DNA from: an uncultured Acetobacteraceae bacterium
GTDB taxonomy: Bacteria > Pseudomonadota > Alphaproteobacteria > Acetobacterales > Acetobacteraceae
Direction of reading: 5' to 3'
Length of the DNA: 64,000 nucleotides
NCBI GenBank assembly: GCA_903877125.1
Contig: CAIRCM010000087.1
Location: 1 to 64,000, forward strand
Below are positions 1 through 64,000 of this stretch, one piece after another (position 1 is the stretch's first letter; the number at the start of each line of letters is the position of its first letter). A program made the translations under genes and the position numbers. Below the pieces are notes generated by a model, which made no database searches, was not told the DNA's origin, and worked only from the letters and a program-made list of their open reading frames with translations.

Positions 1-2
1 CG

Positions 3-410
3 GCACCCGAGGAACTGGCCGAAAAGCTGGGCATGCCGCTGGAGAAAGTGCGGAAGGTCCTGAAGATCGCCAAGGAACCGATTTCCCTGGAAACGCCGAT
101 CGGCGACGAAGAAGATTCGCACCTCGGCGATTTCATCGAGGACAAGGCCGCGGTCATCCCGCTGGACGCCGCGATCCAGGCCAACCTGCGCGAAGCCACG
201 ACCCGCGTGCTGTCGTCGCTGACGCCGCGTGAGGAACGCGTGCTGCGTATGCGCTTCGGCATCGGCATGAACACCGACCACACGCTGGAAGAGGTCGGCC
301 AGCAGTTCAACGTAACCCGCGAGCGTATCCGTCAGATCGAGGCGAAGGCGCTGCGCAAACTGAAACACCCGAGCCGGAGCCGGAAGCTGCGCAGCTTCCT
401 GGATGACTGA
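3..410 (+). CDS. rpoD: RNA polymerase sigma factor RpoD, C-terminal part (5' truncated by window edge)
   Basis: This is the C-terminal end of the primary sigma factor, which directs core RNA polymerase to -10/-35 promoters. The frame is open from base 3, and the gene starts upstream of the window. Visible are the region 3/4 linker ([20 protein letters not shown]), the region 4.1 block [15 protein letters not shown] and the region 4.2 helix-turn-helix [20 protein letters not shown], ending RSFLDD as in typical RpoD proteins. The stop codon TGA shares its A with the start codon of the next gene (TGATG), so the downstream ATPase may be translationally coupled to rpoD. Identity is clear from these near-invariant motifs; only the N-terminal part is unseen. 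Confidence 0.97.
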
Positions 411-2071
411 TGCTGACGCGGCTACGGGTTCGTAATTTTAAGAATCTGGAGTCGCTCGACATCGAGTTAGGGCAGACCGTCGTCTTCATTGGGCCGAACA
501 ATTCGGGGAAGACGACGGCTTTGCAGGCGCTGGCATTGTGGCGGAGCGGGATCGTTGCGCTTGCGCGCTCGGCGGAGCGCACTGAATATATTGACGGCGT
601 ACGCATAGCCACTTTGAATCGGCTGGCTATCACCCATACACCGGTTTCCGATACCAAGCTGCTTTGGAACCGCCTTGACTTTGATACCAGTTCGGCAAGA
701 ACGGGAACGGGCGATCCACCCTGGATCAAGATCGAAGTCGAGGGTGAGGCCGAAAATTCGCCCTGGATCTCCGATCTCACATTTAACCGGGACAATCCTG
801 AGTCCATCACATGCTCGACGGTCGCACCGCCGGGAAGCAGTTCAGCAACCATAATCGATGACCCTGACTTGGCAAGACTGGCTTTTCTGCCGCCGATGTC
901 TGGCCTTGCCGCGGAAGAGCCCGAAATTCAAACCGGGCGGATCGACGTCCTAATCGGTGAAGGGCAAACCGCCCAAATCATGCGAAATCTTTGCTTTCGC
1001 GTCCACGAGTCTACCCCGGCAAGTTGGAGTAGGATCGCGTCGCGGATGCGGACGATGTTCGGTATCGATCTCCACGTTCCTGTCCGCGACATCGCACGCG
1101 GTTCAATACGTCTACGTTATATGGAACAGGGGATCGAACTCGATATCGCGAGTGCCGGCCGGGGACTCCAACAAACCCTGCTGCTCCTCGCCCATCTATA
1201 CGCCAACCCCGGCACAACCCTCCTGCTCGACGAACCCGACGCCCACCTCGAAATCCTCCGTCAGCGACAAATCTACAACGTCCTCACTGAATGCGCCGCG
1301 GAGACCGGCTCGCAAATCATCGCCGCCAGCCATTCCGAGATCATCCTGAACGAGGCCGCCGACCGCGACGTCGTCATCGCCTTCGTCGGCAAACCGCACC
1401 GCATCAACGACCGTGGCTCCCAAGTCCTGAAAGCCCTGCGGGAAATCGGCTACGATCAGTTCCATCAGGCCGATCTCAAAGGTGCCGTCCTCTACCTCGA
1501 AGGTGCCACGGATCTTGCCATTTTGCGCGCGCTCGCCATCAAACTCGGCCATCCCGCGGCGGCGCTTCTGGAGCAGCCGTTCGTGCATTACGTCGCCGAT
1601 CAGCCCAACGCTGCGCTCCACCATTTCCACGGCCTACGCGAGGCTCGACCGGACTTGGTCGGCTTCGCTCTGTTCGATCGGCTGGGCCGGGGCCTGCCGC
1701 GCTCCTTCGCGATTCCGGGGCATAGCTGGCGCAAATGCGAAATCGAGAACTACATCGCCAGCCGCGAGACCCTGCTCCGTTTCGCCGATGCGACCCAGCA
1801 GCGCGGCGCCATGGAAAAGGCCGTCGACGAGGTCGAGCGGGCTTTGGCAACCCTGGGCGACAACGCCTGGAGCGATGACATCAAAATGTCCGAGCGCGTC
1901 CTGCCCGCTATTTTCAGCAATTTCTATCGGAACCTGGGATTGCGAAACGTCATGGCCAAAGCCGACTTTCACGTTCTGGTGAACCATATCGATCCCGCTG
2001 AAATCGACCCTGAAGTCACCGGCGTTCTCGATCTCCTTTGCGAAGCGTTGCGACACGCAAAACCGGCTTAA
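410..2071 (+). CDS. OLD-family-like ATPase with C-terminal TOPRIM domain
   Basis: A 553-residue ABC/SMC-type ATPase. Walker A is GPNNSGKT at residues 28-35, an ABC-like segment ASAGRGLQQ lies near 246, Walker B LLLDEPDAH near 269-277, and the switch histidine ASHSE follows. The C-terminal part has a TOPRIM-like start (YLEGATDLAILRAL, about 361-374, with the metal-binding Glu), then ALFDRLGRG where classical OLD nucleases carry D-x-D, and a KCEIENYI segment common in OLD-type proteins. Known OLD proteins are ATP-dependent nucleases, many acting in phage defence. Here the second acidic TOPRIM motif is weak, so nuclease activity is uncertain. The ATG overlaps the rpoD stop by one base, an odd place for such a gene. 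No partner such as a UvrD-like GajB is adjacent. Confidence 0.8.
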   Translation: MLTRLRVRNFKNLESLDIELGQTVVFIGPNNSGKTTALQALALWRSGIVALARSAERTEYIDGVRIATLNRLAITHTPVSDTKLLWNRLDFDTSSARTGTGDPPWIKIEVEGEAENSPWISDLTFNRDNPESITCSTVAPPGSSSATIIDDPDLARLAFLPPMSGLAAEEPEIQTGRIDVLIGEGQTAQIMRNLCFRVHESTPASWSRIASRMRTMFGIDLHVPVRDIARGSIRLRYMEQGIELDIASAGRGLQQTLLLLAHLYANPGTTLLLDEPDAHLEILRQRQIYNVLTECAAETGSQIIAASHSEIILNEAADRDVVIAFVGKPHRINDRGSQVLKALREIGYDQFHQADLKGAVLYLEGATDLAILRALAIKLGHPAAALLEQPFVHYVADQPNAALHHFHGLREARPDLVGFALFDRLGRGLPRSFAIPGHSWRKCEIENYIASRETLLRFADATQQRGAMEKAVDEVERALATLGDNAWSDDIKMSERVLPAIFSNFYRNLGLRNVMAKADFHVLVNHIDPAEIDPEVTGVLDLLCEALRHAKPA

Positions 2072-2140
2072 GCGGCGATATTCCGGTATCGCATAAAGAT
2101 AAAAGAATGATATCCGTATCGGCCATGGGGGGTAGCAACC

Positions 2141-3325
2141 ATGGCCGAAATCATTCGCGTGCCGATCGGCATCGCCCTGACCAGTGGCAATTACACCGCG
2201 TCCATCTCGGTGGGCGCCAAACAGCAGACGCTCCATGTCATGCTGGACACCGGCAGCAGCATGCTGGTCGTCGATGGCGCCATCTTCGATCCGGATGGGG
2301 ACCCAAGCGTCACGCCCACGCAAATGCTGCAGAGAGCGGAATTCCCATCCGGCACTTTTTTGGCCGCCGTCATGCGGACTTCGGTTGGCTTGGCCACCGC
2401 ACCTGGCACGTCGGCCGCAGCGCTCCCTGATGCCAACCTGGCCGTCACCTACGACAATCCGCCGGGCACGTTCGGCCAGGCCGACGGGATATTCGGTCTG
2501 GGGTTCGCCGCGCTCAACAAGGCGTACCGCATGCCCGCCAACACCTGGCAGAACAAGTACACCGCGGAGCAATTGAACCTCGGTCAGGAAACCGGCCTCG
2601 ATCCCTTCTTCGACCAGTGGGTGGCCGCGCAACGCGTCGCCAACAAATTCGCCTTCGCCATCGATCGTTCCACGGCGCGGGAAGCGCTTGCGGACCCCGC
2701 ATCCGATCCGGCGAACAACGGGCTGTTCATCCTGGGTGGCGGGGCGGAGTGCGAAGACCTCTACACCGGACCGTTTACCGAGGTCGCGATCGTGCACGAG
2801 GAATATTACAACGCCAATCTGACGGCGATCCGGGTGGGCGATCTGTCGATGGACGTACCGCCGATCGCCGCGGGCGCGAAAGCATCGTCGAATGCCATCA
2901 TCGATAGCGGAACGACCAATCTGATGCTGGATCAAACGGTCTATGATCGGCTGATTGCGTTGTTCCGGTCCGTTAACCCTGATTTGGCACAGGCGCTGGT
3001 CACCTTCGCACCGAACAGCAGCAGCGGCGTCGAGCAATCCCAGATCGACCTGACCCGTTGGCCGCCCATCAGCTTCGTCATGCAGGGTGCCGGTGGCAAT
3101 CCGTCAGCCGTCACGGTGCAACCGAAGGATTACTGGCAGTTCGACACGGGGCAGGCGGGCAATGCCTCCCCGGTGCTGGTTGGCGACGGTGGAGTGTTCG
3201 GGGGGCAATCGAACCTTGGATTGCCCCTGTTCGCGGGGCATTTCGTGGTGTTCGATCGCACCGGCGGCAACGGTCGCGGTGTCGTCGGCTTCGCCGCCCG
3301 AACCAGTAGCGCTTTGATCGGTTGA
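2141..3325 (+). CDS. Pepsin-like (family A1) aspartic protease, no signal peptide
   Basis: A 394-residue protein with both active-site signatures of bilobal pepsin-type proteases: MLDTGSSMLVVD with Asp36 in the N-lobe and IIDSGTTNLML with Asp255 in the C-lobe, about 220 residues apart as in two-lobed A1 enzymes. The retroviral/PerP type would show only one. The second motif being DSGT is also typical of A1. The N terminus (MAEIIRVPIGIALTSGNY) has no hydrophobic signal peptide or propeptide, recalling the few described bacterial pepsin homologues, which are soluble and not zymogens. A G-rich stretch lies upstream of the ATG. Family assignment is strong; the substrate is unknown. It is convergent with the di-haem cytochrome gene across a hairpin. 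Confidence 0.82.
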   Translation: MAEIIRVPIGIALTSGNYTASISVGAKQQTLHVMLDTGSSMLVVDGAIFDPDGDPSVTPTQMLQRAEFPSGTFLAAVMRTSVGLATAPGTSAAALPDANLAVTYDNPPGTFGQADGIFGLGFAALNKAYRMPANTWQNKYTAEQLNLGQETGLDPFFDQWVAAQRVANKFAFAIDRSTAREALADPASDPANNGLFILGGGAECEDLYTGPFTEVAIVHEEYYNANLTAIRVGDLSMDVPPIAAGAKASSNAIIDSGTTNLMLDQTVYDRLIALFRSVNPDLAQALVTFAPNSSSGVEQSQIDLTRWPPISFVMQGAGGNPSAVTVQPKDYWQFDTGQAGNASPVLVGDGGVFGGQSNLGLPLFAGHFVVFDRTGGNGRGVVGFAARTSSALIG

Positions 3326-3360
3326 GATAAAAGCCGATAGGTCTGTTCGTCCGAACAACA

Positions 3361-3390
3361 AGCACGCCGACCGTTTCCGGCCGGCGTGCT
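3361..3390. terminator. Bidirectional hairpin terminator between convergent genes
   Basis: A 13-bp stem with one mismatch (AGCACGCCGACCG paired with CGGCCGGCGTGCT) around a TTTC loop. It sits between the stop of the aspartic protease gene and the stop of the cytochrome gene. On the minus strand the stem is followed by the T-rich TTGTTGTT, so it should terminate the cytochrome transcript; on the plus strand the T tract is lacking and termination is less certain. Confidence 0.65.
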
Positions 3391-3396
3391 GTCAGA

Positions 3397-5253
3397 TCAA
3401 AGTGTCTTCATGTACTCGATCAAGGCGCGAATATCCGCATCGCTCAAGCGGGCGTTGCCGTAGTCATGGCCGGTATTCGCATTGCCATCGATCGGTGCGC
3501 CTTTGGCGTCCTGGGTCTGGAACAGGAAGGTGTTCCCCGGCGCGGCGGCATCGGTCCGCAGGCCGACGTTCTCGGGGTCGAATTCCCGCGTCCCGACGTA
3601 GAAGGACGGCATGCGCTTCGCCGGCGGCAATAACAGCTCCCGCAGGTTGGCGACCGACCCGTTGTGCAGGTAGGGAGCGGTTGCCCAGATGCCCTGCAGC
3701 GGCCGGCCCTTGTAGACCATTTTGGGATTCGCCGGATCATCCTGATAAGCCCTGCACGCCGCCGCTCGGGCCTGCTTCGCCGTAAGCCCGGCCTGGAAAA
3801 TCTTCCGGGGCAGGGGAAGTCCTTTCGAGAACCCGAAAATTCCCTGGAAACTCGACACGACCAGATCGCCCTTTTTGTCCAGCAATGCCCCTAACGCGGC
3901 GTTGCCGGTCAACGTGAAACTGTCGGATGTCGATCCGAACTTCGTCCCGTTGATGAATTGCGTGGAGTTGCCTTTGAAGAGACCGGTGTTCGCCCAATCC
4001 AGAATGGCATTGCAGGCCATCCAAAAGTCGGTGTTGGTCGGATCCGAACCGGCCAGAACGGGCTGCACGTTCACCGTATACTTCTCGGTCAGGTTCGCCC
4101 GCGACGATGGCACCGTGTGGCAGGATGCACACTGCGTCTTGAACAGCCCCGCCCCGATATTGGCCAGATCTTGTTTGATCGCCGGGAAAATCGCGGGCCA
4201 AGCCGGGGGTTGCAGCGTGGTGAGCTGCGTTTCCATCTTCACGAGATTCGGCAGATTGATACTGGATGTGTAGCCTTGCAGCAGGCCCGGATTGTTGCGG
4301 ATGACGATGTCGGCGAACACGCCGATCACTTCTCCGGTGTTGCGCACCATGGCGCCGGCCCGCAAATCGTTCACGTCGATATTCGGCGCGCTGGCGTTCC
4401 ATTCCACCTTGTTCAACTGCGGCACGTTCCACAGGAACGGGTAGCTGACAGGCGCATCGGAGGGGTTGGCGTTCTGATGCACCACATCCGCGGGATTGGC
4501 GATCAGGGCCACCTTGTTGAAGATGTGCCCGATGGCGTCCAACCGCCCGTAGCCGTACCGCAGGTCGCCGGGATTGTTGAGGCTCGCCAGGGCGGTGTTC
4601 CATTTGTTGAGCTGCGTGAGAGCCGTGAGCAGCATGCCGGTATCGGTCGCCGAAGCATTGGGCCCAAGCACCCGGTTGGCGAAACGGTTGAATTTCGACG
4701 GATCCTTGGAATCCGCGGTCTGCAGCAGCGCCTTGTTCAGGGACTCAAGGAACGACTGGAAATCGGCCAGTGTCGGCGCGCCGTCCACCCGTACCCGCGT
4801 GTTGTTATAGGTCAGCTCCGCGGTGTGACAGGCCGAGCAGTTCATGCCGACCCAGGGTTCGTTGTCGCTCTGCCCGGCTTTCCAGCGGAGTTTGGTGTTG
4901 CTCAGATTGGCGTCGGATTGGCAATCGACCGCGAAACCAAGCGGTATGGCCGGGTCATAGGGGCAGTTCCGATCGGGACTCGCCCACCCCGCGGTGGGAT
5001 TGGGCAGGTAGCGGAATTTCTCGATGTTGGCCGGATCGAGGAACATTGCGGTACTGTCGGGCTGTTCCAACGCATCCAGCCAAGCCCTGGGGATCAGTCG
5101 GGAGCCCTGGGTCGCGGTCCACCATGCGATCCGCTGCTCCTGCGACCACCCTTGCGGCACGTCGGCCCAGCCGGCGTTCTGCGCCCGACCGGACACCCCT
5201 AGCGCCATCAGGGCGATAATCGTGACAGACAAAAGACGGATCAGTTTCGCCAT
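3397..5253 (-). CDS. Exported di-haem cytochrome c (RoxA / cytochrome c peroxidase-like)
   Basis: About 618 residues with an N-terminal signal peptide (MAKLIRLLSVTIIALMALG, then GRAQNAG) and two haem c sites: NCSACHT near residue 138 and QCASCHT near 373. The C-terminal part contains YKGRPLQGIWATAPYLHNGS, LLPPAKRMPSFYVG and REFDPENVGL, which I associate with the RoxA-like branch of di-haem peroxidase relatives; rubber oxygenase RoxA is one member, and most members have no known substrate. It should act in the periplasm. I chose the ATG at 5253, preceded by GGGGGGTGGAAG, over the ATG nine codons upstream, because the shorter form begins directly with the signal peptide. The haem count and export are seen; peroxidase versus dioxygenase activity cannot be decided. 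Confidence 0.75.
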   Translation of the reverse strand: MAKLIRLLSVTIIALMALGVSGRAQNAGWADVPQGWSQEQRIAWWTATQGSRLIPRAWLDALEQPDSTAMFLDPANIEKFRYLPNPTAGWASPDRNCPYDPAIPLGFAVDCQSDANLSNTKLRWKAGQSDNEPWVGMNCSACHTAELTYNNTRVRVDGAPTLADFQSFLESLNKALLQTADSKDPSKFNRFANRVLGPNASATDTGMLLTALTQLNKWNTALASLNNPGDLRYGYGRLDAIGHIFNKVALIANPADVVHQNANPSDAPVSYPFLWNVPQLNKVEWNASAPNIDVNDLRAGAMVRNTGEVIGVFADIVIRNNPGLLQGYTSSINLPNLVKMETQLTTLQPPAWPAIFPAIKQDLANIGAGLFKTQCASCHTVPSSRANLTEKYTVNVQPVLAGSDPTNTDFWMACNAILDWANTGLFKGNSTQFINGTKFGSTSDSFTLTGNAALGALLDKKGDLVVSSFQGIFGFSKGLPLPRKIFQAGLTAKQARAAACRAYQDDPANPKMVYKGRPLQGIWATAPYLHNGSVANLRELLLPPAKRMPSFYVGTREFDPENVGLRTDAAAPGNTFLFQTQDAKGAPIDGNANTGHDYGNARLSDADIRALIEYMKTL

Positions 5254-5420
5254 GACTTCCACCCCCCGATTTTCCGCCATTTGGCGGTAAAAACGTTATC
5301 TATCGTTAAAAGGTTAGCAGTCCGCCGAACGAGATGCAACAGCGTAATGGAGGGCAGCGGAGCCACGATCTCGCCCCGAATCCGGATTGCGGTTACTGTC
5401 GCCCCGAACAACCCGCGCGG

Positions 5421-5987
5421 ATGGAACGTATGGAAGCGGTCGAACGAGTGACGGTAACCGTGACCTTTCTGCGGATGGACCACCCGCCGAGCGAAAGGGC
5501 ACCGGCCATGCCGCCGGGATATCAGATCGTGCGGGCGACCAGGCCCAGCGTGGCGTTCTACCGCTACCTCTATAACACCGTCGGTGCCGATTACGTCTGG
5601 TGGCTCCGCCGCACGCTAGACGACCGGGAACTCGCGGACCTGCTGGCGGAGCGCGAAATTTCGATCCACACGCTGTATGAGGGCGGCGAACCCGCCGGTT
5701 TCTTCGAACTCGACGCCCGGAACTGGACGGACATGAACCTGAGTTATTTCGGTCTCATGCCTCGCAGCGTCGGCACGGGCATCGGCTATCGGTTCCTCCG
5801 CCATGCGATCGATACAGGCTGGTCATTCGGCGGCAAGGGCATGACGGTGAACACCTGCACGGCGGATCACCCGCGGGCGTTGCCGACCTACATCCGCTCC
5901 GGCTTCCGTCCGATCCGACAAGCGCGCGAGAACTGGAACGTGCCGACCCGTCTAGGGCTTCGGATCCCCCCGCACCTCCGCGCATAG
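5421..5987 (+). CDS. GNAT-family N-acetyltransferase
   Basis: About 188 residues in the GCN5-related acetyltransferase fold: an acceptor half (VWWLRRTLDDRELADLLAER), strands ending in GFFELDARNWTDMNLSYFGL, the acetyl-CoA loop segment MPRSVGTGIGYRFLRHAID in place of the classical Q/RxxGxG/A, and the final VNTCTADHPRALPTYIRSGF typical of the family. This subtype often appears in alphaproteobacteria without a known substrate. The open frame extends back to an ATG at 5334, but the start at 5421 avoids a low-complexity leader; other starts are possible. The 3' end overlaps the convergent YbaK-like gene by 36 bases. Confidence 0.75.
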   Translation: MERMEAVERVTVTVTFLRMDHPPSERAPAMPPGYQIVRATRPSVAFYRYLYNTVGADYVWWLRRTLDDRELADLLAEREISIHTLYEGGEPAGFFELDARNWTDMNLSYFGLMPRSVGTGIGYRFLRHAIDTGWSFGGKGMTVNTCTADHPRALPTYIRSGFRPIRQARENWNVPTRLGLRIPPHLRA

Positions 5988-6443
5988 CGCGCCGGTCATG
6001 CCCATCAGCACCGCGGCCGAGGTGCGAAAGACATGACGAGGCGAGCCGGCGGCCGCCAAGATCGGATCGAGGGTCAGCAGGTCCTCGTCCAGCAGGATCA
6101 ATGGCGGCGACAGATGGCCAATCGGCGAAACGCCGCCCACGGCGAAGCCGGTCGTTTCCCGCACCCAGTCGGCATCGGCACGCTTCAACGCAACGCCCAG
6201 CGTGGCGGCGGCTTTGGCGGTGTCCACCCTGTTGGCCCCGGAGGTGACGATCACCGCCGCTCGGCCGCCCGCGCGAAACACGATGGATTTGGCGATCTGG
6301 GCCACGTCGCATCCCACCGCGGCAGCGGCATCGGCGGCGGTACGGGTGCCCTCCGGGAACGACTCGATCGTGTCGGGATGACCGGCCGCCAGCAGCGCCG
6401 CCCGCACCCGGTCCACACTTCCTTGCCCCGCAGGCCCCGACAT
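5952..6443 (-). CDS. YbaK/EbsC-family aminoacyl-tRNA deacylase
   Basis: A 163-residue protein covering the whole YbaK/prolyl-tRNA editing domain. Members hydrolyse mischarged tRNAs such as Cys-tRNA(Pro). Visible family features are the conserved lysine in QIAKSIVFRAGG, the VTSGANRVD turn, and the GVSPIGH glycine loop followed by a hydrophobic strand with acidic residues (LILLDEDLL). The N terminus (SVDRVRAALLAAGHPDTIESFP) matches the alphaproteobacterial subgroup. The gene is divergent from hemW with only 16 bases between the start codons, so the two promoters must overlap or lie inside the coding regions. The exact tRNA target is inferred from the family only. Confidence 0.88.
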   Translation of the reverse strand: MSGPAGQGSVDRVRAALLAAGHPDTIESFPEGTRTAADAAAAVGCDVAQIAKSIVFRAGGRAAVIVTSGANRVDTAKAAATLGVALKRADADWVRETTGFAVGGVSPIGHLSPPLILLDEDLLTLDPILAAAGSPRHVFRTSAAVLMGMTGALCAEVRGDPKP

Positions 6444-6459
6444 CGCCTATACCTCCGCC

Positions 6460-7608
6460 ATGGAATCCCTCGCGCTTTATATCCACTGGCCGTTCTGTCT
6501 GGCCAAGTGCCCGTACTGCGACTTCAATTCGCATGTGCGCGCGGAGATCCCGCAGGCCCGGTTCCGGGACGCCCTGCGTGCCGAGTTGCGGTGGGAAGCC
6601 GAACGTTTGGGCAATCGGCGGCTGACCTCCGTGTTCTTCGGCGGCGGCACCCCCAGTCTGATGGAACCGGAAACCGTCGGACTGCTGCTGGAAGACGCGT
6701 TCCGGCTGTTCGATCCCGCGCCGGACATTGAAATCACCCTCGAAGCCAATCCCACCAGCGTCGAAGCCGCTCGCCTCGCGGCGTTCCGAGCGGCTGGCGT
6801 CAATCGGGCCTCGCTGGGTGTGCAGAGCCTGGATCCAACGGCGCTGCGGCTCCTGGGCCGCCAGCATTCGGCCAATCAGGCGATCCAGGCACTGGAAACC
6901 GCTCGGGCGACATTTCCCCGCCTGTCCTTCGATCTGATCTACGCCCGCCCCGGTCAGGACGAAGCCGCGTGGCGTGCCGAACTCCGGGCCGCCTTGGCTT
7001 TGGCCGCGGACCATCTGTCGCTTTACCAACTCACGATCGAGCCCGGCACCGCGTTCGAGTCCCAATATCGCCGTGGCGACATCGTCCTGCCAGCCGACGA
7101 TGACGCGGCCCGTCTCTACGAAGTCACCGCTGAGGAAGCGGCGACCTTCGGCTTGAACGCCTACGAAATCTCGAACTACGCGATGCCAAACGCGGAAAGC
7201 CGTCACAACCTCGCCTACTGGCGCTACGCCGACTACGCCGGCATTGGCCCAGGCGCACACGGCAGGGTCACGGTCGGCGGCACCCTGCGCGCCACGCGCC
7301 GCCACCGCGCACCGGAACCCTGGGCCGAGCGGGTGGAGCGCGCCGGACACGGGTCGACCGAGGAGACGGCCCTGCAACCCCATGAAAAAGCGCAGGAAAT
7401 GTTGCTGATGGGATTGCGCCTGACCGAGGGCATCGACATCGCCCGATTCCAAAAACGAACCGGTATCGCGCTGGCCGACGCGATCGATGGCGACGTCCTG
7501 CGACAGGCCATCGACGCCGGCTACCTCGATCGCAGCAGCGAGCGATTGACCGCCACCGTCGAGGGTCGGTTAAGGCTGGACTCACTCCTCGGCGCACTGG
7601 TCAGGTAA
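6460..7608 (+). CDS. hemW: Radical SAM haem chaperone HemW
   Basis: A 382-residue radical SAM protein. The cluster motif is CLAKCPYC with Cys13, Cys17 and Cys20, followed by DFNSH; FGGGTPSLM near residue 60 is the second family block and ITLEANPTSVE, VNRASLGVQS and ARPGQDEAAW follow as in HemW. HemW proteins, formerly annotated as oxygen-independent coproporphyrinogen III oxidase-like, bind haem and deliver it to respiratory enzymes. The HNLAYWRYADYAGIGPGAHG block and the C-terminal helical domain support HemW over HemN. The last bases overlap the convergent amidase gene by 8. In alphaproteobacteria hemW is commonly near rdgB/rph, but those genes are not here. Confidence 0.93.
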   Translation: MESLALYIHWPFCLAKCPYCDFNSHVRAEIPQARFRDALRAELRWEAERLGNRRLTSVFFGGGTPSLMEPETVGLLLEDAFRLFDPAPDIEITLEANPTSVEAARLAAFRAAGVNRASLGVQSLDPTALRLLGRQHSANQAIQALETARATFPRLSFDLIYARPGQDEAAWRAELRAALALAADHLSLYQLTIEPGTAFESQYRRGDIVLPADDDAARLYEVTAEEAATFGLNAYEISNYAMPNAESRHNLAYWRYADYAGIGPGAHGRVTVGGTLRATRRHRAPEPWAERVERAGHGSTEETALQPHEKAQEMLLMGLRLTEGIDIARFQKRTGIALADAIDGDVLRQAIDAGYLDRSSERLTATVEGRLRLDSLLGALVR

Positions 7609-8314
7609 GCAGGCGCCGAACCCCCAACAGACGCGCCAGCGTCCCCGCATCGGCTTGACCGGTGACGGCCTCGGGCCGCCAATGCCGCTGAAAAGCCCGC
7701 AGCACAATGGCAAGTGCCGGGTCCAGCGCTCCCTCCGGCGCGACATCGTAGCCGATTTCAGTCAGCGCACGGCGGACGTCCCGCAGACTCTCGGCATCCC
7801 GAACGGCCGCGCCCGTCCCAAGGTCGGGCACGCCGTCCGGCCAGAGCCCCACGCCGTTACGCGCCAGATCGGCCCAACCGAAACGTTCCCCCGGGTCCTG
7901 CTTGCGGTCCGGCGCCACATCGCTGTGGCCCACGACGTTGCGTGCCGGGATGGGATGGCGCGCGAGAATCCCAAGGCAGAGGTCGCAGACCGCCGCCATC
8001 TGAAGCACGGGAAAATCCCGATACCCCCATTCATGGCCGGGGTTCACGATCTCGATCCCGATGGACCGCCCATTCACCGCTTTATGTCCACGCCAATACG
8101 ACACACCGGCATGCCAGGCGCGCTGCTCCTCCGGCACCAGCCGAAAAATCGCGCCGTCCTCCTCGACGACATAATGCGACGACACCTTGGCCTCGGGGTC
8201 GCGCAGCCGGTCGATCGCGGCCTGACCCGACTGCATCCCGGTATAGTGCAGGATCAGCATATCGACCGGCGCATCCCGCGCGTCGTGGTTGGGGCTTGGG
8301 CGGTCGTAAATCAC
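7601..8314 (-). CDS. N-acetylmuramoyl-L-alanine amidase, AmpD/AmiD-like, with peptidoglycan-binding domain
   Basis: A 237-residue Amidase_2 protein that should cleave the lactyl-amide bond between MurNAc and the stem peptide. Zinc-binding signature pieces are LILHYTGM (His23), WHAGVSYWRG (His68 region) and GHSDVAPDRKQDPGERF (His and Asp). The last third is a peptidoglycan-binding repeat (DVRRALTEIGYDVAPEG ... VLRAFQRHWRPE). There is no signal peptide, favouring a cytosolic AmpD-like role in muropeptide recycling over an exported amidase. The GTG start overlaps the stop of the DjlA-like gene (GTGA), so the two are translationally coupled. No ampE, ampR or beta-lactamase gene is nearby. Confidence 0.88.
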   Translation of the reverse strand: MIYDRPSPNHDARDAPVDMLILHYTGMQSGQAAIDRLRDPEAKVSSHYVVEEDGAIFRLVPEEQRAWHAGVSYWRGHKAVNGRSIGIEIVNPGHEWGYRDFPVLQMAAVCDLCLGILARHPIPARNVVGHSDVAPDRKQDPGERFGWADLARNGVGLWPDGVPDLGTGAAVRDAESLRDVRRALTEIGYDVAPEGALDPALAIVLRAFQRHWRPEAVTGQADAGTLARLLGVRRLLT

Positions 8315-9078
8315 AGCCCACGCTCCCGTTTGATGCGGTCCCAGGCGGCGTTGATCCGCGCCACCTTGTCGCCGGCGCTTGCGATGAGAGCATCCGGAAC
8401 CCCGCGCGAGGCCAAGCTGTCCGGATGATTTTCGCGCATCAGCCGGCGCCAGGTGTCACGCAGTTCCTTGTCGTTTGCCTGAGGCGACAGGCCCAACACC
8501 GCGTAAGGGTCGGGTTCTCCGGGGACGGCCTGAGCCCGAACCCCGCTGGCCACGTCCCACGCATATTGGTCCAGGCCGAACGCCGCGTGCACCGAACGCA
8601 GGAAAGACTCCTCCGCGCGGTTCAGCGGGGCGTCGGCCCGCGCGATTGTGAACAGCCCTTGAAGCACGCCGAACAGTTTTTCGGTGTCATCGGCGAAGGC
8701 GCTGCCCAACTGCTCGGCATAGGGTAGGAATTGTTCGGGATGGTCGCGCGCCTGATCGAACAACCGCCCGACATCGCGCGCGGAGTCCGGCGGGATGCGG
8801 ATGGTCCGTTTGAACGCGTCGATTTCCTCCCGCTTCACCGGGCCATCGCAGCGCGCCAGCTTGGCCGCCAACACCACCACGTTGATCGCGAAAATCTCAT
8901 CGCGCCGACCGAACATCGCCGCGACACGACTGGGGCTCAGCAGCGGATCGGACCCGAAGCCCATTTTGACCGCTCCGGAATCCGCCGCATGACCCAGCGC
9001 GGCACCGAACAGCAGGCCCGGTGGCCCCCCAAGGGCAAAACCCGCCGCGCCGCCGATGATTTTGCCCCAGAAGCCCAT
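8311..9078 (-). CDS. DjlA-like J-domain protein with N-terminal glycine-rich segment and TerB-like domain
   Basis: A 255-residue protein with three parts: a short hydrophobic glycine-rich start (MGFWGKIIGGAAGFALGGPP), resembling the membrane hairpin of DjlA; a central helical TerB-like domain (FAINVVVLAAKLARCDGPVK ... EEIDAFKRTI); and a C-terminal J domain (YAVLGLSPQANDKELRDTWR) with the catalytic HPD at 218-220. J proteins stimulate ATP hydrolysis by DnaK. The gene lies 12 bases after a VOC-family gene on the same strand and overlaps the amidase start by 4, so all are probably co-transcribed. Confidence 0.88.
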   Translation of the reverse strand: MGFWGKIIGGAAGFALGGPPGLLFGAALGHAADSGAVKMGFGSDPLLSPSRVAAMFGRRDEIFAINVVVLAAKLARCDGPVKREEIDAFKRTIRIPPDSARDVGRLFDQARDHPEQFLPYAEQLGSAFADDTEKLFGVLQGLFTIARADAPLNRAEESFLRSVHAAFGLDQYAWDVASGVRAQAVPGEPDPYAVLGLSPQANDKELRDTWRRLMRENHPDSLASRGVPDALIASAGDKVARINAAWDRIKRERGL

Positions 9079-9090
9079 CGCCGCCCGATG

Positions 9091-9657
9091 CTAACCGTTC
9101 AGGATCGAAGGATCGCGCAGCGTGGTGTCCTGCCCAACCACCGGATCGGCGATCGCGGCTTCGATGCTCTGGGCGCCTTTCCATTCATGCGGCGGCCGCA
9201 CCCGGCCCTCGGAGCCGACCTGATCGATGCCCCAGTAAATCTCCAGCCGGTGCCCGTCCGGATCGCGGAACTCGACCGCGATCTGCACGCCCGCCCGGCG
9301 CCTTCCCTCGAAATCGATATTCACGCCCATGCGGCGCAGATGGTTGCGTGCCTGCACGACCTCGTCGAGCGAACCGACCTCGAATGCCATGTGGTTCATG
9401 CCGGCGCCAACAACCGGCCCGCGGGCCGCCTGGAACAACGCCACGCCGTGATGGTCGGTGCCGAGGCGCATGAACACCGCTCCGCCCGGCATCATGTCGT
9501 CGCCATAGACATCGGATACCTTGAAGCCCAGGACGTCGGCATAAAACCGGGTGGAGGCAGGGATATCCTTCACATGCAGCACCACATGCCCGATCTTGCG
9601 GATCTGGAATGGGAAACCGATCGGCGGGGCGATCTCGGCGACAGCTTTGGTGTCCAT
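9091..9657 (-). CDS. VOC-fold (glyoxalase/extradiol dioxygenase) protein, copy 1
   Basis: A 188-residue vicinal-oxygen-chelate protein. The first beta-alpha-beta module has KIGHVVLHVKDIPASTRFY (putative metal His) and the second has MNHMAFEVGSLDEVVQARNH and EFRDPDGHRLEIYWGIDQV (typical last-strand Glu). Residues follow the catechol dioxygenase/bleomycin-resistance subgroup, but the reaction cannot be read from sequence. It is a close paralogue of the next upstream gene: both start with GFPF/GLPF-x-I-K-IGHV and end xxVxGQDTTLxDPS. A GAGAGGA stretch lies about 11 bases before the ATG. The pair is probably one operon with the djlA-like gene. Confidence 0.8.
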   Translation of the reverse strand: MDTKAVAEIAPPIGFPFQIRKIGHVVLHVKDIPASTRFYADVLGFKVSDVYGDDMMPGGAVFMRLGTDHHGVALFQAARGPVVGAGMNHMAFEVGSLDEVVQARNHLRRMGVNIDFEGRRRAGVQIAVEFRDPDGHRLEIYWGIDQVGSEGRVRPPHEWKGAQSIEAAIADPVVGQDTTLRDPSILNG

Positions 9658-9670
9658 GTCCAGTGTCCTC

Positions 9671-10237
9671 TCAGTGCTTCAACGACGGGTCGTGCAGCGT
9701 CGTATCCTGGCCGATGACGGGATCGACAAGCGCGACCGCCAGGCTGTTGACCGATTTCCACTGCTCAGCCGGACGGGCGATGCCGTCGGAACCGATCTGG
9801 TCGATATTCCAGTAAATTTCCAGCCGGTGGCCATCGGGATCGCGGAATTCCACCACCAGTTGCGCCCCGGCCCCCCGCCGTCCTTCCAGGTCGATCTGCA
9901 CCTGATGCTGCCGCAGATGATCGCGGACCCGCACGAGTTCGTCGATTGTCGGCACCTCCATCGCGATGTGATGCAGGCTGCCGCCAGCCTTGTTTTCTGC
10001 TGTGGCCTGGAACAACGCGATGGCATGGTGGTCGGTGGCGCAGCGCAGAAAGACCGCACCGCCGGGCACTTCCCCGTCGGGGGCGATGACGTCGGTCACC
10101 TGGAAGCCCAGCACCTCCGTGTAGAAGCGTGCGGAACGCTCGAGGTCGCGCGCATAGACGCCGACATGGCCAATTTTACCAATGCGAAAAGGCAGTCCGA
10201 CGGGGCGTTGCAACTTCGCGATCGCGTCAGGGTTCAT
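9671..10237 (-). CDS. VOC-fold (glyoxalase/extradiol dioxygenase) protein, copy 2
   Basis: About 188 residues, a tandem paralogue of the neighbour at 9091-9657. Shared blocks are RIGKIGHVGVYARDLERSAR, FLRCATDHHAIALFQA, LHHIAMEVPTIDELVRVRDH, EFRDPDGHRLEIYWNIDQI and VIGQDTTLHDPS. The start at 10237 is preceded by GGAGG at good spacing; the upstream ATG at 10279 would give a leader absent from the paralogue. The proteins probably act on related aromatic or carbonyl substrates, or as a heteromer, but no substrate is evident. The duplication looks old, since the copies have diverged over their whole length. Confidence 0.8.
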   Translation of the reverse strand: MNPDAIAKLQRPVGLPFRIGKIGHVGVYARDLERSARFYTEVLGFQVTDVIAPDGEVPGGAVFLRCATDHHAIALFQATAENKAGGSLHHIAMEVPTIDELVRVRDHLRQHQVQIDLEGRRGAGAQLVVEFRDPDGHRLEIYWNIDQIGSDGIARPAEQWKSVNSLAVALVDPVIGQDTTLHDPSLKH

Positions 10238-10423
10238 GGCTGGATCCTCCATGCGATGAGTGTATCGCGTCGGCGGCATCGGTGGAACGGCACAAAAAAT
10301 TCACGGCGGCGATGCGCGATAAGCGGCAGAGCGATCAAAACACCGTAGACGCCGCCGCGGATTCCGCTAGGACACGGGCGGGCGGCGGCGTTCCGTCGCC
10401 CGGATTTGTATTGGAGAAATGCC

Positions 10424-10675
10424 ATGCTGAAAATCTGCCTCGCCGTGGGCCTCATGTTCGCCGTCACCGGCGCTGCCAATGCCGCTTGCACGCCGGACGA
10501 TGCGATGAAGAAGACGACCGATGTCGCCGAGGTGCTGTCGAACAAGCTGTCCAGCAACGCAGACGCGGCGTCGAAGCTGATGACGGAAATGGGCGAGATC
10601 ACGGGCAATGGCACAGTGACCGATGCCACCTGCACCAAGCTCGACGACCTGATGGCGCGCGCGAAGAAGCTCTAA
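10424..10675 (+). CDS. Small exported protein of unknown function
   Basis: An 83-residue protein with a clear signal peptide (MLKICLAVGLMFAVTGAANA, probable cleavage after ANA) and a mature part of about 63 residues, mostly helical, with two cysteines that could form a disulfide in the periplasm (ACTPDDAM ... DATCTKLDDLM). The start at 10424 is supported by TTGGAGAAATGCC just upstream. I do not recognise the family. It is followed by a strong palindrome and then by the tartrate dehydratase-like gene. Confidence 0.65.
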   Translation: MLKICLAVGLMFAVTGAANAACTPDDAMKKTTDVAEVLSNKLSSNADAASKLMTEMGEITGNGTVTDATCTKLDDLMARAKKL

Positions 10676-10687
10676 TACCAAATGCAT

Positions 10688-10719
10688 CCCTTGCCCCGGC
10701 CCTTGTGCTGGGGCAAGGG
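10688..10719. repeat. Extragenic palindrome (possible terminator)
   Basis: A perfect 10-bp inverted repeat (CCCTTGCCCC ... GGGGCAAGGG) around a 12-base loop, 12 bases after the stop of the small exported protein. There is no T tract on either strand, so it may be a REP-like element or a weak terminator isolating the downstream dehydratase gene. Confidence 0.5.
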
Positions 10720-10749
10720 GCGGCGTCATCCCCATTCAGGACGCCACCC

Positions 10750-11919
10750 ATGCCCATCCGTATCCTTGACGTGCGCGAGGTCACCAAGCCGATCAGCTCG
10801 CCGATCCGCAACGCTTACATCGATTTCAGCAAAATGACCGCCAGCCTGGTCGCGGTGGTCACCAATGTGGAACGGGACGGCAAGCGAGTCGTCGGCTACG
10901 GTTTCAACTCGAACGGCCGATATGGCCAGGGCGGCCTGATCCGGGAACGTTTCGCCCCGCGTATCCTGGAAGCCGATCCGGCCAGCCTGCTGGATGCCAC
11001 CGGCGAAAATCTGGACCCCGACCGGGTCTGGAAGACCATGATGACCAACGAAAAACCCGGCGGCCACGGCGACCGATCCGTCGCGGTCGGCACCATCGAC
11101 ATGGCGGTCTGGGACGCAGTGGCAAAAATCGCCGGCAAGCCACTGTTTCGCCTTTTGGCCGAGCGACATGGGACGACAGCGGACCCGAACATCTTCGTGT
11201 ATGCAGCGGGCGGCTATTACTATCCAGGCAAGGACGATTCCGCTCTGCGCGGCGAAATGCGCAGCTACCTCGATCGCGGCTACACCGTCGTGAAAATGAA
11301 AATTGGCGGCGAGGCCCTGGCCGAAGACGCGCGGCGGATCGAAGCCGTGCTGACCGAACTCGACGGCAAAGCCCAGCTCGCGGTGGATGCGAATGGCCGG
11401 TTCGACCTGGAAACCGCCATTGCCTACGCGAAGATGCTGCGCCAATACCCCCTGTTCTGGTACGAGGAAGCCGGCGACCCCCTCGATTACCAACTCCAGG
11501 CCGCGCTGGCGGAATTCTATCCCGCGCCAATGGCAACCGGCGAGAATCTGTTCAGCCACCAGGATGCGCGCAATCTGATCCGCCACGGCGGCATGCGCCC
11601 AGATCGCGACTGGCTGCAATTCGACTGCGCCCTGTCCTATGGCCTCTGCGAGTATCAGCGCACCTTGGCGATGCTGAAGGACGCCGGCTGGTCCTGGAAG
11701 CGCTGCATTCCCCATGGCGGCCATCAGATGTCGCTGAACATCGCGGCCGGCCTGGGCCTCGGCGGTAATGAAAGCTACCCCGACGTCTTCCAACCCTATG
11801 GCGGTTTCCCGGACGGCACGCGCGTCGAAAACAGCATCGTCCGGCTGCCCGATTTGCCGGGTATCGGTTTCGAAGGTAAGGCTGACCTGTATAAGGAAAT
11901 GCACGAACTGGCCTCATAA
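10750..11919 (+). CDS. tarD: D(-)-tartrate dehydratase (enolase superfamily, TarD type)
   Basis: A 389-residue enolase-superfamily dehydratase. Catalytic residues fall where I recall them in the characterised Bradyrhizobium TarD: K-x-K as Lys182/Lys184 (VKMKIGG), metal ligands Asp213 (AVDANG), Glu239 (YEE) and Glu265 (TGEN), and the general acid/base His322 (IPHGGHQ). The length also matches. The reaction converts D-tartrate to oxaloacetate in the cytosol. The open frame extends far upstream, but the ATG at 10750 gives the family N terminus (MPIRILDVREVTKPISSPIR). It is followed after 16 bases by a transporter gene set, suggesting uptake of its substrate. The exact substrate is inferred from the active-site match. 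Confidence 0.85.
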   Translation: MPIRILDVREVTKPISSPIRNAYIDFSKMTASLVAVVTNVERDGKRVVGYGFNSNGRYGQGGLIRERFAPRILEADPASLLDATGENLDPDRVWKTMMTNEKPGGHGDRSVAVGTIDMAVWDAVAKIAGKPLFRLLAERHGTTADPNIFVYAAGGYYYPGKDDSALRGEMRSYLDRGYTVVKMKIGGEALAEDARRIEAVLTELDGKAQLAVDANGRFDLETAIAYAKMLRQYPLFWYEEAGDPLDYQLQAALAEFYPAPMATGENLFSHQDARNLIRHGGMRPDRDWLQFDCALSYGLCEYQRTLAMLKDAGWSWKRCIPHGGHQMSLNIAAGLGLGGNESYPDVFQPYGGFPDGTRVENSIVRLPDLPGIGFEGKADLYKEMHELAS

Positions 11920-11935
11920 CGCCGGAGGAAACGCC

Positions 11936-12916
11936 ATGCGCCGTATCGGACTGCTGATAGGGCTACTGTGCCTCGTGACCACGCCCACCCGGGCGGATGA
12001 AATCGCGGTCGCCCAATACGGCAACGCCGTCAACGCGTTCCCCTACGCGGTGGCATTGGAAAAGCATTTCTTCCAGCAGGCGGGCGCGGATATCACCGCG
12101 GTGATCGGGTCCAATGGCGGCGGCGGCGATGTGCGCAATCTGCTGGCGGGCCAGTTGCCCTACGTGGAAACCGCGCTGCCGCCGGTCGTCGCGGCGATCC
12201 AGAAGGGCGCCGACCTCGCCATCGTCTCGGACAACGTCCTGAGCGCGGCGAGTTTCGCGATCGTGGCGATGGCGGATTCGCCGATCCAGTCGCTCAGCGA
12301 CCTCCGCGGCAAACGGGTCGGGTTTTCGACCGCCCAATCGACGACCCAGGCCTTCGAAATCTGGATCATGGACCGGGCCGGGTACAAGCCCGGAGAGGTC
12401 ACCTTGCTCGCGACCGGCGGATTCGGGCCGGGGCTGACGGCGCTGGAAAACCGAGGCGTCGACGCAACCGTCGGCATTCTGCCGGCGATCCTGTCCAATC
12501 CCGGCAAGTACAAGATCATCGTCCGCGGAAAGGACGCCTTGCCGCCGAGCTGCAATACCGTCGGCGTCGTCCTGCGCTCCAAAGCGAGGGAGAATCCCGG
12601 CTTGGTGCGCGGGATCATCGCCGGTCGCCGGCTGGCCGTGGCATACATGCTGGCAAACCGCGCGGAGTCCGCCGCGATCATCGCCAAGGTGTTCAAGCTC
12701 ACCCCAGCCGTGGCGGAGGAAGCCATCCACCAACTGGCCGACGAGGGCGTCGTCGACGGCGTTCCCTATTGGGGCGACGGTCATTTCGACTACCCAGGCA
12801 TGGACAACATGATCCACGCCGCCCGCCTGAACGGCATGGTGCAGGGGGAGATCGATCCGCACACGATCGTCGATGAAAGCTATCTGCCCGCCGACCTGAA
12901 AACCAAGGCGCCATGA
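11936..12916 (+). CDS. ABC transporter periplasmic substrate-binding protein (NMT1/SsuA-like)
   Basis: A 326-residue binding protein with a signal peptide (MRRIGLLIGLLCLVTTPTRA) and the NMT1/SsuA fold: IAVAQYGNAVNAFPYAVALE, GGGGDVRNLLAGQLPYVET, LRGKRVGFSTAQSTTQAFE. Relatives bind sulfonates, nitriles, pyrimidines or small carboxylates. GGAGGAA lies just upstream of the ATG. Its position 16 bases after the tartrate dehydratase homologue and overlapping the permease start by 4 suggests a tartrate or related hydroxy-acid ligand; this is context only. Confidence 0.87.
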   Translation: MRRIGLLIGLLCLVTTPTRADEIAVAQYGNAVNAFPYAVALEKHFFQQAGADITAVIGSNGGGGDVRNLLAGQLPYVETALPPVVAAIQKGADLAIVSDNVLSAASFAIVAMADSPIQSLSDLRGKRVGFSTAQSTTQAFEIWIMDRAGYKPGEVTLLATGGFGPGLTALENRGVDATVGILPAILSNPGKYKIIVRGKDALPPSCNTVGVVLRSKARENPGLVRGIIAGRRLAVAYMLANRAESAAIIAKVFKLTPAVAEEAIHQLADEGVVDGVPYWGDGHFDYPGMDNMIHAARLNGMVQGEIDPHTIVDESYLPADLKTKAP

Positions 12917-13662
12917 AGAAGGCGACCGTCCTGCGCATCGCGTTGCTGGCCGCGTGCCTGGTCGCGCTCGAAACCGCCTGCCGGCTTGGCTACGTGTCCC
13001 AGTTGACGATCGTGCCGCCCAGCGAAATGGCGACCGGGTTGGTCGCCGCGCTTGGGGAACCGGAAACGCGAACGGAGGTCATCACCACGCTCACCGGCAT
13101 CGCCTGCGCCGCCCTGGCCTCGGTCTCTGCCGGATTTTTGCTCGGGTGTCTGCTGCGCGCCTGGCCGCGCGCCCGGGCAGCGCTCGATCCATTGCTGGCG
13201 ACCTATTATTCGGTGCCGACCTTCATCTTCTATCCGATGTTCATCGTGTTTTTCGGCATGAACCGTATCCCAATCGTCGTCATCGGGTTCATGTTCGCCT
13301 TCATCGCCATGATGACCAGCACCATGAACGGCCTGGACCGCGTGCCGGCGGTGCTGTTCCGCACTGCCCGCATGCACCGGATGGGGGCCGCGGCGACCAT
13401 CTTTCGCATCGTCTTGCCGGCCGCCGCGCCGCATCTGTTCACCGGGGTCAAACTGGCGATCGCCTATTCGTTCGTCGGCGTCCTGGGCGCGGAATTCATC
13501 CTCTCCGGCAGCGGCGTCGGCTACCAGATCGCGTTCGCCTTCAACGGGTTCGATAACCAGCGCATGTACGCCCTGATCCTGTTGGTGGTGGTCGTCGTCA
13601 GTTCGGTCAATGCCGTCCTGCTGGGCTGGGAGCGGCGGTTGCAACGTCGGATCAGCCGATGA
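12913..13662 (+). CDS. ABC transporter permease, first subunit (SsuC/TauC-like)
   Basis: A 249-residue integral membrane protein with about six hydrophobic segments and the ATPase-docking EAA loop region (RTARMHRMGAAATIFRIVLP, then AAAPHLFTGVKLAIAYSF). It belongs to the BPD_transp_1 family found in sulfonate/nitrate-type importers. The start overlaps the binding protein stop (ATGA) and its own stop overlaps the next permease start (ATGA), so three genes are translationally coupled. A matching ATPase gene is absent from the cluster. Confidence 0.87.
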   Translation: MKKATVLRIALLAACLVALETACRLGYVSQLTIVPPSEMATGLVAALGEPETRTEVITTLTGIACAALASVSAGFLLGCLLRAWPRARAALDPLLATYYSVPTFIFYPMFIVFFGMNRIPIVVIGFMFAFIAMMTSTMNGLDRVPAVLFRTARMHRMGAAATIFRIVLPAAAPHLFTGVKLAIAYSFVGVLGAEFILSGSGVGYQIAFAFNGFDNQRMYALILLVVVVVSSVNAVLLGWERRLQRRISR

Positions 13663-14399
13663 TCCAGCATCGCCGCATGACCGACAGCCTGATCCTGCTC
13701 GTCGTTCTGCTGTTCGTCTGGCAGGCGCTGTTCGCGATCGTCGGCGCATCCGCCTTGACCCCGCCGATCGCCACGTTCGGCAACGCGTGGGGGCTGCTGG
13801 CCGAAGCCGATTTCTGGCCTAACGTCGCCAGCAGTTTTCGCGCGCTTGGTCTGGCGATCGCGTTCGAGGTTGTGCTGGGTCTGGCGATCGGCGCGTTTCT
13901 GGGACTGAACCGGCTGGCCGGGGAGGTGATGGAGCCCTTGCTCATGGGCTTCTACGCCGTGCCGAAAATCGTATTCTACCCGGTTGTACTGATGGTCTGC
14001 GGCATCGGGCTGACATCCGTCGTGGTGTTCGCGGTGATGCATGGCATTCTGCCGATCATCCTGTTCACCATGAACGCGGTTCGGGCGATCAGACCGATCT
14101 TTCTCCGCACCGGGCGTGCGCTGCGGCTGAGCATGGCGCAGACCGTCTGGAATATCGCCCTGCCGGCGGCGATCCCCGAGGTCTTCTCCGGCCTGCGGAT
14201 CGGTTTCGCGGCAACGATGCTCGGGGTGCTGCTCAGTGAGATGTTTGGATCGAAAAACGGTCTCGGCTTTCTGCTGATGAACGCCATCGGCTTGAACCAC
14301 GTGAACGACATCATGGCGCTGACGCTGTTGCTGGCGGGATTCGCGGCGGCGGTGAATTTGGCGCTGCTCGCGGTGGATCGGCGGCTGCACGGCGTTTGA
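13659..14399 (+). CDS. ABC transporter permease, second subunit (SsuC/TauC-like)
   Basis: A 246-residue permease homologous to its upstream neighbour, with the EAA loop RTGRALRLSMAQTVWNIALP followed by AAIPEVFSGLRIGFAATM. Two different permeases in tandem suggest a heterodimeric membrane channel. The gene ends the run: the next frame downstream is an unrelated hypothetical protein. With no nucleotide-binding subunit here, the transporter must borrow an ATPase encoded elsewhere or be inactive. Confidence 0.87.
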   Translation: MIQHRRMTDSLILLVVLLFVWQALFAIVGASALTPPIATFGNAWGLLAEADFWPNVASSFRALGLAIAFEVVLGLAIGAFLGLNRLAGEVMEPLLMGFYAVPKIVFYPVVLMVCGIGLTSVVVFAVMHGILPIILFTMNAVRAIRPIFLRTGRALRLSMAQTVWNIALPAAIPEVFSGLRIGFAATMLGVLLSEMFGSKNGLGFLLMNAIGLNHVNDIMALTLLLAGFAAAVNLALLAVDRRLHGV

Positions 14400-14427
14400 C
14401 CCTCCGTGCCATGAATTTTTTCTTTGA

Positions 14428-14454
14428 CGCGAATTAACAAGGCTGTTATTCGCG
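14428..14454. promoter_or_regulatory. Inverted repeat just upstream of the hypothetical gene
   Basis: CGCGAATTAACA and TGTTATTCGCG form an 11-bp inverted repeat (one extra base in the left arm) around AGGC, ending 5 bases before the ATG at 14460. It could be an operator, a hairpin that masks the ribosome site, or the terminator stem of the preceding permease operon; a run of T residues lies on its upstream side instead of downstream. Confidence 0.4.
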
Positions 14455-14459
14455 CCGTC

Positions 14460-15233
14460 ATGAGTCCTACGGCGACCTCACCCACCCGGCCTGCCCAGTC
14501 CGATCCCACCCCGGATCGGACGCGGACAGCCATGCCGGAGAGCATCGCCGCCCTCCTTCAACTCGTCCGCATCCTCCTGACGCATGGCCGCCGGCTCGCC
14601 GAGACCGTCGTTGCCAAGGGCGATACCCCCCAATTCGCCTCGATCGGTGTCGCATTTGGCACCCATGACGTGTCGAACGTCCTGGCCCGCATCCAGCGGG
14701 GTATGCTGCGGCTCCTCGCGCTTGACGCGTATCTGTGTCGGCGCGCCCAAAAAGGCCGGGAAATCCCCTTCGTCGAACCCCGGACCCCTGCTGTTCCGGC
14801 CGCCAGGCCGCAACCCGGCACGGCCCCAGCGGCCCCCAAAAGCCCCCCCAAAAGCCCCCGTAAGCGCAGCCTCCCGTACAATCCGGAATCCCCTCACATC
14901 CCCACGATGGAAGAGATCGAAGCGGAGGTCCGCCGCACACCCGTCGGGCGCACGATCGCCCGGATTTGTCTCGACCTCGGTGTCGTGCCCGCGTTTTGCA
15001 CCGGCGAAATGGGCAACGCGCTCCTCCAGGTTCTGGAATTCTACGGCGGCAGTCTCAGCAAACTTTTCGCCATTCGACGCAAGCGGGAAATCGCGTTTCA
15101 AAAGGAACGCGACAAACGGCCGCAGACCTGGGAATGGAACTGGCGCGATCTTCGAAAAGATCGCATGCGTCAGGTACTGGGCTATCTGATCGGCGAGGAT
15201 CCCCCCGACGATCCCGTCCCATATCCGGCCTGA
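14460..15233 (+). CDS. Hypothetical protein with proline-rich linker
   Basis: I do not recognise a domain family. The product (257 residues from the ATG at 14460, or 233 from 14532) has an N-terminal helical segment (IAALLQLVRILLTHGRRLAE), a central Pro/Ala/Lys-rich linker (APAAPKSPPKSPRKRS) and a C-terminal helical part rich in charged and aromatic residues (RTIARICLDLGVVPAF, KRPQTWEWNWRDLRKDR, VLGYLIGEDPP). Codon use and GC match the neighbours, and the frame is long and open, so it is probably real. No signal peptide or membrane span is evident. The start is ambiguous; an inverted repeat overlaps the region just upstream of 14460. Confidence 0.6.
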   Translation: MSPTATSPTRPAQSDPTPDRTRTAMPESIAALLQLVRILLTHGRRLAETVVAKGDTPQFASIGVAFGTHDVSNVLARIQRGMLRLLALDAYLCRRAQKGREIPFVEPRTPAVPAARPQPGTAPAAPKSPPKSPRKRSLPYNPESPHIPTMEEIEAEVRRTPVGRTIARICLDLGVVPAFCTGEMGNALLQVLEFYGGSLSKLFAIRRKREIAFQKERDKRPQTWEWNWRDLRKDRMRQVLGYLIGEDPPDDPVPYPA

Positions 15234-15342
15234 GCCAACCTTGCCCGAAAGGGCGGGGCTTATCGCGGCAATGCCCATGACAGGGCGCTGCCGCAGCGCG
15301 AGCGCGATTGCCAGAGGTGGAATCACGCGATCGAACAAAGAC

Positions 15343-15470
15343 TTAGGCAACGCGCAAAAATTACCGCTCCAAGTCGCGGCGGTCTCGTTACATCGTCATG
15401 GCCCGGCTCGTCCGGGCCATGACGATTTGGGAGTGGTCGGCCGACTCGTTTAATTTTGGGCGTTGCCTTA
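15343..15470. mobile_element. MITE-like palindromic element of about 128 bp
   Basis: Outer terminal inverted repeats TTAGGCAACGCGCAAAAATTA (left) and TAATTTTGGGCGTTGCCTTA (right) pair with about two differences. An inner palindrome CGTCATGGCCCGG / CCGGGCCATGACG sits at the centre. The whole unit can fold as one long hairpin. It has no coding capacity of its own. The right arm supplies the stop codon of the adjacent LLM oxidoreductase gene, so the element inserted at, or reshaped, the end of that gene. Confidence 0.6.
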
Positions 15471-16421
15471 TAGCGCACGTTTCGCCGGCTTCGGCCAGCG
15501 CGCGGCCATGCGGGGCAGGATCTCCTCCACCAAGCGCCTTGTCTGCTCCAGCATCTGTTCATCGCCCTGCGCAACCGGCCGCAGGATGAACTTGGACGCC
15601 CCGGCCTCCACGAATTCGGCCACCCGAGCCATGATCAGGTCGGCGTCGCCGATCGCGAACGCTTCCCGCGGGTCACGGCCGGTGCGGGCCTCGTAGGCAT
15701 CGGCGAGGCGGGTCATGCCGGGATCGCCCCAGGATCCGAAGCGATAGGCCAACGCGGCACCGTAATGGTCCTCGTCGATCGAACGGCCCGCCGCGACGAC
15801 CGCTTCCTTGATGGCGGCAATCACCTTGCCCACGGTTTCCGGCGTTTCCGCCCCCGATTGCCAGCCGGTGCCGTACTGCGCGGTACGCCGGACGGCTGCA
15901 TCCGAAGAGCCGCCGATCCACATCGGCAGGTCCGGCTGCACCGGTAGCGGTGCGATCGAAGCGCCGGTCAACTGGAAGTGCTTGCCGGCGAAATCCAGCT
16001 TCTCCCCCGTCCAAAGCCGCGCGATGATTTCCAGCGCCTCATCGGTTTTGCGTCCGCGGGTCTTGGGGTCGAGGTGCATCGCCGTCCATTCCGGCCCGCG
16101 CGGGCTGCCGATGCCGAAGCCCGGCAGCAGGCGCCCGTTGGACAGGAAATCCAGCGTCGCGCACTGTTTGGCCAGCAACACCGGATCCCGCATCGCCACC
16201 GACACGACGTTCACCCCGAACTTGATCCGCTTCGTCCGCCCCGCGATCGCGGCCAGCGCCGTCATGCATTCGAGGATTGGTTGTTTGCTGATCAGTCGGT
16301 CCGTCTGCCAGATCGAGTCGATCCCGCCGGCCTCGCAAAGGTCCACCCATTTCCAGAACGCGCTGGTGGTGTCGAACGGAAACTCCATGATGCCGATCCC
16401 GCCGGCGATGGTGCGGGTCAT
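15468..16421 (-). CDS. LLM-class (luciferase-like) flavin-dependent oxidoreductase
   Basis: A 317-residue luciferase-like TIM-barrel oxidoreductase using FMN or F420. Family blocks are the N-terminal strand GGIGIMEFPFDTTSAFWKWV, TKRIKFGVNVVSVAMRDPVL, LDFLSNGRLLPGFGIGSP and PMWIGGSSDAAVRRTAQYG. Substrate is not predictable. It lies 3 bases after the carboxymuconolactone decarboxylase-family gene and is probably co-transcribed with it. Its stop codon is inside the right arm of the palindromic element downstream, so the C terminus (RWPKPAKRAL) may have been altered by that insertion. Confidence 0.82.
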   Translation of the reverse strand: MTRTIAGGIGIMEFPFDTTSAFWKWVDLCEAGGIDSIWQTDRLISKQPILECMTALAAIAGRTKRIKFGVNVVSVAMRDPVLLAKQCATLDFLSNGRLLPGFGIGSPRGPEWTAMHLDPKTRGRKTDEALEIIARLWTGEKLDFAGKHFQLTGASIAPLPVQPDLPMWIGGSSDAAVRRTAQYGTGWQSGAETPETVGKVIAAIKEAVVAAGRSIDEDHYGAALAYRFGSWGDPGMTRLADAYEARTGRDPREAFAIGDADLIMARVAEFVEAGASKFILRPVAQGDEQMLEQTRRLVEEILPRMAARWPKPAKRAL

Positions 16422-16424
16422 CGA

Positions 16425-16997
16425 TCAGCCCTCCGCGCCCGGTGGGACCAGGCCATCGGGCGGCCAGACCGCGACGCCATCTTCCACGGGAATTTTCAGG
16501 TGGCGCAGCAGGATGGAGAACAGCGTCCAGTTGCCCAGCGCGACGACGAATTCGACCTGTTGCGCGGGGTCGGGGACGTATTTCACCACCTCGGCCCACG
16601 TCTCGTCCGAGAGGGTCTTGCCCGCCAGCGACTCGTCGGTTGCGGCCAGGATGGCTTTGTCAGCCGCGGTGAGGCGGTTGCTGTTCCGCCAATCGCGCAC
16701 CGCCAGCACGTCCTCGGGCGGGATTCCGGCGGTGGTCGCGACGCGCCAGTGCTGTGTCCATTCGTAGACCGACCCGGTGGTCCAGCCGATGCGCATGATC
16801 ATGAGCTCCCGCAGGCGGGTATCGAAGGTGTTGTGCAGCAGCAGCGTGCTGAGTTGCCCGAACACCGCCTTCAGGAGCGGTGGATTGTTGGCCAGGGTGC
16901 GGAATGCCGAGCGCGTCGCCATCGGTGGCGGAAGGCCCATTTCCGCTCCCAAGGCCTGCGCCTGTTCCAGCGGCACCATTGCTACGCGTCCGGTCAT
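16425..16997 (-). CDS. Carboxymuconolactone decarboxylase (CMD/AhpD) family protein
   Basis: About 190 residues in the alpha-helical CMD family. The recognisable core is TRLRELMIMRIGWTTGSVYE followed by WTQHWRVATTAGI; the E-x-x-x-H arrangement is the family's catalytic acid/His pair, and the cysteines of AhpD are missing, so peroxidase activity is unlikely. Start at 16997 chosen because it removes a leader that overlaps the divergent MFS gene; alternatives exist. Members act on lactones or small acids, or have no known substrate. The next gene downstream is the LLM oxidoreductase 3 bases away. Confidence 0.75.
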   Translation of the reverse strand: MTGRVAMVPLEQAQALGAEMGLPPPMATRSAFRTLANNPPLLKAVFGQLSTLLLHNTFDTRLRELMIMRIGWTTGSVYEWTQHWRVATTAGIPPEDVLAVRDWRNSNRLTAADKAILAATDESLAGKTLSDETWAEVVKYVPDPAQQVEFVVALGNWTLFSILLRHLKIPVEDGVAVWPPDGLVPPGAEG

Positions 16998-17055
16998 GTG
17001 TCTCGTCCCAATGTTGGACACATGGTCGCGCGGGCATCGCGGGACCGCAAGTGGC

Positions 17056-18318
17056 ATGAAACCTACGGCTGTGCTGGATTGGTCGGGCTTGGGAGGGAAA
17101 CCGTACTTGTCCGCAGTCGCAGCCTCGCCCGTCCGCAATCTCTGGCGGGCGGAATACGCCGATTTCTGGCGCCTTTGGTCCGTCGGACTGGTGGTCTTTG
17201 TCGTCCGCTGGCTCGAAACCGTCGCCGTCGGTGTGGTGGTCTATCAGCGCACCAATTCAGCCTTCCTGGTGTCGATGATGACGATGCTCCGGCTGCTGCC
17301 GATGGGCCTGCTGGGCGCGTTTCTGGGCGCATGGGCAGAACGGGTCGAACGGCGAACGACATTGATCGCCGTGGTGCTGATGATGGGCGCGAATTCCGGG
17401 GTGCTCGCGGTCCTGGCCTACACCGGCCATTTGGAGGTCTGGCACCTCGCGCTGTCGAGTTTCATCAACGGCCTTGGCTGGGCGACGGACAATCCCGTGC
17501 GTCGGGTCATGATCGGGGAGGTCGTGGGCGCCAGCGCGATGGGGACGGCGATGTCCCTCGATGCCGGCGCCAACAATGCCAGCCGCATGATCGGCCCCAC
17601 CATCGGTGGTCTGGTGCTGGCCAATGTCGGAATCGAGGGCGCGTTTGCCCTGAGCGTTCTTCTGTACGGCCTTGCGGTGATCTCGGCGGCGCGTGTCCGT
17701 TACCGCGACCGGCGCGCGGCCAATCCAGCCGCCGTGCTGGCGCGCATCGCGGAGGGGCTGCGCTTGGTGCGTGGTGATCGCGGATTGATCGGTACCCTCA
17801 CGGTGACCGTGATCTACAATGTCTTCGCCTGGCCCTTCACCGCCATGATTCCCGTCATCGGCCGAGATCGGCTCGGTCTTGGCCCCGAGGGCGTCGGCGT
17901 CATCGCCAGTCTGGATGGAATCGGGGCCTTCGCCGGAGCGGTGGTTCTGGCGATGCTGCTGAAGCCGACATGGTACGCCAGAGCCTATCTGGGCGGGGTT
18001 ACCAGCTACATGGTCATGCTGATCGTATTCGCGATGGTGCCATATACGCCGGTCGCGGGCATCGCCCTGTTCCTGACCGGACTGGGCGGAGCGGGTTTCT
18101 CCACGATGCAGGCGACGCTCGTTTACCTCGCCTCGCCGCCGGAGATGCGATCCCGTATCCTGGGCGTTCTTTCCGTCTGCATCGGAACGGGACCGATCGG
18201 GTTCGTGTGGCTGGGGCTGTTGGCCGATGCGATCGGTGCACATTGGGCGACCGCCTTGAACGGCGCGGTCGGCTTGCTCGCGATGCTGCTTACGCGGAAG
18301 CTGTGGCGGGCGATCTGA
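17056..18318 (+). CDS. MFS transporter (EntS/MFS_3-like exporter)
   Basis: A 420-residue transporter with about 12 hydrophobic segments. The first loop carries GAFLGAWAERVERRTT, the signature D/ExxxRR loop of MFS proteins, and the start of helix 5 has ASRMIGPTIGGLVL. Overall similarity is to the EntS-type branch, which exports siderophores or drugs. The ATG at 17056 places the first helix at a normal distance; the frame is open far upstream but antisense to the CMD gene. It is divergent from that gene with 58 bases between the starts. Its end overlaps the convergent ferritin-like gene by 29 bases. Confidence 0.8.
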   Translation: MKPTAVLDWSGLGGKPYLSAVAASPVRNLWRAEYADFWRLWSVGLVVFVVRWLETVAVGVVVYQRTNSAFLVSMMTMLRLLPMGLLGAFLGAWAERVERRTTLIAVVLMMGANSGVLAVLAYTGHLEVWHLALSSFINGLGWATDNPVRRVMIGEVVGASAMGTAMSLDAGANNASRMIGPTIGGLVLANVGIEGAFALSVLLYGLAVISAARVRYRDRRAANPAAVLARIAEGLRLVRGDRGLIGTLTVTVIYNVFAWPFTAMIPVIGRDRLGLGPEGVGVIASLDGIGAFAGAVVLAMLLKPTWYARAYLGGVTSYMVMLIVFAMVPYTPVAGIALFLTGLGGAGFSTMQATLVYLASPPEMRSRILGVLSVCIGTGPIGFVWLGLLADAIGAHWATALNGAVGLLAMLLTRKLWRAI

Positions 18319-19135
18319 CGGTCAGCAACCGGCTCAACCGCGCGCGCCGCCAATCCAATAACCACCACGCCATGCGCGCCGCGGCGGCCGGGAAACGCCC
18401 CTGCGTCGGAAGGCCAACCGCCTTGAGGGTCATGCCCATACCGCGCTGAATATGGCCAAACTGGTAATAGCGCATAGCCACGGACAGATAGGCGGCGGAA
18501 CAGCGGGTCCGAACATACGGCTCGGATTCCGGTTCGTTGGCACAGTAGTAAGCGTAGGCGAGCTCGTCGTCCTCACCTTCCCCGATTCGGCCAGCGGCAA
18601 TCATGACACGGCGGGCGGGGCCGATATGCTCCTGCGCCTGATAGCGACGCATATGGTCGTAGAACAGCTTGTAGTGGCGAAACTCGTCGGCGGCGATGTG
18701 ACGGCAGAGCTGTTTCAGCACCGGCTCCTGACAGGCATCGCCGAGCGCCGTGTAGTAGCTGGAAGTGCCGGTTTCGACCATGCAGCGGGCGATCAGTTCG
18801 CCGGTGCGGGAACCGCGAATGGAGCCCTCGGTGTCGTGGGGCAGTTGATAGCCGGCATTGAACCTTGCGCGCGCGGCTTGAAAATCCCATTTCGGGTCGG
18901 CCAACTGGGCCCACTTGGCAAGCGCGTTGCCGTGCTGCACCTCTTCCTCGGCCCATTGTCGCACAGCGTCGCACATGGCGTCGTCATTGGCGAAGACCCG
19001 GCACAGATAGGCGGCGTATTCCCGGCCGTTCCGTTCCACCAGGGATGCCGCCTTGATCAGTGGTACAATCTCAGGCGCGGCTTTCGCGGCTTCGAAGCGA
19101 TCCCAGGCGATATCGTCGATCCGCCAGTGCTTCAT
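18290..19135 (-). CDS. Ferritin-like di-iron protein of unknown substrate
   Basis: About 281 residues with two E-x-x-H iron-binding motifs typical of the ferritin-like four-helix bundle: EEEVQHGNALAKWA (Glu65/His68) and ADEFRHYKLFYDH, together with the matching E residues of the partner helices (VERNGREYAAYL, MVETGTSSYYTAL). Such proteins include rubrerythrin-like, acyl-ACP desaturase-like and tRNA-hydroxylase-like enzymes; which one this is cannot be told. A basic C-terminal tail (RARLSRLL) follows. The start is the ATG at 19135, since the upstream extension reads into the divergent ahcY control region and has no homology-like features. Confidence 0.75.
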   Translation of the reverse strand: MKHWRIDDIAWDRFEAAKAAPEIVPLIKAASLVERNGREYAAYLCRVFANDDAMCDAVRQWAEEEVQHGNALAKWAQLADPKWDFQAARARFNAGYQLPHDTEGSIRGSRTGELIARCMVETGTSSYYTALGDACQEPVLKQLCRHIAADEFRHYKLFYDHMRRYQAQEHIGPARRVMIAAGRIGEGEDDELAYAYYCANEPESEPYVRTRCSAAYLSVAMRYYQFGHIQRGMGMTLKAVGLPTQGRFPAAAARMAWWLLDWRRARLSRLLTVRSPATASA

Positions 19136-19238
19136 AACCGTACCCGCATTTTGTGCGTCCCCGATGATTCTGCCTGGGACCAACATGGGTCGGTAAACGA
19201 ATAAGTGCAACCGTTTGTACCGGGATGGTGGGGTGCGT

Positions 19239-19273
19239 ATATCGCTTGCAAACATGCAGATATCTTTATATAT
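19239..19273. promoter_or_regulatory. ATATC/GATAT half-sites upstream of ahcY (candidate operator)
   Basis: An imperfect inverted repeat (ATATCgctTGCA ... TGCAGATAT) followed by the AT-rich ATATCTTTATATAT, 43-77 bases before the ahcY start. In other proteobacteria ahcY is often controlled by the SahR repressor at AT-rich palindromes; I cannot confirm the motif. It also lies between the divergent ferritin-like gene and ahcY. No SAH riboswitch-like fold was recognised here. Confidence 0.3.
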
Positions 19274-19315
19274 GACCGCCCGACGCAAATCCGAGAATTT
19301 CAGGAGCACCGACAC

Positions 19316-20614
<1,299 letters not shown>

Positions 20615-20620
20615 TCGGAA

Positions 20621-22000
20621 TCAGATGGCGGCCTCGGCAAAGATACGGCTGAGGTCGCCAGCCCATTCGCCTTGATACCGGCTCAGCCAATACTCGGCCT
20701 GGGTCGGTCCACCGGCGGCCATCTCCGCGAGCGGTTCGAGGTAGACGGCTTCGGTCTCGCCGGCAGCATTGAGACGTCGGCGGGCGTTCAATCCATCCCT
20801 TGCAATCGCGACGACGTCGCGCGCGAGGTCGCGCATAGTCCCCTGCTTCCAGGGCGTGTCGAGGCCATGGGTCGGCACGGCGGCCCTCATGGTATTGGCT
20901 TCCTGCCAGCCCGCACCATGCAACAGGTTTTCCGCGGCGGTGAGCGCGGCATCGTCATAGAGCAGCCCGACCCACAGCGCTGATTGTGCCAGCATGATCT
21001 CCGGACGGCCGGCGTCGGCCCCCCGCATCTCCAGGAAGCGCTTCAGGCGGACGTCGGTGAAGACGGTCGTCGTGTGATCGGCGAAATCCCCGATCGTAGC
21101 CTCGGTCTTGGTTTCGGCGCGCAATTTTCCGTCCATGAAGTCACGGAAAGATTGACCCGCGACGTCCAGGTACCGGCCATCGCGGTAGACGAAATACATC
21201 GGTACTTCATCGACAATCCAGCGGGCGTAACGTTCAAAGCCAAATCCGTCCTCGAACATCACCTTCGGGATGCCGGACCGTTGGTTGTCGGTGTCGGTCC
21301 ATACGTTCGCTCGATTGGAGAGTAGACCGTTCGGTTTGCCCTCCTTGAAGGGGGAATTGGCGAACAGCGCCGTGGCGAGTGGCTGTAGGAGCAACGAGAC
21401 CCGCAGCTTGCGGACCATGTCCTGTTCCGAGGCATAATCCAAATTCACCTGGACAGTGCAGGTACGGGTCATCATGTCGAGGCCGAGTTGGCCGACCAGC
21501 GGCATGTATCGGCGCATAATGGCATAGCGGCCTTTGGGCATCCACGGCTGGGCTTCGCGGGTTGCGAACGGATGGAAACCCAACGGGGCGAAGCCAACTT
21601 GCAACGGTTCAGACACGAGCCTTACCTGTTCGAAATGCCAGTCGAACTCCGCTTTTGTTTCGTGCATCGTTTCCAAAGGCGCGCCTGAAAGTTCCAACTG
21701 GCCGGCGGGCTCCAGCGACACCGAGGCAGCGCCCTGTTTCAGGCCGATGACGTTTTCATGGTCCATGATAGGGGTCGCATCGTATCGGCTCAGGCTGGCG
21801 AGAATATCCCGGATCGAACCAGGCTGGCCATCGGCTGGCAGGTATGGCGGCGACTTCAGATCGTCCAACCGGAAACCGAACTTCTCGTGCTCCGTTCCGA
21901 TGCGGAACTCGACAGACGGCTTGCAGCCGACCGCAAGGTAATCGGCCATCTGTTGGATGGACGTGAGGGGTGTCGCGTCGCTGTCGCCAGGGTTGGACAT
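20621..22000 (-). CDS. gshA: Glutamate-cysteine ligase (alphaproteobacterial/plant type)
   Basis: A 459-residue ligase that makes gamma-glutamylcysteine, the first step of glutathione synthesis. Family blocks are SVEFRIGTEHEKFGF (ATP/Mg site), GQLELSGAPLETMHETKAEF, FHPFATREAQPWMPKGRYAI, MTRTCTVQVNLDYASEQDM and PNGLLSNRANVW. This type has no sequence similarity to enterobacterial GshA. The ATG at 22000 follows the rsmE stop after 36 bases, so the two genes are probably one transcript, a pairing common in alphaproteobacteria. gshB is not in the window. Confidence 0.95.
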   Translation of the reverse strand: MSNPGDSDATPLTSIQQMADYLAVGCKPSVEFRIGTEHEKFGFRLDDLKSPPYLPADGQPGSIRDILASLSRYDATPIMDHENVIGLKQGAASVSLEPAGQLELSGAPLETMHETKAEFDWHFEQVRLVSEPLQVGFAPLGFHPFATREAQPWMPKGRYAIMRRYMPLVGQLGLDMMTRTCTVQVNLDYASEQDMVRKLRVSLLLQPLATALFANSPFKEGKPNGLLSNRANVWTDTDNQRSGIPKVMFEDGFGFERYARWIVDEVPMYFVYRDGRYLDVAGQSFRDFMDGKLRAETKTEATIGDFADHTTTVFTDVRLKRFLEMRGADAGRPEIMLAQSALWVGLLYDDAALTAAENLLHGAGWQEANTMRAAVPTHGLDTPWKQGTMRDLARDVVAIARDGLNARRRLNAAGETEAVYLEPLAEMAAGGPTQAEYWLSRYQGEWAGDLSRIFAEAAI

Positions 22001-22036
22001 ATTGTTCCCAAAGGTCTCGAATTGCAGGTCGGTTTC

Positions 22037-22744
22037 TTAGCGGCTTCCGCCCAGGCGTAATAGGGTCAGGCCCACCAGGCACGCGGTCTCGGCACGGAGT
22101 ATGCGCGGCCCCAGGGTGACGGCTGCAACAAACGGGTAACACCGGAATGCGTCAAGCTCCTGCAAGGTGAACCCACCTTCAGGCCCTACCAATAGGGCGC
22201 AAGGCTCGGTGCTATGGATGATCGGCGCGGCGTTGGCGCGTTCGACGGCAACGAACAGCGGGCGATTCGTGGGCCAGGATTCGAGCAGATCGGGCAACGG
22301 CCTCGGCGGGCGGATGTCGGGAATGGTCAGGCGCTCACTCTGCTCGGCTGCCTCGGTGGCGATGGTGCGTAGCCGAGCGTCGTTGACCCTGGCGGCATTG
22401 GTGCGGTCGGTAATGACGGGCTGAAGCACCGAGGCGCCCAGTTCGGTTGCTTTTTCGATGACGAGGTCGGTGGTGTCACGCTTCAGCAGCGCGAAGAGCA
22501 GCCAGAGGTCGTCTTCTAGTGCCGGGGGCCGCGTTTGAGCATCCAAAGCGAATGTCACCCGGTCACGCCGCAATGCGGCGATATGGGCGCGCCACTCCCC
22601 ATCGCGGCTGTTGAAAAGACATATTTCGTCCCCTACCGACCGGCGCAGCACCGAACCCAGATGATGGGCCTGCGCGGCGCTGCCCGCGATCGGGGTGGCC
22701 GCGGTCAGCGGCTGATCGACATGGAGGCGAGGCACCGTGGGCAT
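22037..22744 (-). CDS. rsmE: 16S rRNA (uracil-1498-N3)-methyltransferase RsmE
   Basis: A 235-residue SPOUT-class methyltransferase. The N-terminal PUA-like part has HHLGSVLRRSVGDEICLFN; the knotted C-terminal SAM site is visible as LLVGPEGGFTLQELDAF and LGPRILRAETA, the diagnostic RsmE motifs; KATELGASVLQPVIT is also conserved. It methylates U1498 of 16S rRNA in the assembled small subunit. It is upstream of gshA on the same strand and divergent from ubiA with 33 bases between starts. Confidence 0.95.
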   Translation of the reverse strand: MPTVPRLHVDQPLTAATPIAGSAAQAHHLGSVLRRSVGDEICLFNSRDGEWRAHIAALRRDRVTFALDAQTRPPALEDDLWLLFALLKRDTTDLVIEKATELGASVLQPVITDRTNAARVNDARLRTIATEAAEQSERLTIPDIRPPRPLPDLLESWPTNRPLFVAVERANAAPIIHSTEPCALLVGPEGGFTLQELDAFRCYPFVAAVTLGPRILRAETACLVGLTLLRLGGSR

Positions 22745-22777
22745 GTGTAATACGGATTTCCGATTGACCGGGGCAGG

Positions 22778-23698
22778 ATGCTGCCCACAGTAGCACGAAT
22801 GAGCTCACATACCGATATTGTGGCGACCGGCTGGATCGCCCGCATGCCAAGCAGCTGGCGGCCATATCTGCTGCTGGCCCGGCTGGATCGGCCGATCGGC
22901 ATTTGGCTGCTGTTCCTTCCCGGCATTTGGGGGGTCCTATTGGCCATGCCGCCCTGGCAGGAGGCACTCCGGCTGATTGTCCTGTTCGGCGTCGGCAGCG
23001 TGGTTATGCGCGCGGCAGGGTGCACGGTGAACGATTTATGGGACCGGGATATCGACCGGATGGTAGCGCGTACCGCTGCGCGGCCGCTGGCATCCGGAGC
23101 CCTAAGGCCTCGGCATGCTTTGGTGTTCTTGTCAGTCCTGCTTCTGGTGGGATTGGCCATTCTGATGCAACTCAACCGGCTGTCCCAGGCGCTTGGCGTG
23201 GCGTCCTTGATTTTGGTGGCGCTGTACCCCTTAGCGAAGCGTGTTACCTGGTGGCCTCAACTGATGATGGGGTTCACCTTTGGTTTTGGTGCCCCGATGG
23301 GGTATGCCGCCGCTGCTGATCGGCTAAGTCTGGCCTGGGCGTTGATTTACGTGGCTGCCATCGTTTGGGATTTGGGTTTTGACACGATCTACGCCCATCA
23401 GGATCGCGAGGACGATGCCCTGATCGGTGTCAAATCCACCGCCCGGTTGTTTGGGGCGCGGACTAGGCCATTCCTGGCGGCCTGCTATGGTGCGACGTTG
23501 ACCGCGCTTGGCGCGGCGGGCTGCGTTGCCGGGTTGCACGTCTGGTATTACCCGATGTTGGCGCTGCCCGCCTTATTGCTGGCTCGGCAGGTCGTGGCGT
23601 TGGATATCAACGATCCCGCCTGCTGCCTGGGTTTGTTTCGGGCGAATCGCGAGGTGGGTTTGGCGGTCGCTCTGGCGTTGCTGGCGGGTTGGTTGTGA
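22778..23698 (+). CDS. ubiA: 4-hydroxybenzoate polyprenyltransferase UbiA
   Basis: A 306-residue membrane prenyltransferase with about eight or nine hydrophobic helices. Both aspartate-rich motifs are present: NDLWDRDIDRMVARTAARPL (first) and DLGFDTIYAHQDREDD (second), which bind the Mg-polyprenyl diphosphate. It attaches the polyprenyl chain to 4-hydroxybenzoate in ubiquinone synthesis. The ATG at 22799 is an alternative start. Its stop overlaps the GTG start of the next methyltransferase gene (GTGA). Confidence 0.94.
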   Translation: MLPTVARMSSHTDIVATGWIARMPSSWRPYLLLARLDRPIGIWLLFLPGIWGVLLAMPPWQEALRLIVLFGVGSVVMRAAGCTVNDLWDRDIDRMVARTAARPLASGALRPRHALVFLSVLLLVGLAILMQLNRLSQALGVASLILVALYPLAKRVTWWPQLMMGFTFGFGAPMGYAAAADRLSLAWALIYVAAIVWDLGFDTIYAHQDREDDALIGVKSTARLFGARTRPFLAACYGATLTALGAAGCVAGLHVWYYPMLALPALLLARQVVALDINDPACCLGLFRANREVGLAVALALLAGWL

Positions 23699-24336
23699 CG
23701 AAAGCCGCGGATTTCATCCGCGCGAATACCGTTCTGACGACCCATCAGATGGTTCCGGAGATCCGTCTCTGGCTCGCCACGGAAATCACGCCGATCTGGC
23801 AGGCAACCGAAGACTGGATGAGTGTGAACGGGACCGCGCCGCCCTTCTGGGCATTTGCCTGGCCAGGTAGCGTGGCGATGGCACGCCACATCCTGGATAA
23901 TCCTGAAGTAGCGACTGGCCGCCGTGTTCTGGATTTTGCCGCAGGGTGTGGTCTGGCTGGAATCGCCTGTGGGAAAGTGAAGGCTACAGATGTTGAAGCC
24001 GCCGAGATCGACCCTGTGGCGATCGCAGCGGCCGAACTCAACGCGGCGGTCAATCAAACAACGATCAGAACCTCCAGCGGCGACATTGTCGGCAGCGCGT
24101 GCCAGTGGGACCTGATTTTATGCGGTGACGTCTGCTACGAGGCGCCCATGACCAGCCATATCATGCCCTGGTTGAAAAAGATGGCTGCAACTGCCGAGGT
24201 ATGGATCGCCGATCCGGGCCGCAACTACCTTCCTTCTGTGGGATTAGAGCCGTTCGCCCGTTATATCGTGCCGACCTCGCTGGAGTTGGAAGATCGCGAG
24301 GAACGTGCGGTGGTCTTGTACCGGTTAGAACCTTGA
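23695..24336 (+). CDS. ETF beta-subunit lysine methyltransferase-like SAM methyltransferase
   Basis: A 213-residue class I methyltransferase. The SAM-binding motif I is VLDFAAGCGLAGIA; WAFAWPGSVAMARHILDNP and WIADPGRNYLP match the ETFB-lysine methyltransferase group known from alphaproteobacteria and mitochondria, which methylates the electron-transferring flavoprotein near its redox-partner contact. The GTG at 23695 overlaps the ubiA stop by 4 bases and is preferred to an upstream TTG. Coupling to ubiA makes sense, since ETF electrons go to ubiquinone. Family assignment is by pattern; the protein target is inferred. It is convergent with the kinase gene with 3 bases between. Confidence 0.78.
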   Translation: MTKAADFIRANTVLTTHQMVPEIRLWLATEITPIWQATEDWMSVNGTAPPFWAFAWPGSVAMARHILDNPEVATGRRVLDFAAGCGLAGIACGKVKATDVEAAEIDPVAIAAAELNAAVNQTTIRTSSGDIVGSACQWDLILCGDVCYEAPMTSHIMPWLKKMAATAEVWIADPGRNYLPSVGLEPFARYIVPTSLELEDREERAVVLYRLEP

Positions 24337-24339
24337 CGT

Positions 24340-25707
24340 CTAGCCGGGGGGGCGCCCCCCGGTGCCCGGCTGTGTCAAAGGCAACCAGACGCTGACTTTC
24401 GTGCCAATGCCGACTTCGCTTTCGATGACCAATTGGCCGCGGTGACGGTTGACGATGTGCTTCACGATTGCAAGGCCCAACCCGGTACCGCCCACCGCAC
24501 GGGAGCGTCCTTTGTCGACACGATAGAAACGCTCGGTCAGCCGTGGAATGTGATCTCGCGGGATCCCGGCTCCCTGGTCGGAGATGGCGATCACAACGCC
24601 GGGGCGCCCGGGCCACCGTGCTCCCAGCGGTGCCCGATCCACTTTCACACTGATGACGCCGCCTTCCCGACCGTATTTCAGACCATTATCGAGGAGATTT
24701 TGCATAACCTGCGCGATCTGGTCGGAATCGCCAACGATCATTGGTAAGGCTTCGTCGAAGGCAGCGTCGATTCGCGTCTGACGTTGTACCAGTCGCGGCT
24801 CGAAACCAGCGACGATACCCGAGACCAATCCCTTCAGTTCAACCGTATCCGATGGAGACTGGTGTTCCGTCAGTTCGATTCTCGATAGGCTCAACAGATC
24901 GTCGATTAAACGATTCATCCGCGCGCCCTGTTCGGCCATTATGCTGAGAAACCGCTGCTGAGCAGGTGGGTCATCCGCGGCGGGACCTTGCAATGTTTCG
25001 ATAAATCCAATCAGCGACGTGAGTGGTGTTCGCAATTCATGACTGACGTTTGCGACAAAATCGGCGCGCATGCGTTCGACCATGCGCTCTCGGGTCCGGT
25101 CCGATAAAACGACAATGGCCCGGCCGCCATCGACGAGGGGTGGGTCCATGGGCACCACGACCGCGTGGACGTCTCGCTCGACAGGTACGGGCAACATCAG
25201 TTCGGCCGTTTGGACGATACCTGATAAAAATGTGCGATCGATCGCGGCACGGAGATCGGGATGCCGAAGAACCGCAGCCATATCGTCGCCATAGGCCGCC
25301 CGGGCGGCTGCGTTCGCGCGCCGCACCGCGCGGTCTCCGGCCAAAACAATCAGCGGGTCGGGCAGTCGCTCGAGAATTAATGTGTCGGTTCGGCGTAGCT
25401 GCTCAACCAAAGCGGCCCTCGGCGCAACCCGACGATTGAGGTGGTCGATTTCACGACCCAGAGTTTCCAGCAGGATTGGGCCAGCATCCGTTGCGGTACC
25501 GATGCCGGGTTCATCGGCCGCCAGGCGGCGGACAATTTGCGTCAGGGATTTTTGGTCGCGTTGGATGATGCTGGCGGCTGTGACGGCGACAGCTATGACC
25601 AGCATCGCAATCGATACCGCTGCCCAGGGCAAAATCCAGCCCATCAAGGCCATGCAGCCAAGTGCGATCGTTGGCAAGGCAGCAATGCTTGAGGCGAGGG
25701 CCAGCAT
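24340..25707 (-). CDS. phoR: PhoR-like sensor histidine kinase
   Basis: A 455-residue membrane kinase: one or two N-terminal hydrophobic helices (ALGCMALMGWILPWAAVSI), a PAS-like sensor region (DTLILERLPDPLIVLAGDRA), the H box FVANVSHELRTPLTSLIGF, the N box QNLLDNGLKYGREG, and G boxes DQGAGIPRDHIPRLTERFY and GGTGLGLAIVKHIV. The order and H-box type match PhoR, the phosphate-starvation sensor. The expected phoB regulator and pst genes are not next to it, so the symbol is tentative. It lies 8 bases downstream of the helicase gene and is probably co-transcribed with it. Confidence 0.78.
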   Translation of the reverse strand: MLALASSIAALPTIALGCMALMGWILPWAAVSIAMLVIAVAVTAASIIQRDQKSLTQIVRRLAADEPGIGTATDAGPILLETLGREIDHLNRRVAPRAALVEQLRRTDTLILERLPDPLIVLAGDRAVRRANAAARAAYGDDMAAVLRHPDLRAAIDRTFLSGIVQTAELMLPVPVERDVHAVVVPMDPPLVDGGRAIVVLSDRTRERMVERMRADFVANVSHELRTPLTSLIGFIETLQGPAADDPPAQQRFLSIMAEQGARMNRLIDDLLSLSRIELTEHQSPSDTVELKGLVSGIVAGFEPRLVQRQTRIDAAFDEALPMIVGDSDQIAQVMQNLLDNGLKYGREGGVISVKVDRAPLGARWPGRPGVVIAISDQGAGIPRDHIPRLTERFYRVDKGRSRAVGGTGLGLAIVKHIVNRHRGQLVIESEVGIGTKVSVWLPLTQPGTGGRPPG

Positions 25708-25715
25708 CCGTCCGC

Positions 25716-28556
25716 TCAGGAAACGTCGTGTGGATCGGACTGATCCGATTCCGCCAAAAATGCTCGCGTTTGAGCGACGGCTTCTGCCAGACCAACACGT
25801 TGGACGGCTACGCCGGAGGGAAAAGCCGAAAGAATTCGACTGGGAGTCTGACGATCGAGCAGCACGAAAACCCCCCGGTCCGAAGCGCGACGGATCAGCC
25901 GGCCAAACGCCTGCCGAAGGCGAAGCCTCGCAATACGATCATCATAGCCTTTCGGGTTGCCGTCGGACAGATGGATACGACGTTCGCGATGCAAGATATC
26001 GGGACGTGGCCAAGGCACTTTTTCGAACACCACCAGTCTTAGCGCTCGACCTGGCACGTCAACCCCATCGCGCATCGCGTCGGTTCCTAGAAGACAGCTT
26101 TCCTCTTCGGTACGGAAGATGTCGACCAGCGTCGCATTACCCATGGCGTCGACATGCTGAGCGAAAAGTGGAATACCCTCGGTTTCGAGCATCGGAGCGA
26201 TGCGATCGTGCACCGCGCGCAGGCGACGAATCGCCGTGAACAGGCCTAGGCCACCCCCACCTGCCGCAAGGAACAACGACCGGTACGCGGCGGCCAAATG
26301 GTCGATATTCGTGCCGTTTACGTCGGTCACGACGAAAGCACGGGTCTGGGCGGCATAGTCGAACGGGGATGACACGGTGGCACGGATAGCGGGCGACGGC
26401 AGATGGTGTGCGCCAACGCGGGCCTCGGCGGCGAGCCACGCCGTCTCCGGATCGCCGTCGTCGGCATCGCGCAAGGTTGCCGAGGTCACGACCATCCCCT
26501 GTGCGGGGGCGGCTAGGGTCAGTGCGAAAGGAACCGTAGGGTCCAGCCAATGGCGATGCAGACCGACATCGGAATCGCGGAAACCATCCCGCTGATCGAC
26601 GCGCAGGAACATGACGTGTTCGGGGCGGAGCCCTGGCTCTGACACCGGTTCGGTCAGAGATCGCAGCATCGCCTGCCAAGCCGACAATGGATTGATCGCT
26701 CTGCGGGTCAAGGAGCGACACACTGCCTCGATCCTCGCGCGAGTGGCTGGCTCCAGTTCCTCCGCTTCATCGTCAAGGCGTGCGAGCAGGCGGTTGCAAA
26801 GGGTCGTAGCGGGTTCAGCTATGCGGCTGAATGACCGCACGAGCGTTTCCGACGCGGCGGCGATGTCGGCGGAAATCGGGAAGACGTCGCATTCGAGGGC
26901 ACCGAAGGCGGCAGGCTGTCCGACCGTCTTGTCGGCATGGCCGACACGCGCGAGTACTTGGCGGTGAATGAGTTGCAAAAACAACTCGGTGGGATTGGCA
27001 CGCGCGGTTTCGATCCCGGTCAGTGCAGGGCCCTCCTCGGTCAGGCGCTGAGCCCAGCCGCCGGCGGGGAGCGCGCGAGCCGCTTGGAGGAGGGCATCCA
27101 GAGGCGCTTCGAGATTAGGGCGGTCGGCCACCAACTCCCCGACACGACGACGTAGACCCCGGGCGCGGGAGCGGCCCCCTTCGGCACCCAGCAGCCAGCG
27201 TCGCAGTTCGGCGGTCTCCATGCCTGACAGTGTGGCGGAGAAGGCAGAGTCCGCAGCATCGAACACATGATGGCCTTCGTCGAAGATATAGCGGGTCGGT
27301 ACCGCATTGTCGTCGAGGCCACCCCATGCAGCCTGGGTCATGACAAGGGCATGGTTCGCGACAACCAGATCGGCGGATTTGGCCCGTCGCACCGTGTGCT
27401 CGATGAAGCAGCGGCGCCAATGGGGGCAGGCCGAGTGGATGCACTCGCCCCGGCGGTCCGCCAGCGCGGCGATCGCGGCCTGCCCGTGCAGTTCACCGAG
27501 CCACCCCGGAAGATCGCCGCCTTGAATGTCCCCGTCCGCCGTGGTGACCGCCCATCGCGCGATCAGGCCCAGGAGTATGGCTTGTGGGTAGGCAAAGCCG
27601 CCGGTGGTGCTCGAAATCGCATCTTCAAGGTTCAGGAGACAAAGGTAGTTCTCTCGCCCTTTACGAACGACGATGCGTCTTCGCCGTTCGGTTGGATTGG
27701 GAATGAGGCGGCTGACCTCGGCGTCGATCTGCCGCTGGAGGTGACGCGTGTAGGTGCTGATCCAAACAGGGCCATGGTTCTTTTCTGCCCATATGCTGGC
27801 GGGCGCTAGATATCCGATGGTCTTGCCGGTACCTGTTCCCGCTTCAGCCAGCACAACATGGGGGTCGCCGCGTACCTCCCGCGGGGCGAACGCCGCGGTG
27901 ACGGCGCCGGCATAGTCGCCCTGGCCCGGCCGTTGCTCGGCACCTGGCCCCAGTAACATGGCGAGGCGGCTGCGGGCTTCGGCCTCGGTGACCGGGTGTG
28001 ACGAAGGTGGGGGCAGGGGGGCGCCGTCCTCCCATTCCGGCAGGCGTTTCCATACTTTCAAAGGTTCGGTTGAGGCGGTGGCGGCATCGTGCCCCAGCGC
28101 GGCGTTGATATAGGGTGCCCACCCCCAGCCTGCTTTGCCCATATAGGCGACCAGACCGGCGGCGTCCCGATTGATAAGGGTGTCTCGCCCCTGCCGGAGA
28201 TGGTTGAGCATCATGGCGGCGAGGTCGGCGAGAAGAACGACGTCGGAATCCAGCCCGGTGTCGCGCGGTGCCAGATTCAGCGCCAGCGCGAGACCTCGCG
28301 CGGTGGGGGCGGCGGGGCGGGCCGGATAGCTGAAGGCAAAGAGATCCAAAAGATCGAAAGCAGGTGTCGGCCGGAGCCCAATACGACGGAAAGTGGCCGG
28401 TGCATGCACCAATAAAGGGGGGGGCATGGTCCGAAGGAGGTCACCGACCTCGGCAATAGGCACATGCAGCAGTTCCCCGTCGGGGGTAAGCACGGCGGCG
28501 GCGCCACGCCCAACCACGATCGACGGCCCTGGTGGCAGCGGGATGGATCGGTTCAC
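25716..28556 (-). CDS. DinG/XPD-family ATP-dependent DNA helicase
   Basis: A 946-residue superfamily 2 helicase. Motif I is AEAGTGTGKTIGYLAPA, motif Ia ISTYTRHLQRQI, motif II IFDEGHHVFDAADSAF (DEGH in place of DEAH), motif VI-like LLGTDAMRDGVDVPGRALR and FGRLIRRASDRG. Cysteines for an iron-sulfur cluster are visible (YLCLLNLEDA ... CIHSACPHWRRCFIEH). It probably unwinds DNA 5'-3', including D-loops or R-loops. The first 200 residues are an extra N-terminal region of the alphaproteobacterial form. The start is GTG. It is the last chromosomal gene before the phage cassette, and its start lies 330 bases from the terminase start. Confidence 0.87.
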   Translation of the reverse strand: MNRSIPLPPGPSIVVGRGAAAVLTPDGELLHVPIAEVGDLLRTMPPPLLVHAPATFRRIGLRPTPAFDLLDLFAFSYPARPAAPTARGLALALNLAPRDTGLDSDVVLLADLAAMMLNHLRQGRDTLINRDAAGLVAYMGKAGWGWAPYINAALGHDAATASTEPLKVWKRLPEWEDGAPLPPPSSHPVTEAEARSRLAMLLGPGAEQRPGQGDYAGAVTAAFAPREVRGDPHVVLAEAGTGTGKTIGYLAPASIWAEKNHGPVWISTYTRHLQRQIDAEVSRLIPNPTERRRRIVVRKGRENYLCLLNLEDAISSTTGGFAYPQAILLGLIARWAVTTADGDIQGGDLPGWLGELHGQAAIAALADRRGECIHSACPHWRRCFIEHTVRRAKSADLVVANHALVMTQAAWGGLDDNAVPTRYIFDEGHHVFDAADSAFSATLSGMETAELRRWLLGAEGGRSRARGLRRRVGELVADRPNLEAPLDALLQAARALPAGGWAQRLTEEGPALTGIETARANPTELFLQLIHRQVLARVGHADKTVGQPAAFGALECDVFPISADIAAASETLVRSFSRIAEPATTLCNRLLARLDDEAEELEPATRARIEAVCRSLTRRAINPLSAWQAMLRSLTEPVSEPGLRPEHVMFLRVDQRDGFRDSDVGLHRHWLDPTVPFALTLAAPAQGMVVTSATLRDADDGDPETAWLAAEARVGAHHLPSPAIRATVSSPFDYAAQTRAFVVTDVNGTNIDHLAAAYRSLFLAAGGGGLGLFTAIRRLRAVHDRIAPMLETEGIPLFAQHVDAMGNATLVDIFRTEEESCLLGTDAMRDGVDVPGRALRLVVFEKVPWPRPDILHRERRIHLSDGNPKGYDDRIARLRLRQAFGRLIRRASDRGVFVLLDRQTPSRILSAFPSGVAVQRVGLAEAVAQTRAFLAESDQSDPHDVS

Positions 28557-28886
28557 CCGAGGTCTTTACCCACTCATTGAGCGCAGCGCCACTGCCTCGC
28601 CCTACGGTCGGCTGGATGTCCAACAGAAAAAATGCCTGGATAGGAAAATACCGCTTGCCCGATTATCCCAAAATCGGGTATAAATTTGCTTATGATGGCG
28701 AGTTTACCTCGGGCGAGGTTTCCGCCGGTTCTCGATGAAATCGCATCCTGTATTTAAGGGGACGGCAACCGAGACGATGTTCTGTCATGTCGCAGTGCGG
28801 CAGCCACCGGGGTTTCGATATCCATTTGACCCCTGATATTTCATCATTTGTTGCGGATATTGATTTGGAATGTGGCTCATTAACAG
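28557..28886. other. Intergenic junction between helicase gene and phage cassette
   Basis: About 330 bases between divergent genes. It is visibly richer in A and T than either side. It holds a promoter-like site with an inverted repeat (listed separately) and no convincing gene. A 59-codon frame at 28787-28966 overlaps the terminase start and is not supported. No tRNA end, direct repeat matching the downstream border, or integrase was seen, so this is not a recognisable attachment site. Confidence 0.5.
28655..28684 (+). promoter_or_regulatory. Candidate sigma-70 promoter with internal inverted repeat for the phage cassette
   Basis: TTGCCC (28655-28660) and TATAAA (28679-28684) are separated by 18 bases. 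The spacer carries CCCGAT ... ATCGGG, a 6-bp inverted repeat with 9 bases between arms, that runs from the end of the -35 to the start of the -10 and could be a repressor site. All genes of the cassette lie downstream on the same strand. Confidence 0.4.
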
Positions 28887-30305
28887 ATGCGGCCAATGTT
28901 CGCTGTGATGCGACCATTGGTGCACGAAACGATAACGCGTTTTTCTGTTCGGACGGAATTACTTGACTGGGCCGCCTACGCCTTGAGTTCCAGCGATCAA
29001 ACCCCTGCCGCGCATCACCGCCTGCTTCTGCGTGAACTGCAGGCGCTTTCGCAAGGCAGTATCGATCGATTGCTGGTGCACATGCCGCCGGGCTCGGCAA
29101 AATCAACATATGCGTCGACGATTTTTCCGGCTTGGTGGTTCGGACAGCATCCCGGCAGTTCGATTATCGCTGCATCGCATACCGAAGCGCTTGCAGCCCA
29201 TTTCGGCCGTCGGGTGCGTGATTTGATAAGCGCACAACAGCCTATACTTGGTTTCGATCTTACCAAGGGGGCCAAATCGCCCGTTCAGTGGCGTCTGACG
29301 AACGGCGGCGAGTATCTTGCGATCGGCACGCGCGGCGCGGTCATCGGACGACGAGCCGATCTCGTCATTATCGACGACCCCGTCGGAAGCCTGGCCCAGG
29401 CAGACCGGCCTCTGGATCGCGATCGCATATGGAATTGGTTCCGCTCCGACCTGAGCACTCGGCTCAAGCCAGGAGGTCGAATACTGATCGTCATGACAAG
29501 ATGGCATGAGGACGACTTGGCCGGTAGAATTGGGCAGTACAGCACAGATAACTGGCGTATTGTCAAACTGCCCGCACTGGCAGAAGAGCACGACGAGCTT
29601 GGCCGAGCGCCTGGAGATGCACTTTGGCCGGAGTGGGAGGACGCCGTCGCATTGGAGCGGAGGCGGGCTTCCGTCGGCGAGCGGACGTGGTATGCTGCAT
29701 ATCAGCAATCGCCGCATCCCCTCGAGGGGGGCATGTTCAAGGTTGCAAGTATCGTCCCTGTGAACCGATCCGAGGTTCCGGACGGACTAACAGTCCGCGC
29801 ATGGGACCTTGCCGCGACTATTGCGAATGGTGGTAACGATCCCGACTGGACCGTGGGCGTTAAACTCCGCCTCGAACGCCCGGGCCAGTTTCTGGTGCTG
29901 GACGTTATTCGGCTACGCGGGACCGCCCGTCAGATCGAACAGGCGGTTTTAAATGCCGCGCGGCTGGATGGGACATCCGTCCATATAGGGTTTCCGGAGG
30001 ACCCGGGTCAGGCCGGGAAGAGCCAGGTTTCACACTACGTTGGCCTTTTGGCCGGCTATCATGTCGTGGCGTCGCGCGAGAGCGGTTCAAAGGTTATCCG
30101 GGCGCAGCCATTGTCGGCGCAGATTGAATACGGCAATTTGTCGCTCGTCCGGGGAGATTGGAACGGGGCGTTTCTGGAAGAATTGCGCAGTTTCCCGTTC
30201 GGCAACAAGGACGATCAAGTCGACGCATTGGTCAGGGCTTTTGCCACCCTCAATACGCTATCCAGTCCAACCCGTAGGACCAACGTTCCTTTTCTTGTTA
30301 GATAA
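28887..30305 (+). CDS. Phage terminase large subunit
   Basis: A 472-residue packaging motor. The ATPase has Walker A MPPGSAKST (residues 66-74) and Walker B DLVIIDDP (about 157-164), followed by the coupling segment ILIVMTRWHEDDLAGRI. The C-terminal RNase H-like nuclease shows its acidic residues in VRAWDLAAT (about 308-316) and in NKDDQVDALVRAF (about 442-454). It should cut and translocate DNA into the prohead through the portal. The reading frame is complete. No small terminase gene is seen upstream. The ATG at 28887 is one of several possible starts; an ATG at 28908 would remove 7 residues. Confidence 0.92.
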   Translation: MRPMFAVMRPLVHETITRFSVRTELLDWAAYALSSSDQTPAAHHRLLLRELQALSQGSIDRLLVHMPPGSAKSTYASTIFPAWWFGQHPGSSIIAASHTEALAAHFGRRVRDLISAQQPILGFDLTKGAKSPVQWRLTNGGEYLAIGTRGAVIGRRADLVIIDDPVGSLAQADRPLDRDRIWNWFRSDLSTRLKPGGRILIVMTRWHEDDLAGRIGQYSTDNWRIVKLPALAEEHDELGRAPGDALWPEWEDAVALERRRASVGERTWYAAYQQSPHPLEGGMFKVASIVPVNRSEVPDGLTVRAWDLAATIANGGNDPDWTVGVKLRLERPGQFLVLDVIRLRGTARQIEQAVLNAARLDGTSVHIGFPEDPGQAGKSQVSHYVGLLAGYHVVASRESGSKVIRAQPLSAQIEYGNLSLVRGDWNGAFLEELRSFPFGNKDDQVDALVRAFATLNTLSSPTRRTNVPFLVR

Positions 30306-30323
30306 ACCAGTCACGGGAATAAA

Positions 30324-31728
30324 ATGTTCGATACAATTAGCGCACTGGTCCCCCGCGATCCGGCGTATGCAGACAGAACGCGAACGTTGGACATTTTGAA
30401 CCGGGTTTTGACCGGGACTTTATACGACGTATTGCCCTATTCCTTCAACGCCGAACGCGGAGCGGGGGGGGGAGTATATTCCGCTTCGCAGCCGTCGTCC
30501 GAGCGTGCGTTACCCTTTGTGTCGGCTTGTCGTCGAGGACAGTGTCTCGCTTTTGTTCAGCGAGGGGCACTTTCCGGCGGTCGACTGTCCGGACGCTATG
30601 GTGCGGCAGACACTGGCCAGTTTAATCAAAGAGGCCCGTCTCAATGTCCTAATGACAGAAGTGGCGATCCGGGGTTCAATCGGATCGGCAGCTGTATTAA
30701 TGCGGGTCTTAAGGGGGCGGGTATTTTTTAATTGCCTCGATACACTTTATTTGACTCCCCTATGGAATCCCGAAGCACCCGACGACCTTTTGTCGGTCAC
30801 TGAACGATATAAAGTGCGTGGTAGCACGTTGGCAGGAAATGGCTACGATATCGAATGTCCCGATCAGGAATACTGGTTTATGCGATCTTGGGATGCGGAA
30901 GGGGAAACGTGGTTTCTGCCGACGCCGACGGATACTGATCAGCCGCCTACCATCGATATGAACCGCACGATTCGGCATGATTTGGGTTTTGTGCCAATCG
31001 TATGGATCCGGAATTTGCCGGGCTTTTCAGTTACTGGCGATCCGAACGACGGTGCCTGCACGTTCAGGGCGGCGATCGAAACCCAAATCGAAATAGATTA
31101 CCAACTCAGCCAAGCGGGGCGTGGCCTAAAATACAGCAGTGACCCTACTCTGCTGATCAAGGAGCCGGCGGGTGTCGACTCTGAGATCGTCAAGGGCGGC
31201 GGGAACGCGCTGATTGTTAGTGAAAAGGGTGATGCGAAGCTGCTGGAAATCGGAGGCACTGCCTCGGCTGCCGTGATTGAATATGTTGGGTTGCTTCGCG
31301 AGTTTGCTTTGGAAAGCGTTCATGGAAACCGGGCAAACCCTGATCGGCTGACAGCGGCACAGTCAGGCCGTGCGCTTGAGATGTTGAATCAGGGCTTGTT
31401 ATGGCTCGCCGATAATTTGCGCGTGACGTATGGCGAGGGAGCGTTGTTAAGTCTTTTTGGGATGGTGGTCCGCGCGTCTAAGAAATATCCCCTGACCATC
31501 GGTGGAAAGGTTGTCGGGTCGCTCGATTCGACGGCTCCCCTTTCGTTGCGTTGGCCGGATTGGTATCCACCCTCGTCCGAGGATAGGCAGCGCGATGCGC
31601 AGACCTTGTCCACGCTGGCGGCCGCAGGACATATCAGCCGAGAGACTGCGTTGAAAACTCTCGCTCCAACCTATGACATCGAAGATATCCCAGGCGAGCT
31701 AAATCGTATCGTAACCGACAAAAAATAG
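30324..31728 (+). pseudogene. Phage portal protein, frameshifted at a G9 tract
   Basis: The first frame (30324 on) reads MFDTISALVPRDPAYADRTR to ...NAERGAGG and the second frame continues with EYIPLRSRRPSVRYPL, VEDSVSLLFSEGHFPA and the rest of the portal to IVTDKK at 31728. The break coincides with nine G residues at 30464-30472; eight would restore one frame of about 467 codons, a normal portal length. As read, the first frame runs on to a stop at 30731 and most of the portal is not made. The portal forms the dodecameric DNA channel of the capsid, so loss would block DNA-filled particles. Cause is open: true mutation, phase variation, slippage during expression, or sequencing error. Confidence 0.85.
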
Positions 31729-31739
31729 AAGGAGAAGTG

Positions 31740-32150
31740 ATGTCGGAAGACATGGATGATACCCTTGTCACGGAGACCACCATTGCTGAACTCATGGCGC
31801 GTTGCGAACAGTTGGAGCGCGAATTGATCCAGGCAAAACAGAAAGCTGACAGCGGCATCGTCAAGGCCCATCTACAGGCGGAGGCGATACGAGCCGGCAT
31901 GATCGATCTCGACGGTTTGAACATGCTCGATACATCTCATCTCAGTGTCACAGAGGGCGGCGAGGTGACTGGTGTTGCCGGTTTGATGGACAAGGTCCGA
32001 AAAGACAAACCCTGGCTTTTTGGCAAACCATCGACATCCGCCCCTGGTGGGGCACCGCCGTCGCAACCACCTCGACACAAACTAGCGACCGAGATGACCG
32101 ACGCCGAATACAAGACCGCGCGGGAAGCCATTATTCGTTTCAGACACTAG
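31740..32150 (+). CDS. Phage scaffold-like / head morphogenesis protein
   Basis: A 136-residue acidic, helical protein between portal and capsid genes, the usual slot of a scaffold or head decoration protein. It starts with a coiled-coil-like stretch (TIAELMARCEQLERELIQAK), followed by HLQAEAIRAGMIDLDGLNML, a pattern seen in phage scaffold-type proteins, then a proline-rich linker and the tail MTDAEYKTAREAIIRF. AAGGAGAAGTG precedes the ATG at 31740. Role is inferred from position and composition. Confidence 0.6.
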   Translation: MSEDMDDTLVTETTIAELMARCEQLERELIQAKQKADSGIVKAHLQAEAIRAGMIDLDGLNMLDTSHLSVTEGGEVTGVAGLMDKVRKDKPWLFGKPSTSAPGGAPPSQPPRHKLATEMTDAEYKTAREAIIRFRH

Positions 32151-32255
32151 AGGCGATCGGGTCAAGTTGACCCAATCGTGCTCTATAAGTCTTTGTTTGA
32201 TCGCGTGATTCGCGCCGCCGTATGATTCCACGTCTGGCGATCACGCTCTAAGAAT
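32151..32255. repeat. Palindromic intergenic repeat inside the cassette
   Basis: GGGTCAAGTTGACCC is a 7-bp perfect palindrome around a single G (32159-32173), flanked by GAT and ATC. Two related segments follow: GATCGTGCTCTATAAG and, near the end, GATCACGCTCTAAGAA. This arrangement resembles short dispersed chromosomal repeats of alphaproteobacteria more than phage sequence. It separates the scaffold-like gene from the capsid gene. Confidence 0.45.
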
Positions 32256-32277
32256 CACTTCGATATAGGGATTGTAA

Positions 32278-33600
32278 ATGGGTATTAAAAATTTCCCGGC
32301 TGCGCTGCAGCCGATCATTCAGCAAGGGTTTTTGGAGCGTGAGTTCCAACAGGCGCTTCGTTCGCGGCTTGGGTACCGGTCTTGTGCCGATCGGGAGTCC
32401 ATCGCCGTAGGCATCGGCGAAACATTGACCAAGACCCGTGCCGGTCTGAAGCCCACCGTGACCACACCGTTGCTGCCTTCCACGAATGCCAATCTTGACA
32501 ATGGTTTGACGCCGAGTGGTTGGGGCGTTGAGCAGTATACGCTAAGCATCAATCACTATGCCGCGACCACAGACCTGAATATGGTGACCAACCGAGTCGG
32601 CATCGCTTCTCAGTTTCTTCAGAATGCTTATGTGAACGGCGAGCAGGCCGCGCGTAGCTTGGATGAATTGGCTCGGAATGCTCTCTACAATTCCTATTTT
32701 GGTGGAAACACCCGGGTACGCCTCACGCTGACCGGCGCAGGCCCAGCGATCAGCGTCGATGACATTCGTGGCTTCCAGACGGTCTTTGTCAATGGAGTCC
32801 AGCAACCTGTCAGTTCGTCAAACATGCTGACCGTCACGATCGGGGCCAACACCTATAACGTTGTCTCGGCGATCGCCGATTCGCCCAGCGTATCGACTGC
32901 TCCGGGCGGGGTTTCCGGGGTTCTGACTTTATCCGGAAATGTGAGCGTGTCCGATGGCACCGCCGGCAATACCGTTCAGGCGGCCACCGCATGTTCGATT
33001 GCTCGGCCGAATGGGCGTGGGAATACTGCGCTTATTCAGACCACCGACACATTGACGATGGCCGCGCTACTCGACTCCGTCGCCAAACTGCGGCTGAACG
33101 CCGTGCCGGATATCGAGGGCGCCTATAACTGCTATCTGGATCCGATGTCTGCCCGGCAGCTGTTCATGGACCCGGATTTCAAGCAGTTGTATCAGGGCGC
33201 GACCTCGGCGAACCTGGTCTTCAAACGCGGCATGACCAACGAGTTCCTTGGATTGCGGTTCCTGACCACCAACGAAGCGTACGTTACCGCGCATCCGACC
33301 ATCAGCGGTGCGCTTATCCGGCGACCCATCATCTGTGGGCAGGGGGCGCTGATCGAGGGCGATTTCGCCGGAATGGCCGCCGATGATGTCGCACCGTCGG
33401 ATTCTATTGTTTCGATGGTAGATGGAATTGCGATGGTTACCCGGGAGCCCATCGATCGGTTGCAGCAGATCATCGCACAGTCCTGGTATTGGATCGGCGG
33501 ATTTTGTACGCCTTCGGATACGACGACCACGCCAACCACTGTCCCCACCGCGACCAACGCCGCCTTCAAGCGAGCGGTCATGATCGAGCATATTGGCTAA
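32278..33600 (+). CDS. Phage major capsid protein
   Basis: A 440-residue protein in the capsid position, complete and in frame. The N-terminal part (GIKNFPAALQPIIQQGFLER) starts directly with the shell domain, with no long scaffold domain. The middle carries a Ser/Thr/Val-rich insertion (VSAIADSPSVSTAPGG) resembling an immunoglobulin-like or I-domain loop. The C-terminal core has IEGAYNCYLDPMSARQLFMD, GMTNEFLGLRFLTTNEAYVT and SIVSMVDGIAMVTREPID, of the type seen in P22/N4-gp56-like capsids. Exact fold class is uncertain, but the assignment as main shell protein is well supported by order and size. Confidence 0.82.
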   Translation: MGIKNFPAALQPIIQQGFLEREFQQALRSRLGYRSCADRESIAVGIGETLTKTRAGLKPTVTTPLLPSTNANLDNGLTPSGWGVEQYTLSINHYAATTDLNMVTNRVGIASQFLQNAYVNGEQAARSLDELARNALYNSYFGGNTRVRLTLTGAGPAISVDDIRGFQTVFVNGVQQPVSSSNMLTVTIGANTYNVVSAIADSPSVSTAPGGVSGVLTLSGNVSVSDGTAGNTVQAATACSIARPNGRGNTALIQTTDTLTMAALLDSVAKLRLNAVPDIEGAYNCYLDPMSARQLFMDPDFKQLYQGATSANLVFKRGMTNEFLGLRFLTTNEAYVTAHPTISGALIRRPIICGQGALIEGDFAGMAADDVAPSDSIVSMVDGIAMVTREPIDRLQQIIAQSWYWIGGFCTPSDTTTTPTTVPTATNAAFKRAVMIEHIG

Positions 33601-33625
33601 TAGCGTAGGAGGGGCGGTAACAGCG

Positions 33626-34006
33626 ATGACACCCCTGTCCGATCGTGAAAAAACCGAGGTCCGGCGGCATTGCGGCTACCCCACTGCCGCGGTCGCCGGA
33701 ACCGGAGGAATGAGCGGGGTATTCTATCAGCTTTGCGTCTTGCTTGAGACCAGACTGAATGTGCTGACCGACGCCGAGTTGGCGATTGTTCGGCGATATA
33801 TCGCGACGCTTGCTTCTTTGGAACTGGCCGTTCCGCGGGCCGGCGATAGCTTGGATACAGATCAGGCAGCTGTATGGACCCGGAACAGGTCGGAACCCCA
33901 GGACCGTATGGGGCTATTCGACGAATGGCGCCGGCGGCTGTGTGCTTTTATCGGCGTGCAGCCTGGTCCCTATTTTCCGAAGTCTGGCGTCAGGGTGATC
34001 GTGTGA
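33626..34006 (+). CDS. Phage head-tail connector-like protein
   Basis: A 126-residue protein after the capsid gene. It contains LSDREKTEVRRHCGYP and NVLTDAELAIVRRYIATLAS, helical blocks like those of small gp6-type connector/adaptor proteins of this phage type. AGGAGGGG lies at good distance before the ATG at 33626; an earlier TTG start would overlap the capsid gene. Function is from position. Confidence 0.55.
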   Translation: MTPLSDREKTEVRRHCGYPTAAVAGTGGMSGVFYQLCVLLETRLNVLTDAELAIVRRYIATLASLELAVPRAGDSLDTDQAAVWTRNRSEPQDRMGLFDEWRRRLCAFIGVQPGPYFPKSGVRVIV

Positions 34007-34007
34007 C

Positions 34008-34652
34008 ATGGAACAAGCGAAGCTCCTGGACCGCATGCGTTGGGGTATGAATATCGCGGCCCGGACCATCGGAGCGATAACACACCTTTATCGTCCCCGG
34101 TCTGTTGACAATCCCTTGCATCCGACCAATCGGATTCTTCGCATGCACGCAGCGTTCATGCCTCGCCGCGGGACTATCATTACAGGCAACGGTTATGGCG
34201 AGGCATTGTGGCGTGGGCTCTTCGACGCTGCCTATACACAGGCAGGTGACTACCTGGTTCAACCTGACCGTACGTTGTTCATCGCCAGTCAACAGGGGCT
34301 GACAGAACCGCTCTGCGTTCAGACAAACCGAGCCATAACGATATCCCGAGCAGCGCCGCCTGGAACTTTGGGTGCGGTTCCCTATGGTGGGATGATTGCC
34401 GGGAATTCGATGGTTTTACTGGAAAACTGGCCGGCCAGTGTCTTGGGTATTAGTCATAACGGCAGACCGACGGCGGGTCTACCAAATGATGTCTCCGCGG
34501 CATTCTGGACGGTGCTGATGCCGGCGTGGGACGGCATACGGTTGCAAACGGGCGATTTATATACCGATGATCTTGGGCGCAGCGCGATCATCGTGTCGTC
34601 CGAACTGACCGATATGGGCTGGCGGTTGACCGCGAAACAGGCGACAACCTGA
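34008..34652 (+). CDS. Phage structural protein of unknown role (head-tail junction region)
   Basis: A 214-residue protein in the region where tail-completion and neck proteins are encoded. Segments are MRWGMNIAARTIGAITHLYR, ITGNGYGEALWRGLFDAAYT and, at the end, GDLYTDDLGRSAIIVSSELTD, suggesting a beta-rich neck or minor tail protein. It starts 1 base after the preceding stop and overlaps the next gene by one base (TGATG). I do not recognise a named family. Confidence 0.5.
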   Translation: MEQAKLLDRMRWGMNIAARTIGAITHLYRPRSVDNPLHPTNRILRMHAAFMPRRGTIITGNGYGEALWRGLFDAAYTQAGDYLVQPDRTLFIASQQGLTEPLCVQTNRAITISRAAPPGTLGAVPYGGMIAGNSMVLLENWPASVLGISHNGRPTAGLPNDVSAAFWTVLMPAWDGIRLQTGDLYTDDLGRSAIIVSSELTDMGWRLTAKQATT

Positions 34653-35461
34653 TGGCTGATATTGCAGATGTCGAGACGACTTTGGTCTCACTGGTGACGG
34701 CTGCTCTATATCCTAGCGGGACAGCGCCGTTGGGCCCGGTGGGAGCGGACTGCCGCATCTACCGCGGCTGGCCCTCACCGGCTGGCTTGGATGCTGATCT
34801 CAGGGCTGGGCTGGTCAATGTGAGCATCTTCCCGGATGCGGCGCCAGGCCAAACCATGACACCATATCCTTCGGAATGGCATGGAACCACCATGACGCCA
34901 ACGCTTCTTGCGGCTGTGATTGGGCATACCATCAATTTCAGCGGTATGGCGGCCGCAGGCCAGCTGGTTGGAATCCGTATCGACAATAGTACATTCGTGT
35001 ACCCAATCGCTGGTGGTGATACTCCAGCGTCGGTCGCCGCGAATTTGGCTGCGATGATCGCACCAACGTTTATCGTGCAACTGTCAGGTCCGACATTGAC
35101 CGTTCCCGGCGCCGGGACGCTTATTGTTCGGGTGGTAGCCGGGAGCCCGGCTTTGCGAGAGGTAAGGCGCCAATTGCATGATTTTAGGATCAGCTTCTGG
35201 TGTCCGACGCCGATGCTTCGCGACAGCGCCTGCGGAATCGTTGATACGACCCTGGCGGGACTGACTTTTATCGGGTTCTCCGATGCCAGTTTTGGTCGAA
35301 TACAGTACAAAAATACAGTAGTATTTGATCAGTCGCAGAGCTCCATTTTGTATCGACGGGATCTCATTTATTCGATCGAATACCCGACGATATTGTCCAC
35401 GACACTCCCCGCGATGATATTTGGTGACATCGTGCTGGGCGACGTTCTGGCGATTGCCTAG
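34652..35461 (+). CDS. Phage tail completion/terminator-like protein
   Basis: A 269-residue protein directly before the sheath gene. It begins with ADIADVETTLVSLVTAALYP, a pattern common in tail terminator proteins that start with a helix followed by a short base-binding region, and continues with CRIYRGWPSPAGLDADLRAG. A beta-rich insertion follows (GHTINFSGMAAAGQLVGIRI). The end reads EYPTILSTTLPAMIFGD. In contractile-tail phages the terminator caps sheath and tube. The role is inferred from position and the N-terminal pattern. Confidence 0.5.
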   Translation: MADIADVETTLVSLVTAALYPSGTAPLGPVGADCRIYRGWPSPAGLDADLRAGLVNVSIFPDAAPGQTMTPYPSEWHGTTMTPTLLAAVIGHTINFSGMAAAGQLVGIRIDNSTFVYPIAGGDTPASVAANLAAMIAPTFIVQLSGPTLTVPGAGTLIVRVVAGSPALREVRRQLHDFRISFWCPTPMLRDSACGIVDTTLAGLTFIGFSDASFGRIQYKNTVVFDQSQSSILYRRDLIYSIEYPTILSTTLPAMIFGDIVLGDVLAIA

Positions 35462-35497
35462 ATTTTTTCTCATTAACATGTCGCGAGGCAGATAATT

Positions 35498-37061
35498 ATG
35501 CCAGTTGTTCAACAAGGTGCGATTAACACCACGGCGCTGATCGTGCCCGATCTATATGTGCAGGTGGTCCCACCCCAAAATCTGGTCCTGAATGGCGTTT
35601 CTACAAATATTGTTGGGGTCGTTGGCACGGCTTCCTGGGGGCCGGTCAGTCAGCCAGTTATCGTTTCGACAATGGCTGACTATGGTTCGACGTTCGGTCC
35701 AGTGGTCGCCCGTGCTTATGACATGGGAACCCATGTTGCGACCGCTGTACAGCAGGGTGCACAGGACTTCCGATGTGTGCGGGTAACCGACGGCTCCGAC
35801 ACCGCCGCCGAGGCAAGCCCCCCGGGCTCGACGGTCACGTTCACAGCGATCTACACAGGGTCCTTAGGTAACCAGATTGCGGTCGCACTGCAGACGGGAT
35901 CGCGTTCCTCCACCTGGCGTCTAGTGGTCGCGCTGCCCGGTTGTTTACCGGAATTATACGACAATATTGGTGGCACTGGGGCCACGTTCTGGGCCAACCT
36001 CGCGATGGCAGTCAATGTCGGACAAGGTCCGCAGCGCGGACCGTCCCAGTTGATCAAGATGAACGCTGGCGGTGCAACCGTGGCTCCGTCTGCGTTCACT
36101 TTGACGCTAGGCAGCGCCGTGCCGGGCACCGATGGTGTATCAGGTGTGGGGACCCCACAACTTATCGGCCAGGATGGGGCGACGCGTACAGGTCTGTATG
36201 CGCTCCGCGGGCAGGGGTGCGGTATAGCGCTGATCGCGGATATGGCCGACCACACGAGTTGGACGGTTCAGGCTGCTTTCGGCTTACAGGAAGGAATCTA
36301 CATGATTCTGACCGGCCCCGCCGGCGACAACATTCAGAACGCGATTGCCGTGATGCATGCGGCGGGGCTCGACTCCTACGCTGCGAAGTTGATGTTTGGC
36401 GACTGGCTGTGGTGGTCCGATCAAACAAACGGCACTGTTCGCCTCGTGTCGCCCCAGGGGTTCGTGGCCGGACGTCTGGCCAATTTGTCCCCGGAACAAT
36501 CGAGCCTTAACAAGCAGTTGTTCGGCATCCTGGGAAGCCAGAAATCCGGCGTGCCGGGGTCAGGTCAAGCAACATCGTATTCGGACGCCGATCTCTCCGC
36601 GTTGCTGAGTGCTGGTCTCGATGTGATTTCCAACCCACAGCCAGGTGGGAGTTTCTGGGGTGTCAGGGGGGGGGCGCAACTCTTCGTCCAATGTGGCGAT
36701 CAATGGTGACAATTACACGAGGCTCACGAACTACATTGCCGCCACTCTTTCGGCGGGTATGGGCATTTACGTGGGACGGCTTATCAATGCGACTCTGCTT
36801 CGCCAAATTCGCGCGACGCTCTTGTCATTCCTGCAGAACATGCTGAGTCAGGGTATGCTTGGCAGTGTCACCGGTGCGCTGCCCTTCAGCGTCATTTGCG
36901 ACGCATCGAACAATCCGGCCAGCAGAACGGGACTGGGATACGTCCAGGCCGACATTCAGGTGCAGTACCAAGCGATCAACGAGATTTTCCTTATCAACCT
37001 CGAAGGCGGGCAAACGGTAAGTGTGTCGACGCAGACCCTACCTTCCGGCCAGCCAGCGTAA
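35498..37061 (+). pseudogene. Phage tail sheath protein, frameshifted at a G9 tract
   Basis: The first frame reads MPVVQQGAINTTALIVPDLY to GSFWGVRGG and the second continues as RNSSSNVAINGDNYTRLTNY, AATLSAGMGIYVGR and on to LPSGQPA. FWGxRGG-x-NSSS-x-x-x-NGDNYTR is the conserved C-terminal block of myovirus sheath subunits. The break is at nine G residues, 36666-36674; eight would give one frame of about 520 codons. As read, the protein ends 12 residues later (AQLFVQCGDQW) and lacks its tube-facing C-terminal domain, which is needed for sheath assembly. Same polarity and same tract length as the portal lesion. Confidence 0.87.
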
Positions 37062-37073
37062 CGGGAGCAGCAC

Positions 37074-37502
37074 GTGTCATTTACAGCTTTCTCGGTTGGT
37101 CGAGACACCCAACTGGTGGTCATGGTACCATCGGGGCGCATCGATCTGACCTATGTTACTGCCTTTGAAAGCCACCAGCTGACCCAGTCGGTCCGGGTCG
37201 CCAGAATGGACGGTGTCAATATGGGTACGGAACTTCCCAAAGGCTGGGAAGGTGCATTCGAGCTCGACCGTGGCAACTCGTCCGTAGACGACTTTATAGC
37301 GGCGATGGAGCAGCAGTATCTCAATGGCGGCGGATCAGTCACCGGGACGATGTATCAGTACATCACAGAGCCGGACGGTTCGACCTCCACCTACCAGTAT
37401 GATGGCGTGTCGTTTCGGCTCGCCAGTTCCGGCACATGGCGCGGCGATGCGAGTGTTAAACAAAAACTAGAGTTCTTTGCTGCTACTCGTCGGAGGATTT
37501 GA
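37074..37502 (+). CDS. Phage tail tube protein
   Basis: A 142-residue protein after the sheath gene, the normal tube position, with GTG start preceded by GGGAGCAGCAC. Blocks: SVRVARMDGVNMGTELPKGW, EGAFELDRGNSSVDDFIAAM and TYQYDGVSFRLASSGTWRGD, ending VKQKLEFFAATRR; the last pattern (strand with KQKLEF) is typical of tube proteins of this phage type. It polymerises into the inner tube of a contractile tail. Its stop shares a base with the start of the next gene. Confidence 0.78.
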   Translation: MSFTAFSVGRDTQLVVMVPSGRIDLTYVTAFESHQLTQSVRVARMDGVNMGTELPKGWEGAFELDRGNSSVDDFIAAMEQQYLNGGGSVTGTMYQYITEPDGSTSTYQYDGVSFRLASSGTWRGDASVKQKLEFFAATRRRI

Positions 37503-37855
37503 TGACCCCGACCGCTTTGGTTCTGTCGGCGGGCCGCGAGCGTTTGACCGTGACGGATCACGCTAACCGCGTCCTGGTGGTCCGGCGTCTGAACGCGCTG
37601 GATAAGCTTCGCCTCCTAAAGGCTGCGGGTCCGGTGCTTTCCGAGAACCAAGCCTGGCTTGGGGTAGCGATGCTGGCGGCGTCGGTCGTCGAAATCGACG
37701 GTGTGCCGGTCCCCTTGCCGACTACCGAGCAGCAAATCGAGGGGCTGGTGGGTCGGTTGGGAGACGACGGACTGGATGCCGTCGCCGCGCTGCTCGCTGG
37801 GTCGGAAAATTCTGGCGCGGATATGTCGGGAAACTTGCCAGGCACCCCGATCTGA
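37502..37855 (+). CDS. Tail assembly chaperone, zero-frame product
   Basis: A 117-residue protein between tube and tape-measure slot. Segment VLVVRRLNALDKLRLLKAAG is typical of the small chaperone that precedes the tape measure in many phages. The zero frame stops at 37855, but a -1 frame open across this end continues to 38037, so a longer fused product is likely (see next feature). Start TGATG overlap with the tube gene. Confidence 0.65.
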   Translation: MTPTALVLSAGRERLTVTDHANRVLVVRRLNALDKLRLLKAAGPVLSENQAWLGVAMLAASVVEIDGVPVPLPTTEQQIEGLVGRLGDDGLDAVAALLAGSENSGADMSGNLPGTPI

Positions 37856-38037
37856 TCGACTGCTTATATCTGATCAGGAACGGGGTGCCTTTTGACGTTG
37901 CATTCTCTCTACCGACTGACGACCGGCGAGCATTTATTGTTGCTCTTGGCACGCTCGACGGAGGACATTTCGATTGGTCCTCTGGGCGGTGGAGCAGTGA
38001 AGGCTCGCCATCGCGTGACACAGGGCATTGGCAATGA
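37804..38037 (+). CDS. Tail assembly chaperone, probable -1 frameshift extension
   Basis: The -1 frame reads WRGYVGKLARHPDLIDCLY, LIRNGVPFDVAFSLPTDDRR, AFIVALGTLDGGHFDWSS and stops at 38037. The composition is protein-like, with a pattern I associate with the downstream partner in this slot. A possible slip site G GAA AAT lies at 37804-37810 (zero-frame Glu-Asn re-pairing as Gly-Lys codons); it is not the canonical XXXYYYZ form, so the exact position is uncertain, and an independent start cannot be excluded. Programmed -1 shifts at this gene are common in tailed phages. The stop overlaps the ATG of the next gene. Confidence 0.55.
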   Translation, partial: GKFWRGYVGKLARHPDLIDCLYLIRNGVPFDVAFSLPTDDRRAFIVALGTLDGGHFDWSSGRWSSEGSPSRDTGHWQ

Positions 38038-38960
38038 CGGCATTTCCGCCGAGTTACGTGAGATTGACGGCGGGTGTGCTGCGATCGGTCCTCGGCATAG
38101 CACGCCTCAAGACCTCCGCCGCTCATCGACCGAAGACCGGTCGCAGTACCGCGCCCAGCGTCCGAGATTTGAAACAAGATGCCGGGACGCGGGCCTGTTC
38201 GACCAACGACCACGGGGTGCGGGAGGCTTCCACGAAACACGGTGCCGCGGTTCAGCCATTGATTTCGCATCGGCGTCCTGCGGCAACGGCGGTGGGACCA
38301 AGCATCCGCGGCCCGGTTATCCGACAATTGGCCCGAAGGTCTCTAGGCGGATTGGACAAAGGCAATAAAGATCGAGCCCTGTCACCAGTTCGGCTATCCA
38401 GCGCCACTGGATTGAGCAGGATGCGAATACCTGGCCTTTATTCGCGACCCTCGGTAGGCGCGCAGGTGGGGCGCACTGGTCCGGCGGTGCCGAAGCGGTC
38501 CGGGGCCCAGGGGCGTGCAACCGTAGTACCTTCGAGTGGGAGATTGTTCGGCTGCGGGGTTCACTTGCCGGTTGCGGTCGTGCCCCGACCTGCGGCCACC
38601 AGCGTACCACCTAGGCTAGCCGTGGTGGGGCGTACGAATGGCGCCCGAAATCTCGGTTCTATGGCCCCAACGATCGATCGAACATCGTCATCGCCGGTGG
38701 CGCAGATGCGGTTGGTGGCGATGTCACAAGATCAGAGGGCGCTTGCCACCACACTGGGGCGGTCAGGTTCACAACTTGCGGATCCGTCAGCCTCCCCCGA
38801 GGCGGGGACGGTTCCGACCGAGATTCATATCGACGGTCAGTTACTTGGGCAATGGGTGGTTAATCACCTGGAACAGACGCTTACACAGCCTTCGACGTCC
38901 GCGAATTTTGTAACAAACCACGGGCTCCCAACCTGGCCAGGTCAATCGCCCTTTCTTTAA
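38034..38960 (+). CDS. Small protein in the tape-measure slot
   Basis: A 308-residue protein in the position of the tape measure. It begins TAFPPSYVRLTAGVLRSVLG and ends with a segment like tape-measure C termini (EIHIDGQLLGQWVVNHLEQ, then LPTWPGQSPF). The middle is rich in Arg, Pro, Ser and Ala, without the long coiled coils or membrane helices usual in tape measures. Tape measures of contractile tails are usually several hundred residues; at about 1.5 angstrom per residue this would fit a tail of only about 45 nm. It may be a shortened remnant or a distinct protein. No frame break is seen within it. Confidence 0.5.
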   Translation: MTAFPPSYVRLTAGVLRSVLGIARLKTSAAHRPKTGRSTAPSVRDLKQDAGTRACSTNDHGVREASTKHGAAVQPLISHRRPAATAVGPSIRGPVIRQLARRSLGGLDKGNKDRALSPVRLSSATGLSRMRIPGLYSRPSVGAQVGRTGPAVPKRSGAQGRATVVPSSGRLFGCGVHLPVAVVPRPAATSVPPRLAVVGRTNGARNLGSMAPTIDRTSSSPVAQMRLVAMSQDQRALATTLGRSGSQLADPSASPEAGTVPTEIHIDGQLLGQWVVNHLEQTLTQPSTSANFVTNHGLPTWPGQSPFL

Positions 38961-38979
38961 GCAATAAGGTTTCCAGATA

Positions 38980-39714
38980 ATGAGCGGTACCGTCCTCACA
39001 CTCGGACCCGTTGTCTTCCGGGACTTTGAAATTCCGTCCGCGATTTCGTTTGGCGGGCACCAGCGTATGGCAGTTCGGTATCTGACGAACGGGCAGCGTG
39101 TCACCGACCTTCTTGGTCCGGACGACGCGGCGATTTCGTTCAGCGGTGTTTTGTCCGGGCCGAATGCCAGCTCGCGGGCCCAGCAGATCGATGCGCTACG
39201 CACGGTCGGCCAACCGCTGAACCTCAGCTGGGGTGATTTTCTCTATACAGTCGTTATCGAGACATTCTCCGCGGCGTTCGCTAACCAAAGCTGGATTCCT
39301 TACACCATTCGTTGCTCGATATTGAGCAACCCAAACGCCGTCACGGCGGGGATCGCACTGTCGGGGATTGAGGCAGCTCTTTCTTCACTGAATATCCTGT
39401 ACAGTTCCGTGCCAACTGCACTGCTCCCAGTGTCCGACCCGCGCGCGCTGCTTACGCCCAATCCGACGAACGTGACCCCGAACCAAGTAAGCGCGGCTGC
39501 AGCTGTCCTCCAGCAGTCTGCGGTTGCGCTGACGGCAGCGCAACTGGGACAAGAGGCATTGTTGACGAAGACGCCTTTGAGCGGTGGGCCGTCGGTCTCA
39601 GTCTATCCCCGCATATTTGCGACGATGTCGGCAGCCGCGGCGAACATTCAGTTTATGGCGTTCGCACAAGACTGCCTGGGATCAGCGGTTGTGCAACTTA
39701 GTCAGGCCCGTTGA
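38980..39714 (+). CDS. Phage tail protein, gpU-like
   Basis: A 244-residue protein following the tape-measure slot. The N-terminal half shows LGPVVFRDFEIPSAISFGGH, then TDLLGPDDAAISFSGVLSG and RAQQIDALRTVGQPLNLSW, the pattern of P2 gpU-type tail proteins (strand, GPG/D turn, SGVL, and the later IDALR). The C-terminal half is an Ala/Ser-rich helical extension of unknown role. In P2, gpU acts at the tail end in assembly. Followed by gpX after 2 bases. Confidence 0.65.
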   Translation: MSGTVLTLGPVVFRDFEIPSAISFGGHQRMAVRYLTNGQRVTDLLGPDDAAISFSGVLSGPNASSRAQQIDALRTVGQPLNLSWGDFLYTVVIETFSAAFANQSWIPYTIRCSILSNPNAVTAGIALSGIEAALSSLNILYSSVPTALLPVSDPRALLTPNPTNVTPNQVSAAAAVLQQSAVALTAAQLGQEALLTKTPLSGGPSVSVYPRIFATMSAAAANIQFMAFAQDCLGSAVVQLSQAR

Positions 39715-39716
39715 CG

Positions 39717-39908
39717 ATGAGCGGCACAATTATCGTCTTTTCCGGAAATCTTTTTCAGATCGCCGCACAATATCTCGGCGATGCCACGCAATGGATACGG
39801 ATCGCGGAACTCAATCATTTGCGGGACCCGGACATTTATTGCCAAACACAACTGACTCTGCCTTCGGTAGACCCTACGGCTGGGGGTGGCATTGTCGTTC
39901 AGTCTTGA
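39717..39908 (+). CDS. Phage tail protein X (LysM-like)
   Basis: A 63-residue LysM-like protein (IIVFSGNLFQIAAQYLGDAT, then WIRIAELNHLRDPDIYC) as in gpX/tail protein X, which binds the hub in P2-like baseplates. The ATG at 39717 is 2 bases after the gpU-like stop. The 3' end overlaps the gpD-like gene by 23 bases. Confidence 0.75.
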   Translation: MSGTIIVFSGNLFQIAAQYLGDATQWIRIAELNHLRDPDIYCQTQLTLPSVDPTAGGGIVVQS

Positions 39909-40944
39909 CCCTGCGACCGCCCGTACCCCGCGTCTGCGCGCAATACTGAATGACGATACACTCTTGGCCGTGCAAAGCGCGCAGACTACGCACCATGGAT
40001 CATACAGTGCCGCGAGCTACAATCTAGTCGTGCCCATATCGGAAGGTGTCGGCTTGTCTAAGGCGGAGTGGGCAAGTCTGGGGCAAGCACGTGTCAGGAT
40101 CCAGGTCTCGCTGAACCCGAACCAGCCCTTTACCGATCTGGTGGAGGGCTATTGCGATAAGATCCAGATTCATCCGGTGATCGGCTGCGCGCATCTCGCC
40201 GGACGAGATCTCTCGGCATCAATGATCGATAACAAGTCGCCATCGGATTATCAGAACCAAAGTCCCGCGGAAATTGTCCAAGCCATTTGCCAGCGGCATG
40301 GATTGACAGCGGTCGTCACTGCTACGGCAAGTTTCGCCGGCCGTTGTTATGCGGGAAATAGTACGGTTGTTTCTCTTGCCCAATACACGGCCCTCTCGAG
40401 CGATTGGGATGTTCTGGTCTGTCTTGGCCAAACGCTTGGGTTCGACGTGTTTATCGTCGGACACACGTTATATTTCCGACCAAGTATATCCGTATCAGAC
40501 ACGCCCCAATATGTGTACGCTGGCAGCCTGGTAGATCTTTCAATGTTACGAATGTTGCCCCTTTCGGGGGGAAGCACGGTTACGATCTCAAGCTGGAATT
40601 CCGCGCTGGGTGCGAGCGTGACCGCCACGGCGAATTCGGATTCCTCGGGCACTGCGAGTTATTCGGACGGTAAAATTGCGGCTTCGTATTTGGGGATGTT
40701 ACCGAATGCGTCAGTGAGCGAGGCTCAAGCCCTCGCATCCCGGGTCGCCCAGTCAATCAATGCGGAGGCGATGTCGATAGAATTCAGCATGCCAGGCGAT
40801 ATATCGCTGAACACTATGCAGCCGCTCAGGCTCTGTGGTTCGAATACCGCTTTCGACGTTACATACAAGATCGACTGCATTGTTCGAAAATTCCGTCCAC
40901 GATCTGGATTTGTCCAAACAGTCCGGGCCAAATTACTCACGTGA
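39886..40944 (+). CDS. Baseplate hub protein, gpD-like
   Basis: A 352-residue protein of the gpD/gp27-like hub family that forms the trimeric base under the spike. Blocks are SEGVGLSKAEWASLGQARVR, LVEGYCDKIQIHP, LAGRDLSASMIDNKSPSDYQ, and SPAEIVQAICQRHGLTAVVT, as in late control D-type proteins. Start GTG at 39886 inside the X gene; the frame is otherwise intact. Followed by the spike gene after 39 bases. Confidence 0.8.
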   Translation: MALSFSLDPATARTPRLRAILNDDTLLAVQSAQTTHHGSYSAASYNLVVPISEGVGLSKAEWASLGQARVRIQVSLNPNQPFTDLVEGYCDKIQIHPVIGCAHLAGRDLSASMIDNKSPSDYQNQSPAEIVQAICQRHGLTAVVTATASFAGRCYAGNSTVVSLAQYTALSSDWDVLVCLGQTLGFDVFIVGHTLYFRPSISVSDTPQYVYAGSLVDLSMLRMLPLSGGSTVTISSWNSALGASVTATANSDSSGTASYSDGKIAASYLGMLPNASVSEAQALASRVAQSINAEAMSIEFSMPGDISLNTMQPLRLCGSNTAFDVTYKIDCIVRKFRPRSGFVQTVRAKLLT

Positions 40945-40983
40945 AGGGTTTGTTTTACGCCCTTTCGCAAAGGATCCCACACA

Positions 40984-41499
40984 ATGCAGCGGCTCCGCGA
41001 TGCGATAAGAAATCAAGCTGGTTTGGTGAACCGTACCTTGGGACAGCCACGCTTCGGCGTCGTGACGTCCTTCAATCAAGCCAACTACACCGCCCGTGTA
41101 AAGCTCCAACCCGAGGGCACGTTAACTGGTTGGTTGCCAGTGTTGTCGCCATGGACTGGTGGCGGCTGGGGCATGGTGTGCCCCTTGGCGGCTGGCGACC
41201 AGGTACTGGTGGTTCCGCAGGAGGGTAATGCTGAACATGGAGTCGTTGTTGGCAGAATTTATTCAAACCTGTCGACGCCGCCGCAACCACCGAGCGGGGA
41301 GATGTGGATCGTGCATTCGTCGGGTGCCAGTCTTCAATTGAAGGCAAATGGGAGTGTCGCGATATCTGGAGACCTGCATGTCGCGGGTGACGTCTACGAC
41401 AGCCATGGGCCTCTATCGCGTCTCCGTCAGACGTACGACACCCACGTTCATCAGATTCCCGCGGGTGGGACCACCACGCCTCCCAACATTACGGACTAA
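40984..41499 (+). CDS. Baseplate spike protein, gpV-like
   Basis: A 171-residue protein with the OB-fold (RFGVVTSFNQANYTARVKLQ, LPVLSPWTGGGWG, AGDQVLVVPQEGN) and a short beta-helix (LKANGSVAISGDLHVAGDVY). It is the membrane-piercing spike at the baseplate centre of contractile tails. The end reads DTHVHQIPAGGTTTPP. Complete and in frame; a 3-base gap precedes the gpW gene. Confidence 0.85.
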   Translation: MQRLRDAIRNQAGLVNRTLGQPRFGVVTSFNQANYTARVKLQPEGTLTGWLPVLSPWTGGGWGMVCPLAAGDQVLVVPQEGNAEHGVVVGRIYSNLSTPPQPPSGEMWIVHSSGASLQLKANGSVAISGDLHVAGDVYDSHGPLSRLRQTYDTHVHQIPAGGTTTPPNITD

Positions 41500-41502
41500 A
41501 CG

Positions 41503-41886
41503 ATGGCATTGGACATTGGACACGAATGGGCTGGCGACCTGACGGTAGGACCAACCGGCGACCTGAGCGCCGTCGGCGGGTCTGCCGCGGTTACCCAGAG
41601 GATACTGAGGCGGCTGCTTACCAACCCGGGCGATTATATATGGAATCCAATCTATGGGGCGGGACTGCCGGGGTTTGTCGGCACGCCTGAATCGAATGTT
41701 CACATTGGGGCGATTGTGCGACGCCAGATGGCGTTGGAGGCCAGCGTCGCGGCCTCCCCCACCCCCGACGTATCAGTCTTGAGAACCGACGGCACCGGAG
41801 CGGGGAGTTTCGAGGTTACCATTCGGTACGCCGACGCGCCCATCGGGCAGTTGGTTTCAATGACCTTACCGGTAACGGGTAGAACC
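41503..41886 (+). CDS. Baseplate wedge protein, gpW/gp25-like (fused in frame to gpJ)
   Basis: The first 128 residues of a frame that runs on to 42063 are gp25-like: DIGHEWAGDLTVGPTGDLSA, GSAAVTQRILRRLLTNPGDY, WNPIYGAGLPGFVG and QLVSMTLPVTGR. The sequence then meets the methionine of gpJ at 41887 in the same frame. There is no stop between the two, although a TAG occurs one base out of phase at 41880-41882; one base lost before it would explain the fusion. In related phages these are separate genes. The gp25 domain itself looks intact. Confidence 0.7.
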
Positions 41887-43009
41887 ATGCAGCTTTCACT
41901 CCAGACGTTCCAGCAATTGCTGCAACGAATGTCCGCCTCGGTTCAGAGTTCCGCGGGCCAGTTGATCGATTTGTCGGTTGGTTCGCTGCTTAGAGCGATC
42001 CTTGAGGCCAACGCGTCAATTGGATTGTGGATTCAGTGGCTGATCGTCAGACGCTGGCAATGACCCGCGCTGCTACAAGTTCCGGCACGGATCTCGACAG
42101 TTGGATGGCCGATTTTAAGCTTGCGCGGCTACCTGCTACCGCGGCAAGCGGCGTGGCGACGTTCACGCGTCTTTTGACTGCGCAGCCTGCACTGATTCCC
42201 GCGGGAACCCAGGTAAAAACCACGGCTGGTACGGTTGCCTTCGTTGTGGGCGTAGACGTTTCGAATGCCACTTGGCAGCCCGCATCGAATGGTTATCTTA
42301 TGCCATCCGGGGCCGGATCGATCAGCCTGCCTGTTGTCGCGCAAACCCCCGGTTCAATCGGAAATGTAACTGCCGGTGCAGTTTCTGTTATCGCTTCTCC
42401 GGTGCCGGGGGTTGATTCGGTAACCAACCCCACCGCGTTCGGGGGGGGATGCGACGCTGAGAGCGATGCCAAATTCCGGGCTAGGTTCGGCGACTATATT
42501 AATAGCCGATCACGAGCAACTGTTGGCGCGGTCGCATACGCCATTGCATCCTTACAGCAGTCACTGCGGTACAAGATTTTCGAAAACACCAGTGCTTCCA
42601 ATTCTTGGATGCCCGGCCATTTTGTTGTCGTTGTCGATGATGGGGCAGGGAATTTGACCTCGGCATTATCGGCCTGCGTATATGCTGCGGTCGACCAAGT
42701 CAGGCCTGTTGGTTCGACCTTTTCGATCCAGGCACAGCGGTCGTGCCGGTCATGATTGGCATTTCGCTAGGCGCGGGGCAATCCCTGCTGAACTCATCGA
42801 GTGCGTCGCTCATCTCTGTCGCCCTTACCAACTACGTCGAATGCTTGCCGATTGGTTCGACCTTGGCGTTGTCGCGGATCATAGAGGTCGCCTATAGATC
42901 CGGGCACATAGTCCAGAATATCTCGAGCATTTCGATCAACGGATCCTCTGCCGACCTGGTCTGTGCGCCGAACGCGGTGCTACAGGTGCAGTCGGTGACG
43001 GTTCAATAA
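41887..43009 (+). pseudogene. Baseplate protein gpJ-like, broken by two frameshifts
   Basis: Three frames together give one gpJ protein: MQLSLQTFQQLLQRMSASVQ ... WIQWLIVR (to about 42048), then QTLAMTRAATSSGTDLDSWM ... PVGSTFSIQ (to about 42733), then AVVPVMIGISLGAGQSLLNS ... QSVTVQ. Each junction needs one base added, so each looks like a one-base loss. The rebuilt length of about 374 residues suits the family. G8 at 42441-42448 is in frame and not at a break. gpJ proteins form the baseplate wedge periphery; as read no full-length protein is made. Confidence 0.82.
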
Positions 43010-43010
43010 G

Positions 43011-43697
43011 ATGATTGGGAACCAGAAAGACATCGCGCGTCGGCTGCGGTCCGTAATTCCCACTCGATGGTTTGGTGATTCGACGCCAATTCTCGATACG
43101 TTGCTCGGGGCCTTAGGGGCAGGTTGGGCTACCCTTTTCGATCTGCTGCGATATGTCGAGCGACAAACCAGGATAATGACGGCATCGGATATGTGGCTCG
43201 ACCTGGTGGGTCTCGATTTTTTCGGCCCACGGTTGCTCAGAGCGCCGGGACAGTCGGATGAATCCTTTCGGGCAATTCTACTCAAAAACATTTTGCGGCC
43301 CCTAGCTACTCGTAACGCGCTCATCGCGGCATTAACTGACCTGACTGGGCGCGTTCCGACGGTGTTTGAACCGGCCAACCCCTGCGATACCGGGGGCTAC
43401 GGGGGTATTTTGCGGGGAGGCGTTGCAGCCGGGGGCGGTGTTGGCTACGGCACCGCCGGTGGTTGGGGTAACCTCTCGCTCCCGTTCCAATGCTTCGTTA
43501 CAGCATATCGTCCCCATCTCAACGGTGCCGCCAATCTGTCTGGCTGGGCCGTGGCAGCGGCAGGTTATGGCATCGGTGCATTGGAATATGTCGGATCCGA
43601 TATGGCACAGGGGCAAATTACAGATAAATCGATCTTGCAGGAAATCTCCAATGTCTGTCCCGTGGGGATAGTCGTGTGGGCCAGGATTGCCAGCTGA
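43011..43697 (+). CDS. Phage tail protein I-like baseplate protein
   Basis: A 228-residue protein after gpJ, the usual gpI position. The start has RLRSVIPTRWFGDSTPILDT, LGAGWATLFDLLRYVERQTR and WLDLVGLDFFGPRLLRAPGQ, as in gpI-type proteins that link baseplate and fibres. The second half has a glycine-rich loop (GGYGGILRGGVAAGGG) and ILQEISNVCPVGIVVWARI. Complete frame; begins 1 base after the gpJ stop. Confidence 0.68.
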   Translation: MIGNQKDIARRLRSVIPTRWFGDSTPILDTLLGALGAGWATLFDLLRYVERQTRIMTASDMWLDLVGLDFFGPRLLRAPGQSDESFRAILLKNILRPLATRNALIAALTDLTGRVPTVFEPANPCDTGGYGGILRGGVAAGGGVGYGTAGGWGNLSLPFQCFVTAYRPHLNGAANLSGWAVAAAGYGIGALEYVGSDMAQGQITDKSILQEISNVCPVGIVVWARIAS

Positions 43698-43726
43698 GAT
43701 CCCCGATCTTTGGAGTTTGGATCAAT

Positions 43727-44980
43727 ATGGACAGGGTCATAGTTTATCCGGGCGGCATTCCGCTCGATACGGACTTATTGGCGATCAACCGGAATGCGAT
43801 GATCGCTTTGGGGTACCTTGCGCAAATGGTGCTTGGAAGCAATACAGTTATCGATGGCTTAGCCTGTACGGCCACGACGCCTAGTTCAATGAATATTTCG
43901 GTGGCACCGGGCAGTATAGCCCAGCTGTCGGTGATTGACGCGTCAGCATACGGGTCGCTGGCGGCCGATACCACTGACCCGCTGGTAAAAATGGGCATCA
44001 ACGTGAGCCCAACCCAATTTACGTTACAGGCACCCACCGCGCCCGGTCAAACAATCGCATATTTGATCGAAGCGACCTTGCAGGAGGCCGATACCGGCCT
44101 CGTCACTTTGCCTTATTACAATGCTGCGAACCCCGCACAACCCTATACCGGGCCCAACAACTCAGGGCAGGCTCAGGCAACTCGCAGGGCACAGACCGTT
44201 CAGTTGCAGTTAAAGGCCGGCGCACCGGCTGCTACTGGCTCCCAGGTTGCGCCGGCACCCGACTCAGGTTGGGTATCGCTTTATGTGGTCACTGTTTCAT
44301 ACGGTCAGACGGCCATCGACCAGTCGTCGATATCTGTGTCGTCAACCTCGCCTGCCCTGCAGTGGAAGCTGCCGGCGCTTCGTCCCGGCTTCGGATCGGG
44401 TGTGCAAAGTTTTTCGGCTTCCGGAACTTTTGTGGTCCCAACCGGGGTGTCCCAGGTCGAGGTAGAGTTGTGGGGCGGGGGATCGGGTAGTTTTGCTTCC
44501 GCGGCCGGCACGCCCAGCGGTGGCGGGTCTGGCGGCGGCTATGCCAGGAAGCGGATAACGGGCCTCACCCAAGGTCAACAGATTGCGATCACCGTTGGCG
44601 TTGGCGGAACCGCTGGCGGGGTTGGCGGGCCAGCCCCATCCGCCGGTGGCACATCCAGTTTCGGATCCTTAGTCAGCGCGACGGGCGGCAGTCTCAACTA
44701 TCTCGCGACGATCACTTCCCCACAGAATGGTGCGACTCCCCCAGGTATCGGTGTCGGAGGCGATACAATTCTGAGCGGCTCCGCGGGGCAGGCCGGCTCC
44801 GGTGGCCAGGGCGGTCTGGGTGGCGCGGGCGCAATGGGAGGGACGCAGAACAGTGGCACCACCGGTGTGGCCGGGCTATTCCCTGGCGGTGGCGCTTCCG
44901 GCGCCGGCACCGGGGCTAATGGGTCAACGCCGTACGCTGGCGCAGCAGGTGCTGGTGGCCTCGTCGTCGTTCGGTGGTAG
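43727..44980 (+). CDS. Tail fibre protein with glycine-rich C-terminal domain
   Basis: A 417-residue fibre-type protein. The N-terminal part (MDRVIVYPGGIPLDTDLLAI) is a baseplate-attachment-like domain; the last 190 residues are a glycine-rich sheet domain beginning ASGTFVVPTGVSQVEVELWG and continuing with GGGSGGGYARKRI and VGVGGTAGG repeats, like the polyglycine-II adhesin tips of some tail fibres. This part probably contacts the host surface. The ATG at 43727 avoids overlap with the gpI-like gene; an upstream start is possible. Confidence 0.7.
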   Translation: MDRVIVYPGGIPLDTDLLAINRNAMIALGYLAQMVLGSNTVIDGLACTATTPSSMNISVAPGSIAQLSVIDASAYGSLAADTTDPLVKMGINVSPTQFTLQAPTAPGQTIAYLIEATLQEADTGLVTLPYYNAANPAQPYTGPNNSGQAQATRRAQTVQLQLKAGAPAATGSQVAPAPDSGWVSLYVVTVSYGQTAIDQSSISVSSTSPALQWKLPALRPGFGSGVQSFSASGTFVVPTGVSQVEVELWGGGSGSFASAAGTPSGGGSGGGYARKRITGLTQGQQIAITVGVGGTAGGVGGPAPSAGGTSSFGSLVSATGGSLNYLATITSPQNGATPPGIGVGGDTILSGSAGQAGSGGQGGLGGAGAMGGTQNSGTTGVAGLFPGGGASGAGTGANGSTPYAGAAGAGGLVVVRW

Positions 44981-45046
44981 CGAATTCATATTTTTAGCGC
45001 GAGACTTAGGCCGAGATTTCATTCTAGTCTCTGAAGGTAATGAATA

Positions 45047-45529
45047 GTGACCAATTCAGTCTCATACGTCTGGAAGCCGAGTACTGCCCGTACAGTGGTG
45101 GTCGATTCGTTCGTGCCGGTGCCGCGGGGTTCCGCCGCCGCCGCACCGCCGCCGCTCAATTGGCCGACCAAGGATCCGCGGGACGTTCTCGATTACCAAC
45201 TCGACATCGCGCCAGCAGTCGTGGGGAATCCCCACGATTCGATCGCCACGCTGAGCGTATCGAGTACACCGGATAGTCCTGGCGATCTTACAGTCAACAG
45301 CGTCGCGGCCGATGGAACCTTGGCGGTTGTCTGGTTGGCGGGCGGTCAGGCTGGGACTGTCTATACGGTTACGCTGCTGATCGGCACGACAAGCGGACGG
45401 ACGATCCAGCGCAGCATTCTGTTGCCGGTGCTGGAGCTTTCGGTCCCGCCGGTTCCCGCAAACGCGCTGCAAACGACGATCGGGGTCGTGGTGACCGATC
45501 AGAATGGAAATCCAATTCTGGTGTCATGA
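45047..45529 (+). CDS. Fibre-tail adaptor-like protein
   Basis: A 160-residue beta-rich protein between two fibre genes. After the start it has LNWPTKDPRDVLDYQLDIAP and then an Ig-like part (LSVSSTPDSPGDLTVNSVAA, VVWLAGGQAGTVYTVTLLIG, TSGRTIQRSILLPV), the pattern of phage fibre-tail adaptor proteins. Start GTG with GAAGG upstream. Probably links the fibre to the baseplate. Assignment by pattern. Confidence 0.6.
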   Translation: MTNSVSYVWKPSTARTVVVDSFVPVPRGSAAAAPPPLNWPTKDPRDVLDYQLDIAPAVVGNPHDSIATLSVSSTPDSPGDLTVNSVAADGTLAVVWLAGGQAGTVYTVTLLIGTTSGRTIQRSILLPVLELSVPPVPANALQTTIGVVVTDQNGNPILVS

Positions 45530-45579
45530 AGTGTAGACGATAAAATTTTTAATTTGTCATAGGCGGGACGCGTATTTTC

Positions 45580-48500
45580 ATGCCGACGATTAACGAATTG
45601 GCACCAGCCACGGCCGCTGCCGATACCGACGAAATCCTGGTCAGCCAAAGCGGCACGACCCGCAAAATTACCCGAGCGCAGGTGTTGGCCGGTGTACAGC
45701 CGGCCTTGGCGATTCCCGCGGGCACGCTTCTCGGTCGCTCTTCAGCAGGTCTGGGAGCGCCGCAAACGATTTCGGTCGGAAGTAATTTGTCCTTGTCCGG
45801 CTCAACACTCGTTGCAACAGCCGCGCAGTTCGTCGTTTCGTCGCTGCCACCCGGCACCGTGCCTGGCCCCTCCGACGATGTTCCGCTTGGACAGAATGGG
45901 ACCAACACCGCGGTCAGCTACAGCCAGTTCATGAGCGGGCTGTCGGCTATCCCCAATTTGGATGCCTCCCATGCAATCGTGATCCCGACCGGCACTACGC
46001 TGAGTGTGAAACTTGGTGACATGGCGTCGACGATTCTGCCGCTCGGTGGCGGCTCCATGACCGGACCGCTGATTTTGAGCGGGGCGCCCAATGCAGCCGG
46101 CCAAGCGGCTACAAAGGGATATGTCGACGGTCAGGTCGCCTCGGCGCTGCCGATAACAGGTGGAACGTTGGCAGGCGCGTTGTCTTTGGCCGGGGATCCG
46201 GCGACGACGCTCCAGGCTGCAACGAAGAGGTATGTGGATGCGAAGGTTTCCACGACGATGCCCAACACGGGCGGGGTCGTCACCGGACCAATTACCCTTC
46301 CGGCTGACCCGACAACCGGCTTGCAGGCCGCTACGAAGCAATATGTGGATAGCCGTGTGTTCCGGAATGGCGACACACTGACAGGGCCATTGGTATTGGC
46401 CGGCGCGCCGGTTGCCTCAATGCAGGCGGCGACCAAGGGATATGTGGACACCCAGCTCGCCACGGGACTGCCTCTTACCGGCGGCGCGATGTCAGGGCCT
46501 TTGACGCTCGCGGCCGATCCGCTCGCCGGACTGCAAGCCGCGACAAAGCAATATGTCGATACACGAGTTCTAAAGAACGGTGACACACTAACCGGGGCCC
46601 TTATGCTTGCGGCCGACCCGGTTGCTACCTTGCAAGCGGCGACAAAGGGGTACGTCGACAACCAAATCGCGTCGTCGCTGCCCAGGACGGGCGGCACACT
46701 TCTCGGTCCAATCACGCTCGCCGCCGATCCGACTTCCCCGCTACAGCCGGCGACCAAACAGTACGCCGATACGCGCGTGCTCCGCAACGGCGATACCTTG
46801 ACGGGTGCTCTCGTACTCGCATCGAACCCGACTGGCCCATTACAGGCGGCGACAAAACAGTATGTTGATGCCCAGAGTGCGGCGGCGCTTCCAATAGCTG
46901 GCGGCACGATAACCGGGGTATTGACCCTGAGTACCGATCCGATTGCTGGCGCTCAGGCCGCAACCAAGCACTATGTCGACGCGCAATTCGCGACCGCGCT
47001 GCCAATAAACGGTGGCACGCTCTCGGGACCGCTCACGCTCAGTGGAGCGCCAGCAGCGGCTGGGCAGGCGGCAAACAAGCAATACGTCGACGGTCAGATC
47101 GCGACCGCTCTGCCCCTCACCGGGGGCGCGTTATCTGGCAGCCTTACGTTGGCTGCTTCACCTAGCGTGCCGATGGGTGCAGCGACGAAGCAGTATGTCG
47201 ACACAGCAGCGGGGCTCACCGGGGTAATCAATGTCAAGGCATCGCCCTATAATGCCCAACTGAATGGCGTGACGGACGACACCGCGGCGTTCCGCGCAGC
47301 CTATGTCGCCGCACCCGCCGAATCGGTGATCTACGTTCCCTTCGGTGTAACGGTCTTACAAAACCCCAACAACTGGGGCATCTCGCTGACGAAGCGCGTT
47401 AAATGGATTGTCGACGGCACCACGCTTATCGACGGCACGCCGTTAGCGGCGGGCATAGGTACCAGTGGAAGCCCAGCTTCGATTGCCCTTCCCGGTATTG
47501 TTGTCGGCAATACGCAAACTGGGGCCGAGGTATCGCTCGCAAGTTCTGCCGCTACCGATTTCGCCGCCCAGCATTCGTCCTATATCGTCAATCACAACGG
47601 CGGTACTCCCTCGGTCATATCGAACCATCGCACGGATACAATCATCTATAACAGTCCTGCCAATTTCGTGTGGGCCGGGTTGGATCGTTTGATCTGGGCC
47701 GGAACCCAAACGCCTTCGGGGACCTCGACTGCGCAACACGTCGGTCGATACGTGCAAACCATACGCGCTGCGTTGGGCACCAACAGCAGCGGTACGCCGT
47801 TGCCCCAGCCGCAGCTTTGGGCGGCCTGTCTGGAAATGCGGGATACAACAGGGCAGCCTTCCAGTGTTACGAACGCTATGCTTACGGTCGAGATGGATCT
47901 CGTCGCCAATGGGCTTGATGACGCAAATTCACGGGTGATTCAGTCCCTCGTTGTAGAACAAAACGACACAAGCGGTGCGGCAGTCGAGGTCGGCAATATC
48001 ATCTCGGTAAATCTGGCGGCCGGATCGACCGGCCATGCCAAGAACGTGTTCGGGGTCAATATTCCGTTCAGCAATTCGGTGCTGAATACGACGAACGCTG
48101 CCCAGATGTCAGGGGCCGCGGCAATCCGGATGGCAGCAGGTCACGCGATCGCTTTTGAGCCGACGGGTTCGTATAATCTCTCGCTTAGCGCACAGGACGG
48201 CACGCTTCGTTGGCATCAGGGGGCGCTTTCCTATGTGGTTGGGCGAGGTTTGACGGTTGGTTGGCAATACGTCGTCAGTGGCGCCACAACGTTGCCTTAT
48301 AATTATGCCGGAGATATCGTCTTTCTCACCGGGAGCGGGACGTACTCTGTTACTCTCCCATCGGCCAATACGGTTCCAGCCGGTGTAGGTTTCACGTTTT
48401 CGAATATTGGTACGGCGGCCGTCACGATCTCTCCGGCGGGGGGCGATGTTATCGACAATGGCCCCATCACGCTGCGGCCAAACGACCGGTATCATATTGT

Positions 48501-48750
48501 ATCAGATTTCTCTGGCCATTGGCGCGAAGTCTTCCGAACCAACTGGGTTTCCCCAAATTTCGCCGGCCCGCCGATTTTGCCGTCCTATGCCGTCAGTGGC
48601 CTACCGACCGGTATGACCGCAGGGGCCCAAGCATTCGCCTCGAACGGGCGTAAACCGTCGGAAGCCGCGGGCGCCGGGACGGGCGTGAATGTCTTCTTCG
48701 ATGGCTCCCACTGGATTTCCAGCTGTTCCGGTACGCAAGTCAGCGCCTGA
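45580..48750 (+). CDS. Long tail fibre protein with an 11-unit repeat shaft
   Basis: A 1056-residue fibre in three parts: an N-terminal head (MPTINELAPATAAADTDEIL, LVSQSGTTRKITRAQVLAG) shared with the next fibre gene; a shaft of eleven repeats of about 35 residues, consensus LPLTGGTLSGPLTLA, DP and LQAATKQYVD; and a C-terminal beta-rich tip from about residue 548, beginning INVKASPYNAQLNGVTDDTA as in pectate-lyase-like/beta-helix tailspikes (DDTAAFRAAY). The last part probably binds a surface glycan, with a capping domain at the end. Frame complete. Confidence 0.78.
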   Translation: MPTINELAPATAAADTDEILVSQSGTTRKITRAQVLAGVQPALAIPAGTLLGRSSAGLGAPQTISVGSNLSLSGSTLVATAAQFVVSSLPPGTVPGPSDDVPLGQNGTNTAVSYSQFMSGLSAIPNLDASHAIVIPTGTTLSVKLGDMASTILPLGGGSMTGPLILSGAPNAAGQAATKGYVDGQVASALPITGGTLAGALSLAGDPATTLQAATKRYVDAKVSTTMPNTGGVVTGPITLPADPTTGLQAATKQYVDSRVFRNGDTLTGPLVLAGAPVASMQAATKGYVDTQLATGLPLTGGAMSGPLTLAADPLAGLQAATKQYVDTRVLKNGDTLTGALMLAADPVATLQAATKGYVDNQIASSLPRTGGTLLGPITLAADPTSPLQPATKQYADTRVLRNGDTLTGALVLASNPTGPLQAATKQYVDAQSAAALPIAGGTITGVLTLSTDPIAGAQAATKHYVDAQFATALPINGGTLSGPLTLSGAPAAAGQAANKQYVDGQIATALPLTGGALSGSLTLAASPSVPMGAATKQYVDTAAGLTGVINVKASPYNAQLNGVTDDTAAFRAAYVAAPAESVIYVPFGVTVLQNPNNWGISLTKRVKWIVDGTTLIDGTPLAAGIGTSGSPASIALPGIVVGNTQTGAEVSLASSAATDFAAQHSSYIVNHNGGTPSVISNHRTDTIIYNSPANFVWAGLDRLIWAGTQTPSGTSTAQHVGRYVQTIRAALGTNSSGTPLPQPQLWAACLEMRDTTGQPSSVTNAMLTVEMDLVANGLDDANSRVIQSLVVEQNDTSGAAVEVGNIISVNLAAGSTGHAKNVFGVNIPFSNSVLNTTNAAQMSGAAAIRMAAGHAIAFEPTGSYNLSLSAQDGTLRWHQGALSYVVGRGLTVGWQYVVSGATTLPYNYAGDIVFLTGSGTYSVTLPSANTVPAGVGFTFSNIGTAAVTISPAGGDVIDNGPITLRPNDRYHIVSDFSGHWREVFRTNWVSPNFAGPPILPSYAVSGLPTGMTAGAQAFASNGRKPSEAAGAGTGVNVFFDGSHWISSCSGTQVSA
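46036..47214 (+). repeat. Eleven tandem repeats encoding the fibre shaft
   Basis: Units of about 105-111 bases, eleven in a row, each ending in a variant of QAATKQYVD. Codons differ between units although the protein stays similar, so the array is old or kept under protein-level selection. Units alternate between starts LPxTGG and RNGDTLTG or KNGDTLTG at positions 4, 6 and 8. Confidence 0.8.
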
Positions 48751-48791
48751 ATAACGACGCCAATTCTTTACGGGGTGCTAAGAACCAAATT

Positions 48792-50354
48792 ATGCCAACA
48801 ATTCCTCAGCTACCAACGGCACAGACCGTAAACGCGGCAGACGAAATTCCGATCAGTCAGAACGGTTCGCTCCATTCTGTCGCAGTCGGTACATTGTTCT
48901 CCCCGACCCAACCTGCCATCTCACTCGATCAAGGCAGCCTGCTCGGGCGTGTGAGCCTGGGGCCTGGCGGCCCTGAGGAAATCAGCATCGGCGGTGGTTT
49001 GGTACTCAATGGCTCGACATTGCAGGCGATCTCCCTGGATTGCAGATCGCTGGTACAAGTTGACTCGCTTGGCGCCACGAACAGCGCGGTTATCTCAACG
49101 GGGACGTCGATACCGCAGCTGATGCCATTGTCTGAACTTCGTGGGCTCTTTACCGCCGGGACCAATGTTTCGATCAGCGCGAACGGAGTCATATCGGCAT
49201 CAGTTAGCGGCACGCAGGAAAATATCGCCTCCCTGCCGACGACAGCGGCGGCAGCGGCCCAAGATCTGATCGGGATCTGCCAAACCGGAACCGAGCACGC
49301 CATTTCCTACGCTAATTTGATCAACGGGCAAACGATCGACACCGCCGAGCCCGCCGGGGCGGTTTCCGATGGTGACAGTTTTTGGGTCGCCCAGGGCAGC
49401 AACATCATGGTTGCCCAAACATTCAGCGGGGTCTGGCCTTGGGTTGCTTCCAAAATTCCAACGGTAAAGACCCCGGTCGTCGAAATAGCGTCGAATACGA
49501 CGCTCGATGGAACGGTTCATAACAACCGCATATTGGTTTGCAGTCAGCCGGTTATCCTGACGCCGATCACCGCCAATATGGGCAGCGGGTTCAATTGCGA
49601 AATAGTGAATCTGAGTGTCGGCCCGGTATCGTTCTCTGGTTCGCTGATTTCGTCGTCAGGCGCTTCATCGCTGGCTCCCGGTCAGGCCGCAAGGCTATAT
49701 TGTCTCACCTATTCCGGTGGAACCATTGTCTATGCTTCCATCGGCAGCAGCAGCACCACTACCACCACTTCGCCGCCAGGCCAGGTTTCCTCGCTTGTCG
49801 CGTCTGGGCAGACCAGCACCAGTGTCACTCTTACTTGGCAGGCGCCGACCAGCGGGGGAGCGGTCGCGAGCTACACTGTACAGTACCGGGTTACCGGGAC
49901 CACGAACTGGTCAACCGCAGCGACAAACGTCACGGCAACCACGCACTCAGTGTCAAGCCTGGCCGCGAATACGTCTTACGATTTCAGTGTTCTGGGCGAC
50001 AACGCCGGCGGTTTGGGTGCGATATCCGCGATTGTGACCACAAGCACATCCGCCCCCTCAGGGTCAGTAACGTCGATCGTCTGGAACGTGCCGCCGTCAG
50101 GCAGTTACGTGCACGGGGCCGGGGTTATCGGTGTGAACGCACATGTGACGCCGGCAAGTGCGGCGATCCAATTCGGGTTCTCAACTTCCACGACCACGGC
50201 GCCGACCAACTGGACGGCAGGATCGCTGGTGAATACCGATCTCTGGGGCGCGTATGTGCCGACCCCCGCATCCGCGGGAACCTGGTACGCCTGGGCTGTC
50301 GGTGTGGATGGCAGTACCCCGACAGTTTACAGCACGCCGTTCATGGTGACATAG
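48792..50354 (+). CDS. Tail fibre-type protein with fibronectin type III domain
   Basis: A 520-residue protein whose first 80 residues are closely related to the start of the long fibre (MPTIPQLPTAQTVNAADEIP, SLLGRVSLGPGGPEEISIGG, LVLNGSTLQAI). The middle is a short beta-rich part. Around residues 330-425 there is a fibronectin type III domain (VSSLVASGQTSTSVTLTWQA, YTVQYRVTGTTNWS, LAANTSYDFSVLG). A second beta domain ends it. FnIII domains in phage tails are thought to help bind carbohydrates. Complete frame; the next gene begins immediately after the stop. Confidence 0.72.
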   Translation: MPTIPQLPTAQTVNAADEIPISQNGSLHSVAVGTLFSPTQPAISLDQGSLLGRVSLGPGGPEEISIGGGLVLNGSTLQAISLDCRSLVQVDSLGATNSAVISTGTSIPQLMPLSELRGLFTAGTNVSISANGVISASVSGTQENIASLPTTAAAAAQDLIGICQTGTEHAISYANLINGQTIDTAEPAGAVSDGDSFWVAQGSNIMVAQTFSGVWPWVASKIPTVKTPVVEIASNTTLDGTVHNNRILVCSQPVILTPITANMGSGFNCEIVNLSVGPVSFSGSLISSSGASSLAPGQAARLYCLTYSGGTIVYASIGSSSTTTTTSPPGQVSSLVASGQTSTSVTLTWQAPTSGGAVASYTVQYRVTGTTNWSTAATNVTATTHSVSSLAANTSYDFSVLGDNAGGLGAISAIVTTSTSAPSGSVTSIVWNVPPSGSYVHGAGVIGVNAHVTPASAAIQFGFSTSTTTAPTNWTAGSLVNTDLWGAYVPTPASAGTWYAWAVGVDGSTPTVYSTPFMVT

Positions 50355-52424
50355 ATGAGCGTTATCTTGGTTCGTCCTGGACGAGCGATGGCAATGGGCG
50401 GCGCGGGTGTCGCACTTTGGCAACCGTTGGCGGCCTCGGCTGTTGAACCTCAGCCGGGAGCGGCCGCACTTAACGCCATCGCCGGACTGACCGCATGGTG
50501 GGATGCCGGAACACCTGTTGGGTTCCATGGTTCCACGGGCTCCGCAGTAGCCGGTTGGAACCAGTCGGTGAGTTCGGTTAGCGATCTTTCCGGTATGGGC
50601 AACGCGCTTACCGCATTCTCCTTCGCAACGCCAAGCGGGCCTCCGGTTGGTACACCGCGGCTTTCAGGTCTGTTGGGGGGACTTGGACGGTTCGCCACGG
50701 GGTCGAGCAATCTGACACCCGGCCTGGACCCGGATATTGGATTTCAAGCATCAGCCTCGGTCGTGAACAGCAGCGGCGCTTGGACGCTGTACCTCGTGTG
50801 GTCCCGTCCAAATTGGCGGCAAGGGTCGGTGCATGACGGCAGCCCCATCACCCTGTTGTCGATCGGCGGTATCCCTGTGCTACAGGCAGACAGTCTTGGG
50901 GGCAGCAATCGTCTCGTTCTCTTTCCAGGAGCGGGCCAAACCGTTCTTACCGCGACGTTAACCCGCCGTCACACCCATTCGGTCCTATTACAAACTCAGT
51001 CTGGTGGACCTATGACAGTTTGGCTCGACGGAATGCAGGTCGCGAGCGTCAGTCCGCATTTTCCGAATAGTACGGCTCCGGTGCTGTTCCTTCACGATGG
51101 GACCCTGTTGGGTGCCGCTCAGTGTTGGTTCCATGAGGCCGCCTGCTGGTCACGCGCATTGTCGCCAACCGAGATTGGGCAGGTGCATTCCTATGCAAAC
51201 AGATGGTATCGCGGCAACCGCCGCAGTATATTGTTGCTGATCGACGGACAATCCAACTCGATAAATTATGCGCTCAATGACGGTGCTGCCACGCTGCTGG
51301 CTCAAGGCGTAGCATGGCACACTGGCGCTCTGTCATATGGGGTCGTCGCATCGACCGGAAGCGCAACCAGTTACACGATGCAAAGCGGTCATGGCATCTA
51401 TGCCGTCACGAATGGGAACTATCCCGGCAGCTTCCTCCAAAACCCGCTGGACGGTTCGGATCCCGCGACCTGGAACCTGGGTGCGGACGGGACAGCCGTG
51501 CAGCAGGCGATCTCCTCGCTCGCGTCCTATGATGCCTCGGATATTTGCGCCATCGTTTGGCCATGGAACGAGACGGACAGTCTTCGAAATTACACGGAAC
51601 TCCAGACGTTCACCGCCGCTGCAGCGCGATTCTTGAGCCTCGAACGCGGGATGCTGAACGTGCAGGCCGCCAAACTGCCTTTGATCTGGTGGAATGCCAT
51701 ACCCTACGGGGGCGCTGGCGGGATGCAGATGCACCGGGCCGCGGTTGCAACCCTGGCCGCTTCTGCCTCTCAGAATGTAGTCATTGGCAACTGGCAAACC
51801 TCTGACAGCAACGCGCGCGGTTCTTCCTGGAACCCAGCCACCGCCACCGCGACCGGCGGCGACAGCGCGCATCGTGATAGCCTCGACAACCAGCGGTTCG
51901 CCCGACTGGCGGCGCCGTTGGTGGCGCGAGCCCTGATCACGGCAGGCACGGGCGATTCGATTTCTGCCATTCCCTCAGGGCTACCTACGTTGGGAGGGCC
52001 ACGGATCGTTCATGCTTATCGGCAGTCGAATACATCCATCGTCGTCACAATTCAGCATGATGTTGGCACCGACCTGATCGTTCCGTTGCAAGCCGTGAAT
52101 GGCGTTGGCTTCGCGGTCATGGACGGTGGGTCCGCAGCGTCCCCTGGCAATGTCATCGCGGCCACCGCCTGCGCTCGGATCGATGCGACCCATCTGGTCC
52201 TGACGCTGGCCACCCCGATCACAAGCAGTTCGGCCCAATGCGGCCTCTATTACCCTTACGGCGGCATGACCATCGGTCGAGGGAACGCCGTCACGGACAA
52301 CTATGCAACCTGCGCTGCGCCGCAGAATTGGGACATCGCGGCCGACCTAGGAACAGCCTGGAGTATCAATTACCCACTTGCCGCGACGTTCAATCCCATC
52401 CCGCTAAGCGATACGCCGCAATAA
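50355..52424 (+). CDS. Tail-associated SGNH-hydrolase (GDSL-like esterase) with LamG-like N-terminal part
   Basis: A 689-residue protein, last in the cassette. Residues about 45-270 look like a LamG/concanavalin-type domain (GLTAWWDAGTPVG, MTVWLDGMQVASV, FHEAACWSRALSPTEIGQVH). From about 290 it is an SGNH hydrolase: block I ILLLIDGQSNS with nucleophile Ser300, WPWNETDSL in the block III area (Asn), and block V GDSAHRDSL with Asp503/His506. Such tail enzymes often deacetylate or trim host polysaccharides; activity here is inferred from the triad. It starts right after the previous stop and ends 6 bases from the convergent cupin gene. Confidence 0.72.
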   Translation: MSVILVRPGRAMAMGGAGVALWQPLAASAVEPQPGAAALNAIAGLTAWWDAGTPVGFHGSTGSAVAGWNQSVSSVSDLSGMGNALTAFSFATPSGPPVGTPRLSGLLGGLGRFATGSSNLTPGLDPDIGFQASASVVNSSGAWTLYLVWSRPNWRQGSVHDGSPITLLSIGGIPVLQADSLGGSNRLVLFPGAGQTVLTATLTRRHTHSVLLQTQSGGPMTVWLDGMQVASVSPHFPNSTAPVLFLHDGTLLGAAQCWFHEAACWSRALSPTEIGQVHSYANRWYRGNRRSILLLIDGQSNSINYALNDGAATLLAQGVAWHTGALSYGVVASTGSATSYTMQSGHGIYAVTNGNYPGSFLQNPLDGSDPATWNLGADGTAVQQAISSLASYDASDICAIVWPWNETDSLRNYTELQTFTAAAARFLSLERGMLNVQAAKLPLIWWNAIPYGGAGGMQMHRAAVATLAASASQNVVIGNWQTSDSNARGSSWNPATATATGGDSAHRDSLDNQRFARLAAPLVARALITAGTGDSISAIPSGLPTLGGPRIVHAYRQSNTSIVVTIQHDVGTDLIVPLQAVNGVGFAVMDGGSAASPGNVIAATACARIDATHLVLTLATPITSSSAQCGLYYPYGGMTIGRGNAVTDNYATCAAPQNWDIAADLGTAWSINYPLAATFNPIPLSDTPQ

Positions 52425-52430
52425 TGTGGG

Positions 52431-52781
52431 CTATTCGATGGGAACAAAGATGGAGTGCCGCATTTTCCCACCGATCGACTGCGAAAGATGACCCTTGCCG
52501 CGAACGTCCTCAACCAGGATGACCTCGCCAGCACCTATTTCGCGGGCCTCCCCGTCGCTCGCGGTGATTTTTACCCCGCCATCGAGGTTGATGATGTATT
52601 GCCTCCGAGGCGCGGGATGCCAACTCAGGTCGTAGTCGCCGCCGGTTTCACGGAAAATGATCCCGGTTGCCGGCAGTCGTTCCGACAATTTGCTGCCGTT
52701 CCGTTCCTGGACCCATTCAACCTCGATGTCGCGCCAGTGGGTTTCTCCAGCGTCATCGACGTAGATATTGTGTATACGCAT
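52431..52781 (-). CDS. Small cupin protein, tandem copy 2
   Basis: A 116-residue single-domain cupin (WHPAPRRQYIINLDGGVKIT, IGAGEVILVEDVRGKGHLS). The first cupin histidine motif is reduced, with WHPAP-RRQY, and only one His of the second motif is obvious, so a metal may be absent or bound unusually. The start at 52781 follows GAGGGA. It is a paralogue of the next gene, 13 bases upstream, and the last gene of the operon with the CoA-transferase and crotonase genes. No reaction can be assigned. Confidence 0.72.
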   Translation of the reverse strand: MRIHNIYVDDAGETHWRDIEVEWVQERNGSKLSERLPATGIIFRETGGDYDLSWHPAPRRQYIINLDGGVKITASDGEAREIGAGEVILVEDVRGKGHLSQSIGGKMRHSIFVPIE

Positions 52782-52794
52782 ATCCGTAGTTCCC

Positions 52795-53151
52795 TCATTC
52801 CAGCGGTAGGAAAATCGAGTGCCGCATTTGGTTGTTGACCGATTTCGATAAATGCCCCTGGCCGGTAACATCCTCAACCAGAATGACCTCCCCGGCACCG
52901 ATCACCCGAGCCTCGCCATCGCTGGCGGTTAGCTCGACGCCAGCGTCGAGGTTGACGATATACTGACGGCGAGGCGCGGGATGCCAAGGGCGATCGTGCT
53001 CCGCCTGGGTTTGCCGGAAAATAATACCGAAACCCTTTTGCAGAACCGAGGTTTTTCCCTCAGGTCCTTCCTGTGCCCAGTCCACAGTGATGTCGCGCCA
53101 ATGCGATGCACCGTCGGCATCGCAGTACAGGTTATGAATATGTAACCCCAT
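52795..53151 (-). CDS. Small cupin protein, tandem copy 1
   Basis: A 118-residue cupin almost colinear with its downstream neighbour: IHNLYCDADGASHWRDITVD, IIFRQTQAEHDRPWHPAPRR, VTGQGHLSKSVNNQMRHSIF. The two copies share length, spacing and the RHSIFxPxE end, so they come from a tandem duplication. The gene lies 11 bases after the crotonase gene on the same strand. Function unknown; small cupins next to CoA-linked catabolic genes may act in sensing or stabilising an intermediate, which is speculation. Confidence 0.72.
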   Translation of the reverse strand: MGLHIHNLYCDADGASHWRDITVDWAQEGPEGKTSVLQKGFGIIFRQTQAEHDRPWHPAPRRQYIVNLDAGVELTASDGEARVIGAGEVILVEDVTGQGHLSKSVNNQMRHSIFLPLE

Positions 53152-53162
53152 CGATCGATCCT

Positions 53163-53939
53163 CTATTTGTTCTGCCAGTTTGGTCTACGCTTTTCCGCGA
53201 AGGCCTTAGGTCCTTCGATATAGTCCTGGCTTTCGATATTCTCCTGCTGTGCCGGGTAGACTGTCCTCATGGCTGTCTCGAGTTTCTGCTCGTCCAGCCC
53301 CATATAGGATGCCTGTTTCGACGCGCGGACGGCCTTGGGCGAACATTCCAGTATCATTGCCGCCCAACGCTTTGCTGCTTCCAATGCTTGGCCTTCCGGC
53401 ACAACCTCCGTAACGAACCCCAATTCATAACCTTCCCGAGCGGGCACCCGCCTGCCAGTCAGAATCATGCCCATCGCCTTTTTGATGGGTATGGTACGTG
53501 GGAGGCGATGCACACCGCCGCCCCCAGCGATCAGCCCGACCCTAGGCTCCGGCAACGCGAAGACCGCATTCTCGGCCGCGACGATGATGTCGCAGGCGAG
53601 AGCGGTTTCGAACCCCCCTCCCATAGCGACGCCGTTCACCGCGGCAATCATTGGCTTGTATAAATCGAACCGATGACAAATCCCGGCAAACCCGCGCGGC
53701 CCATTGGGCCGTCGTTTGCCGGCGGCCTGGACCTTCAGGTCGTTCCCGGCGGAGAACGCCCGTCCGCCGGCGCCGGTGATAATCCCCACCCATAAATCGT
53801 CGCGAACCGCGAACTCATCCCACACTGCCGCCAGTTCGTCATTTGCGTCAGCGTGCAATGCGTTCAACACCTCTGGCCGATTCAGCGTGACGATGCGTAG
53901 CCGCCCCTCGTCCTGTACCGTGCAGAATTCGGTCTTCAT
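53163..53939 (-). CDS. Enoyl-CoA hydratase/isomerase (crotonase) family protein
   Basis: A 258-residue crotonase-fold enzyme. Oxyanion-hole segments are AFSAGNDLK (near residues 62-70) and NGVAMGGGFETALACDIIVA; the typical second catalytic Glu position is in ALPEPRVGLIAGGGG, where the region shows E-P-R as in hydratases. Typical C-terminal MILTGRRVPAREGYELGFV and EGPKAFAEKRRPNW close the trimer. It overlaps the CoA-transferase stop by 4 bases (ATGA), indicating joint action on a CoA ester. Confidence 0.87.
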   Translation of the reverse strand: MKTEFCTVQDEGRLRIVTLNRPEVLNALHADANDELAAVWDEFAVRDDLWVGIITGAGGRAFSAGNDLKVQAAGKRRPNGPRGFAGICHRFDLYKPMIAAVNGVAMGGGFETALACDIIVAAENAVFALPEPRVGLIAGGGGVHRLPRTIPIKKAMGMILTGRRVPAREGYELGFVTEVVPEGQALEAAKRWAAMILECSPKAVRASKQASYMGLDEQKLETAMRTVYPAQQENIESQDYIEGPKAFAEKRRPNWQNK

Positions 53940-55162
53940 CCCGCAATGACCTTCTCGGATTTCAGCGAGGCGATGGCAGCGCTATCCATTTTGAGCCAGT
54001 CGGCCAGGACGTCGCTCGAATGTTGTCCCAAGGTCGGTGCCGGTCCGACCACCGGCGGGGTCCCACCAAATCGCACGGGCCAGCCGCTCATGACGTAATC
54101 ACCATTGACCGGGTGCTTCATCGTCTGCCTGATCTTGCGTTCTTGGAACGTCTGGTCGTCTGCCAGTTCACGCGTATCCAGGACCGCGCCCGATGGGATG
54201 GTGGCCCCGCTCACCAATTGCATGGCCGTGTGCTTATCGTGAGTACGAGTCCATTCGGCGACAATCGCATCGACTTCCTCCCGCCGCTCTGTCCGCGCGG
54301 CCGGCGTGGCGTATCGTGCGTCCCCGATAAGATCATCCCGTCCCATCACCTTCAGAAGGCGCGTCCAATGTTCGGGGTTGGCGGCGGACGTGTAGATATA
54401 GACATAGTCGTTCGGCCCGCCGCCCTTACACGGATACACCCCGATCGGAGGGTTGCCGCCGCCGACGGTCTTCGACCCTGCGCGCGGAGCGGGCTGCCCG
54501 TCGGTACGTTCCATGTACGCAAATGCGTTGCGAATATAATGCAGGATCGAATCCTGCATCGCCAATTGCAGATGCTCACCATGCCCGGTCCGCTTACGGC
54601 GGATGTAGGCGCCAAGAATCGAGATCGCCATCAGCATACCGGTGCCCGTGTCGCCGATCGTCGCACCCGGCTTGCACGGCGGGCCGTCTTCCTCACCGGT
54701 AATGGACATCAGGCCGCCGCAGGCTTGCGCGATCATATCGAACGCAAGCCCTTTTTCGAACGGGCTGCCCGTCCCAAACCCTTTGATCTGGCAGAAGATA
54801 ATGGACGGATTGATCGCCTTCACAACGTCGTAGCCCAGCCCAAGGCGCTCAATTGCACCGGGGGCGAAATTCTCGATCATCACATCGGCCTGTTTGACCA
54901 GGCTTTTGACGATCTCCAGGCCGCGTGGATCCTTCAAATTGACCGCGGCCGAGCGCTTGTTGGAGTTGTACTGAAGAAAGTAATTGGCGTCGCGATCGCC
55001 GCTGGTGCGGCCAGAGGATCGGCCCGGGTCGCCGAGCCCTGGGTTCTCGACCTTCACAACATCCGCGCCAAGCCAGGCAAGGGCCTCCGTGCAGGACGGG
55101 CCGGCCTCGAACTGGGTCAGGTCGAGGATTTTTAGGCCGGCAAGGCAATTCTCTCCACTCAT
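53936..55162 (-). CDS. CaiB/BaiF-family CoA transferase
   Basis: A 408-residue class III CoA transferase: LKILDLTQFEAGPSCTEALA, WLGADVVKVENPGLGDPGRS, the catalytic-type Asp region (KQADVMIENFAPGAIERLGL) and GTGMLMAISILGAYIRRKRT. It moves CoA between carboxylic acids. The ATG at 55162 has GAGAGGGA upstream and replaces an 11-codon leader. First gene of a four-gene operon with the crotonase and two cupins. Substrate is not predictable from sequence. Confidence 0.87.
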   Translation of the reverse strand: MSGENCLAGLKILDLTQFEAGPSCTEALAWLGADVVKVENPGLGDPGRSSGRTSGDRDANYFLQYNSNKRSAAVNLKDPRGLEIVKSLVKQADVMIENFAPGAIERLGLGYDVVKAINPSIIFCQIKGFGTGSPFEKGLAFDMIAQACGGLMSITGEEDGPPCKPGATIGDTGTGMLMAISILGAYIRRKRTGHGEHLQLAMQDSILHYIRNAFAYMERTDGQPAPRAGSKTVGGGNPPIGVYPCKGGGPNDYVYIYTSAANPEHWTRLLKVMGRDDLIGDARYATPAARTERREEVDAIVAEWTRTHDKHTAMQLVSGATIPSGAVLDTRELADDQTFQERKIRQTMKHPVNGDYVMSGWPVRFGGTPPVVGPAPTLGQHSSDVLADWLKMDSAAIASLKSEKVIAG

Positions 55163-55309
55163 GGCTTGGGTTCCCTCTCTTCGTGCGTTAGGCACAGCTT
55201 AGGCATGACTCCGCGTGCGCGGCAATTGCGAAGCCGCCGGTTCCGCGGGCGGGTTTGCCGGGCAGCGAACCCTGATAATATGGGGCCAATCATCTGGAGG
55301 AATCAGACC

Positions 55310-56512
55310 ATGGCACGCATCCCACTCCGTCACGGCGCGTTCTTGCCGCCGTTTCATCCGATGGACGAGAATCCCTCAGCCTGTATCGACCGCGATCTGG
55401 AACTGATGCAGTGGCTCGATAAGCTCGGCTTCCACGAAGCATGGATAGGAGAGCATCATTCCGCGGGTTGGGAATTGATCAGTTCACCCGAGCTGTTTAT
55501 CGCCGTCGCTGCCGAACGGACGAAATCCATCAAATTCGGGACCGGCGTGATCTCGCTGCCTTACCACAACCCGCTGATGGTCGCGAACCGCATCATTCAG
55601 CTCGATCATCACACCCGTGGGCGGGTGATGTTCGGCGCCGGGCCTGGCCTGCTGGCGTCCGACGCCCTGATGATGGGGATCGACCCCGATACCCAACGGG
55701 ATCGCATGGCGGAAGCGCTTGATCTGATCCTGCGCCTGTTCAAGGGAGAGACGGTTACCGAAAAGACCGACTGGTATAATTTCGTCGGCGCCCGCGCGCA
55801 CATCCTGCCGTACACCAAACCCTATCCGGAAGTGGCGGTGGTCAGCTCGGTTACCCCGTCCGGGGGGCGTCTGGCCGGTAAGTACGACCTGGCCATGATC
55901 TGTGTCGCGGCAACGAACCCGTTCGGCTTTGACGCCCTGGGCGCCAACTGGAAGATCGCGAACGACATTGCAGCCGAACATGGCCGTCAGATGGATCCCG
56001 CCCGCCTGCGTCTCGTCGGACCGATGCACATCGCGGAAACCCGCGCCAAGGCGATGAAAAACGTGAAATTCGGGTTTGAGCGCTACCTCGGCTATCTGAA
56101 CAACAATCAGTTGCGCTTTAATGTACCGGCCGGCCACGACCCCGCGGAATGGTTTATCGAGAACAAATTCGGCGTCATCGGCACCCCGGACGATGCCATT
56201 GCTCTGATCGAACGCTTGTACGCCAAGCAAGGCGATTTCGGCGTGTTTCTGCAACAGGTGCACAATTGGGCCGACTTCGAGGAAACCAAGCGGTCCTACG
56301 AGTTGTATCAGCGCTACGTCATGCCGCATTTCTCAGGCGATAACGGCCCGCGCCGGGAATCCTTTGACTGGTGCACCGATCATCGCGATATTCTGTCGGA
56401 AAAACGCGCTTCCGCCGCGCGGTTGATGTTCGATAAGCACGAAGCCGAGCAAAAAGCCAAGGCAGAGTCTGTGGAAATCTCCCGCCCGCAGCTCGGGAAG
56501 GAAGCATGGTAG
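55310..56512 (+). CDS. LLM-class flavin monooxygenase (alkane/limonene-monooxygenase-like)
   Basis: A 400-residue luciferase-like TIM-barrel protein: RIPLRHGAFLPPFHPMDENP, WIGEHHSAGWELISSPELFI, IKFGTGVISLPYHNPLMVAN, RGRVMFGAGPGLLASDALMM. The GEHHS motif and the length suit two-component flavin monooxygenases such as limonene monooxygenase-type and bacterial-luciferase-alpha-like enzymes. Start chosen at 55310, with CTGGAGGAATCA upstream. It is divergent from the CoA-transferase operon, with about 147 bases between, suggesting a shared control region for a catabolic set (inference). Confidence 0.82.
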   Translation: MARIPLRHGAFLPPFHPMDENPSACIDRDLELMQWLDKLGFHEAWIGEHHSAGWELISSPELFIAVAAERTKSIKFGTGVISLPYHNPLMVANRIIQLDHHTRGRVMFGAGPGLLASDALMMGIDPDTQRDRMAEALDLILRLFKGETVTEKTDWYNFVGARAHILPYTKPYPEVAVVSSVTPSGGRLAGKYDLAMICVAATNPFGFDALGANWKIANDIAAEHGRQMDPARLRLVGPMHIAETRAKAMKNVKFGFERYLGYLNNNQLRFNVPAGHDPAEWFIENKFGVIGTPDDAIALIERLYAKQGDFGVFLQQVHNWADFEETKRSYELYQRYVMPHFSGDNGPRRESFDWCTDHRDILSEKRASAARLMFDKHEAEQKAKAESVEISRPQLGKEAW

Positions 56513-56519
56513 TCAGCGT

Positions 56520-58094
56520 TTAATCGAACGCAGCCGCCATCAGCGCTTTGGTGTATTCCTCTCGCGGCGCGGCGACGATCGTCGCCGTGCTGCCTTCTTC
56601 GACGATCCGGCCGCTGCGGAGTACGATCACGCGATGCGCCAACGCCCTGACCACCTTTAGGTCATGGCTGATGAACAGATAGGCCAGACCATGGCGATCC
56701 TGCAGATTTCGCAGGAGTTCGACGATTTGCGCCTGCACGGTCATATCGAGCGCGCTGGTCGGCTCGTCGAGCACAACGAACCGTGGCTTCAAAATCATTG
56801 CTCGGGCGATGGCGATCCGCTGCCGCTGACCACCACTGAATTCGTGCGGATACCGATCGGCGCTATCCCCGGGCAACCCGACTTCGGTAAGTGCTTCGGC
56901 GACCCGCTCCATCCTGACGGCACGCGACAGCGTCGGTTCGTGAATCGTCAGCCCCTCCGCGACGATGTCCCCGACGGGGAGGCGCGGCGACAGGCTGCCA
57001 TAAGGATCCTGAAACACGATTTGCATCCGTGCCCGCATATCGCGCATGGCACGCTTGCCCAGCAACCCGATATCCCGACCGAGATAGGCCACGCGCCCGG
57101 TCGCATGTTCCAGCCGCAGCGTTGCCAATGCGAGGGTGGTCTTGCCCGACCCCGACTCCCCGACCAGCCCGACCGTTTCGCCTTCACGCACCGTGAACGA
57201 CACGCCATCGACGGCTACCACATTCCCGACAACACGCCGTAAGATGCCACGCCGAATAGGGAAATAGACCTTTATATCGTCGGCTATGACGACTGGGGCG
57301 GCGTTCGTGGGCACTGCGGCTGGCGCACCTTTGGGCACCGACGCCAGCAACAAACGCGTGTAGGGGTGCGTCGGCGCCCCCAGCACGTCGGCGACATGTC
57401 CGGCTTCGACGATCTCGCCGTCCTTCATCACAGCGACGCGATCGGCGAACCGCCGCACCAGCGCCAGATCGTGCGAAATCAACAGCAATGCCAAGCCGCG
57501 TTGCTTTTTCAGGTCTGCCAACAGATGCAGAATCTGGGCTTGAATGGTGACGTCGAGCGCCGTTGTCGGCTCATCCGCGATCAGCAGGGCAGGGTCGTTC
57601 GCGAGTGCCATGGCGATCATAACCCGCTGCCGTTGACCGCCGGAAAGCTGATGCGGGAACGCGTCCAACCGGGACGCCGCATCCGCGAAACCGGCTAGGG
57701 TCAGCGCGTCGATGACCCGAGCCCGCACCTCGTGGCTGGGAAGCGGGCGATGCAAGGTGACCGCCTCGCCGATCTGTTTACCGATGCGATGTAGCGGGTT
57801 CAGGCTGGTCATCGGTTCCTGAAAGATGATCCCGGCCAATCCCCCCCGAAGATCGTGCAGCGTTTTCTCATCCGCCCCGATCACCGCCTTTCCGTCCAGG
57901 GTCACCCGGCCCGTGGGGTTCGTGCCGCCAGTGGGGAGCAACTGCAGCAGCGACAAGGCGGTCAGTGATTTGCCGGACCCGGATTCACCGACGAGCGCCA
58001 GGGTCTCGCCGCGATCCAGGGTAAAGGAGACATCGCGCACGACTTGCTTGGTCCCGAAGGCGACCGAGAGGTTCCGCACATCGACCAAACTCAC
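56520..58094 (-). CDS. yejF: Oligopeptide ABC transporter ATP-binding protein YejF (two fused ATPase domains)
   Basis: A 524-residue protein with two ATPase domains: GESGSGKS Walker A twice, signatures LSGGQRQRVMIAMAL and FSGGQRQRIAIARAM, Walker B LLIADEPTTALD and VVLDEPTSALD. This is the usual fused arrangement of YejF, powering import of peptides (in E. coli also microcin C). The GTG at 58094 overlaps the stop of yejE (GTGA), giving translational coupling; the longer open frame upstream is out of phase with yejE and is not used. Last gene of a yejA-B-E-F operon. Confidence 0.93.
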   Translation of the reverse strand: MSLVDVRNLSVAFGTKQVVRDVSFTLDRGETLALVGESGSGKSLTALSLLQLLPTGGTNPTGRVTLDGKAVIGADEKTLHDLRGGLAGIIFQEPMTSLNPLHRIGKQIGEAVTLHRPLPSHEVRARVIDALTLAGFADAASRLDAFPHQLSGGQRQRVMIAMALANDPALLIADEPTTALDVTIQAQILHLLADLKKQRGLALLLISHDLALVRRFADRVAVMKDGEIVEAGHVADVLGAPTHPYTRLLLASVPKGAPAAVPTNAAPVVIADDIKVYFPIRRGILRRVVGNVVAVDGVSFTVREGETVGLVGESGSGKTTLALATLRLEHATGRVAYLGRDIGLLGKRAMRDMRARMQIVFQDPYGSLSPRLPVGDIVAEGLTIHEPTLSRAVRMERVAEALTEVGLPGDSADRYPHEFSGGQRQRIAIARAMILKPRFVVLDEPTSALDMTVQAQIVELLRNLQDRHGLAYLFISHDLKVVRALAHRVIVLRSGRIVEEGSTATIVAAPREEYTKALMAAAFD

Positions 58095-59128
58095 GACGGT
58101 GCTCCTGGCAGCCGGCGTGGGTCGAATGCGTCGCGCACCGCCTCTCCGATGAAAATCAACAACATCAGAACACCGCCGAGAACGAAAAACGCGGTGAACC
58201 CAAGCCAGGGCGCCGTCAGATTGCTCTTGCCTTGTGCCACGAGTTCTCCAAGCGAAGGCGAACCCGGCGGCAGGCCAAACCCCAGAAAATCCAGGGTCGA
58301 CAATAAGGTTACTGAACCCGAGAGGGTGAAGGGCAAATAGGTCAGGGTGGCGACCATCGCATTCGGTAGAATATGACGCCACATCACGATGACGTCCGAC
58401 ACGCCCAGCGCTTTCGCGGCTCGCACATAATCGAGATTGCGGCCACGCAGAAACTCTGCCCGGACAACGCCGGTGAGGCTCATCCACCGGAACAACAGCA
58501 GGAAAATCAACAGGACCCAGAATCCCGGCGTGATGATGCTGCCGAGGATGATCAGCAGGTACAACTCCGGCATGCCGCTCCAGACCTCGATAAATCGCTG
58601 GAACAAGAGGTCGGTCATCCCGCCGTAGTAGCCCTGAACCGCACCGGCGATGACGCCGACGGCCGAGGATACCACCGTGAGCGTGAAGCCGAACAAAACC
58701 GAAAGCCTGAATCCGTAGATGACCCGTGCCAGGACGTCACGGGCCTGATCGTCCGTCCCCAGCCAGTTTCGCCAGCTCGGTGGCGCGGGCGATGGCACGT
58801 TCAAATCCTTGACCGAGGTGGCGTAGCTGAACGGTACCAGCGGCCAGACCATCCATCCCTTCGCCTCGATCGTTTTGCGCAGTTCCGGATCCGTGTAGTC
58901 GGCCTCCGTGGGGAGAAAATCGGCGCCGAAGGCGTCTTCGCTGTAATCCTGTAATACCGGCACATACCAGTGCCCATCGAACCGAACCAGCAAGGGGCGG
59001 TCGTTGGCGATAAATTCCGCGAACAGTGAGAGACCGAACAGCACCGCGAATATCCACAGCGACCAGAAACCACGTTTGTTGGCGCGAAAGATCGCAATCC
59101 GGCGGCGTGTGACGGGGCTGAGAGTCAA
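58091..59128 (-). CDS. yejE: Oligopeptide ABC transporter permease YejE
   Basis: A 345-residue permease. N terminus LSPVTRRRIAIFRANKRGFW and SLWIFAVLFGLSLFAEFIAN, the large periplasmic segment with WLGTDDQARDVLARVIYGFR, and the EAA loop RAAKALGVSDVIVMWRHILP are all typical of YejE. Start is TTG overlapping the yejB stop (TTGA); the family N terminus fits this start. It pairs with YejB to form the membrane channel. Confidence 0.92.
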   Translation of the reverse strand: MTLSPVTRRRIAIFRANKRGFWSLWIFAVLFGLSLFAEFIANDRPLLVRFDGHWYVPVLQDYSEDAFGADFLPTEADYTDPELRKTIEAKGWMVWPLVPFSYATSVKDLNVPSPAPPSWRNWLGTDDQARDVLARVIYGFRLSVLFGFTLTVVSSAVGVIAGAVQGYYGGMTDLLFQRFIEVWSGMPELYLLIILGSIITPGFWVLLIFLLLFRWMSLTGVVRAEFLRGRNLDYVRAAKALGVSDVIVMWRHILPNAMVATLTYLPFTLSGSVTLLSTLDFLGFGLPPGSPSLGELVAQGKSNLTAPWLGFTAFFVLGGVLMLLIFIGEAVRDAFDPRRLPGAPS

Positions 59129-60192
59129 GACCGAGCCTCGAAGTCGATACGTGGGTCCACCAAGGTATACATTGTGTCGCCGACGATCTGCATCAGCAGA
59201 CCCGCGAGCGTGAAAAGGTATAACGTTCCGAACATCACGGGATAGTCGCGCTGGATAGCCGCCTGGAACCCCAGAAGTCCCAGGCCGTCCAGGGAAAAGA
59301 CGATCTCCACCAGCAGTGCCGAGGTGAACAATATGGATATGAAGGCCTGAGGAAATCCCGCGACGATCAACAGCATCGCATTACGGAACATGTGGCCGTA
59401 CAGCACCTGCCGTTCGTTCGCGCCCTTCGCTCGGGCGGTTATGGTGTACTGCTTGCCGATTTCCTCCAGAAAGCAATTCTTGGTCAGGATCGTCAGACTG
59501 GCGAACCCACCGACGACCATGGCAATGGTCGGCAACACCATGTGCCACATGTAGTCCAAGGCCCGAGCCGTCCAGGGCCAGGACGCCGACCCCTCGGTCG
59601 TCATGCCGCTCAGAGGAAACCAGTGCAGGAAACTGCCCCCGGCGAACATGACGACAAGAAGGATCGCCAGCAGAAAGCCTGGGACCGCATAGCCCACCAG
59701 AACGACGGCACTCGTGGCGACATCGAAGCGGCTGCCGTGCCTGACCGCTTTCGCGATGCCCAGCGGGATCGAAATGCCATAGACCAGAAGCGTCGACCAC
59801 AGCCCAAGAGAAACGGATACCGGTAGTCTTTGCAGCAGAAGTTGCAGGACGGTTTGGCCGCGGAAGAAGCTTTTCCCGAAGTCGAAGCGCAAATACCCCC
59901 GGATCATGTCGCTGAACCGGGTCAATGGCGGTTTATCGAAGCCAAAGGTTCTCTTTATGTCCTCAATGATGGCGGGGTCGAGACCACGGGCACCCCGATA
60001 GCTGCCGGCACCGCTGAAATCGGAGCGGGCGCCGGTCAAGCGGGAGGACATATCGCCGCGACCCTTCAACTCGGCGATCATTTGCTCGACTGGCCCGCCA
60101 GGCGCGAACTGGACGATGACAAAATTTATCGCGATGATCCCGAACAGCGTCGGAATAACCAACAGCAGCCGTCGGGCAATATACGCCCCCAT
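59125..60192 (-). CDS. yejB: Oligopeptide ABC transporter permease YejB
   Basis: A 355-residue permease: MGAYIARRLLLVIPTLFGII, NFVIVQFAPGGPVEQMIAEL, the charged insertion GAGSYRGARGLDPAIIEDIK, and the EAA-type loop ITARAKGANERQVLYGHMFR. About six transmembrane helices. It starts 3 bases after the yejA stop and overlaps the yejE start by 4 bases. Confidence 0.92.
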   Translation of the reverse strand: MGAYIARRLLLVIPTLFGIIAINFVIVQFAPGGPVEQMIAELKGRGDMSSRLTGARSDFSGAGSYRGARGLDPAIIEDIKRTFGFDKPPLTRFSDMIRGYLRFDFGKSFFRGQTVLQLLLQRLPVSVSLGLWSTLLVYGISIPLGIAKAVRHGSRFDVATSAVVLVGYAVPGFLLAILLVVMFAGGSFLHWFPLSGMTTEGSASWPWTARALDYMWHMVLPTIAMVVGGFASLTILTKNCFLEEIGKQYTITARAKGANERQVLYGHMFRNAMLLIVAGFPQAFISILFTSALLVEIVFSLDGLGLLGFQAAIQRDYPVMFGTLYLFTLAGLLMQIVGDTMYTLVDPRIDFEARS

Positions 60193-60195
60193 GGA

Positions 60196-62070
60196 CTAGT
60201 GCCGTCCGCGCGCTGTGTCGATTGCCGCGGCTTTCGCGGGATCCACCCACCATGAATCGAAATTGACGCCTTCCCGAACATGCTGTTCGGGTTTGCCAAA
60301 CCGGTCCCACCAGGCGACGTTGAATTGCAGGTTGCCCCAGTTCGGCACCAGGTACCAGTTCCACAACAATACCCGGTCGAGTGCCCGCGCGGCAGCGGTC
60401 AGCGCCGGCCTGGTCTGCGCGGTCACGATTTTTTCGACCAAGGCATCCACCGCGGGGTCGCATACGCCGGAGATGTTGAAACTGCCTTGTGCCTTCGCGG
60501 CGGCGCAGGAAAAATAGTCGCGCAACTCGTTCCCCGGCACATCGCTTTGTGGATAGACGATGATCGTCATGTCGTAGTCGAAATCGTCAGTCAGGTGCTG
60601 GTATTGCGCGGGGTCGACCATGCGTACCTGCGCATCGATGCCGACCTTCTGTAAAATCTCGGTAAACGGCAGGGTGGGGCGTTCCAACGAAGGTTCATCC
60701 AGCAATACTGAAAAATGCATTTGCTGCCCGTTCGCATCCACCAGTTTGCGATCCTTGATGGTCCAGCCAGCCTCCTTGAACAGCGCCAGTGCTTGTCGCA
60801 TCTGCTCCCGGTTGTTGCCCGACCCGTCCGTTACCGGCAGGGAAAATACGGTCGTGAACGCCTCGGCCGGTAACCCGGACTTGAATGGCTCCAACAACGC
60901 CAGTTCATCGGCTTCCGGCAACCGGCTCGACGCGAGGTCGCTGTTGCTGAAGTAGCTCTTGGTCCGGCTATAGGCCCCATAGAACAGCGCCTTGTTCGTC
61001 CATTCGAAATCGAACAGCATCGCGATCGCCTGACGCACCCGCCGATCGGCGAAGACCGCGCGCCGTGTGTTCATGGCATAGCCTTGAATGCCCCCAGGCA
61101 AATGATGCATGAAGCTGTGTGTGACGACTTGGCCGGATTTGACGGCGGGAAAATCATAAGCGGTCGCCCAATTCTTTGAGATATTCTCGCTCCGGATGTC
61201 GATCTGACCGGCTTTGAACGCTTCCATGGCGACCGTGGCATCGCGGAAATATTCGATCCGAACCCTGTCGAAATTGTTGGTGCCTATGCCCGTCGGCATT
61301 TTGACCGCCCACCAGTTTGGATCCCGCTCATATGTGATGGACCTGCCCAGGTCGAAATTTGCCACACGATAAGGACCCGATCCGATCGGTGCGTCCGTCA
61401 ACGGCGCCTCGAAATCCCGACCCTTGAAGAAATGCTCGGGCAAAACTGGCAGGCCGCCCACCACGAGGGGCAGGTCGCGGTTCTGATTGGACCTGAAGTG
61501 AAACACGACACGCCGCGGTCCCTCCACGGTCACATCGGCCACATCCGCGAACTGGATTTTCATGGCCGGCCGGCCGTGCGCGAGCAACGTCCGATAAGTC
61601 CAGGCAACATCTTCGGCCGTCACCGGCGTGCCATCGGAAAAATGCGCTTGCGGCCGCAGGTGGAACGCGACCCACATCTTGTCGGCCGGTAGTTCGACGG
61701 ATTCGGCCAGGTGCGCATACGCGGTGGAACCTTCGTCGGCCGAACCCGTCATCAGACTTTCCCAGACGTGCCCGATCGTCGTGCCGGCCCCGGACCCGCC
61801 AGGCAGCACCACCCAGGGGCTTACCAACCCGAACGCGGCCGTTCCCCGCAGAATGAACGGGTTGAAATTGTCGTACGCCCCGATGGTGGCGAGGGTAACC
61901 GAACCACCTTTCGGCGCGTTGGGATTCACATAGGGAAAATGCGGAAAATCCGGCGGCAATGCCGGATCGCCCAACACCGCGAGCGCGTTGGTCTTGACCA
62001 CCGGCATGCTGTCCGCCCACGCGGTGGAGGCTAACAGCAGCGACAGCAACAGATAAATGGCCACGCGCAC
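60196..62070 (-). CDS. yejA: Oligopeptide-binding periplasmic protein YejA
   Basis: A 624-residue family 5 solute-binding protein with signal peptide (MRVAIYLLLSLLLASTAWA). Diagnostic blocks are FPYVNPNAPKGGSVTLATIG, YDNFNPFILRG, HLRPQAHFSDGTPVTAEDVA and YERDPNWWAVKMPTGIGTNN. It delivers peptides to the YejBEF permease complex. Start GTG at 62070 with GAGGCAG upstream. It is the first gene of the operon and follows the hisN-type gene by 47 bases on the same strand. Confidence 0.93.
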   Translation of the reverse strand: MRVAIYLLLSLLLASTAWADSMPVVKTNALAVLGDPALPPDFPHFPYVNPNAPKGGSVTLATIGAYDNFNPFILRGTAAFGLVSPWVVLPGGSGAGTTIGHVWESLMTGSADEGSTAYAHLAESVELPADKMWVAFHLRPQAHFSDGTPVTAEDVAWTYRTLLAHGRPAMKIQFADVADVTVEGPRRVVFHFRSNQNRDLPLVVGGLPVLPEHFFKGRDFEAPLTDAPIGSGPYRVANFDLGRSITYERDPNWWAVKMPTGIGTNNFDRVRIEYFRDATVAMEAFKAGQIDIRSENISKNWATAYDFPAVKSGQVVTHSFMHHLPGGIQGYAMNTRRAVFADRRVRQAIAMLFDFEWTNKALFYGAYSRTKSYFSNSDLASSRLPEADELALLEPFKSGLPAEAFTTVFSLPVTDGSGNNREQMRQALALFKEAGWTIKDRKLVDANGQQMHFSVLLDEPSLERPTLPFTEILQKVGIDAQVRMVDPAQYQHLTDDFDYDMTIIVYPQSDVPGNELRDYFSCAAAKAQGSFNISGVCDPAVDALVEKIVTAQTRPALTAAARALDRVLLWNWYLVPNWGNLQFNVAWWDRFGKPEQHVREGVNFDSWWVDPAKAAAIDTARGRH

Positions 62071-62117
62071 GATCTGCCTCGTATTGTGGTTACGGTCCTA
62101 GCAACCTGGGCCACCCG

Positions 62118-62915
62118 TCAGCGCGAAGCAACTGACGGATTGTTCAGTTCCGCCACCGCGAGCGGGAGGAGCGCGGGATCGCCGACAGCGAGAACCCGCC
62201 CATCGCCGTCGACGCGCAACGGTTGACCGTTCCAATCGGTCACGAGTCCGCCGGCCCCCTCGACGACCGCGGCCAATGGCGCCCAGTCCCAGACCTTCAT
62301 GTCCGATTCGGCGACGATGTCGATATGCCCGAGGGCCAGTAAGCCATAGGCATAGCAATCGCCCCCCCAATAGTTCCGCCGCACTTTTCCCGCGAGCTGC
62401 TTCCACCGCGGCATATCGCCGCCCTCCAGCATCTCCGGGCTGGTGCAGGACAATTCGGCTTCCGCTAAAGTAGGGCAGGGGCGGCAGCCCACGCGTCCAC
62501 CTAGCGGGCCCCGAAACAGGGTTTGCCGGCCGGCGGCACCAATCCACCGTTCTCCGGTCACCGGCTGGTCGATGATGCCCAGGATCGGCTGTCCATCTTC
62601 GAGCAAGGCGATCAAAACGCCGAACGAAGGCCGGCCGGTAATGAAGGCCCGCGTGCCGTCGATCGGGTCCAGCACCCACCGCAGCGATGCTTGCGGGCGA
62701 TCGAGACCGAACTCCTCCCCCAATATCCCATGGTCTGGAAAGCGCTCGCTAAGAACGGCGCGCATGGCCTGTTCGGATGTACGATCCGCTATGGTGACGG
62801 GCGAACGGTCGGATTTCGCATCGGCTGACAGCCCGGCACGAAAGAACGGCCGAATGACTGCCCCAGCGACATCTGCGGCAGCTTCCGCCGCCGCGATCAA
62901 CCGGTCGAGATTCAC
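62118..62915 (-). CDS. hisN: Inositol monophosphatase-family histidinol-phosphatase (HisN type)
   Basis: A 265-residue Mg-dependent phosphatase. Metal motifs are ILGEEFG (Glu67/Glu68), VLDPIDGTRAF (Asp83, Asp86) and KVWDWAPLAAVVEGAGG (Asp). The form with RPSFGVLIALLEDGQPILGI and GGDCYAYGLLALGHIDIVAE matches HisN, which makes histidinol from histidinol phosphate in many alphaproteobacteria; a general inositol or sugar phosphatase cannot be excluded. Start GTG overlapping the stop of cycM (GTGA). Confidence 0.83.
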   Translation of the reverse strand: MNLDRLIAAAEAAADVAGAVIRPFFRAGLSADAKSDRSPVTIADRTSEQAMRAVLSERFPDHGILGEEFGLDRPQASLRWVLDPIDGTRAFITGRPSFGVLIALLEDGQPILGIIDQPVTGERWIGAAGRQTLFRGPLGGRVGCRPCPTLAEAELSCTSPEMLEGGDMPRWKQLAGKVRRNYWGGDCYAYGLLALGHIDIVAESDMKVWDWAPLAAVVEGAGGLVTDWNGQPLRVDGDGRVLAVGDPALLPLAVAELNNPSVASR

Positions 62916-63460
62916 GGCTGCGGCAAAGGCACCGGGCTATGCGACAAGGTCCGCAGGTAAGCGATCACGTTGGCCCGTTCCTCTGCGCTCTTGATCCCGG
63001 AAAAAGCGGCCATACGGGTGCCAGGTACGAACGCGGCCGGTTTCAGCAGCCAAGCGTTGAGATCGTCAAATGTCCAGTTGCCAGCCTTGCCCTTGAGCGA
63101 CGCAGTGTAATTGAACCCCTCCATGTGACCACGGGCGCCGCCAACGACGCCATACAGGTTCGGGCCCACGCCAGCCTTACCGCCCTCGGTAAAGGTATGG
63201 CAGGAAGTGCACAGCTTCTTCGCCGTGCCCTCACCCGCCGCCGGGTCGGCTTTGGCGAGCAGCGGCGCGATCGGCGGCAGCGGTTCCATCTTTTCCGGTG
63301 CCGCGGGCGTCTCGGACGCCCCAGCGCCTTCGATCTTCAGAACCTCGTGCTCGGGTTTGGCATTGTGGATGACGTTCGCACCGATCCAGCCGGAAACGAA
63401 AAAGGCGATGCCAGCGACCAGAACCGCGGCCATGCCCTTGTTGATCTCGGTGCTGTCCAT
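62912..63460 (-). CDS. cycM: Membrane-anchored cytochrome c (CycM type)
   Basis: A 182-residue protein: an N-terminal uncleaved membrane anchor (MAAVLVAGIAFFVSGWIGAN), a Pro/Ala-rich linker, then a class I cytochrome c with CTSCH (Cys84, Cys87, His88), GVGPNLYGVVGGARGH and a methionine ligand in PGTRMAAFSGIK. CycM passes electrons between the bc1 complex and aa3 oxidase in alphaproteobacteria such as Bradyrhizobium. Overlaps the hisN start by 4 bases; 149 bases separate it from divergent kdsB. The kdsB-cycM-phosphatase neighbourhood is known in alphaproteobacteria. Confidence 0.9.
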   Translation of the reverse strand: MDSTEINKGMAAVLVAGIAFFVSGWIGANVIHNAKPEHEVLKIEGAGASETPAAPEKMEPLPPIAPLLAKADPAAGEGTAKKLCTSCHTFTEGGKAGVGPNLYGVVGGARGHMEGFNYTASLKGKAGNWTFDDLNAWLLKPAAFVPGTRMAAFSGIKSAEERANVIAYLRTLSHSPVPLPQP

Positions 63461-63609
63461 AAGGCGTCAAATCCTCGTCGTATGCCACTGAAGGCGGGTT
63501 CATCCGGACGCACGGCGTTGCGCGCTCGGCAGCGCGTCCATAAGCTAGGCGCACCATAAGGAAACACCACGACCCCATCAACCCACCCAAACCGCGAAAT
63601 CGGAGTCAC

Positions 63610-64000
63610 GTGAACCCTATCGTTGTCATCCCCGCTCGGCTGGCCTCCACCAGACTCCCGAACAAGCCGCTGGCCGATATCCACGGCAAGCCCATGATCG
63701 TGCACATGCTGGAACGCGGGTTGGAAGCCGATATCGGCCCCGTCGCGATCGCCTGCGGCGATCCGGAAATCGCCGACGCCGTGCGTCAGGCCGGCGGGCA
63801 CGCCGTGCTGACCGACCCGGCACTCCCGTCCGGTTCGGACCGCGTGCATGCGGCTCTGGCAGAGTTGGACCCGGATCGGAAACACGACGTCGTGGTCAAT
63901 CTGCAGGGTGATGTGCCAACCCTACCTCCGCACTGGCTGCGTGCCATCGTGGCGCCGCTGGACAAGCCAGGCTTCGACATCAGCACGGTCGTGGTGCCGA
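63610..64000 (+). CDS. kdsB: 3-deoxy-manno-octulosonate cytidylyltransferase, 5' part (cut by window end)
   Basis: The first 130 residues of KdsB, which activates Kdo as CMP-Kdo for lipid A-core synthesis in the cytosol. Visible: IVVIPARLASTRLPNKPLAD (nucleotide-binding loop), GKPMIVHMLERG, ACGDPEIADAV, PSGSDRVHAALAELDP, and VVVNLQGDVPTLPP (metal-binding region, normally QGDEP). Start GTG at 63610 with CGGAG nearby. The D-V-P in place of the usual D-E-P is a small oddity also seen in related sequences. The gene continues beyond the window. Confidence 0.93.
   Translation, partial: MNPIVVIPARLASTRLPNKPLADIHGKPMIVHMLERGLEADIGPVAIACGDPEIADAVRQAGGHAVLTDPALPSGSDRVHAALAELDPDRKHDVVVNLQGDVPTLPPHWLRAIVAPLDKPGFDISTVVVP

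Follow-up and report, generated by a model that had tools for sequence, protein, structure and literature searches.

The locus and the family of its protease

The stretch of DNA analyzed in this study (the window, 64,000 nucleotides) is the beginning of contig C87 from a 5.15-Mb genome of an uncultured Acetobacteraceae bacterium, assembled in 231 contigs. At 2141-3325 on the forward strand it carries an open reading frame of 394 residues (ATG start, TGA stop), which family profile, alignment and active-site evidence point to as a shewasin-type homologue of pepsin. The codons for the two predicted catalytic Asp residues are located at 2246-2248 (D36, within DTGSS) and 2903-2905 (D255, within DSGTT), and the codon for F68, which by alignment and profile match occupies the column of pepsin flap Tyr75 and of the flap Tyr of beta-secretase 2, at 2342-2344, all on the forward strand. 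The spacing between D36 and D255 is 219 residues, longer than the 183 of pepsin and inside the range of 190-358 that follows for bacterial homologues from Table 2 of PMC2761423. The protein includes a single Cys and has a pI of 4.4. On reading of the sequence neither a signal nor a propeptide is visible at its N terminus, and the propeptide was judged to be absent because Asp36 is about as near to the N terminus as Asp32 is in mature pepsin; the N termini of the six copies from the source genus, read in the same way, carry no signal peptide and no prosegment, the frame of one of them (L022) being longer with possible alternative starts. The sequence-only reading had claimed this absence and proposed the protein as a useful non-zymogen example; neither is visible, as stated above, but the part of such an example is already filled by shewasins A and D as described in PMC4814920.

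The PF00026 profile matched the window protein with 55.6 bits (cut-off 19.9) and the TAXi_C profile (xylanase inhibitor C-terminal) with 31.1 bits, and no match was obtained up to E 0.01 with NCBIfam and PADLOC models. PF00026 ran near end-to-end in one stretch for three of the seven relatives scanned (L005, L008 and L042), the best stretch being partial for the window protein and for the other four. Among solved structures, the best credible relatives are beta-secretases 2 and 1 (46 bits with a single-sequence query); a profile of 8 relatives matched beta-secretase 2 with 96.1 bits (E 2.6e-26), and both lobes are covered since this match runs over 17-388 of the profile and 13-353 of the chain. 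The top six PDB rows (Cake4-Cake10) were dropped as repeat artefacts, their single stretches giving i-Evalues of 1.6-6.3 (three shown). Chance origin of the motifs is excluded because the 48 invariant columns common to 8 diverged homologues include the motif residues. An AlphaFold2 prediction from three sequences reached a pLDDT of 32.0 and a pTM of 0.36, and the two-lobe reading is sequence-based. The presence in one chain of two predicted lobes, both of which carry a D[TS]G motif with its Asp, together with the two-lobe profile match, argues against a single-lobe retropepsin (family A2). By these sequence features the protein is a two-lobe pepsin-type protein (MEROPS A1) of the described bacterial shewasin-type group, in agreement with the earlier claim of a two-lobe bacterial homologue carrying both Asp motifs.

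The protease gene is followed tail to tail by a gene on the reverse strand (3397-5280) for a 627-residue di-haem protein similar to RoxA and cytochrome c peroxidase, with the haem motifs CSACH and CASCH and an N terminus that is signal-like by eye. It matched NF040606 ('di-heme-cytochrome C peroxidase') with 538.6 bits (cut-off 150) and contains the RoxA-like domain PF21419, two CXXCH motifs and this domain being shared with the rubber oxygenases RoxA and RoxB, the diol synthase PA2077/PA2078 and the NF040606 family. Its best solved relative is 4b2n, a weak match, named as RoxA in PMC4496055; the models for RoxA, RoxB and RoxC scored far under their cut-offs. PA2077 and PA2078 of P. aeruginosa, to which the likeness is by description only, are fatty-acid oxygenases with periplasmic activity, reported to resemble RoxA and to be related to di-haem peroxidases (PMC4496055, PMC5155153). 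The neighbour thus probably works in the periplasm as a di-haem oxygenase or peroxidase. The 71-base gap between the two stop codons folds with -29.3 kcal/mol (z -3.9) and includes a strong hairpin at 3361-3390, possibly a shared terminator though with no T run. Among the other pairs described below, the gaps of L040, L041 and L042 are hairpin-rich by eye only, and those of L039, L043 and L044 measure only 2-15 bases.

The pair is bordered on the left by the 3' end of rpoD (3-410, forward strand) and on the right by a GNAT acetyltransferase gene (5334-5987, forward strand), which mark an insertion site and lie outside the pair. Directly after rpoD and before the protease, the window carries an extra gene for an AAA ATPase (410-2071, forward strand; AAA_21/AAA_15) with unspecific NsnB/AriA/GajA/Old-like PADLOC scores; G003 and G772 lack it at this position, and G009 has a relative right behind rpoD (62% over 112 residues, at a contig end). 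A defence system was rejected as an interpretation: PADLOC up to E 0.01 gave nothing for the protease or the cytochrome, and the matches of the ATPase are spread over 115 PADLOC families.

Distribution of the protease and its pairing with the cytochrome

Rarity of such proteins in bacteria, claimed in the sequence-only reading, was borne out by the PF00026 search, which detected one gene only in the source genome, one positive among 385 genomes of the class (the source genome itself) and 8 among 398 of the phylum, source included (7 of the 8 above cut-off). With an alignment query, source genome included where drawn, the protease was found in 6 of 33 genomes of the source genus, in 4 of 249 family genomes sampled (G915 from another genus, the other three from the source genus), in 4 of 299 of the phylum, in a single one of 289 genomes from the class centred on G502 (G502 itself) and in 17 among 60 from the genus of G732. 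Many of the genomes that supplied the relatives are fragmented. We take this last genus to be Shewanella because the gene at 4347437-4348966 of G1025 fits that of S. sediminis at 4347419..4348963 in Table 1 of PMC2761423. One of the phylum matches, in G430 (L038, G430:C77:10804-11112), is weak and partial (E 1.8e-5), covers the first lobe of the protease profile and lies within an open frame of 3894 residues; L038 and another weak partial match, L014, were excluded from all alignments. Carriage by plasmid, phage or virus was set aside, as the plasmid, phage and viral-contig collections gave no match to the protease.

The seven Acetobacteraceae copies share 40-63% protein identity. The named close relatives, which comprise an Acetobacteraceae MAG with 63% and Acidisphaera sp. 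S103 with 51% identity, were equated with the loci G772 C317 and G770 C89, whose proteins score identically, and each was counted once. The neighbourhoods were compared by gene calls and all-against-all BLAST for nine regions, the seven Acetobacteraceae loci plus those of G502 and G539. An orthologue of the cytochrome gene stands tail to tail with the protease gene in all seven Acetobacteraceae loci, with gaps of 71, 14, 106, 66, 75, 2 and 15 bases. The seven loci represent four genomic contexts: the rpoD/hemN context of the window, G003 and G772; a second one shared by G010 and G770; and two further ones, those of G775 and G915, whose other called genes are without a match in the rest of the set. 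Two weak matches, each at a distance of over 9 kb from the pair in the window, link different contexts: window 14424-15233 matches a frame beside the G010 gene (46%), and window 15468-16421 matches frames of G770 and G010 (27-28%). Among 28 rpoD loci, GNAT follows rpoD with nothing pair-like in between in 5 (G011, G775, G021, G767 and G018), the pair is present in 2 (G003 and G772), and the other 21 show neither arrangement within the 1.5 kb examined.

Orthologues of the cytochrome are cleanly separated from paralogues (at least 689 bits versus at most 250). Any cytochrome match was found in 21 of the 33 genomes of the genus, and the orthologue in 7, which are the six bearers of the protease plus G016; by simple counting such overlap would arise in 7 of 1,107,568 draws, a figure overstated by the relatedness of the genomes. 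Among 178 genomes sampled from the family, only G000, G010 and G915 had the orthologue, each together with the protease. Over pairs of loci, protease identity rises with cytochrome identity (r 0.71, equalled or exceeded in 27 of 5040 permutations), and the seven-row trees of both genes hold the groups G010+G770 and G000+G003+G772, placing G775 and G915 differently. On our preferred reading the two genes form a patchy two-gene module, inherited and moved together. The conserved pairing with a di-haem cytochrome looks new: no paper in the open-licence literature searched joins pepsin with Acidisphaera, and among the matches listed there, bacterial pepsin was not linked with RoxA-like enzymes.

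Several observations weigh against a task common to both products and for a reading in which the cytochrome is a hitchhiker, the pair having entered the family jointly and remained adjacent over a few transfers while the shewasin-type protease acts as in our best explanation (see below). The tail-to-tail order means that the genes are convergent and not co-transcribed, excluding a single operon, and the predicted locations of the two products differ. The regions of 14-19 kb around the 17 Shewanella loci, G502 and G539 showed no such cytochrome, and presence of the protease is patchy (the 6 of 33 and 4 of 249 genomes above). Moreover, the addition of L008 breaks the G010+G770 group in the protease tree, at low support (65/32). 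The cytochrome is probably independent of the protease since G016 keeps it while the protease was found neither in the remaining 1.1 kb of the contig nor in the rest of the 84%-complete assembly. The G016 and G775 cytochromes are sisters in the tree (100/100), and the two genomes align at 86% over the cytochrome and about 900 preceding bases, the alignment ending at the cytochrome stop codon; either a loss in G016 or a gain in G775 could account for this pattern. Against a mere hitchhiker stands the adjacency in seven of seven loci, kept over four contexts in which other close neighbours vary and while protease identity falls to 40%. We rate joint entry with no joint function at a little short of even; it contains the same protease part as the best explanation, and the odds of the two overlap.

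Active site and flap

The catalytic Asp pair is invariant over 27 aligned rows, representing 26 distinct genes (the G1040 gene is present twice). The flap differs from that of pepsin. Tyr75, an important A1 residue though not kept in every member, is absent from the window protein, which has F68; in the profile alignment with beta-secretase 2, the flap Phe of the consensus is opposite the flap Tyr of that enzyme. Phe is present in all six copies of the genus and Tyr in all twenty other shewasin-type genes aligned, including G915 of the same family but another genus (L009-L011 left out of this count), and the flap reads about FxxGxxxAA in the genus versus mostly YGxGGWxGP in Shewanella. A single Tyr-to-Phe change suffices on the tree when shewasin-type rows only are counted; with L009-L011 included, the six Phe rows form one side of a branch in only 6% of bootstrap trees. 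The Tyr-to-Phe change across the genus looks new; neither it nor the haem-enzyme neighbour figured in the sequence-only reading. Since A1 members with Phe75 are listed in PMC2761423, we retained the A1 membership of the window protein and dropped the claim of ordinary activity.

Of the remaining active-site positions, the N-lobe psi-loop of the window protein has the hydrophobic-hydrophobic-Gly motif (IFG), and the C-lobe psi-loop is NLG (SNLG, Asn first) in the window copy and L004, ILG in L005, L006, L007 and L022, and LLG in L023. The column of pepsin Asp303 holds Leu (L361 in the window protein) in 24 of the 27 rows and Thr in 3 rows (2 distinct genes), Leu being also the residue reported for Shewanella and Colwellia in PMC2761423. 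At position 258 (pepsin Thr218) the copies of the genus have Thr (window), Ser (L004, L006), Asn (L005, L007) or Ala (L022), and the same column over the 27 rows includes Ala 11, Val 8, Thr 3, Ser 3 and Asn 2 times (one Val gene twice). Thus the published feature of Ala for Thr218 is not general in the shewasin-type group. At the Shewanella loci L013, L025-L035 and L119-L124, the second D[ST]G is followed not just by Ala but often by Val and once by Thr; in PMC2761423 the abstract gives Asp where the text gives Ala at position 218.

These features bear on an alternative that we consider rather unlikely, a pseudo-protease with little or no catalysis, whose fold would serve in regulation or in the binding of peptides. 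It would agree with the Phe and the altered flap sequence throughout the genus and with Asn at 258 in two copies and SNLG in two; F68 and, in the window copy and L004, the SNLG Asn may point to lost activity, and the variation of residue 258 among Thr, Ser, Asn and Ala within one genus stands on the same side. Furthermore, the Marinomonas and Sinorhizobium proteins, with Phe at 75 and psi-loop motifs missing, were judged more likely inactive in PMC2761423, the alignment being uncertain there, and that source, from 2009, mentions no natural Phe75 homologue shown to be active. On the other side, all six copies of the genus retain the DTG/DSG core with both Asp residues, a fungal enzyme with Phe or Asn at 75 works at a considerably reduced level (PMC3116508), and Phe at 75 of rhizopuspepsin allows reduced activity (PMC2761423). 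Purifying selection on the protease is visible and moderate, with NG86 dN/dS of 0.28-0.48 in 10 pairs from 5 of the 7 copies (G775 and G915 omitted), values that are rough because dS is high.

Relatives, origin and proposed role

In the protease tree, composed of bacterial rows, the Acetobacteraceae copies stand beside G502 (other family, same class), G539 (other family, same phylum) and the Shewanella genes; the branching order of L022 and L023 is not settled, and the residue composition of L012, L007, L004 and L009 is unusual. A recent horizontal transfer from a eukaryote, raised in the sequence-only reading, would account for the rare and patchy presence among bacteria and for solved-structure relatives that are eukaryotic with beta-secretases best, but is most improbable, because the nearest kin found are bacterial, already diverged (31-63% identity) and next to the window protein on this bacterial tree, and a eukaryote-like signal or propeptide is absent and the G+C content of the gene (0.63) compares with 0.61 for the window.

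Comparison with known pepsin homologues places the window protein nearest to shewasins A and D and other Shewanella and Colwellia homologues, with which it has in common two lobes, no visible signal or propeptide, a DTGSS-type first motif and Leu for pepsin Asp303; the Shewanella group is also patchy within its genus, as is the protease in the source genus. It differs from the shewasins in the flap Phe instead of Tyr, in Thr (T258) instead of the published Ala after the second DSG, in its one Cys and in the haem-enzyme neighbour. The Sinorhizobium and Marinomonas homologues, bacterial A1 proteins for which Phe is reported at 75 like F68, form a separate group in PMC2761423. L009, L010 and L011 represent a second, distant bacterial A1 kind (ALDSGSSQFKGD), two of them carrying long C-terminal extensions within frames of 723 and 659 residues; taken as the Sinorhizobium/Marinomonas kind by motif reading only, they are far from the window protein on the tree. 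The beta-secretase-like PxAP9 of Phytophthora likewise has a natural change of Tyr75 to Phe and a replaced Trp39 (PMC3116508), and as a eukaryotic protein it is a parallel that does not imply near kinship.

The explanation that we prefer, with confidence slightly better than even, is that a patchy two-gene module with the cytochrome encodes an aspartic endopeptidase without a zymogen stage, probably located in the cytoplasm and with a changed flap that is probably slower. The protein would be a monomeric two-lobe shewasin-type endopeptidase made without a propeptide, in which Asp36 and Asp255, judging from their conservation, would activate water by the mechanism of pepsin. The protease is expected to be slow or to have a narrow specificity because Phe at the flap weakens activity in the fungal enzyme without abolishing it. 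By analogy with native shewasin D, which is mainly cytoplasmic, acid-active and inhibited by pepstatin (PMC4814920), the protease probably stays in the cytoplasm, while its di-haem partner is probably exported. This preferred explanation draws on the retention of both Asp residues in 26 of 26 distinct genes although the Acetobacteraceae copies are so diverged, and on the dN/dS values, the single Cys, the low pI and the lack of a signal by reading. For the module it draws on the adjacency in all seven loci and four contexts, on the finding that all six protease bearers are among the seven genomes with the cytochrome orthologue, on the two subclades common to both gene trees and on the site that is empty in five genomes.

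The protease and the cytochrome may share a task. As a tentative extension, which we hold to be doubtful, the protease and the di-haem enzyme would form one functional module, in which the protease clears or trims protein oxidized by the haem enzyme, or the apo-enzyme, with the flap tuned to that single substrate. If true, this would be the first genetic partner known to us for any bacterial pepsin. PMC4814920 described detailed functional studies of bacterial pepsin-like proteases as not available in 2016, and none later was among the matches listed in the open-licence literature. The stable partner gene offers a first handle on the role of a bacterial pepsin-like protease, and with six natural Phe-flap copies and twenty Tyr-flap relatives at hand, A1 function without the flap tyrosine becomes testable.
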